Below are positions 1 to 33,102 of a stretch of 33,102 nucleotides of DNA, one piece after another (positions within the stretch are counted from its first letter, which is position 1; each line of letters opens with the position of its first letter). A program made the translations under genes and the position numbers. The DNA lies in NCBI GenBank assembly GCA_021846285.1, contig JAJZCB010000039.1:1-33102 (forward strand), read 5' to 3'. The DNA is from Bacillota bacterium. GTDB lineage: Bacteria; Bacillota; Bacilli; Alicyclobacillales; SLC66. The notes below the pieces were generated by a model. That model was not told the origin of the DNA and made no database searches. It was given only the letters and a program-made list of their open reading frames with translations.

Positions 1-670
1 ACAACTGTTCTTTGGCCTGCTCTTTGAAGTAGATCATGACGTTGCGACAAACAATAAGATCAAATCCGCTTTCATAAGGATCGGCCAGAAGGTCGTGAAT
101 ACCGAACCGAACGCGTTTTTTCACCGCATCGGAGACCATGTACTTCCCATTGTCGATTGAAAAATACTGAGCCAGCTTGGCAGCCGGAACATCCCTGACA
201 GACTGTTCTGTATAGGTAGCCAGTTTCGCCTTTGCGACCACGGATGGATCAAGGTCTGTCGCATAGACCTCCATATCCGCTAACCTAAACACGCCCGAGA
301 GTGCCAGCAATAGACTGTACGATTCTTCACCTGTAGAGCAGGCGGCGCTCCAGCACTTAATCTTTCGTGTATGAGTCAGGATATCAGGCGCAATCTGTTC
401 CACCAAAACTCTCCACCGTTCGGGGTTTCGATAGAACTCGGTCACATTAATAGTAAGTTGGTTCATGAATTCTCGGTAACCCTCATCATTTCTGTCAATA
501 GCCTTGAACAATTCTACAAAAGTAGGAAAACCCTTTCGAACCTTGAGGCTGGTTAATCTCCGTACAACTTGATCCTGCTTGTAGGAAAGAAGATCAAGTC
601 CAGTTTTAGCCTTAATCCGCCTTGCGAACTCAAGAAAATCCGCGTCCACAGCAATCGTCTGTAATCCCAC
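1..670 (-). CDS. cheR: Chemotaxis protein methyltransferase CheR (3' end off the window)
   Basis: CheR transfers methyl groups from SAM to glutamates of chemoreceptors, opposing the methylesterase CheB in adaptation. I translated this frame by hand from the minus strand. About 223 codons are present, and a usual length near 260 implies some 35 C-terminal residues are missing at the left edge. Visible signatures are the N-terminal helical domain, NVTEFYRNPERW near residue 75, the SAM-binding stretch SAACSTGEESYSL near residue 105, ATDLDPSVVAKA and DLIVCRNVMIYF. The GTG start at 670 is chosen because GAGGTGA lies 5 nt upstream; another in-frame GTG at 679 overlaps that site. It lies 15 bp after cheA, last visible gene of a MCP-cheW-cheA-cheR run. 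Confidence 0.95.
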   Translation of the reverse strand, partial: MGLQTIAVDADFLEFARRIKAKTGLDLLSYKQDQVVRRLTSLKVRKGFPTFVELFKAIDRNDEGYREFMNQLTINVTEFYRNPERWRVLVEQIAPDILTHTRKIKCWSAACSTGEESYSLLLALSGVFRLADMEVYATDLDPSVVAKAKLATYTEQSVRDVPAAKLAQYFSIDNGKYMVSDAVKKRVRFGIHDLLADPYESGFDLIVCRNVMIYFKEQAKEQL

Positions 671-685
671 TATACTCACCTCTTG

Positions 686-2695
686 TCACAAGCTAACTAC
701 AGTACTGCAAATCTTGGTGATATCCAATATGAGACCAACATGACCATCCCCAAGAATGGTGGCTCCGGCCACGCCATGGGTGTCTCCCACACGCTCCCCC
801 AAAGACTTCTTGACGATCTCCTGATTGCCGTGCAATTCATCCACAACGAGAGCAACCCGTTTCTGCGCAACTCCGACGATGACAACCTGTAGATATTTCT
901 TCGTCGTCGCGCTAACAGGGAGGTGAAAATAATCCCTCAAGTGAATCATGGGCATAACCCGCTCTCTCAAATAAATCACCGGAGTACCCTTTACAGACTG
1001 AATCGCTTCTGACTGGATACGTACAATTTCCAGAACACTGTTCATTGGAACCACAAACGTCTGATCGCCAACACCAACCAGCAACGCGGGAATAATGGCC
1101 AGAGTAAGAGGCAACTTGATGCGAAACGTTGTTCCTTTCCCTAACTCCGCATGGACGTCGATGGTACCGTTCAACTTTTCAATATGGTTGCGAACAATAT
1201 CCATTCCGACGCCACGGCCTGATATATCGGTGACCATCTTGGCTGTGGAGAAACCCGGTTTAAAAATCAAATTCACAGCTTCAAAGTCACTCATACGCTC
1301 AGCTTCCGATGGGGTAATCAACCCTTTATCAACGGCGGATTCCTTCATCTTGCTTGCGCTAATCCCCGCGCCGTCGTCTTTCACGGTAATCGCGACCCTG
1401 TTATCTTCATGAGCGGCAGACAGGTGCAAGATTCCTTTTGCAGGCTTGTTTAAGACCATCCGTTCGTCAGGAGACTCAATGCCATGGTCGACTGCATTTC
1501 GAATGAGGTGAATCAACGGGTCTGCAATTTCTTCGATCACAGTTCGATCCAGGCGGGTTTCCCGCCCTTCAAAAACCACCTCAACATCCTTGGCAAGCGT
1601 CTGCGACAAGTCGCGCACAATACGGGGAAATCGGTCAAACAAGGATTCAATAGGCAACATCCGGGCCATCATCACATTTTCTTGCAACTGGGCCACGACG
1701 TGAGAAACGTGCGCGGAAATGTCGGACAGAGTGCGAACTTGTTCATCACCTTTGTAGCGCATGCTAAAAGTCCGCTGTATCCGGGCGATTCGCGCTTGGT
1801 CAATGACCAGTTCGCCGACCAGATTCATCAAGGTTTCAAGCTGCTCGACATCAACCCTGACACTGTGGGATTTTTTGCGTTTTGTAGGGAACCGCGCCAT
1901 ACTCGCATCCGATTGTTCTGCGCTCCCCGGAACGTCATCGAGCGCCATGTCGATGGGATGCACCGATACACTCTCAAAGTCGCTCGTGAATACCAAATTG
2001 TGCACAGCAGACTCATCCAGCGTCGTCAATAAAACCATACGGAAAGAAGACAATGCGCTATCTTCCATATCCTCTATTTCGTCAAGGCGAGGGGAGATTG
2101 TGATAATCTCCCCGACGCCCTGTAGACTATTGGTTACCACATAGGCCCTGGCGCCCCGCATCACTGTTATGGAACTAAACTTGGCGTGGATGTCATAGAG
2201 ATGAAGACCTTTCTGTAATCCTTCGATCGCTTTTTGCCGCGCTGCTGCGTCGAACTCTACAGATTCATCCTCTTGAACCGGTAAATTCTCCTTGGGCAAA
2301 TTCTCTCCGGCGACAAATTGACGTAACTCATCCAACAGAGGCATGATGTCCGCCGGTGCTTGCCGTTCCCCGGAAATTAACCCCTCCTGCAAAGCCTTCA
2401 AGCCATCGAAGCACTGAAACAAGAGTCGGATCATGTCCGGCGACACACGAAGACGATGGCTCCGCACTTCGTCCATGACCTGTTCCATCTCATGAGTGAG
2501 TTGCTTCATTTCCTCAAAGCCCATGGCTGCAGAAGAACCTTTCAAGGTATGAGCGGCGCGGAACAAGTTCTGGATGGTTCCATCATCGTTCCCGTTCTTC
2601 TCAAGCTCCAATATCTGTTGCTCCATTTGCAATAGTTGCTCATCCAACTCTTCGAGGAAGGCATTCATAAAATCAGAAACGTTCAATGCATACAC
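686..2695 (-). CDS. cheA: Chemotaxis histidine kinase CheA
   Basis: CheA is the autophosphorylating kinase of the chemoreceptor array and passes phosphate to CheY/CheB. The 669-residue product has the full P1-P5 layout: an Hpt domain (about 1-110) with phosphorylatable His49 in RAAHTLKGSS, a P2 response-regulator docking domain (about 165-250), a dimerisation helix pair starting near VDVEQLETLMNLVGELV, an HATPase with N box LIRNAVDHGIE, G1 DDGAGI and G2 GRGVGMDIV, and a C-terminal CheW-like P5 domain. All catalytic motifs look intact. The frame opens with GTG at 2695, but AGGGAG directly precedes it, so the TTG three codons later is a plausible start. The gene is 12 bp downstream of cheW. Confidence 0.96.
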   Translation of the reverse strand: MYALNVSDFMNAFLEELDEQLLQMEQQILELEKNGNDDGTIQNLFRAAHTLKGSSAAMGFEEMKQLTHEMEQVMDEVRSHRLRVSPDMIRLLFQCFDGLKALQEGLISGERQAPADIMPLLDELRQFVAGENLPKENLPVQEDESVEFDAAARQKAIEGLQKGLHLYDIHAKFSSITVMRGARAYVVTNSLQGVGEIITISPRLDEIEDMEDSALSSFRMVLLTTLDESAVHNLVFTSDFESVSVHPIDMALDDVPGSAEQSDASMARFPTKRKKSHSVRVDVEQLETLMNLVGELVIDQARIARIQRTFSMRYKGDEQVRTLSDISAHVSHVVAQLQENVMMARMLPIESLFDRFPRIVRDLSQTLAKDVEVVFEGRETRLDRTVIEEIADPLIHLIRNAVDHGIESPDERMVLNKPAKGILHLSAAHEDNRVAITVKDDGAGISASKMKESAVDKGLITPSEAERMSDFEAVNLIFKPGFSTAKMVTDISGRGVGMDIVRNHIEKLNGTIDVHAELGKGTTFRIKLPLTLAIIPALLVGVGDQTFVVPMNSVLEIVRIQSEAIQSVKGTPVIYLRERVMPMIHLRDYFHLPVSATTKKYLQVVIVGVAQKRVALVVDELHGNQEIVKKSLGERVGDTHGVAGATILGDGHVGLILDITKICSTVVSL

Positions 2696-2707
2696 TCCCT
2701 AACCGGG

Positions 2708-3118
2708 TTAATCCTTAAGCAATGCTTCCACGTTTAAAATGCTCACCAGCATATCGCCCTTGTGGCCGATTCCACCCAAGACCGAATCGACGCCGTCTTT
2801 GTTTTCGGGAGGAGGTTGCACGTCTGCGAATGAGAGAACCTGATGAACACTGTCCACGATCATCCCGATCACACCGTCACGGTCATTCACCACCACGATA
2901 CGAGTTGCCTTGGTATATTCCTCATCCGGCATCCCCAGACACTCCCGCAGGCTGACCACGGCGATGATTTGTCCGCGCAGGTTGATCACGCCCCGTACAA
3001 ACCTTCTGCTGTTCGGTATATGAGCGATCTCCTGCATACGGATAATCTCGTGGATTTCAAGAATTGGTATCGCATAGGTCTCCTTGCCAATTCGAACGCC
3101 CACATACTGTTCGACCAT
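2708..3118 (-). CDS. cheW: Chemotaxis coupling protein CheW
   Basis: CheW bridges chemoreceptors and CheA. The 136-residue product is a single CheW domain: VGVRIGKETYAIPILEIHEIIRM at the start, then HIPNSRRFVRGVINLRGQ, a highly typical CheW stretch, and VVNDRDGVIGMIVDSVHQVL toward the end. Length is normal for the family. The ATG at 3118 is preceded by GAGGAG at a good distance. It lies between the receptor gene (29-bp gap) and cheA (12-bp gap) in the same direction, so the three proteins probably form one dedicated array. Confidence 0.96.
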   Translation of the reverse strand: MVEQYVGVRIGKETYAIPILEIHEIIRMQEIAHIPNSRRFVRGVINLRGQIIAVVSLRECLGMPDEEYTKATRIVVVNDRDGVIGMIVDSVHQVLSFADVQPPPENKDGVDSVLGGIGHKGDMLVSILNVEALLKD

Positions 3119-3147
3119 TGCGCATACTCCTCTCCCTCGCCGACTGA

Positions 3148-4746
3148 TCAGCTGATCTTGAATACCGCAACATATTCATTTAATTGTTGGGCCAGCTGAG
3201 CCAGCGTTTGAGAAGAAGACGCGGTTTCTTCACTGCTTGCCGCCGATTCTTCAGCCGCAGCCGCGATGGTTTCAATTGACGCTAATACTTCTGAAGACTG
3301 GGCGGCCTGTTGTTCGCTCGCTGCCGCTATTTCGGTTACCTTAGCGGAAGTTTCGGTGACCATGGATACAATGCCTTCAAAGGCATGGCCGCTTTTCTGA
3401 GACAGTTCAGCACCCTCATGAACGGCCTGAACACTCGACCTGGTATTTTCCTGCATGGTTTTAATGATGGTTGTGATTTGCTTGGTCGCTTCGCCGGAAC
3501 GTTCCGCCAATTTGCGGACTTCGTCGGCAACAACCGCAAATCCACGCCCTTGGTCGCCGGCGCGCGCCGCTTCAATAGCGGCATTCAAGGCCAACAGGTT
3601 CGTCTGATCGGCAATGTCGTCAATGACTTCAACGATCTCGCCGACGCGATTGGAGTCCTCACTTAACCGCCTCATATGATCGCTAATGATATTCATACCC
3701 TGCACGGCGGACCTCACGACATCCCCGCCGCTATGGGCAAGATCCGTTGTTTTTCCGGACAGTTCCGCAGCTTGTTCGGCGTTTTTGGCAACAGACATGA
3801 TGGCTGCCGATAATTCTTTAAATAACTGGTTCACCGTCTCACTGGATTCGGCCTGCGAGCTGCTCCCACTTGCAATCTGCTCGGTGGCAGCCGAAATTTC
3901 CTGTGCAGCCGCCGCCACCTGATCGGACATTTGCGAAACGCCTCCGATCAGGTGCTTGAGTTGCTTGACCATAGCATTTGTCGCAACCATCAAGTCGGCA
4001 ACTTCGTCTTTCGATGTTGGTTTGAGTTCTTCCACTCCAAGGTCCCCACCGGCAATTTTTACAGATACGTCCCGGACGGTCCGAATCGATTTGCTCATTC
4101 TCGTCGACAGAAACCAAGCGATGCCAATGCCAAACATGGTTGCGATTAGACCCATAATCAGAAGGAAAGTATGACTGGAAGCAACCGCTTGCACCACGTG
4201 ATGTGAGGTGGCTTTCGCTCCTTGTTCATTCAGGGTGATGAGTGGATCTAAATCTGACTGGACCTTGTTGAAATCCACACTGGCGTTCTTAAACAGTTGG
4301 ATCGCCCGGCTTGTGTTCCCCTGTTGGCTGGCCTGAATAATCGCCGGTATTTGACTGACATAAGCATTCCAATCGCGGCGAAGCACCGCGTACGACGAGA
4401 GTTCACCGGAATGCTTGGCTGCATCGCTCGCAATAATCGACTTATAGCTGGCCTGCCGTTGTTTTTCTTTGAGCAGAGCCGCGTTCAAATCCGACTTTAA
4501 TGTTTTCGGATTGTACACATTCTTCGTCAATGCGAATTTTTCCAGTATGTCATCCACCTTCCACGTAACAGCGTGGATAGATCCGACCTCAATGGCGCTG
4601 GGCATCCATTCGCTGTCGATCGTCTTTGCGCCCAAGCCCATGCTGTCCATGTTCACGATAGAAACGACACTGATCAGAATCAGCAGAAAAATCATAACAC
4701 CAAAGGAACCAATCAACTTTGCTTGAATATTGAATTTCAATCTCAC
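3148..4746 (-). CDS. Methyl-accepting chemotaxis protein
   Basis: This is a transmembrane chemoreceptor of 532 residues. TM1 is at about 10-33, followed by a periplasm-like extracellular helical sensor of roughly 155 residues (four-helix-bundle type), TM2 at about 188-210, a HAMP domain and the cytoplasmic coiled-coil signalling domain. The conserved hairpin tip reads [20 protein letters not shown], preceded by [20 protein letters not shown]. The C-terminus lacks an NWETF-like CheR tether. The start is GTG at 4746 with GAGAGGGGAA upstream. The ligand cannot be told from sequence. Its position directly before cheW-cheA-cheR suggests it is the cognate receptor, and the upstream GGDEF-EAL gene is 113 bp away on the same strand. 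Confidence 0.94.
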
Positions 4747-4859
4747 CTAGCCCGTTCCCCTCTCCAGTTGATTTACACAAACCCCCGCGCAAAATATAAC
4801 GATATCGTGAAACCACCCCTTTCAATTGGTCATGATGCCTCTCGCTCACGCGTCTTTAG

Positions 4860-6812
4860 CTAACTTCTCTCCAACGCTTCCTGCGTTTGCAAGTATCTTT
4901 GCGCAAAGGATTCTGCGGATACGGGAGGACTAAAAAAGTAACCTTGATATTCGTCACACTCCGTTTGTCCGAGTACGGCGAGTTGCTGCTCTCGTTCAAC
5001 CCCTTCTGCAATCACCTTCAATCGCCGAGAATGGGCCAGTGTTATCACTGCCGATACGATCGACGCATCTTCATAGTTGCGATCCAATTCCCGCACGAAA
5101 ATCTCGTCCACTTTGAGAACGTCCACCGGAAACTGCTTCAAAAAACCCAACGAGCTATATCCGCGTCCAAAATCATCAACGAAGATTTTAATCCCCAAAT
5201 CCTTCAGTTCTTTCAACTTCATCAGCGTATTTCGTTCATTTTTCATCAGCGCGGATTCTGTGATTTCAATGGCGATCAACTGAGGAGAAACGTTCATGTA
5301 GGCAAGAATCGAATGAAACCGCTGCACAAAATGATCGTTGCCCATTTCAACTGGCGACACATTGACTGCTATGGGAACGAGGTGTTTCCCTAAGCTTCTC
5401 CATTCTTCAATCTGACGGCATGCTTCTTTAAGCACGTATTCACCCAGCTGTTCTATCAGGCCCGTTTCTTCCGCCAGCGGAATAAATTCACCGGGAGGCA
5501 TCACCCCGATGACCGGGTGGCGCCAGCGTATCAACGCTTCCGCACTCACGACCGTTCCGCTCGTCACATCGACCTGAGGTTGGTATTCCAAAAACAGTTC
5601 GTCGTCTCTCAACGCCTTGCGAAGATCGTTTTCCAGACGAAATCGCTCATAGGCATGTTTGTGCAACGAGGGCATTTGAATTTGAAATCTGTTCTTTCCG
5701 CGCCTCTTTGCCTCGTACATCGCCGTGTCAGCGTTCCTGAGCAAATCCGCCGAGGACTCACCGCTGACAGGATACACCGCGATGCCGATGCTGGACGTCA
5801 AATAAAACTCGTACCCATCAAAGGCGATGCAATCCTGAACCACGCGCAGGATTCTCTCCGCCACTTCTTCCGCCTCGGTGACGTGTTCGATGTGGGGGAG
5901 AAGCACGGCAAACTCATCGCCGCCGAACCGAGCCACAACGCCCCCCTCCCTCACACAACGCGACATACGCTTCGCGACAATTCTAAGCACATCATCTCCG
6001 ACATCATGCCCAAGCGCGTCATTGATGTACTTAAATCGATCGAGGTCAACGAACAGGACAGCCAGTTTCCCCTCGCCTTCCTGAGCTCGCGCCAATGCAC
6101 GATCCAATTGGTCAGAAAAAAGTCTGCGATTGGGCAGCTCGGTCAGATGATCATGATGAGCCAAACTCCAAACTCTCTGTTCAGCCTCACGCTGCTCCGT
6201 GATATCTTTTGCGATTATGTAGATTCCTGTGACCACATCACCTTGATAGATGGGTACAGCATTCTCAATGACATGGATAATTCGTCCATCCCTGCAAACC
6301 AAGGTGTTTTCATACTCCTGCGCCTCACCCTGCAATGCCTTTGCAAAGAACGTATGTGATTTCTCTTGACCGATGAGAGTCGTGGCCGTTTGACGGTCCA
6401 TCTGTTCTATTTCTTTCGAAGAATATCCCAGCATTCGTTCAGTTGCGTGGTTCATGTTCACTATTTCCCCATTTGCGTCCAAAGCGATGATCGAATTCGA
6501 GTTATGTAAGAACAGCGACAAAAACTCGTTTTCCTTGTCGTGCAAACTGTTCAAGTATTGTCGCTGCCGCCTCAACTGGCGAATGATCCAACTGAATAGA
6601 ATCGGCGTGCTGATGAGAAGCATCCAAACTACATGAACCACCCGTTCCCAAGCCGTGTTAGATTCCCAGATGTGGCCGGATACCCATCGCCCCACGACTT
6701 GATATCCAAAGGCTTCAACGACCAATTCCAGGACAAACACGGTTATAAACATTCGTACATACACACTTTTCGGCAGACCAACCCGAACATCCCTCGTTGA
6801 TATCAAAGGCAC
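4860..6812 (-). CDS. Membrane PAS-GGDEF-EAL cyclic-di-GMP turnover protein
   Basis: The 650-residue product has two N-terminal membrane helices (about 18-40 and 55-75), a PAS domain (about 90-200), a GGDEF domain with intact RFGGDEFAV, and an EAL domain with EALIRWRHP, AVNVSP, EITESAL, DDFGRGYSSL, LKVDEIF and AEGVE. Both catalytic sites look complete, so it may make or degrade c-di-GMP. The allosteric I-site (RxxD before GGDEF) reads REGG, so product inhibition is probably lost. The GTG start at 6812 has AAAGGGTGG upstream. It lies downstream of a c-di-GMP-I riboswitch and upstream of the chemosensory genes. The net activity cannot be predicted. Confidence 0.93.
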   Translation of the reverse strand: MPLISTRDVRVGLPKSVYVRMFITVFVLELVVEAFGYQVVGRWVSGHIWESNTAWERVVHVVWMLLISTPILFSWIIRQLRRQRQYLNSLHDKENEFLSLFLHNSNSIIALDANGEIVNMNHATERMLGYSSKEIEQMDRQTATTLIGQEKSHTFFAKALQGEAQEYENTLVCRDGRIIHVIENAVPIYQGDVVTGIYIIAKDITEQREAEQRVWSLAHHDHLTELPNRRLFSDQLDRALARAQEGEGKLAVLFVDLDRFKYINDALGHDVGDDVLRIVAKRMSRCVREGGVVARFGGDEFAVLLPHIEHVTEAEEVAERILRVVQDCIAFDGYEFYLTSSIGIAVYPVSGESSADLLRNADTAMYEAKRRGKNRFQIQMPSLHKHAYERFRLENDLRKALRDDELFLEYQPQVDVTSGTVVSAEALIRWRHPVIGVMPPGEFIPLAEETGLIEQLGEYVLKEACRQIEEWRSLGKHLVPIAVNVSPVEMGNDHFVQRFHSILAYMNVSPQLIAIEITESALMKNERNTLMKLKELKDLGIKIFVDDFGRGYSSLGFLKQFPVDVLKVDEIFVRELDRNYEDASIVSAVITLAHSRRLKVIAEGVEREQQLAVLGQTECDEYQGYFFSPPVSAESFAQRYLQTQEALERS

Positions 6813-7111
6813 AACCCACCCTTTTTGATATTGACCGTTCCAACTGTACTCCTCTTTTCAAGGCTCCCCACACAGAAGACTTTCCCTTTCGTCATTGTCC
6901 GCCTTCCACGTTCACTGTGTGCAATGAAGACCCTGTCAAATAAGACGTGTTCCTGTATTTCAAACACGCGCTTTTCAAGCGGATTGTTACATTTTCCCAA
7001 CTCACTCACGATACCCCGGGGTAAAGAGTTACGGTGAGTCAATGCGGATGATTTCTGTTTTGACACATTTGTGCACAACAGAAAGGGCATCCAAAAACCG
7101 GTTACCCTTCT
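6813..7111 (-). other. Long leader between riboswitch and GGDEF-EAL gene
   Basis: About 300 nt separate the aptamer from the GGDEF-EAL start. It contains a GAAGGG/CCCTTTC inverted repeat (7081-7110 region) and a second nested palindrome with ACTCAC/GTGAGT arms around CCCCGGGG (about 7001-7039). Neither is followed by a T run, so I see no classical intrinsic terminator. One frame stays open from the ATG at 7117 to 6803, overlapping the downstream start, but it has no convincing ribosome binding site and resembles no family I know. Confidence 0.5.
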
Positions 7112-7194
7112 TACCATGGCAACTCGGCAGTCCTAGGCTCCGCCCGTAGACCCGCAGCTTTGCGCCCCGTCGTTTCCGATACGGTTTGCCTTTA
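7112..7194 (-). ncRNA. Cyclic-di-GMP-I (GEMM-I) riboswitch aptamer
   Basis: On the minus strand the order is AAAGGCAAACC, a GAAA-tetraloop hairpin (TATCGGAAACGAC), GCGCAAAGC, GGGTCTACGG, GCCTAGGACTGCC and GAGTTGCC. These are the conserved landmarks of the GEMM-I c-di-GMP aptamer in the correct order and spacing; GGCAA near the 5' end pairs with TTGCC at the 3' end to close P1. It stands upstream of a c-di-GMP-metabolising GGDEF-EAL gene and a chemotaxis operon, which fits the known biology of this class. The expression platform is not obvious. Confidence 0.93.
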
Positions 7195-7239
7195 TCCTCT
7201 TTAGAATTGTTCGATATTTTCCAATAAAAAAACACATAT

Positions 7240-7256
7240 TTCGACATATTTCGACA
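7240..7256 (-). promoter_or_regulatory. Two tandem Spo0A-type (0A) boxes
   Basis: TGTCGAA occurs twice on the minus strand (7250-7256 and 7240-7246), exactly 10 bp apart, each matching the 0A-box core TGNCGAA. One-turn spacing on the same face is what tandem Spo0A binding would need. They lie just downstream of the candidate -10 box, across the expected start of transcription, a position that would favour repression. Binding itself is inference. Confidence 0.5.
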
Positions 7257-7262
7257 TATAAA

Positions 7263-7291
7263 GGTATATCTCATCTTTGTTCGCTTGTCAA
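7263..7291 (-). promoter_or_regulatory. Candidate sigma-A promoter of the riboswitch/GGDEF-EAL/chemotaxis transcript
   Basis: On the minus strand a perfect TTGACA (7286-7291) is separated by 17 bp from TATACC (7263-7268). Transcription would begin near 7256 and place the GEMM-I aptamer about 60 nt into the RNA. Confidence 0.55.
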
Positions 7292-7334
7292 TGCGTATTC
7301 ATACTGGAGCTATTTGAGTTGTTGTTTCTTATGA

Positions 7335-7364
7335 GAGAACGCCTCTCAAATGAGAAGCGTTCTC
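7335..7364 (-). terminator. Strong hairpin after the YjcZ-like gene
   Basis: GAGAACGC (7335-7342) pairs with GCGTTCTC (7357-7364), and TCTC pairs with GAGA inside, closed by an AAAT loop. It begins 7 nt after the stop codon of the small gene, so a terminator or mRNA-stabilising hairpin is likely. No clear T tract follows on either strand. Confidence 0.6.
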
Positions 7365-7371
7365 CAAAAGC

Positions 7372-7488
7372 TTAATAAACCGGCACAGTCGTGCACTTTG
7401 TCGTGCACACGGGAATGAGCAAGAAGAACAGTACGAAAATGATCAAAAACACGACGGCCCACTGCGTATACCCGCCAAAACAACCCAT
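7372..7488 (-). CDS. Small YjcZ-like membrane protein (38 aa)
   Basis: A short frame encodes 38 residues beginning MGCFGGYTQWAVVFL, then a hydrophobic segment IIFVLFFLLIPV and a cysteine/threonine tail ending TTVPVY. A Gly/aromatic-rich N-terminus followed by one hydrophobic helix is the pattern of YjcZ-type sporulation peptides of Bacillales. The assignment rests on pattern, not on a database hit. GGGGTGA lies 6 nt before the ATG and a strong hairpin follows the stop, so it looks like a complete monocistronic gene. The two or three cysteines (residues 3, 28, 32) are less usual for YjcZ members. Role unknown; it probably sits in a membrane. Confidence 0.6.
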   Translation of the reverse strand: MGCFGGYTQWAVVFLIIFVLFFLLIPVCTTKCTTVPVY

Positions 7489-7861
7489 TAGACGTCACCC
7501 CTTTGCATTTTGATATCAATTTATGGTGGGATGTCACTTCATGCAGGGGACAGACGGTACGCGTCAAATGCCTTATTTCGTTCAGGCATCCGCAATCGAA
7601 CTCGTGCGTTAGCACTGACTGGCAGTTGCGAATATTGACATTCCGTGTCGAATGGGATAGTTTGAAATTGAATTTACCAAGACTACTCTCAGATACATAT
7701 TCTATGCAATTCCCTACTCGAAGTCGAACAAACTGTGAATAGGCTGTTAAAGTAGTAACTGAACGAGTATTTCCTTGCTTTCCGTCGCTGCACGGGTGCC
7801 CATATTAATCCGCCCCCGCAATGCACCGCTCGACTCAGTGATAAAAAGGGGTCACGGGACT
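7489..7861. other. Intergenic region between divergent YjcZ-like and PAS-GGDEF-EAL genes
   Basis: This 373-bp gap holds a candidate plus-strand promoter (7635-7663), a 6-bp hairpin ATGCCT/AGGCAT (7569-7589) and otherwise no gene or RNA that I recognise. I looked specifically for a second GEMM-I motif on the plus strand and found none. Confidence 0.5.
7635..7663 (+). promoter_or_regulatory. Candidate promoter with an internal Spo0A-type box
   Basis: TTGACA (7635-7640) lies 17 bp from TAGTTT (7658-7663), a weak -10. The spacer contains TGTCGAA (7646-7652), a match to the 0A-box core. It would give a leader of about 190 nt for the PAS-GGDEF-EAL gene. The weak -10 keeps confidence low. Confidence 0.35.
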
Positions 7862-10351
7862 ATGACGACTAAACGTAGACTACAGAGTGTAATCCGGGGG
7901 ATCGCCCCCCAGCGTTCCCAGGAATTCATGATGGTTGAGTATTTTCGGACGCTTTTCACGCATTTTCCCGAGGCGATTTTTCTCAAAGACGGACAGGGCC
8001 GCTGGCAAGCGATCAATCGGGCGGCCATGCAACTGTTTGATCTAGACGCCACGAAACCGTGGCGCGACTATACGGATAGGCAGTTGGGCGGACTCTACCC
8101 CAACCTGCAAACGAGCTTTGAGGTCTGCGCGGCGAGTGATGAGCGCACGTGGCACGCTCGACGCGAAACGCAGGGTTTTGAACAGGTGACGGATGCCACA
8201 GGCGGTGTCCATATGCTCGCAGTGCGTAAAATCCCCTGCTTTCATCCGGATGGAGCACGCAAAGCCTTGATGGTCATAGCAAGGGAGATCAAGTCCCCGC
8301 ACCGCCCGGAAGAACGCTTGCAGCAACGTCAGGAAGAACTGGAGACGATTCTGGATGCAACCAGTACGGCGATTTGGTACAAGGACAAGACTCATAAGTT
8401 CTTGCAGGCGAACCGAGCCGCATGCACATTAATTGGGAGAGACAAACGCGATATCGTTGGCCATCTTGATGCAGAGATTTTCCCTAATCATGTTCACCAG
8501 CACCGGGAAGCGGAACATCAAGTCATGGTCACTCAACGATCGGTTTGGGACAGGATCGAAAAATTGGTACTGCCCACGGGACACACCGTCGATGTCGAAG
8601 TCGATCGGGTGCCCTACTGGCGCGGTTCGGATGTGGTCGGAGTAATCGTCTTCGCGAGGGATATCACCGAACGGCTAAGAATCGAGACCGCCTTACGGGC
8701 CAGCGAAGAACGTTATCGGACTATTTTGGCGGAAATCAAAGATGGCTATTTTGAAGTGGATCTTGATGGCAACCTACTGTTTTTTAATCGAGCTTCGGTC
8801 GACATCCTTGGCTATTCCGAGGAAGAAATGTCCGGCCTGAATAATCATCAGTATACCGACCCCGAAAATGCCCGCGCAGTTTATCAGGTTTTCAATCAAG
8901 TGTACCGTACCGGCATTCCTCTTTCGGCGGAGTGGCAAATCATCCGGAAAGATGGAACGCCCCGATATCTGGACGCTTCAATCTCTCTGATGCAGGATGA
9001 ACAAAATCGTCCGATAGGGTTTCGCGGCATTGCCCGCGACATTACGGAACGCAAGGAAAGTGAAGTACGGCTCCACTTCTTGGCCCATCATGACGTCTTG
9101 ACGAGCCTCCCCAACCGCTCGCTTGTGATGGATCGATTGACGTTGGCGCTGACATCGGCTCGACAGCAACGTCATAGATTAGCGGTCCTGTTCCTCGATT
9201 TAGATCGGTTTAAAAACGTGAATGACACATTGGGTCACGTTGTGGGCGATCAATTATTACAGGGCGTTGCCCAACGTCTTCAAGCTAGTCTTAGGGCCCA
9301 GGATATGGTGGCCAGAATGGGAGGAGATGAATTTCTTATTCTGCTGTCTTCGGTCACCCGTAAGGAGGAAGTGTCCGAGGTTGCAAGGAGGATTTTGGAA
9401 CAATTGCAAGATTCGTGGTTGTTGCAAGGTGGGGAATTTCGGTGCCCGGGCAGTATCGGAATCGCACTGTTTCCCGACCATGGTGAAGATGCCGGCACTC
9501 TGCTCAAGCATGCGGACATTGCCATGTACCATGCCAAAGAGGCGGGAGGGAACACCTATGTTCTCTACCAATCCGGGATGAATCTGCAAACCAATGAATA
9601 TGTCCTATTGGACGCGCAATTACATCAGGCACTGGAGCGCCGCGAATTTGTCCTCCACTACCAGCCGCAAGTCGATGCCCGGACTGGAAGGATCCGCGGC
9701 GTTGAGGCCCTGGTGCGTTGGAATCGTCCCGGATTGGGCCTGGTTTTGCCCCGCGACTTTATCGGGTTTGCTGAAGACAGCGGACTGATCATCCCTATCG
9801 GGGAACAGGTATTGTACGAGGCGTGTCGCCAAGCGAAAGCTTGGCAGAACTCCGGCAATTCACTGACGAAGATGGCAGTAAATCTGTCCGCACGACAGTT
9901 TCAACAACACAATATTGTGGATCTCATTGCACGGGTCTTGCAGGAGACCGGTGTTCCTCCAGATCGGCTTGAGATTGAAATCACCGAGAGCGTTGCCATG
10001 CAGAAAGTTCCCTATACCATGCACGTTCTTCATGCCCTGCGCGCCCTAGGCATCTCCGTGGTTTTGGATGATTTCGGGATCGGCTTTTCCTCCTTGAGCT
10101 ACCTAAAGGACTTTCCGATTACCGCCCTCAAGATCGACCAATCTTTTGTACGCGACATGCTTCAATCCCCCAAGAACTGCGCTATCATCAAAACTGTGAT
10201 CGAATTAGCCGAGAACTTCGGTCTCCAGACGATTGCCGAGGGGGTGGAATCACAAGAACAGATGACCCGTTTATGCGAACTGGGTTGTTGCATCATGCAA
10301 GGCTACTATTTTTCCCGCCCCGCACCTCCGACCGGAAGAGTCGTTTTGTAA
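7862..10351 (+). CDS. Soluble PAS-PAS-PAS-GGDEF-EAL cyclic-di-GMP protein
   Basis: The 829-residue product has no membrane helix. Three PAS domains (about 18-140, 155-275 and 275-395) are each recognisable by stretches such as PEAIFLKDGQGRW, TAIWYKDKTHKFLQANRA and EERYRTILAEIKDGYFEVD. Then come a GGDEF domain with ARMGGDEFLI and an EAL domain with VEALVRWNRP, AVNLSARQF, EITESVAM, DDFGIGFSSL and AEGVES. The I-site RAQD is intact, unlike its neighbour at 4860-6812, so feedback inhibition may persist. I use the ATG at 7862 (AAGGGG 10 nt upstream) rather than an earlier in-frame codon at 7775. It is transcribed away from the riboswitch-controlled operon. Confidence 0.93.
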   Translation: MTTKRRLQSVIRGIAPQRSQEFMMVEYFRTLFTHFPEAIFLKDGQGRWQAINRAAMQLFDLDATKPWRDYTDRQLGGLYPNLQTSFEVCAASDERTWHARRETQGFEQVTDATGGVHMLAVRKIPCFHPDGARKALMVIAREIKSPHRPEERLQQRQEELETILDATSTAIWYKDKTHKFLQANRAACTLIGRDKRDIVGHLDAEIFPNHVHQHREAEHQVMVTQRSVWDRIEKLVLPTGHTVDVEVDRVPYWRGSDVVGVIVFARDITERLRIETALRASEERYRTILAEIKDGYFEVDLDGNLLFFNRASVDILGYSEEEMSGLNNHQYTDPENARAVYQVFNQVYRTGIPLSAEWQIIRKDGTPRYLDASISLMQDEQNRPIGFRGIARDITERKESEVRLHFLAHHDVLTSLPNRSLVMDRLTLALTSARQQRHRLAVLFLDLDRFKNVNDTLGHVVGDQLLQGVAQRLQASLRAQDMVARMGGDEFLILLSSVTRKEEVSEVARRILEQLQDSWLLQGGEFRCPGSIGIALFPDHGEDAGTLLKHADIAMYHAKEAGGNTYVLYQSGMNLQTNEYVLLDAQLHQALERREFVLHYQPQVDARTGRIRGVEALVRWNRPGLGLVLPRDFIGFAEDSGLIIPIGEQVLYEACRQAKAWQNSGNSLTKMAVNLSARQFQQHNIVDLIARVLQETGVPPDRLEIEITESVAMQKVPYTMHVLHALRALGISVVLDDFGIGFSSLSYLKDFPITALKIDQSFVRDMLQSPKNCAIIKTVIELAENFGLQTIAEGVESQEQMTRLCELGCCIMQGYYFSRPAPPTGRVVL

Positions 10352-10410
10352 AGGACGCAGGCGGTATCATGACCATAACACTTCGATCCCCCGTTGTTCA
10401 CGCCTATGCG

Positions 10411-10459
10411 GAAAAAAGAAAAAGCGAGAAAACCCCGTTGCATCAAGGGTTTTCCCGCT
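10411..10459 (-). terminator. Rho-independent terminator of groESL
   Basis: On the minus strand AGCGGGAAAACCC (10447-10459) pairs with GGGGTTTTCTCGCT, loop about 10 nt, followed by a T-rich run TTTTCTTTTTTC down to 10411. It starts 17 nt after the groEL stop. Confidence 0.93.
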
Positions 10460-10476
10460 CTATGTGAAGCCTGGAC

Positions 10477-12144
<1,668 letters not shown>

Positions 12145-12173
12145 CTACAAAACCAGGTGTGCCGAAAGTCTGA

Positions 12174-12458
12174 TTATCGCTCGACTACTGCGAGAATATC
12201 GGATTCGCGAACGACGAGGTACTCCACACCATCATATTTGACTTCTGTGCCAGCGTATTTCGAGAAAATCACCCGATCGCCGACTTTGACGTCAACTGCA
12301 ACCAGTTTACCGTCTTCGTAGCGTCCGGGGCCGACCGACACAACCTCCGCTTCCTGGGGCTTTTCCTTGGCAGTGTCTGGCAATACGATTCCACTTGATG
12401 TCTTTTCTTCACGCTCGAGCGCGCGCAACACCACGCGGTCACCGAGTGGTTTAATCAT
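12174..12458 (-). CDS. groES: Co-chaperonin GroES
   Basis: GroES caps the GroEL chamber. The 94-residue product begins [15 protein letters not shown] and contains the mobile loop [19 protein letters not shown] and the roof region [19 protein letters not shown]; length is normal. An in-frame codon upstream would add 16 residues, but the ATG at 12458 is preceded by a strong GGAGGAGGG and matches the family N-terminus. First gene of the groESL operon, 38 bp from the CIRCE operator. Confidence 0.98.
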
Positions 12459-12495
12459 GGAAAACCCTCCTCCAAATATGCTCATTTCACTTTTG

Positions 12496-12522
12496 TTAGC
12501 ACTCACTTCGATCGAGTGCTAA
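12496..12522. promoter_or_regulatory. CIRCE operator (HrcA binding site)
   Basis: TTAGCACTC (12496-12504) and GAGTGCTAA (12514-12522) are perfect 9-bp arms with a 9-bp spacer, the exact CIRCE consensus. It lies between the groES promoter and start codon, so HrcA should repress groESL until heat shock. Confidence 0.97.
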
Positions 12523-12533
12523 CGACAATGATT

Positions 12534-12562
12534 ATATTAGCGAGTTCAGAGCGGTTTTGCAA
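12534..12562 (-). promoter_or_regulatory. Sigma-A promoter of groESL
   Basis: On the minus strand TTGCAA (12557-12562) is 17 bp from TAATAT (12534-12539); an overlapping TATAAT (12531-12536) is also present. The CIRCE operator follows at the expected initiation site. Confidence 0.75.
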
Positions 12563-12724
12563 CCGTAAACGAAAACAATTTACAAAAAAATTATGAAGCC
12601 CCATGGACCATTTGTCCGGCTGAATCCTCATTTGACAGTGCTCCGTCGACTGTGGGAAGATCATGTCACATTTGTGATCGCCGCTCTGTTTGCCCCACTC
12701 TAAAGAGATAAGGATGAGATCCCA

Positions 12725-13720
12725 TTGTCACACCGCGTCTTCTCCGGCATTCAGCCATCCGGCCAGATTACCCTCGGCAACTACCTGGGAGCCCTGCGCC
12801 AATTCGTTGCCATGCAGCATGATGCGAAGGCATTTTACTGTGTGGTCGATCTGCACGCCATAACCGTAGCTCAGGATCCCGCCCTTTTGCGGGAACGGAT
12901 TATGGACTTGGCTGCCCTATATCTGGCAGTCGGCCTGGATCCGCGAGAGTCGACACTATTTGTCCAGTCCGATGTGAGCGCTCACAGTGAACTCGGATGG
13001 ATTCTCCAGTGCGTGGTTCACATGGGCGAACTGTCGCGGATGACGCAGTTTAAGGAAAAGGCCGAAGGCAAGGATACTGTTACGGCCGGACTGTTTACCT
13101 ACCCGGCCCTCATGGCGGCGGACATTCTCCTGTACCGGACGTCCAGAGTGCCCGTCGGCGAGGATCAGAAACAACATCTGGAATTGACCCGGGATATCGC
13201 CATGCGGTTCAATTCCCGCTTCGGAGAGACATTTGTCGTGCCGGAAGTCATGATGTTGAAAGAAGGCGCGCGAATCATGTCGTTGGACGATCCCGCCAGA
13301 AAAATGAGCAAGAGTAACCCGAATCCCCAAAGCCGAATCGAGATTCTCGACTCCCCCGACGATATCCGCAAAAAAGTCGGCCGCGCAGTGACGGACTCTG
13401 ATCGTGAGATCCGTTATGATCCGCAAGGCAAACCCGCGGTCTCCAATTTGCTGGTCATTTATTCGCTCACAGCTGATATGACGATCGACGGACTCGTTGC
13501 GCAATACGAGGGGAAAGGATATGGCGCCTTAAAGAAAGACTTGGCGGAAGCAATCGTCGCTCACCTGACTCCGATCCAGGAAAAGTACCGAGAGATACGG
13601 CAAAGCGGAAGGGCTGAGGACGTGTTGCGACAAGGAGCCATAACGGCCGCGCAAGTTGCCGAAGAAACCATGGATCTGGTTCGGGAACGCGTAGGGCTGG
13701 GCGGATTCAGACGCCGCTGA
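12725..13720 (+). CDS. trpS: Tryptophanyl-tRNA synthetase
   Basis: TrpS charges tRNA-Trp. The 331-residue class I synthetase begins SHRVFSGIQPSGQITLGNYLGALRQF, where the TLGNYLG segment is the HIGH-type signature, and carries the second ATP motif as KMSKSNPN near residue 195. Length is typical. The start is TTG at 12725, with AAGGATGAG upstream; no ATG fits the conserved N-terminus. I looked for a T-box leader and found none; upstream there is only a perfect TTGACA near 12633 with a poor -10. The gene diverges from groESL. Confidence 0.97.
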   Translation: MSHRVFSGIQPSGQITLGNYLGALRQFVAMQHDAKAFYCVVDLHAITVAQDPALLRERIMDLAALYLAVGLDPRESTLFVQSDVSAHSELGWILQCVVHMGELSRMTQFKEKAEGKDTVTAGLFTYPALMAADILLYRTSRVPVGEDQKQHLELTRDIAMRFNSRFGETFVVPEVMMLKEGARIMSLDDPARKMSKSNPNPQSRIEILDSPDDIRKKVGRAVTDSDREIRYDPQGKPAVSNLLVIYSLTADMTIDGLVAQYEGKGYGALKKDLAEAIVAHLTPIQEKYREIRQSGRAEDVLRQGAITAAQVAEETMDLVRERVGLGGFRRR

Positions 13721-13757
13721 GCAAGTCTTTAGAGGAAGGGTATCCTGTCTGAACCAG

Positions 13758-13798
13758 CCCCTTTATGGACACTCTTGTAACGATTGTCCATAAAGGGG
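13758..13798 (+). promoter_or_regulatory. Perfect 14-bp inverted repeat overlapping the DUF1657 ribosome binding site
   Basis: CCCCTTTATGGACA (13758-13771) and TGTCCATAAAGGGG (13785-13798) are perfect arms around a 13-nt loop. There is no T tract, so it is not a standard trpS terminator. The right arm contains the AAAGGGG part of the Shine-Dalgarno sequence of the next gene, so the RNA hairpin would hide it. A protein operator is also possible. Confidence 0.8.
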
Positions 13799-13808
13799 GA
13801 GCTATGTC

Positions 13809-14030
13809 ATGACGACCATCGAAAAAGTGGGGGCTGCCTACGCCAATGCACAATTATTGCACGCAACACTCGCGCAATTTTCACTTGAGACCGTTGATCC
13901 GGTCGGCAAGCAGATGTATCAGGAAATGGCCAATGCCGCTCAGTCAATCGCTGAGGGTATCAGAAAACGACAGGAACAGTTAGCCGATCGTGATACTGCG
14001 ATCAAACAGGTTCGCCAGCCAGGGGTCTGA
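13809..14030 (+). CDS. DUF1657 domain protein (73 aa)
   Basis: A 73-residue, probably helical soluble protein. The pattern of an N-terminal Val-Gly start, LHATLAQFSLETVDPVGKQMYQEMA and a C-terminal RQEQLADRD resembles the DUF1657 family, which is common in spore-formers and often near spoVA-type genes in Bacillales; the molecular role is unknown. The ATG at 13809 is used since the earlier ATG at 13804 runs into a stop at once. GGGGGAG lies 7 nt upstream, half hidden in a perfect inverted repeat. It follows trpS by 88 bp and is convergent with rex. Confidence 0.8.
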   Translation: MTTIEKVGAAYANAQLLHATLAQFSLETVDPVGKQMYQEMANAAQSIAEGIRKRQEQLADRDTAIKQVRQPGV

Positions 14031-14068
14031 AACTCTATCTGAACCAGTTCCCGCGCACTGTATGATCG

Positions 14069-14695
14069 CTACGAATCGAAGCGCCGCAAGAAATAAATCA
14101 AGAATTGCAGTTCACTGATCAGATCCACCTGGTGCAAAACCGTGCCCGCGGGCGCTATCAGAAATTGAGACGTGAAATTGAGGATCCCAATGATCCCCGC
14201 TTCCGCCACAGCGTCAGCCACCGCCTGCGCGTACACCCCCGGAGTCGTCAGAACGGCGATCTCCACGAGAGTCGATCGCGCGAACTCAGGCAACTCACTG
14301 AACGGTCTCACGTCGATGCCGTCGATCCGTCTGTGGATTGCTTCAGGATCCACGTCAAAAGCGGTCAGAAGTCGCAACTGACCCACCTGATCATGCCCAG
14401 AGACATTAATTCCGGCCCTTCCGGAACCGATCAAGATGATGCCAACGTGTTCGTCGTGCCGCAAATAACCCTGTAGAAACTCTACCAAGTATGGAACACT
14501 GTATCCGTAGCCTCGTTTGCCGAGTTCACCGAGATACGAGAAGTCCCTCCGGACAGTCGCGGGTTCAATCTGTAGAGCCGCGCTGACTTCTGTCGAAGAG
14601 ACGCGTTCCTTGCCGAGCTTGCGCAGAGTCAACAAATAGCGATAGTACATCGGCAATCGGCGCGCCGTCACGACAGGAACTCGAGCAACCTCCAT
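14069..14695 (-). CDS. rex: Redox-sensing transcriptional repressor Rex
   Basis: Rex is a dimeric repressor that senses the NADH/NAD+ ratio and derepresses fermentative and anaerobic respiratory genes. The 208-residue product has an N-terminal winged helix (PMYYRYLLTLRKLGKERVSS, then EPATVRRDFSYLGELGKRGYGY, diagnostic for Rex) and a Rossmann domain with glycine motif IGSGRAG. The C-terminal swapped helix reads VDLISELQFLIYFL. The segment after the glycine motif (INVSGHDQVG) differs from the usual RALLNY-like sequence, so nucleotide binding might be altered. It starts at ATG 14695, just 1 bp after mobB, so it appears to be the last gene of a molybdenum-cofactor operon. Confidence 0.93.
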   Translation of the reverse strand: MEVARVPVVTARRLPMYYRYLLTLRKLGKERVSSTEVSAALQIEPATVRRDFSYLGELGKRGYGYSVPYLVEFLQGYLRHDEHVGIILIGSGRAGINVSGHDQVGQLRLLTAFDVDPEAIHRRIDGIDVRPFSELPEFARSTLVEIAVLTTPGVYAQAVADAVAEAGIIGILNFTSQFLIAPAGTVLHQVDLISELQFLIYFLRRFDS

Positions 14696-14696
14696 G

Positions 14697-15245
14697 CTAA
14701 GCCTCCAGCATTAACCTATCCAGTATCGCCATGAAACCGTCAATGTCATTTCTATGATACACCGGGAGACTGGAGTCGGCAACCGCAAGGGGCGTCTCAG
14801 GAACCGCAAACGCGAGAACGCTCTGTATTGCGTCGCCCTGCAGCAAAAAATCCGGAAGAGCGTAGTGACTGCCACAGCGCAAATCTTTGCCCAGTAAAAC
14901 AACCTTACGCATGGCGAGTGTTTTATATCCTTCGAGGAACACCACGTCTATCGCTCCCAAGGAAGCGACGAGGGAGGAAACTGAAGGTGTCTCATCGCCG
15001 CGCCGCTCGATCATATAGTGGCCGAACGTATCCGCGATTGCGACACTGATGGCGCCAGCGTCCATGTAACGCGCAGTATCCGCGCCTTCCGGACTGGTCT
15101 GGAAGCCGTGGCCATCGTGTTTCAAACAGCCCACGCGCAAACCGCGCCGTGTGCACTCCGCCGTCAGTCGGGCAATGAGAGTCGTTTTGCCGGTATGTTT
15201 GTATCCAGAAAATAAGATGAGCACAGGTTCCTTCGCCGCTCTCAC
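14697..15245 (-). CDS. mobB: Molybdopterin-guanine dinucleotide biosynthesis adaptor MobB
   Basis: MobB is a GTP-binding adaptor that assists MobA in making the dinucleotide form of the molybdenum cofactor. The 182-residue protein has the Walker A sequence SGYKHTGKTTLIARL near residue 14, a typical MobB segment CLKHDGHGF, and DVVFLEGYKTLAMRKVVL. The GTG start overlaps the stop of the preceding moeA-like gene by 4 bp, indicating translational coupling. Confidence 0.95.
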   Translation of the reverse strand: MRAAKEPVLILFSGYKHTGKTTLIARLTAECTRRGLRVGCLKHDGHGFQTSPEGADTARYMDAGAISVAIADTFGHYMIERRGDETPSVSSLVASLGAIDVVFLEGYKTLAMRKVVLLGKDLRCGSHYALPDFLLQGDAIQSVLAFAVPETPLAVADSSLPVYHRNDIDGFMAILDRLMLEA

Positions 15246-16219
15246 AGCAATCCCCCGTGCCCCAGTTCCGCGATGTCGGCGACAGTCAGTCTTTGTCCCG
15301 CCAGCACGCGCGGCAACAGGTAATCAAACGCTGTCACGGAATCAAAGATGACACAGCCGGGAAGACCCATCAGCGCTACGTCATGTTGATAGGCCAGCAT
15401 TGACATGGAACCGGGCAACATCGGCATGCCATAAGACACTACTTCGGTGGCCGCCTTGGCAATAGCGCCCGGACTGCGATCATCCGGATCGACTGACATG
15501 CCGCCCGTTACCAACACGATGTCGGCTCCTGCGTCAATCAGCCTGTCAATGGCATTTGCGATCACATCCGTGGCGTCATCGACAATTTCCTGTCCGAGCC
15601 AATGCGCGCCGTAGGCCTGGAGTTTGGTTCTCAACACGGGCCCAAATCGATCTTCAATCCGTCCTTTATAAACCTCACTGCCAGTCGTAACAATACCGAC
15701 CGACGCGCGCCGAAAAGGGAGAATTTCCAGGAGTGGTCCGGTCTTGGTCAATATCGTTTCCAATGCGGTCAATCGCTCATCGCGAACGATCAGTGGAATC
15801 GCGCGCAAGCCCGCCACAGACTGGTTTTCTGTCACTGGAGAATTGGTGCGTTTGGTTACAACGGCCAACTCGCCGAGTGCGTTCACCGCGCGGAGCGCCT
15901 CCACGTCAATGGTGAGCAGCCCCGCATGAGCGGCCTTCACCGTCACTTTACCTTCGTTTGGTTCTGAGAACAGCAGACTGCTGTGCGCGATTGCCGCAGC
16001 CATGCGACGTGCGGCGTCGTCTTCATGAACCTCGCCCTGTTCCAGTGACAGCACATAGATGTGTTCTTTCCCGATCGCCAATAACTGATCGACATCGCCC
16101 TCTGAAATGACATGACCCTTTTGGAACAACCGCCCCTTGAACTCGCCGGGAACGATCTTCGTCAAATCGTGGGCCAAGACCATACCTACAGCGTCCTCAA
16201 CGCGAACTTCTCGCTTCAT
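15242..16219 (-). CDS. MoeA-like molybdopterin-binding protein
   Basis: The 325-residue product begins KREVRVEDAVGMVLAHDLTKIVPGEFKGRLFQKGH and contains a MoCF-type domain with VGIVTTGSEVYKGRIED, IVLVTGGMSVDPDDRSPGAI and YGMPMLPGSMSMLAY. It is clearly shorter than canonical MoeA (about 400 residues) and belongs to the short molybdopterin-binding form seen in anaerobes and Bacillota. It probably takes part in molybdate insertion or handling of molybdopterin; the exact step is not certain. It overlaps mobA by 23 bp upstream and mobB by 4 bp downstream. Confidence 0.9.
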   Translation of the reverse strand: MKREVRVEDAVGMVLAHDLTKIVPGEFKGRLFQKGHVISEGDVDQLLAIGKEHIYVLSLEQGEVHEDDAARRMAAAIAHSSLLFSEPNEGKVTVKAAHAGLLTIDVEALRAVNALGELAVVTKRTNSPVTENQSVAGLRAIPLIVRDERLTALETILTKTGPLLEILPFRRASVGIVTTGSEVYKGRIEDRFGPVLRTKLQAYGAHWLGQEIVDDATDVIANAIDRLIDAGADIVLVTGGMSVDPDDRSPGAIAKAATEVVSYGMPMLPGSMSMLAYQHDVALMGLPGCVIFDSVTAFDYLLPRVLAGQRLTVADIAELGHGGLL

Positions 16220-16874
16220 CCCAACCGTTTCCCTTCATGCCCTTGGCAACCAGGCGCAAGGTTTCGTATTGTGCGGGTGAATTAGCCATCAGGAAACTGA
16301 CGCCCTCCGGATCGTAGTCACGCCATTCTTCTTCTGACACGAAGCGCACACAAATCTGCGACAAGAGGTCAGACACCCTTCTCCGATCGCAACTAAGCAT
16401 TTTTGTTATCACAGGTTTCAGAGATTTGTGATAAACTCCAAGTAACGGATACATTTGCCCACCCAGAGTCGGAACGATTGCGGTTGCCGACTGGCGGGCC
16501 GTATCGCCTCTGTGGCCGGCATGCTCTGTCGTCAACCGGGCCAGATAAAGCAAAAGTTCCACACGGACAAGCGGCGCATCGACTGCAATCACAAAGGTCC
16601 ACTCATTGCGGCAGTGCGTTAGGCCGCTCTCAAGACCGGCGAGCGGGCCCTGCCCCGGATGCAGGTCAAACGCGACCTGAGGAATCGGCAAAGATGGCTG
16701 CTCCTGGCGACGCACCACCCAAACATCTTCGACGACTCCTGCCAATTTCGAATATAGGGCATCGACAAACATTGACGTATCAATCTCCAGGGTTGCCTTG
16801 TCGCGTCCCATGCGTCGACTGTAGCCGCCGGCCAGGATGACAGCGCTGAATGTCGGTAAGGCGGGTACAGTCAC
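16197..16874 (-). CDS. mobA: Molybdenum cofactor guanylyltransferase MobA
   Basis: MobA joins GMP from GTP to Mo-molybdopterin. The 225-residue protein carries the nucleotidyltransferase signature SAVILAGGYSRRMGRDKATLEI at 10-31 and the acidic motif VIAVDAPLVR where most family members read D(M/C)P. FDLHPGQGPLAGLESGL matches the GPLAGI loop. The start is GTG at 16874, with a G-rich stretch upstream. First gene of mobA-moeA-mobB-rex, and divergent from the diguanylate cyclase gene with only 39 bp between starts. Confidence 0.93.
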   Translation of the reverse strand: MTVPALPTFSAVILAGGYSRRMGRDKATLEIDTSMFVDALYSKLAGVVEDVWVVRRQEQPSLPIPQVAFDLHPGQGPLAGLESGLTHCRNEWTFVIAVDAPLVRVELLLYLARLTTEHAGHRGDTARQSATAIVPTLGGQMYPLLGVYHKSLKPVITKMLSCDRRRVSDLLSQICVRFVSEEEWRDYDPEGVSFLMANSPAQYETLRLVAKGMKGNGWDEARSSR

Positions 16875-16913
16875 GAATCAGCGCCCCCCCGATTATTGAA
16901 AGGAGTCAAAGCC

Positions 16914-18050
16914 TTGATCACAGATGTACGTCGCTTGCGTGCTGTAAACTTGCTGTCTCTGGGGCGCTGGGTACTGGCCTTGATCGTTCCTTGCATGGTG
17001 GCGGCAGCCCATATTACGTCCTCTTGGTATGCTGTCATAGAAGGTATTCTTCTCCTGTGCGCATTGGCAGTATCGATACCGACAAAATATCGCCCTCTCC
17101 CTGACGCCTGGTGGGTCGGCCTTGTGTCACTGGATGTACTTCTCGTTACTGCAATGATCGTTCTCGCGCAGCCCAGCCTGCCCTACGCCTGGCCACTGTA
17201 CCTCTGGTGCGTCATCGAGGCGGCTCTCGCGTTGCGCAGCAAAGCTGGCGTCACGGTAACCATCGTCGTCGACCTGATATCGCTGCTGTTTATTGTACCA
17301 TTTCGAGGGCAGCAGGAGACGCTCGCGCAAGTCTCGACGCGTCTCTTGATCTTCAACATGGAAGCGCTCCCGATTCTGTTCTCCGTGTTTTGGAAGAGAC
17401 GAAATCAACGGGAACTCGATTTCCAGATTGGGGAATCCTCGCGGCTTCTTCTGAAAGTGACAGAACTCGAGCACATCAACAGACAGATGACCGACTACAC
17501 GATGGATGTGCAAAACAGGGCCGTGATCGACCAACTGACCGGGCTCTATAACCAGACGTATTTTCACCACAGACTGTTGATTGAGGTCGAGAAATCTCGA
17601 CAGAGCAGGGAAGGAATCAGTCTCATTCTGTGCGACATCGACCGCTTCAAGCACTTTAACGACCAATTCGGGCATTATCTCGGTGACGATGTGCTGAGAG
17701 CCGTCGCAAAGGTCATGCAGGACATGGTCACAGACCAGTCCGCCATCGTCGCGCGTTTAGGCGGCGAGGAATTTGTCCTCGCCATGCCAAACACGGAAGC
17801 GACCGCGGCCTTCCAGTTTGCTGAGGAACTGCGGTCAAGGATTTCGGACACTGTCGTAAGCGGTCCGATAGGAACCCTCCGAGTCACAATCAGCGCTGGC
17901 GTCGCCACGTTTCCAGGGGCGGCGCAGGATGCCCTGGAACTGGTGAAACTTGCCGATCAGGCGATGTATGCCGCCAAGGACAGCGGTCGCAATCGCGTCT
18001 GCTGTTATCCGCCCTCCAGCACATTTGTAGTACAGTCGCAGGATGCCTGA
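16914..18050 (+). CDS. Membrane-bound GGDEF diguanylate cyclase
   Basis: It synthesises c-di-GMP from two GTP. About 378 residues: an N-terminal block of five or six hydrophobic helices (to about residue 155), a helical linker rich in Glu/Arg, and a GGDEF domain with DQLTGLYNQTYFHHRL, ILCDIDRFKHFNDQFGH and active site ARLGGEEFVLAM. The I-site position reads DQSA, so inhibitory product binding is unlikely. No EAL domain. I choose TTG at 16914 because AAAGGAG lies 8 nt upstream; the frame is also open from a TTG at 16896. It diverges from mobA with 39 bp between starts, so promoter elements must overlap mobA. Confidence 0.92.
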   Translation: MITDVRRLRAVNLLSLGRWVLALIVPCMVAAAHITSSWYAVIEGILLLCALAVSIPTKYRPLPDAWWVGLVSLDVLLVTAMIVLAQPSLPYAWPLYLWCVIEAALALRSKAGVTVTIVVDLISLLFIVPFRGQQETLAQVSTRLLIFNMEALPILFSVFWKRRNQRELDFQIGESSRLLLKVTELEHINRQMTDYTMDVQNRAVIDQLTGLYNQTYFHHRLLIEVEKSRQSREGISLILCDIDRFKHFNDQFGHYLGDDVLRAVAKVMQDMVTDQSAIVARLGGEEFVLAMPNTEATAAFQFAEELRSRISDTVVSGPIGTLRVTISAGVATFPGAAQDALELVKLADQAMYAAKDSGRNRVCCYPPSSTFVVQSQDA

Positions 18051-18099
18051 GGCAGGTTTACCTTGCGGGTGCGGTCGAGATCATTGGCCCCCGCAGTAT

Positions 18100-18708
18100 T
18101 CAGTCCATCGCGCAGGCGATAACGCGCGAAGGAGTCACGAGCCCATCCACCCTGCGGTCAAACGGTTCGGCGGGAAGTCGATCAATGACCTGAAATTCGT
18201 AGCCTATGCCTACAGACAGGGCATCTTGACGAATGAGAGGCAGGTACCGATCATAGTATCCTCCCCCATAACCGAGCCTGTCTCCACGTAACGTAAAGGC
18301 AAGTCCGGGCACGACAATCAGGTCGAAGACTTCAGGCGCTATCGGTTCCTCGACAACCACGCGCGGTTCGCGCATCCCCCACTCGCCCACTGTCACGTCC
18401 TGAAGATTGGTCAGGCGGAAGGCTCGCATGATTGGGCCTGCGCGTCGTGTTTGCGGCGCCGCCACAAGTTTGCCCGCCTGAAGAGCGGTTTCAATGATTG
18501 TATCCGTCGACGGTTCGCTCCGGAAAGCAAGATAGACCAGCACGGCTGCGGCGTCGCGAAAGAATGTCTGTGCGCAAAAGATGTCCGTCAACCGCCGATC
18601 GTAGGCAAGTCTATCGGGTTGTGTCAAAGCGGCGCGCCGCGCCGCCATTTCGTTGCGCAGTGACTGCTTGTCCTGATATGGCGGTAAGCTGCCGGGATCG
18701 TTCACCAT
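18100..18708 (-). CDS. 5-formyltetrahydrofolate cyclo-ligase
   Basis: The enzyme converts 5-formyl-THF to 5,10-methenyl-THF using ATP (YgfA/MTHFS family). The 202-residue product has KQSLRNEMAARRAAL at the N-terminus, VLVYLAFRSEPSTDTII, and the strongly conserved C-terminal VPGLAFTLRGDRLGYGGGYYDRYL. Length is typical. ATG 18708 has AAGGAGG upstream. It is convergent with the diguanylate cyclase and lies downstream of a large foldback element; it appears to be a single gene. Confidence 0.96.
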   Translation of the reverse strand: MVNDPGSLPPYQDKQSLRNEMAARRAALTQPDRLAYDRRLTDIFCAQTFFRDAAAVLVYLAFRSEPSTDTIIETALQAGKLVAAPQTRRAGPIMRAFRLTNLQDVTVGEWGMREPRVVVEEPIAPEVFDLIVVPGLAFTLRGDRLGYGGGYYDRYLPLIRQDALSVGIGYEFQVIDRLPAEPFDRRVDGLVTPSRVIACAMD

Positions 18709-18768
18709 CGCTGCCTGCCCTCCTTACCCACAGTATACAGCATGGCAAAACACCCTCTACAAGAGGTT

Positions 18769-19036
18769 GTTCAAAAAGGGGGCAGAACTCCCCGGCGCAT
18801 TGCGGCGTCAGCGCCAAGGGGGAGCAGTGATAATCCAAACTAGGGCAGGCGCGAAGCGGTGCATATAGCGTCCGACTAAAGCCTCGGACGCTATATCTGG
18901 AATCACTGCGCCTGCATCGAGGACCTTATCACTGCTCCCCTGGAATGCTCCCTCACGTACCAAAAACGTACGCTCGGTCCGCATTCTTGGCTCGCTTCCT
19001 TGCACTGCGTGGGTCTTACCTGCCCCCTTTTTGAAC
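18769..19036. repeat. 268-bp nested foldback (structured) element
   Basis: The ends are perfect 17-bp inverted repeats: GTTCAAAAAGGGGGCAG (18769-18785) and its complement at 19020-19036. Inside are perfect arms of 15 bp (18819-18833 with 18926-18940), 8 bp (18845-18852 with 18908-18915) and 13 bp (18863-18875 with 18884-18896). A separate left hairpin pairs CTCCCC and GGCGC (788-798 region) with GCGCC and GGGGAG (up to 18824), and competes with the 15-bp arm. A small CGTAC/GTACG hairpin lies at 18956-18971. No coding frame is convincing. It could be a MITE-like element or a structured RNA. It fills most of the gap between ygfA-like and PAP2 genes and ends 5 bp from the PAP2 remnant. Confidence 0.8.
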
Positions 19037-19041
19037 GGGCT

Positions 19042-19593
19042 TTATAGGTCGGCGACGGTAAACGAAAGTCCAACCAGCAGCACTGCGCACGCGCTGGCCA
19101 TAGCCATCCACATGCCTACATGCGATTGCAGCCAACCCAACCGGCCAGTACGTCGATCGGCCAATGCACGCCAAGATAGAGCCGACTAAGCCCAATACCC
19201 ACCGGCGCCGCCATCAGTACACTCGACCATCGTCCAACACGCGTTCTCAACCTGTCTGCCAGCCAAAGATAACAGGCTGCCGCAACCTCCGAATGTCCGC
19301 TGGGGGAGCGCCGATCCTGCGGCCGATTCACGATACAGCGCTCGAATAGGCAACACCTGAAAGGGCCGTTGCGACGAGACAAACAGCTTCAAAAAATCGG
19401 CGCTGACCCTCCCCAAGAGAACCAGTTAAACAAGATCTGTCGCGTTTTCACTTCCGCCTGCAATCAGGACCACACAGATCAAGTATACGTACGTATCATA
19501 ATTGCCCAGCCAAGAGAGCCCCACCGCCATACGGTCGACGCAGGACTCGCCGCTGTCTGGAATATCAGCAAGAGATGCGCCTGCCATGCCCAT
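19042..19593 (-). pseudogene. PAP2-family phosphatase, degraded
   Basis: A membrane PAP2 (type 2 phosphatidic acid phosphatase-like) protein can be read only by crossing several lesions. SWLGNYDTYVYLICVVLIAG is followed by an in-frame TAA (19426-19428), then the same frame continues with SADFLKLFVSSQRPFQVLPI. A one-base shift in a C run near 19310 restores PSGHSEVAAACYLWLADRL, and GLSRLYLGVHWPIDVLAGW carries the catalytic His region. A further shift near 19140 is needed to reach a last hydrophobic helix ending at 19042. The residues RPF, PSGH and SR-GVH-D remain recognisable, so decay looks recent. Sequencing error at homopolymers is possible but would not explain the TAA. Confidence 0.8.
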
Positions 19594-19806
19594 GCACTGG
19601 CCACCGATGATCCCCTCTCCTGCGCCTCGCCTCACTCACTCATAGACGCTCGTGCTAGAATTACGCGGAACAAGGACAGAATAGAAGCAGGCGCGCCGAT
19701 TCACAATCGCCAAATCTGGCAGATCGGCATCAGGCGCTGCGCACAGGAAATGCTCATCTTATGTCGAATCAAAATTGGAGCCATGTTCAACTTGGAGGAT
19801 GATTCA

Positions 19807-21276
19807 ATGTTTCGTTTCCCAGACTTAACGCAAGACATCAAGACCTTTCTCTCTACGGGGCTCGTCATCAGCCCCTGGTTAGCGGGCATTGATGCGATCG
19901 ACCGTTTTGACGCGGACGTGTTTCATCTGATCGACTATGTCGCTCGCGAAATCGCCGCCGCTCACTGGTCGGAGGAAAACCAGATCAGAGTCTTTCACGA
20001 CTTGCCCACTCCCGAACGCATCCCACGCACCGCGATCTATGAAACCATCGCGTCAACCGCAGTCTATCTGGCCATAGAACAGCGATCCGAGGCGGCCGTC
20101 GATGAGCCGATCGCCCAACAGGCTCTGCGCATGGTTGAGGATTACATTTCAGAGCACGGGCTCGCCACGCTCGTTTTCATCTACTCCCTGATCACGAGTT
20201 ATGAAAACCACCAGGCACTCGCGTATTATGGGAGCATCCCTGAACGCCAATTTATCCTGGGCAGTTGGCACCGCCCTTGGGTCGACTATTCACTGAGCGA
20301 TGAGTTGATGCTCGGGTCGTTGTCCGGTTCGATGCGCATTGTGGTGCATCAAGGCCGTCGTCACGTCAAACTGACGGAAGACGGGATCAAGTTCATGAAC
20401 CAGAACGCTGACATGCTCGAACATAGCGGATATTTGGAACACCGCATGCGTATGCTGCACATTTTGCAGTTCACCATGTTTGATGATTATGACGACCTGG
20501 CGGAGCAGGTTGTTCCCAATGCTATGGAGTTGCGCAAACTCCTCATTGACTTTGCCGGAATCAAACCTGGAATGCGTGTCATGGAGATTGGATGCGGCAG
20601 TGGCGCGCTGACATTCGGGGCAGGTCTGGCGGACCGAGTCGGCCCATCCGGCAGGGTGGTTGGCGTCGATCCGTCGTCAGGCATGCTGCATCGCGCGGAG
20701 TTGGCGAGGCGCCTGAGAGGCATTGAATGGGTGCAATTCACACCCGGAACTGCAGAGCGTCTTCCATTTTCGGATGGAACGTTTGACGCGACGGTCGGAG
20801 CCGCTTTTCTTCACTTTACAGATATGCCCAAGGCTGCGGCGGAGATGGCCCGCGTGACTCGAAGCGGAGGTGTCATAGCCAGTCTGCATCCCCTAAAGAA
20901 CCAACATCAACCACCGTTTTTCCAGGAATGGTTTGGGCCGATGCTAAAACTGTCCCAGGAGTTCACCCGCATCAAGAGGGCCTACTTTCCCGATCCGTTC
21001 CAAGTGATTGCCGCATTCCAGACTGCTCCCCTTACGGACATCAATACCATGGACGTATCAATGCTCACCCTCTTTAACGATCCCGACAAAGTGATGCGGC
21101 ATTTCATCCACGGAGTCGGTATGTTTCAGGAAGAATTGACACAACTTCCCTGGAAAGCACGCCATGACATGATCCAGATGTTACTGGACAATGGTCGCCG
21201 GGTCGTCAAACAGTATCACCAGAAGGACCTCTTCGTGGCGCACCCAGCCCAACTGGTTAAGGGGACGGTCATTTAA
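19807..21276 (+). CDS. SAM-dependent methyltransferase with large N-terminal domain
   Basis: The C-terminal half (about 245-395 of 489) is a class I methyltransferase with motif I VMEIGCGSGALTF, acidic motif VVGVDPSSGML and LPFSDGTFDATVGAAFLHFTD, like Methyltransf_11/UbiE members. The N-terminal 240 residues are mainly helical and match no domain I know; around 180-215 RIVVHQGRRHVKLTEDGIKFM could be a winged-helix end. The substrate is unknown. The ATG at 19807 is chosen because GGAGG lies 8 nt upstream; the frame is open further back to 19369, but those codons cover the PAP2 remnant and look non-coding. A possible extended -10 TGCTAGAAT is at 19653-19661. Confidence 0.85.
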   Translation: MFRFPDLTQDIKTFLSTGLVISPWLAGIDAIDRFDADVFHLIDYVAREIAAAHWSEENQIRVFHDLPTPERIPRTAIYETIASTAVYLAIEQRSEAAVDEPIAQQALRMVEDYISEHGLATLVFIYSLITSYENHQALAYYGSIPERQFILGSWHRPWVDYSLSDELMLGSLSGSMRIVVHQGRRHVKLTEDGIKFMNQNADMLEHSGYLEHRMRMLHILQFTMFDDYDDLAEQVVPNAMELRKLLIDFAGIKPGMRVMEIGCGSGALTFGAGLADRVGPSGRVVGVDPSSGMLHRAELARRLRGIEWVQFTPGTAERLPFSDGTFDATVGAAFLHFTDMPKAAAEMARVTRSGGVIASLHPLKNQHQPPFFQEWFGPMLKLSQEFTRIKRAYFPDPFQVIAAFQTAPLTDINTMDVSMLTLFNDPDKVMRHFIHGVGMFQEELTQLPWKARHDMIQMLLDNGRRVVKQYHQKDLFVAHPAQLVKGTVI

Positions 21277-21301
21277 TTGGCTGTTGATCGCGGATTGTCG
21301 C

Positions 21302-21350
21302 AGTTATCCACAGATTATGCGGCAGTTATTCACTGAATCTGTGCATAACT
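21302..21350. repeat. Palindrome with DnaA-box-like sequences between convergent genes
   Basis: AGTTATCCACAGATT (21302-21316) and AATCTGTGCATAACT (21336-21350) are 15-bp arms with one mismatch. They contain TTATCCACA (21304-21312) and, on the other strand, TTATGCACA (21340-21348), both fitting the DnaA box TTATNCACA. A third near-match TTATTCACT is in the loop (21326-21334). The site lies between the convergent methyltransferase and tsaD genes, so it could also act as a bidirectional terminator, though there is no T run. Confidence 0.7.
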
Positions 21351-21357
21351 ATGGACG

Positions 21358-22407
21358 TCACCACTGATCAATGGGAATCGATGCTTGCGCAGTCAGTGTC
21401 AAATCATCCAGTTTTCCTTGTTTGTATCTGACAAATGCCGCCGCACCAATCATCGCCGCGTTGTCTGTGCAAAAACGCAAATCGGGTACGATCAGCCGCG
21501 TTCCGGCGTCGTCACACACCGCCCGCAGTCGCGTACGCAAATGTGCATTGGCGGCCACGCCGCCAGCCAGTACGAGTGTATGCTGCGAAGTCCTGGAAAG
21601 CGCCAGTCTCGCCTTTTGGACGAGAGCATCTGTAACGGCGCTTTGAAAGCTCGCGGCAACATCTGCCACGCGTATCGATCGATCTGCCTTTCGCTCACGA
21701 TCGAGGTGAAGCATCACAGCGGACTTTAGACCGCTAAAACTGAAATCCAGAGAGTCTCCCTCCAGCATGGCCCGCGGAAATCGCATATACGTGGGATCAC
21801 CGCCTGTCGCAGCAGCCTGGATGGCAGGTCCGCCCGGATAACCGAGTCCGAGCGCTCGGGCAACTTTGTCATACGCTTCGCCAGCTGCGTCGTCGCGTGT
21901 ACTCCCAAGCCGTTCGATGCTTCCCGACGTGCTCACATACAGCAGTTCCGTGTGCCCTCCTGAGACCACCAGCGCTAAAAACGGCGGTTCAACATCTTGT
22001 GAGAGCGCCGCTGCATACAGATGGCCCGCCAGATGATGAACGCCAATGAGCGGCGCGCCGCTGACCTGAGCAAGCGTTTTCGCGGCAGTCACACCCACAA
22101 ACAGGGCGCCAATCAGTCCCGGCCCATGGGTGACCGCGACGGCCTGCAAATCTGCCAAAGTCATATGCGCATCCGCGAGCGCCTGCTCGATCACGACCGT
22201 CACCTGTTCCACGTGCGCCCGCGACGCGACCTCCGGCACGACACCGCCAAAACGCTGGTGAGAACTGATCTGGGAGGCCACCACCGAACTCAGCACGATG
22301 CGCCCATCACGGATCACAGCCGCTGCAGTCTCGTCACAACTCGACTCCACCGCCAAAATATCGATTGAGCGCGGCGCTGCCGTGTCATGCCTGTAACGCG
22401 CCCTCAT
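21358..22407 (-). CDS. tsaD: tRNA N6-adenosine threonylcarbamoyltransferase TsaD
   Basis: TsaD transfers the threonylcarbamoyl group to A37 of ANN-decoding tRNAs (t6A) with TsaB and TsaE. The 349-residue product has DILAVESSCDETAAAVI, the metal-binding GVHHLAGHLYAA, ALVVSGGHTEL and LAGGVAANAHLR, all hallmarks of the ASKHA-fold Kae1/TsaD family. The ATG at 22407 is preferred (GGAGTGA 4 nt upstream); an in-frame ATG at 22425 lies inside rimI. The gap to the rimI stop is 4 bp. Last gene of thiL-tsaE-tsaB-rimI-tsaD. Confidence 0.97.
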   Translation of the reverse strand: MRARYRHDTAAPRSIDILAVESSCDETAAAVIRDGRIVLSSVVASQISSHQRFGGVVPEVASRAHVEQVTVVIEQALADAHMTLADLQAVAVTHGPGLIGALFVGVTAAKTLAQVSGAPLIGVHHLAGHLYAAALSQDVEPPFLALVVSGGHTELLYVSTSGSIERLGSTRDDAAGEAYDKVARALGLGYPGGPAIQAAATGGDPTYMRFPRAMLEGDSLDFSFSGLKSAVMLHLDRERKADRSIRVADVAASFQSAVTDALVQKARLALSRTSQHTLVLAGGVAANAHLRTRLRAVCDDAGTRLIVPDLRFCTDNAAMIGAAAFVRYKQGKLDDLTLTAQASIPIDQW

Positions 22408-22411
22408 GGTT

Positions 22412-22897
22412 TCACTCCAACGCATCCTGAACCTCCGCCGAGTTCGGCAATGTCGCCCACATGATCAGCGCATCTTCCTGATTGTCCGTGTAGTATCCGC
22501 GGCGCAGTCCAGCATCGGCGAATCCAAGCTTGCGATACAGTCCCTGCGCCTGATAATTACTGACGCGCACTTCCAGTGTCATTTTCCCTGCACCTTGCGC
22601 AATGGCCTCAGCGATGAGTCTGCGCAACAGGCGTTCACCAAACTTTCGCCCGCGGTATGCCGGGCAGACAGCGATATTGGTCACATGCGCCTCATCGATA
22701 ATAATCCACATGCCGCCATACCCGATCATCTCTTCTCCGAGCCACATAACGACGTAGTGAGCAAAGTGATTTTCCGTCAATTCTCCCAGAAAAGCGTTGC
22801 GCGACCACGGAGCGGTGAAGGAAGCACGCTCAATCCGCATTACATGATCGATGTCCCGAACGGTCATCCGGCGAAATGATAGTGCGTTCGGATCCAT
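22412..22897 (-). CDS. rimI: Ribosomal protein bS18-alanine N-acetyltransferase RimI
   Basis: RimI acetylates the N-terminal alanine of a ribosomal protein. The 161-residue GNAT protein contains FRRMTVRDIDHVMRIERASF, ENHFAHYVVMWLGEEMIGYGG, IAVCPAYRGRKFGERLL (acetyl-CoA binding R/Q-x-x-G-x-G/A type) and GLYRKLGFADAGLRRGYY. ATG 22897 is used because GGGGGAG lies 8 nt upstream; the frame extends further back but inside tsaB. It overlaps the end of tsaB by 68 bp, which is long for an operon overlap. The position between tsaB and tsaD is the standard Bacillota order. Confidence 0.94.
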   Translation of the reverse strand: MDPNALSFRRMTVRDIDHVMRIERASFTAPWSRNAFLGELTENHFAHYVVMWLGEEMIGYGGMWIIIDEAHVTNIAVCPAYRGRKFGERLLRRLIAEAIAQGAGKMTLEVRVSNYQAQGLYRKLGFADAGLRRGYYTDNQEDALIMWATLPNSAEVQDALE

Positions 22898-23645
22898 CGT
22901 CTCCACTCCCCCGCTCCTTCCGAAGCCAACGCGCCTCTGCCTCCGCCATTTGAAGATAGCGAGGTACCAGGGCATGCGCGTTTTCGCCATGACCGCCCTC
23001 CTCACGTCCAGATAACCCCTGTGCGAATCTTTCACAGCCAAGTGCATACAAATCCTCCGCCCGAACTGCCGCGGCCTCTCCACAGACAATGATTCGCTTC
23101 AGACCGTTCTTTTCCTGCCACTCCCGCTGCGCCAGGGAAGCGGAATCTCCTAGCAGATACACGGGCTCGTTCCCGCCCGTGATCGTACTTAGAGTTTCTC
23201 CAAACGCAGCCCGATCCCTGCGGGAGTCCGTCACCAATTGTGAGAAATGTCCATGCTCTGAGCGGTAGACTGCAGTGTAAACGGCTCCGCGGCGCGCGTC
23301 CCACACCGGAACAACCAACCCTGCGCACCAGCGCAGCGAGTACGCCGCGGCGGTCAGCGATGAGACAGGAAGCACCGGAATGCCCAGGGCAAATGCCAGC
23401 GTCTTTGCAGCCGTCACGCCAATGCGCACTCCGGTGTAAGAACCAGGACCCACACCCGCAATGACGCCTTCCAGGTCAGACAGATTCATGTTCAGGTTTG
23501 CCAGCATCTCATCGATTAACGGGTTCAAGAGGGTTGCGTGCATTCTGGCCACACGCGTTGTCCACGCGGCGAGCACATGGCCCGCGCCATCGCCGACTGC
23601 CAGACTGAGGGTAGACGTCGCAGTGTCGATCGCTAACAGGGCCAT
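22830..23645 (-). CDS. tsaB: tRNA threonylcarbamoyladenosine biosynthesis protein TsaB
   Basis: TsaB is the non-catalytic ASKHA partner of TsaD. The 271-residue product begins MALLAIDTATSTLSLAVG and has LEGVIAGVGPGSYTGVRIGVTAAKTLAFALGIPVLPVSSL, the family's strongest stretch, and VVPVWDARRGAVYTAVY. It is longer than the usual 220-240 residues because of a C-terminal tail rich in charged residues that runs into rimI. The ATG at 23645 fits the family start; a GTG four codons earlier lies on the ribosome binding site. It overlaps the tsaE end by 13 bp. Confidence 0.95.
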   Translation of the reverse strand: MALLAIDTATSTLSLAVGDGAGHVLAAWTTRVARMHATLLNPLIDEMLANLNMNLSDLEGVIAGVGPGSYTGVRIGVTAAKTLAFALGIPVLPVSSLTAAAYSLRWCAGLVVPVWDARRGAVYTAVYRSEHGHFSQLVTDSRRDRAAFGETLSTITGGNEPVYLLGDSASLAQREWQEKNGLKRIIVCGEAAAVRAEDLYALGCERFAQGLSGREEGGHGENAHALVPRYLQMAEAEARWLRKERGSGDDGSERTIISPDDRSGHRSCNAD

Positions 23646-24181
23646 AGTGTCATCCACTCCTGAAAAGTTCGGAGAGCTGCGTCGCCGCGCGCCGACAAAA
23701 CCACCGTGCGACCAGACTCGCCAGGATTCTGCAGGTCCGCTCCCTTATGCTCAGCCCCGCTCTCCTGGATTTTTTGTTCGATGAAATGTATATCAATCCG
23801 TTCATCCGGCAGAACGTCTTCGAGCAACTGCGCCCACTCCACGGCGCAGACGCCTTCTCCAAACCAGTATTCGTCAAGCAGATCCAGTTCCTGTCTCGCT
23901 TCGTCTCCCAATCTGTACAGGTCGACATGATACAGCGGAAGCCGACCGCCCGTGTGTTCCTCGATCAATGTGAACGTCGGGCTCTTCGCAAAATCAGGCA
24001 ACCCGAGACCTCGTGAAAGTCCCGACACAAACGTCGTCTTCCCGGCGCCCAGTCTTCCCCGCAGGGCGATGACCAGTCCGGCTGGCGCGACTCTGCCGCA
24101 TGTTTCCCCAAGTAAACGCGTTTGCGTCGCATCCCTCAGACTCAGGGTCAACCCGTATTCCATGCCTGGACTCGTTGTCAT
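23633..24181 (-). CDS. tsaE: tRNA threonylcarbamoyladenosine biosynthesis ATPase TsaE
   Basis: TsaE is the P-loop ATPase needed for turnover of the TsaBD complex. The 182-residue protein has Walker A LRGRLGAGKTTFVSGL near residue 41, KSPTFTLIEEH, YHVDLYRL and VCAVEWAQLLEDVLPDERI, which are typical for TsaE/YjeE. The C-terminal 40 residues after HFIEQ are not usual and look low in conservation. The ATG overlaps the thiL stop (ATGA), consistent with translational coupling. Confidence 0.96.
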   Translation of the reverse strand: MTTSPGMEYGLTLSLRDATQTRLLGETCGRVAPAGLVIALRGRLGAGKTTFVSGLSRGLGLPDFAKSPTFTLIEEHTGGRLPLYHVDLYRLGDEARQELDLLDEYWFGEGVCAVEWAQLLEDVLPDERIDIHFIEQKIQESGAEHKGADLQNPGESGRTVVLSARGDAALRTFQEWMTLWPC

Positions 24182-25203
24182 GGGGCATCACTGCCTCCAG
24201 CCGTGGAAAAATGATCATACCCTCGCGGCAGCAACGCCTGGCGACCGTTATCCGACAGCAGATCGACGCCCTGCTCACCGTCCACGACGCGACCGATCAG
24301 CGTGAGACGCACCCCATATGCTTCCATGAGCGGCAGCAGAGTTCCTGCCGCCAGTGGTGTAACTGTACCGACCAGTTGGTAGTCCTCGCCGCCATAAAGC
24401 GCAAAGTCGAGCGGCTTTTGCTCTGCAAGACGCGCAAAACGACGCACTGCCGGCAGTATGGGAACACGCTCGCTCTCAATGTCGAGATGTACGCGGCTGG
24501 CTTCGGAAATGTCCGCCAGTTCGGAGCTTAACCCATCACTGATGTCGTTGAGAGACGTGCAGCCTTGACACCGAACGAGTGCCTCGGCGGCTCCAATCTG
24601 CGGCTTTGGACGCGTATGACGCTGCTGAAGCTGCCACCGGTCCATGGGCGCCAAAGCAACGGAACAGCCGATTTGCATAAGGTGCACATAGGCGGCCGAG
24701 CCCCCGACATCCCCGGTAACAAATACAAGGTCGCCCGGTTTTGCGCCACTCCTGCACAGGGGTTTTGCTCCCACAAGGACGCCCGTAACGGTCGCGGTGA
24801 TGACGAGTGGACCTCCGGTGCTTACGATGTCTCCCCCAACGACGCTCACCGCAAACTCATCGGACGCCTCTGCCATGCCGCGATATATGGATTCAATCTG
24901 TTCTACCCGTTCTTCCTTGGGAATAGCCAGCGACACCAGGACGTGCCCGGGACGGCCGCCCATCGCGGCCACATCGCTGAGACTGGCGGCCAGAACCTTG
25001 TAGCCCAAAGAAACCCTGTCGATCCAGTCATCACGAAAGTGAACGCCGTCGACAAAAGTATCCGTTGTCATCACTATCGGCCCATCATACGCCACGACCG
25101 CCGCATCATCACCGATTCCCACAGTCACACGCGGATCAGATCGTGAAACCAGATCTCGCAAACGCCTGATCAGTCCAAATTCGCCGATCTCTCGGACAAG
25201 CAT
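24178..25203 (-). CDS. thiL: Thiamine-monophosphate kinase ThiL
   Basis: ThiL phosphorylates thiamine monophosphate to the active cofactor. The 341-residue product has VGIGDDAAVV near residue 33, MTTDTFVDGVHF, KVLAASLSDVAAMGG, VVGGDI, VTGDVG and NDISDGLSSEL, as expected for the AIR synthase-like fold. The ATG at 25203 fits both the family N-terminus and a purine-rich GCGGGGAACAGG upstream; an earlier start would add 21 residues of unlikely sequence. It has its own promoter-like sequence (25237-25266) in the 66-bp gap after the anti-sigma gene. Confidence 0.96.
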   Translation of the reverse strand: MLVREIGEFGLIRRLRDLVSRSDPRVTVGIGDDAAVVAYDGPIVMTTDTFVDGVHFRDDWIDRVSLGYKVLAASLSDVAAMGGRPGHVLVSLAIPKEERVEQIESIYRGMAEASDEFAVSVVGGDIVSTGGPLVITATVTGVLVGAKPLCRSGAKPGDLVFVTGDVGGSAAYVHLMQIGCSVALAPMDRWQLQQRHTRPKPQIGAAEALVRCQGCTSLNDISDGLSSELADISEASRVHLDIESERVPILPAVRRFARLAEQKPLDFALYGGEDYQLVGTVTPLAAGTLLPLMEAYGVRLTLIGRVVDGEQGVDLLSDNGRQALLPRGYDHFSTAGGSDAP

Positions 25204-25236
25204 CCTGTTCCCCGCTCTCACACGCTTCTGTAGGGT

Positions 25237-25266
25237 ATTATACCCATAGAAAAAGGTGCGGAGCAA
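25237..25266 (-). promoter_or_regulatory. Internal sigma-A promoter before thiL
   Basis: On the minus strand TTGCTC (25261-25266) is 18 bp from a perfect TATAAT (25237-25242), itself inside the palindrome GGGTATAATACCC. This would give thiL and the tsa genes sigma-A expression independent of the ECF promoter. Confidence 0.65.
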
Positions 25267-25269
25267 CGA

Positions 25270-26529
25270 TCAGGCGCCAACCTGGTTGCGCGCTACGAGC
25301 AAAATGCGCAGAGGCAGCTTCAGCATGTTGGTGTTCGGCACTCCCGAAATCTCAAATTTGACGGTAGCCGACTGCCCCGGATTGACCCTCTGCGGGGAAC
25401 CTGACAAAACAACGACATCATCAAAATACTTATAGGTACCCCTGCTCAGGAGTTCTGCGCCAGGGTACCGCTCGAAAAACAGCATGCCCAATGCCGTCTG
25501 CGGAAACCACGGTTGCGGACTCGCATTCCGGACGCGGGCGGTGATCGTAAGAAACTGGACACCCGCACCCGCCGTTCCAGTCACCCGAACATGAACGCGC
25601 GACACATGAATAGGCAGCATCCCCATGCTGAGTGAAGGGAGGTTCGGGTTGGGTTTGCGCAGAATCCAGATCAGATGGATATAGCGATTGTTCAAATGTG
25701 CGAACGGCGGCGTCGGATTCAAGGTAAATGACCATTGCATCGAGCTGTGGGCCGGAATCATAGCGTCCGGTCCGTTCACAAAATACTCCCAGTCACTCGC
25801 CTGTACGGGCGACAATCCGCCCGCCCGACGCAACACAAACAGCATGCCCTGAAGCTGCTTCCCCTGAACGGGCGACGCGCTGGTATTATAGAGGCGCGCA
25901 TGGAACGTCAGGACGTTCGGAGTAAGCGCAATGAATCCGTGAACGCTTGCGTTGCTTCCGGCCGTGCCAACGTTTGGCGCATTTGACGCCGCATGGGAAC
26001 CTGGACTGATTGCGCTGTTGGACACAGCGCCCTGTCGGGCGCCCGCCGCAGTTCCAGATCCCGCAGCAGGGCCATGCGAAGTGCTTGTGGCGTACCCTGG
26101 CGCGGCTGCGCTCTGCGCCGATTGCGCCACCACCGCGACATCCTGCGAGGAAATCGGCGCAAGCGTTACATTTAGCGTCTGCAAGGCGCTCTCATAGGGC
26201 TGCGCCGCTGTAGACCCCTGCGCGAGAGTCTTGTCCGCTCCTTTAATAGAAAACTGCCCCGCGCTGTGACTTTGCGCGAACACGACGAAAGCCGCCATCA
26301 GCGCCGCGACGCCAGACACTGTCGATACCCACAGCGCGCGCCTGCGGGTTCCCGCCGCCCGCAGGCGACCCCAGACACTGCGCGAAGCGTTCGCTTCCTG
26401 CCGAGTGCGAATTTCGGCCAGTACTTTCTTTTGAAAAGACTCTGGCGCGAACGCTTGATCAACGTGAACGCGCAGTGATTCTCTCAGCGCCTTTTCAAAC
26501 TCATGATCGTCTTGTCGATTCACGTTCAC
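25270..26529 (-). CDS. Presumed membrane anti-sigma factor with two extracytoplasmic beta domains
   Basis: The gene overlaps the ECF sigma gene by 29 bp and probably controls it. The 419-residue product has an N-terminal cytosolic segment of about 60 residues with no HxxxCxxC zinc motif, one membrane helix (RALWVSTVSGVAALMAAFVVFAQ, about 65-87), an Ala/Gly/Ser-rich linker (about 120-200) and two similar-looking beta-rich domains (about 205-315 and 315-419). Each has FHARLYNTSASPVQ- or ITARVRNASPQPW-like strands. GTG 26529 is chosen since GGGAGG lies 6 nt upstream. I do not recognise a named family for the outer domains, so the sensed signal is open. Anti-sigma role is inferred from context. 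Confidence 0.75.
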   Translation of the reverse strand: MNVNRQDDHEFEKALRESLRVHVDQAFAPESFQKKVLAEIRTRQEANASRSVWGRLRAAGTRRRALWVSTVSGVAALMAAFVVFAQSHSAGQFSIKGADKTLAQGSTAAQPYESALQTLNVTLAPISSQDVAVVAQSAQSAAAPGYATSTSHGPAAGSGTAAGARQGAVSNSAISPGSHAASNAPNVGTAGSNASVHGFIALTPNVLTFHARLYNTSASPVQGKQLQGMLFVLRRAGGLSPVQASDWEYFVNGPDAMIPAHSSMQWSFTLNPTPPFAHLNNRYIHLIWILRKPNPNLPSLSMGMLPIHVSRVHVRVTGTAGAGVQFLTITARVRNASPQPWFPQTALGMLFFERYPGAELLSRGTYKYFDDVVVLSGSPQRVNPGQSATVKFEISGVPNTNMLKLPLRILLVARNQVGA

Positions 26530-27043
26530 CGCTTCCCTCCCACACAGCCCGCAGCAGTTCTCGGCCACGGTGCAGTCGGGTTTTGATTGCAGACAGACTC
26601 GCGTCGGTCACATGCGCAATTTCTTCCACGGAAAGATCCTGAGCGTAATATAACCAGATCACCTCGCGATAGATGTCAGGTAAATCCTGAACAGCTTGCC
26701 AAAGCGCGTTACCCTGGGCTTGGGCGATAACCGTCTGTTCTACCGACAATTCGCTTTGCAAATGAGACATGTCATCCATAACCACGGTCTTGCGAGCGCT
26801 GGCGCGGAGAAAATCTTTAGCGCAATTCGCTGCGATGCGCATGATCCAGGTTTTGTAACTGCTCTCCTGGCGAAAAGAATCCAGGTGATCATACACCTTC
26901 AAAAAAACATCTTGACTGATGTCTTCAGACGTATGTCTGTCATGGACATATCCGTACACGATCAGAAATACATCGCGACTGTATGCCTCCATGAGCTCAC
27001 GCAACAAGTCGAAACGTTGCCCGTCGCTTAGCGTCGATGCCAC
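26501..27043 (-). CDS. ECF-family RNA polymerase sigma factor
   Basis: The 180-residue protein has a region 2 with YSRDVFLIVYGYVHDRHTSEDISQDVFLKVY and FRQESSYKTWIMRIAANCAKDFLR (typical ECF regions 2.3-2.4) and region 4 with LPDIYREVIWLYYAQDLSVEEIAHVTDASLSAIKTRLHRGRELL. Length and absence of regions 1 and 3 are those of ECF sigmas. The start is GTG 27043 with GAGGTGGGG upstream. An ECF-type promoter lies 28-56 bp upstream, suggesting autoregulation. The presumed anti-sigma gene follows with an overlap. Confidence 0.96.
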   Translation of the reverse strand: MASTLSDGQRFDLLRELMEAYSRDVFLIVYGYVHDRHTSEDISQDVFLKVYDHLDSFRQESSYKTWIMRIAANCAKDFLRASARKTVVMDDMSHLQSELSVEQTVIAQAQGNALWQAVQDLPDIYREVIWLYYAQDLSVEEIAHVTDASLSAIKTRLHRGRELLRAVWEGSGERESTRRS

Positions 27044-27070
27044 AGCCCCACCTCAATGCGACTATCCCTA

Positions 27071-27099
27071 TAGACGCGTTAGAATACCTTCAGGTTACA
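27071..27099 (-). promoter_or_regulatory. ECF-type autoregulatory promoter
   Basis: On the minus strand TGTAACC (27093-27099) is followed after 16 bp by CGTCTA (27071-27076), very close to the sigma-W-like ECF promoter pattern (AAC motif at -35, CGTC at -10). It faces the ECF sigma gene. Confidence 0.8.
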
Positions 27100-27190
27100 C
27101 GAAATCTCTCATAGATTTCCACCTAAACATTTCATTTCGGTTACATTTATTTTTTGATATGCCCAGATTTACGTTCCCACATAGGCCTTA

Positions 27191-27199
27191 TGTTACAAT
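27191..27199 (+). promoter_or_regulatory. Extended -10 element before the DUF1450 gene
   Basis: TGTTACAAT (27191-27199) fits the extended -10 form TGnTATAAT with one mismatch; no good -35 lies at 17 bp. Transcription would start about 28 nt before the ATG at 27234. Confidence 0.4.
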
Positions 27200-27233
27200 G
27201 CAAAGCAGCATGTCACAAGCTGAGGCGGCGAGA

Positions 27234-27479
27234 ATGACTCGAAAACTGGAGATCTGCACTGCCAATGCCGAACTTGGTTCAGGTGACGCACTGGCCGTGC
27301 TGAGTTGTCAGTACCCGAATGTGCCAACAAGAGAATGGGGCTGCCTGGGAAACTGCCATCGCTGCTTTCGCGTACCGTTCCTTCTTGTCGACGAATATGA
27401 TCCTGTCGAGGCTGCCTCAGTCGAAGAATTAGTCGCGAAAGTGGCAGTTCAACTTTCAGATGCAGACTCTGATTCATAG
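27234..27479 (+). CDS. DUF1450 (YuzB-like) small protein
   Basis: The 81-residue soluble protein begins MTRKLEICTANAEL and carries the cysteine signature GCLGNCHRCFRVPFLLVDEY near residue 38-57, which is typical of DUF1450/YuzB proteins of Bacillota. Cys at positions 8, 25, 38, 42 and 45 could bind metal or a cofactor, but no function is established. The ATG at 27234 has GAGGCGG about 6 nt upstream; the frame is open further back. It is divergent from the ECF sigma gene, and convergent with the DUF2922 gene. Confidence 0.85.
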   Translation: MTRKLEICTANAELGSGDALAVLSCQYPNVPTREWGCLGNCHRCFRVPFLLVDEYDPVEAASVEELVAKVAVQLSDADSDS

Positions 27480-27507
27480 CAAGGAATGCATGGGTCAACC
27501 CCATGGT

Positions 27508-27543
27508 CTGCAGGGGCAACCGCCATCGCGATCGCCCCTGCAG
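27508..27543. terminator. GC-rich hairpin between convergent genes
   Basis: CTGCAGGGGC (27508-27517) pairs perfectly with GCCCCTGCAG (27534-27543), 16-nt loop. It lies 28 bp after the DUF1450 stop and 12 bp from the DUF2922 stop, so a bidirectional terminator is likely despite the lack of T runs. Confidence 0.6.
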
Positions 27544-27555
27544 CACACGGTACTG

Positions 27556-27774
27556 TTACGCCAGCGCAATGACGGACGTGTCTGCCGTCGCCAGTTTGGC
27601 TTGCACCTTTTTCACGATTCGACCGTTCGGAAAGGCAAAGATGTCAGCCGCCACGATGGCGTCCATCGCTGCATCTACGACAGCCGCCGTAACGGGTGTC
27701 CGTGGGTTGGGAATCTGCAGATGCACGGTTTTGTTCAGGTCGGTCAAAAATGAGAGTTCGAGTGATTCTTTCAT
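27556..27774 (-). CDS. DUF2922 domain protein (72 aa)
   Basis: A 72-residue protein with MKESLELSFLTDLNKTVHLQIPNPRTPVTAAVVDAAMDAIVAADIF, which follows the DUF2922 pattern of a beta strand pair, Pro-x-x-x-Leu/Val-Thr and a helix. The function is unknown. DUF2922 genes often stand next to DUF1659 genes in Bacillota, as here (45 bp apart, same strand), so the two products are likely to act together. The ATG at 27774 is preceded by GGAGGG. Confidence 0.85.
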   Translation of the reverse strand: MKESLELSFLTDLNKTVHLQIPNPRTPVTAAVVDAAMDAIVAADIFAFPNGRIVKKVQAKLATADTSVIALA

Positions 27775-27819
27775 GACAATCGTCCCTCCAGACAATTCAG
27801 GATGCGCTGCCCGTTCACC

Positions 27820-28146
27820 TCATGCCGATGTGGTACCCGTGGTTGAAGAAGATCCTGTACTCGAAGCGGCGCTCGCGCCGCTTCCCGATGCCGCACCGGA
27901 CGAACCGCCGCTGGAAGACGAAGTCGTCGAACTGTCCTGGATCTGAACTGTGTCCACGCGCCCCATGGCGTACACCGAGTCGCCAAACAGCGGTGCGAGA
28001 GCCTGCAGCACTCCATTGATGGCGGTATCTGACGCCTGGACATCGACGTGCGGATACGCTCGATTGTGCAGCTTTGGTTTCCCGGTCGCACTCTGGCCGA
28101 CTTGCAACTGCACGAGCAAATGACGGTTAAGCGTACTCACGACCAT
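27820..28146 (-). CDS. DUF1659 domain protein with Ser/Gly/Ala-rich tail
   Basis: The 108-residue product has a DUF1659 core of about 70 residues (MVVSTLNRHLLVQLQVGQSATGKPKLHNRAYPHVDVQASDTAINGVLQALAPLFGDSV), followed by about 38 residues of almost only Ser, Gly, Ala and Thr. Usual family members end after the core at about 75 residues, so the tail is an unusual addition. It is flexible and hydrophilic. ATG 28146 has GGGAGGAG upstream. It is the upstream partner of the DUF2922 gene. Function unknown. Confidence 0.82.
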   Translation of the reverse strand: MVVSTLNRHLLVQLQVGQSATGKPKLHNRAYPHVDVQASDTAINGVLQALAPLFGDSVYAMGRVDTVQIQDSSTTSSSSGGSSGAASGSGASAASSTGSSSTTGTTSA

Positions 28147-28366
28147 TTTCCCATCTCCTCCCTTTGCCAGAGGCCATAGGATCGCGGCTGCCGGCAACCG
28201 GAGTATCCTTGTCCTCTACGCATGCAAGAGAGTGCGCCCGCTCTGCGCAGCGGGTGACAGGCGAGTAAATGCCCTGTGCAGCGCTCCTGCCGTCACAGCA
28301 TCACAGGTGCGCCGACAGGTCGTGCGCGAGTCGTACAGCGTTATCATGAGTGTCGGGAGGATCCGC

Positions 28367-29698
28367 ATGAATGCGGTCGCGCGGACTTTAAGAACGATCA
28401 TGTACAAATTTGGGGTGGCTGGCCTGGCCATGGTATCCGGCTTGTTCCTGGTTCCACGGTATTTGACAGTGGCTGACAACGGCATCTATAAACTTGTTCT
28501 TGTCTATGCACAGTTGTGTGCGACTTATCTTGCGGGATATGGAAACTTTTTTAACTTCGGCCTGAACCGTCAGAAGCTTCCTCGCGAAGCCCTGGTTGGC
28601 ATCATTATGCGCCTCTATGCTCTCGTTGCGGCGGCAGCGGCAGTACTCACAGTGATATGCCTCCTTCTGGCGTCGGAACGCCCCGTTTTTGGTTATGTCG
28701 TGTTTGCCGTCGGAACCCTGCCATTGGCGGTCCTGTTTGGCTATACGACGAAGCTGGTGCAAGCTTTAAACGAAATTGACTGGTTGAATCGACTCAACAC
28801 GATACAGGCTCTGTGCTTTGTCGTGTTTGCCGTGACGATCATGGTGGGCCGCCATCTCGATGCCGCCATGACGCCGTATCTGCTGACTCTGACTTTGACT
28901 GGCTGGTTTCTCTCCTATCTGATCGCGGCAATCACCGCGTATGTGGTGGCCACACGTCTTTCCGGAGTAAAGCTTCTGCCCTCAAAGCATCCGGAACTTA
29001 GTCGGCAAGTATTTGCCTATGGTCGCAAAACTTCCCTGCAGCAACTACTGACTCAATTCAATCTGCGAGGAGATCTGATCCTTGTCGGGGTTTTGGCGGG
29101 AACCACGGCTGCAAGTCTATACGGCATGGCGGTCACCGCTTCAGAGGTGCTGTGGCATATATCGTCAAGTATCTCGTTGCTCATCTACGCGCGGGTCGCG
29201 GCAGAAGAACGCAGCGGCTCGATCGCCCTCATAGAACGCACATTTCGCTTTACGCTGGCGCTGCTGGTCGCAGCCGCCGCTTTCATGATGCTCGTCTTCC
29301 CCCCGCTCATTCATTTTGTGCTCAATAGTCGCTATGATCGCTCCATCCCCGTCTTTGAAGTCTTGCTGCTCGGCACCATCGCCTATGGCACGACTGCTCT
29401 ATTTTCACAGTTTTTTACAGACCAACTCGGGAAGGTGAAGTTTCCTCTCTACATGCAGGCGGCGAGCATCGCCGCCAATGTGCTCATCTGCTTTTTGCTG
29501 ATTCCCCGGGTGGGCATCATGGGCGGCGCGCTCGCTTCCTCATCGGCTTACGTCGTAAGTTTGACGCTGTGCATCATCTACTTTAAACAGCAGACCAAAC
29601 AACCGCTCAGTTCTCTCTTTAAGGTGACCCGCGCAGACCGCGACTTAGTCAGACGCCTGCTGCCGCGCCCGCGCAGCATCCACGAAGGCGGCAAATAA
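28367..29698 (+). CDS. Oligosaccharide flippase-type membrane protein
   Basis: The 443-residue product has about 12 to 14 hydrophobic segments, an N-terminal helix FGVAGLAMVSGLFLVPRYLTVADNGIY and a mid helix pair typical of Wzx/RfbX-like MATE-superfamily flippases, which move lipid-linked sugars across the membrane. The segment FAYGRKTSLQQLLTQFNLRGDLILVGVLAGTTAASLYGMA is characteristic. ATG 28367 has GGGAGG 6 nt upstream; the open frame before it looks non-coding. No glycosyltransferase genes surround it, so the substrate is unknown. Its last 54 bp overlap the convergent amidotransferase gene. Confidence 0.88.
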   Translation: MNAVARTLRTIMYKFGVAGLAMVSGLFLVPRYLTVADNGIYKLVLVYAQLCATYLAGYGNFFNFGLNRQKLPREALVGIIMRLYALVAAAAAVLTVICLLLASERPVFGYVVFAVGTLPLAVLFGYTTKLVQALNEIDWLNRLNTIQALCFVVFAVTIMVGRHLDAAMTPYLLTLTLTGWFLSYLIAAITAYVVATRLSGVKLLPSKHPELSRQVFAYGRKTSLQQLLTQFNLRGDLILVGVLAGTTAASLYGMAVTASEVLWHISSSISLLIYARVAAEERSGSIALIERTFRFTLALLVAAAAFMMLVFPPLIHFVLNSRYDRSIPVFEVLLLGTIAYGTTALFSQFFTDQLGKVKFPLYMQAASIAANVLICFLLIPRVGIMGGALASSSAYVVSLTLCIIYFKQQTKQPLSSLFKVTRADRDLVRRLLPRPRSIHEGGK

Positions 29699-30373
29699 GC
29701 GCCTGTGCCCCGGATTCTCACGCCACAGATTTTCGGGATGCCACTGCACACCGAGAACAAACGCCCTGGCCGGGTCTTCGATCGCTTCGACCAACCCATC
29801 GCGGCTGCGGGCAGAGACGACATACCCCGGCGCAACGTCGCGCACCGCCTGGTGATGGAACGTATTGGTCGCCAACTCCCGCTCACCGCAGGCTCTCTGC
29901 AGGAGGGTTCCTGGCACAATATCCACGACGTGAGCCAGGTGGTTGCGCGGAGCATTCTGGGCATGCTGCATGTCGCTGTTCCATTCGCGCAGCAAATCCT
30001 GATACAGGGTTCCTCCCATCACGGCGTTCAGAATCTGAATCCCCCTGCAAATGGCAAACACAGGTTTGTCGAGCACCAGCATGCGTTCCAACAGCAGTTG
30101 CTCCATCCGATCCCGGATCGGAGACACTTCGCCGAGCCCCTGTCGCGGTTCTTCGCCGAACATCTGAGGCGCGATATCTTCACCGCCGGTGAGCAGGAGG
30201 CCATCCAGTTGCAGCGCCATGTCAGCGACAGACTCCGGGGAAACGGTCAGTGGCAACGCCATCGGGAGACCGCCTGCCTCGTAGATCCCCTCTGTGTAAT
30301 CCTGGCCAACAAAGATACCCGGGAGGTTATTCCTTAGATAGTGGTATACCGTAACGCCAATTAACGGACGCAC
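29645..30373 (-). CDS. Class I glutamine amidotransferase-like hydrolase (peptidase C26, PuuD-like)
   Basis: A 242-residue gamma-glutamyl hydrolase-type enzyme. Visible are RPLIGVTVYHYL, LLLTGGEDIAPQMFGEEP, the nucleophile elbow PVFAICRGIQILNAVMGGTLYQDL with the catalytic Cys, FHHQAVRDV and GVQWHPE with catalytic His and Glu. These are the marks of peptidase C26 proteins such as PuuD (gamma-glutamyl-GABA hydrolase). The actual substrate is not known, and no putrescine genes are nearby. GTG 30373 is chosen because GAGGAG lies 7 nt upstream. It lies 41 bp after ahcY on the same strand and overlaps the flippase 3' end convergently. Confidence 0.9.
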   Translation of the reverse strand: MRPLIGVTVYHYLRNNLPGIFVGQDYTEGIYEAGGLPMALPLTVSPESVADMALQLDGLLLTGGEDIAPQMFGEEPRQGLGEVSPIRDRMEQLLLERMLVLDKPVFAICRGIQILNAVMGGTLYQDLLREWNSDMQHAQNAPRNHLAHVVDIVPGTLLQRACGERELATNTFHHQAVRDVAPGYVVSARSRDGLVEAIEDPARAFVLGVQWHPENLWRENPGHRRLFAAFVDAARARQQASD

Positions 30374-30414
30374 AACCGATCTCCTCTCTTGCCATGACAC
30401 ACATCATGCCTTTG

Positions 30415-31695
30415 TCACTCGTGTCCCCAACTCGCCAAATACCGTTTCTGCTCCTGCGTCAATTCATCAATCGCGGCTCCCACCGCCTGCAACCGCATGC
30501 GCGCGACTTCCTCGTCGATGTCATGGGGCAACTCATGGACCCCCGCGGGCAACGACTCCTTCATCACGTAAAGTAAAGCCAACGCCTGCAGCGCAAACGT
30601 CATGTCCATGACTTCCGCAGGGTGGCCATCTCCGGCGGCCAGGTTGACCAGTCGCCCCTGCGCCAGAAGATACATCCTGCGCCCATCTGCAAACACGAAT
30701 TCCTCCACGTTAGGCCGAACCGCGTTCACCTGCTGCGCGCGGGCCCGTAAGTCGGGAATGTTGATCTCCACATCAAAATGACCTGCGTTGGCCAGTATGG
30801 CCCCCGACTTCATCACGTCAAAATGCGCTCCCGTGATGCAATCCCTGTTGCCAGTCACGGTAACGAAGAAATCCCCGATGCGGACAGCCTCTGCGATTGG
30901 CATCACGGTGTGACCGTCCATGATCGCTTCAACCGCTTTGATGGGATCGACCTCGCAGACGACCACCTTGGCGCCGAGCCCGCGGGCTCTCAAGGCCACG
31001 CCTTTGCCGCACCACCCGTATCCTATGACAACCACTGTCGTGCCTGCGACCAAAAGATTGGTTGTGCGCATGATGCCGTCCCACACAGATTGGCCCGTTC
31101 CATAGCGATTGTCAAACAGATACTTGGAGTAGGCGTCGTTAACTGCGATCATGGGAAATTGCAAGATACCCTGCTCGGCCATGGCTCGCAAACGCAATAT
31201 GCCCGTCGTCGTTTCTTCGCATCCACCGGCGATTTCAGCAAGCTGTTCCGGTCTATCGCGATGAAGTATCGATACGAGATCGCCGCCGTCATCGATCACA
31301 AGCTGAGGATGAAAATCAAGCGCAGCCTGAATGTGACTCTCATACTCCTGTGCGGTGGCGCCATGCCAGGCGTACGCGACGACGCCATCATGGACAAGCC
31401 CGGCAACGACATCGTCCTGCGTAGACAGAGGGTTTGACGCAACAACGGCAACCTCCGCCCCGCCTGCCTGAACAACCTTGGCCAGATAAGCCGTTTTGGC
31501 CTCCAGATGCAAACAGATCACCACGCGCTTTCCGGCAAACGGACGATCACGCGCAAACTGTTCTTCAAGACTGCGCAACAGCGGCATGCGCCCCCGCACC
31601 CATGCGATCTTGCGCAATCCCTGTGGGTAAAGCTCATAGTCGCGAATACGCGACTGCTCTGTGGCATGTGTTTTCGTCGATGTAACCTTGCTCAA
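30415..31695 (-). CDS. ahcY: Adenosylhomocysteinase
   Basis: AhcY splits S-adenosylhomocysteine, the by-product of SAM methylation, to adenosine and homocysteine. The 426-residue product has VVICLHLEAKTAYLAKVVQAGGAEV, NAYSKYLFDNRYGTGQSVWDGI and the NAD-binding VVVIGYGWCGKGVALRARGLGAKVVVCEVDPI. Length fits the shorter, prokaryotic form. The TTG at 31695 is preferred because AAGGTGG lies 9 nt upstream; an upstream TTG at 31731 lacks a ribosome binding site. I saw no SAH or SAM riboswitch in the short gap upstream. Confidence 0.96.
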   Translation of the reverse strand: MSKVTSTKTHATEQSRIRDYELYPQGLRKIAWVRGRMPLLRSLEEQFARDRPFAGKRVVICLHLEAKTAYLAKVVQAGGAEVAVVASNPLSTQDDVVAGLVHDGVVAYAWHGATAQEYESHIQAALDFHPQLVIDDGGDLVSILHRDRPEQLAEIAGGCEETTTGILRLRAMAEQGILQFPMIAVNDAYSKYLFDNRYGTGQSVWDGIMRTTNLLVAGTTVVVIGYGWCGKGVALRARGLGAKVVVCEVDPIKAVEAIMDGHTVMPIAEAVRIGDFFVTVTGNRDCITGAHFDVMKSGAILANAGHFDVEINIPDLRARAQQVNAVRPNVEEFVFADGRRMYLLAQGRLVNLAAGDGHPAEVMDMTFALQALALLYVMKESLPAGVHELPHDIDEEVARMRLQAVGAAIDELTQEQKRYLASWGHE

Positions 31696-31772
31696 TGCTT
31701 TGGAACCACCTTCCGGGTGAGCATTCGTCAAGCTTTAGATTACTATGTTTTACGCCAAAGGTATAGTGAAGG

Positions 31773-32060
31773 CTACCATCCCGCATACATCGTCAACAGA
31801 TAAATCGCGGGCGGCAGGGCAAACAGGGCGTAGAGGATTCCGCGCAGCCACACGCCGCCCGTCAGTTCCTCCGGAGCTTCCGCGTCTCTGTTGAACAAGG
31901 CTCCTGCTAAGATCACCCCTACGAGAATGCCGCCCGCCAGTTCAAGCGGCCCCAGAGCAGCGCCCACAAACCGATACATGGCCCCCGTCCACCACATATT
32001 CAGGAGACTGTACCCATAGGCGCTCAAGATCGCCAGGCGCAGCGAACGTTCCGACAGCAT
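31773..32060 (-). CDS. Small membrane protein coupled to permease
   Basis: A 95-residue protein with three predicted membrane helices (about 8-22, 35-55 and 74-92), starting MLSERSLRLAILSAYGY and ending LPPAIYLLTMYAGW. I do not recognise the family. Its ATG overlaps the permease stop (TGATG), with GGGGGGTGGG upstream, so the pair is probably translationally coupled. It might be a partner subunit, but it is not the longer TIGR03943-type protein that accompanies YcgR-like permeases in Bacillus. Confidence 0.7.
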   Translation of the reverse strand: MLSERSLRLAILSAYGYSLLNMWWTGAMYRFVGAALGPLELAGGILVGVILAGALFNRDAEAPEELTGGVWLRGILYALFALPPAIYLLTMYAGW

Positions 32061-33058
32061 CAGACCCACCCCCCTGTGGAAACCTGATTGACAAGCAGCG
32101 CACAGGCAAAAATGAGGATGAACGCAGTTGTCAAACCGATTGTCACCGTACGTTTGGAGAACACCTGAGGCATCAGGAGCAGATTGCGCAAATCGGTTAG
32201 CTGGCCCGCCAGCATAAAAGCCATGACTGCTCCCGGCGAGAACAGTGTTGTCAGACTGGCCGCAACAAACGCGTCCGCTTCAGAACAGAGGGATAACACA
32301 CTGCCGAGGCTCATCAGCAACAAGATCGACCACACAGAGTGCTGCGTGAATCCCGTGACCATTCGCATCGACCACAGCCCCTGCGCCACAGCGGCCAACA
32401 GGGCGCTGGCCACAAAGAAGGGTCCTACCGCAAATAGTTCACCTACTGAGTGATCAGCGGCGTGTCGCCAGGCAGTCCAACCACGCTGTTTTGTCCGCGG
32501 ATGCACGTCAGTCTCCCATTTTTCGGTCAGTGCGTCTTCCCCAAACCGCACAACGAGACCGGCGACAATAGCAATGACAAACGCGCCGCCCGCTCTCCAC
32601 AACACCCACGACCACTGTTGATGAAATGCTGCGAATGTCGAGACTAAGGCCACAAGGTTGACTGTTGGCGTCCCGAGCGCAAAAGTAAATACAACAGACT
32701 CGCCAACACCCTTGCGGCGCATGGTACGGGCCACGGGAATCGTTCCGCAGTCGCAGACGGGCAGAAATAGTCCGAGTACGCTGGCCGTCAACCGACCGCT
32801 CAGCGAATCCGACAGAAACGCAGACAATCCGTTTGCGCCTACGAATGAATCGATCACCGCCGACAATGCGACCCCGATCACGATGAACGGGAACGCTTCC
32901 CAGACGATACTCTGAAACAGCGTCTTTACCATCTGTATATGTGACGCGTACTGCACATGGGATGTCTCGTAAAAGCCGATCGCAAGGATACAGAGGACGA
33001 TCAAACCGGCTAACGTCGTCGTCCTGAGTTTTGCCCCTACCAGTGCGCCGTGAGTCAA
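32060..33058 (-). CDS. YraQ/DUF318-type permease
   Basis: A 332-residue integral membrane protein of about eight to ten helices. It shows the hallmark LFLPVCDCGTIPVARTMRRKG near residue 100 and a second motif SLCSEADAFVAASL near residue 260, with an extramembrane loop (VRFGEDALTEKWETDVHPRTKQRG). These are the features of the DUF318/UPF0718 permease family (YraQ, B. subtilis YcgR). Substrates are not established; some relatives have been linked to metal or metalloid transport. The start is TTG 33058 with AGAGGCGGG upstream. First gene of a pair with the small membrane protein. Confidence 0.9.
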   Translation of the reverse strand: MTHGALVGAKLRTTTLAGLIVLCILAIGFYETSHVQYASHIQMVKTLFQSIVWEAFPFIVIGVALSAVIDSFVGANGLSAFLSDSLSGRLTASVLGLFLPVCDCGTIPVARTMRRKGVGESVVFTFALGTPTVNLVALVSTFAAFHQQWSWVLWRAGGAFVIAIVAGLVVRFGEDALTEKWETDVHPRTKQRGWTAWRHAADHSVGELFAVGPFFVASALLAAVAQGLWSMRMVTGFTQHSVWSILLLMSLGSVLSLCSEADAFVAASLTTLFSPGAVMAFMLAGQLTDLRNLLLMPQVFSKRTVTIGLTTAFILIFACALLVNQVSTGGWV

Positions 33059-33102
33059 TGCCGACCCGCCTCTCTGAACTGAAGTGACTGTCCCGGAAAA
33101 CA

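Follow-up and report, generated by a model that had tools for sequence, protein, structure and literature searches.

Gene content of the locus

The window, i.e., the whole stretch of DNA that was analysed (33,102 nt), carries on its minus strand a c-di-GMP-I (GEMM-I) riboswitch aptamer followed by genes for a PAS-GGDEF-EAL protein, a methyl-accepting chemotaxis protein (MCP), CheW, CheA, and CheR (Table 1). The intergenic gaps, in the order GGDEF-EAL/MCP/CheW/CheA/CheR, are short, at 113, 29, 12, and 6 nt. Because the window is an entire contig, CheR is incomplete; in a sister genome (G002; contig JAJZEE010000059.1, from a Bacillota metagenome bin), the same genes continue into CheR and then CheB, and no CheY was seen in that cluster. 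The GGDEF-EAL protein is 94% identical between the window and the sister, and alignment with solved GGDEF-EAL chains shows its GGDEF and EAL signature residues to be intact; the protein is predicted to make or break c-di-GMP. A sequence scan of the 113 nt between the GGDEF-EAL and MCP genes (4859-4747) found no minus-strand promoter-like or terminator-like site, and polycistronic transcription from the aptamer through the che genes appears probable.

Table 1. Features of the riboswitch and chemosensory cluster in the window.
Feature	Position	Strand	Basis
PAS-GGDEF-EAL protein	4860..6812	-	Pfam; alignment with solved GGDEF-EAL chains
MCP (4HB-HAMP-MCP)	3148..4746	-	Pfam
CheW	2708..3118	-	Pfam
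CheA (Hpt-P2-dimerisation-HATPase-CheW)	686..2695	-	Pfam
CheR, partial at contig end	about 1..679	-	Pfam
Promoter-like site TTGACA-17-TATACC	7263..7291	-	Read from sequence; imperfect -10
c-di-GMP-I (GEMM-I) riboswitch aptamer	7115..7200	-	RF01051, full length
Terminator-like hairpin T	7085..7145 (core 7127-7098)	-	Predicted folds and terminator scores, both species; shuffles
U-rich tail UUUCUGUUG after T	7076..7084	-	Sequence
Alternative hairpin T2, candidate antiterminator state	7085..7107	-	P1-constrained folds; scores
210-nt leader stretch	6851..7060	-	Alignment; missing from sister
Ribosome-binding-site-like AAGGGTGGG	6815..6823	-	Sequence; before GTG 6812 / TTG 6806

A second CheA/MCP/CheW set is encoded elsewhere in the same genome (contig C133), and the window cluster is absent from a congener (G001); thus, we regard the window array as accessory. 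Window and sister together supply it with its own MCP, CheA, CheW, CheR, and CheB, besides the other CheA/CheW system. A first-pass annotation had proposed the gene order GGDEF-EAL, MCP, cheW, cheA, cheR in one direction, with which the Pfam assignments and minus-strand open reading frames (ORFs) agree, and had called the chemosensory array "dedicated", a reasonable description given the second CheA/CheW system on C133. The genome also encodes flagellin, FliG, and pilus-type ATPases.

The GEMM-I aptamer and its putative promoter

The Rfam model for the c-di-GMP-I (GEMM-I) class (RF01051) matches the minus strand at 7200-7115 over its full length (model positions 1-87 of 87), scoring 64.6 bits where the gathering threshold is 35 (E 1.2e-10), and the sister aptamer scores 66.6 bits; in an Rfam scan of the whole window, RF01051 is the only family above its gathering score. 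P2 is capped by a GNRA loop (GAAA), and the GGCAAAC and CGCAAA joints are common to the window aptamer and 21 other aptamers. The leader precedes GGDEF-EAL and che genes, a context of c-di-GMP turnover, motility, and surface functions associated with GEMM-I. The element is a genuine GEMM-I riboswitch, one more member of a well-known class. The window aptamer keeps a G at the position that we take to be G20 of Vc2, which is compatible with c-di-GMP, rather than c-GAMP, as the expected ligand.

Upstream, TTGACA (7291-7286) and TATACC (7268-7263) are separated by 17 nt, and both hexamers are identical in the sister. This site was missing from a consensus promoter scan because its -10 hexamer lacks the final T. 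The first-pass annotation had placed a GEMM-I aptamer behind a TTGACA-type promoter on the minus strand; the covariance search recovers the former and the hexamers above account for the latter. The c-di-GMP link that it proposed is likewise supported.

Several other features lie around the promoter-like site. An inverted repeat, GAGAACGCTTCTCATTTGAGAGGCGTTCTC, is located upstream at 7335-7364; in the sister, A-to-G and T-to-C changes on opposite arms preserve the pair (GAGGACGC...GCGTCCTC), and a search of the genus gave one further near match only (3 mismatches), in G002. It is possibly an operator or an RNA hairpin. Just 3' of the -10 hexamer, at 7234-7253, there is a perfect tandem 10-mer (two copies of ACATATTTCG, plus strand), partly degraded in the sister. 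Across the intergenic region lies a second, divergent multi-PAS GGDEF-EAL gene (7775-10351, plus strand), and in the sister a 491-aa methyltransferase-like gene is situated between this gene and the riboswitch.

Seven GEMM-I aptamers occur in this genome (G000), and all 18 genomes in a survey of the family carry at least one. By eye and from translations, other GEMM-I aptamers in the genome and family stand before two-component kinases and cell-wall or exopolysaccharide genes, as well as before PAS-GGDEF proteins (L115, L117, and L131), while one is followed by an EAL protein (L110) and another by a CheR-like gene (L121). Several other GEMM-I loci in the family have downstream hairpins that are separate from the aptamer; sorting 35 family platforms automatically into ON and OFF types was too noisy to yield counts. 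In the family genome G013, a GEMM-I element (L114:1501-1589) before a histidine-kinase-like gene has A instead of the first G of GGCAAA, and may be a c-GAMP-type aptamer outside Geobacter.

Predicted expression platform

The first-pass annotation described neither an expression platform after the aptamer nor a direction of switching, both of which we add here. The 5' arm of the terminator-like hairpin T is the 3' half of the aptamer, such that T and P1 are mutually exclusive in the predicted folds. In the T core, CCG-A-GUUGCC (7127-7118) pairs with GGUAACCGG (7106-7098), followed by U5 at 7097-7093, whereas a longer form (7145-7085) is followed by UUUCUGUUG. The C at 7127, which by our own alignment we take to be the ligand-pairing C92 of Vc2, would be paired in T. 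The alternative hairpin T2 is compatible with P1 (P1-constrained folds) and also precedes U-rich sequence.

Aptamer and platform are identical between window and sister at 116 of 121 bases, which makes the two too alike for real covariation evidence. The sister T arms are GGUAAUCGG and GAUGCUC, followed by UUUUUGUUG, with the hairpin preserved via G-U or shifted pairs; the C-to-T species differences in the 3' arm of T (7101 and 7086) keep the pairing in predicted folds. At transcript lengths of 106-113, the T fold beats the P1 fold by 5.9-6.2 kcal/mol in the window and by 4.4-5.4 kcal/mol in the sister. From length 122, once T2 is complete, the two folds come within about 1 kcal/mol of each other, as expected for a switch that is tipped by its ligand.

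Terminator scores (d'Aubenton-Carafa formula) were -0.2 (window) and +8.1 (sister) for T, and -4.0 (window) and about -8 (sister) for T2; other riboswitches of the same genome scored +4 to +24, compared with -0.2 for T in the window, which by this measure is weak as a terminator. Dinucleotide shuffles of the downstream bases reached the T score in 15/1000 cases for the window and 10/1000 for the sister, and an earlier shuffle test of the short T core alone gave 50/3000 and 158/3000, respectively. Since T excludes the ligand-bound fold, an ON switch by antitermination is predicted. The folds and scores lend moderate support to T as the platform of such a switch, and ON polarity is the better-supported reading, with fairly good odds.

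Leader and gene start

Between the platform and the GGDEF-EAL gene lies a 210-nt stretch (7060-6851) present in this genome alone. It is single-copy in the genus, with no other copy among the 59 genomes of the order (58 besides its own), and its fold is no better than that of shuffles (z 0.61); together with the lack of convincing terminal repeats, this led us to reject a repeat or mobile element. No outgroup carrying the locus was found, so that insertion in one species and deletion in the other are indistinguishable for this stretch. Rfam gave no second known RNA in the leader at E below 0.9. Inside the species-specific stretch, at 6971-6935, CGTGTTTGAAATACAGGAACACG with TCTTATTT behind it looks by eye like a weak intrinsic terminator; it is absent from the sister.

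An ORF that starts in the last bases of the aptamer (7117-6803, 104 aa) was rejected as a gene, having no Pfam match and being interrupted by the species-specific stretch; its shared part differs from the sister by three non-synonymous and two synonymous changes (counted by eye). The GTG start (6812) is GCG in the sister, which conserves the TTG (window 6806) and has an ATG after it; hence, the true start of the GGDEF-EAL gene may be TTG 6806, which leaves the overall reading unaffected. A hairpin that would sequester the ribosome-binding site (ATCAAAAAGG...CCTTTGAT) was noticed by eye and is kept in the sister, but it is weak and was not relied on.

Recurrence in other Bacillota

With a covariance model based on 22 aptamers, we searched 80 loci that had been retrieved by their relationship to the GGDEF-EAL protein; besides the sister, this gave 13 hits, all on the same strand as the gene. 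Nine of the 13 are no more than 1.5 kb upstream of the point where the GGDEF-EAL match begins (Metabacillus, Paenibacillus, Ammoniphilus, Bacillus, and Cytobacillus); in seven of these nine the first in-frame start is within 150 nt of the aptamer, and it is farther away in Ammoniphilus and P. contaminans. In Bacillus solitudinis, a c-di-AMP (ydaO) riboswitch lies on the opposite strand, approximately 270 nt from the GEMM-I element preceding the GGDEF-EAL gene (L039:6920-7064 and 7336-7418).

In Aquibacillus saliphilus (L092) and Sediminibacillus massiliensis (L095), the aptamer (74.6 and 65.9 bits with Rfam, respectively) is followed in one direction by genes for CheX, CheA, CheW, CheY, MCP, further proteins, PAS-GGDEF-EAL, and CheR (domains by Pfam, mainly in L092; CheY of L092 from its translation). 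These clusters share with the window a GEMM-I element, MCP, CheW, CheA, CheR, and PAS-GGDEF-EAL in a single direction, but differ from it in gene order, in the presence of CheX and CheY, in a dCache domain on the GGDEF-EAL protein, and in having terminator-like hairpins that are separate from the aptamer and downstream of it. Their CheA proteins are 36-37% identical to that of the window, so either the association is ancient or it has had more than one origin. We tentatively propose, at somewhat less than even odds, that accessory chemosensory arrays with a GGDEF-EAL protein under GEMM-I control could be a recurrent module of Bacillota, in which lineages differ in gene order and perhaps also in switch polarity, and in which c-di-GMP would set the abundance of an array whose own operon can change c-di-GMP. 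A literature search of titles and abstracts, restricted to papers available without subscription, found no report of a GEMM-I element heading a che and GGDEF-EAL operon, which is weak evidence of novelty; the operon context is apparently recurrent but little described.

Comparison with known systems

The predicted platform resembles that of pilM in Geobacter metallireducens, an ON switch with mutually exclusive terminator and aptamer, in which the ligand-pairing C75 becomes part of the terminator (PMC9262584). Common to both would be a terminator built from the aptamer's own 3' strand and its ligand-pairing C, with transcriptional ON logic; unlike the window, for which ON polarity is predicted and c-di-GMP expected, pilM senses c-GAMP and has different genes (PMC9262584). 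Cd1 of Clostridioides difficile belongs to the same aptamer class and likewise acts by transcriptional control, but it is an OFF switch, in contrast to the ON polarity predicted here, and its terminator is able to coexist with the aptamer (PMC9262584). In the Bacillus cereus group, Bc1 is a GEMM-I element before an MCP gene, as in this Bacillota genome, and has reportedly activated reporter expression in B. subtilis; it has two downstream terminators 28 bp apart, whereas in the window the GGDEF-EAL gene comes first with a whole che cluster behind it (PMC11218506). Bc1 of B. thuringiensis further shows that having an intact aptamer and terminators does not guarantee a response in vivo (PMC11218506).

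Proposed mechanism and alternatives

We propose (probability roughly 0.6) that the GEMM-I element acts in cis on the PAS-GGDEF-EAL and accessory chemosensory operon, where it would most likely serve to switch transcription on. Transcription would start near 7250, and the aptamer would be made first. Without ligand, 7107-7085 would base-pair with the aptamer's 3' half, taking in the C that we match to Vc2 C92; the resulting hairpin T would stop transcription near 7080. When c-di-GMP is bound, P1 would be held closed, T blocked, and T2 folded instead; read-through would then proceed into the genes for GGDEF-EAL, MCP, CheW, CheA, CheR, and CheB, such that high c-di-GMP would increase both the predicted c-di-GMP-forming or -degrading enzyme and the sensory array. 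The aptamer, the gene set, and the mutually exclusive folds in two species are the computed part of this scheme; the physiological role of the link between riboswitch and operon is our interpretation.

The opposite polarity would follow if T2 (7107-7085, then the U-rich tail) were the terminator and the T core the antiterminator: c-di-GMP would stabilise P1, free T2, and stop transcription, as in Cd1. T2 is indeed compatible with P1 and has that tail behind it, and non-overlapping downstream hairpins occur at several other GEMM-I loci of the family. Yet T2 scores below T in both species and U5 directly ends the T core, and we consider an OFF switch unlikely.

The aptamer might instead be ineffective here if the 210-nt stretch carried its own promoter or otherwise uncoupled the gene, for which the absence of the stretch from the sister and the precedent of Bc1, an unresponsive GEMM-I element with a long expression platform (PMC11218506), could be cited. 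Given that aptamer and platform are nearly unchanged between the species, and that the stretch contains neither a good sigma-70-like promoter nor an unusual fold, we regard this as very unlikely. Alternatively, the riboswitch might control the GGDEF-EAL gene only, with MCP-CheW-CheA-CheR(-CheB) forming a separate unit that starts in the gap at 4859-4747, the longest in the cluster. Against this stand the lack of promoter- or terminator-like sites in the scan of that gap and the arrangement in Aquibacillus and Sediminibacillus, where che genes rather than GGDEF-EAL come first after the riboswitch, so that the GEMM-I association includes the che genes; a split of this kind seems improbable.

Implications

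Of the new points, the recurrence in several genera is the most useful. Its occurrence in distant ones opens the link to testing by comparison. An ON-type platform beside sibling platforms of other types in one genome would offer a natural comparison of switch polarity. If the proposed mechanism is true, it is probably c-di-GMP that determines whether an entire sensory array gets built, and the operon under the control of this second messenger also encodes an enzyme predicted to change c-di-GMP.
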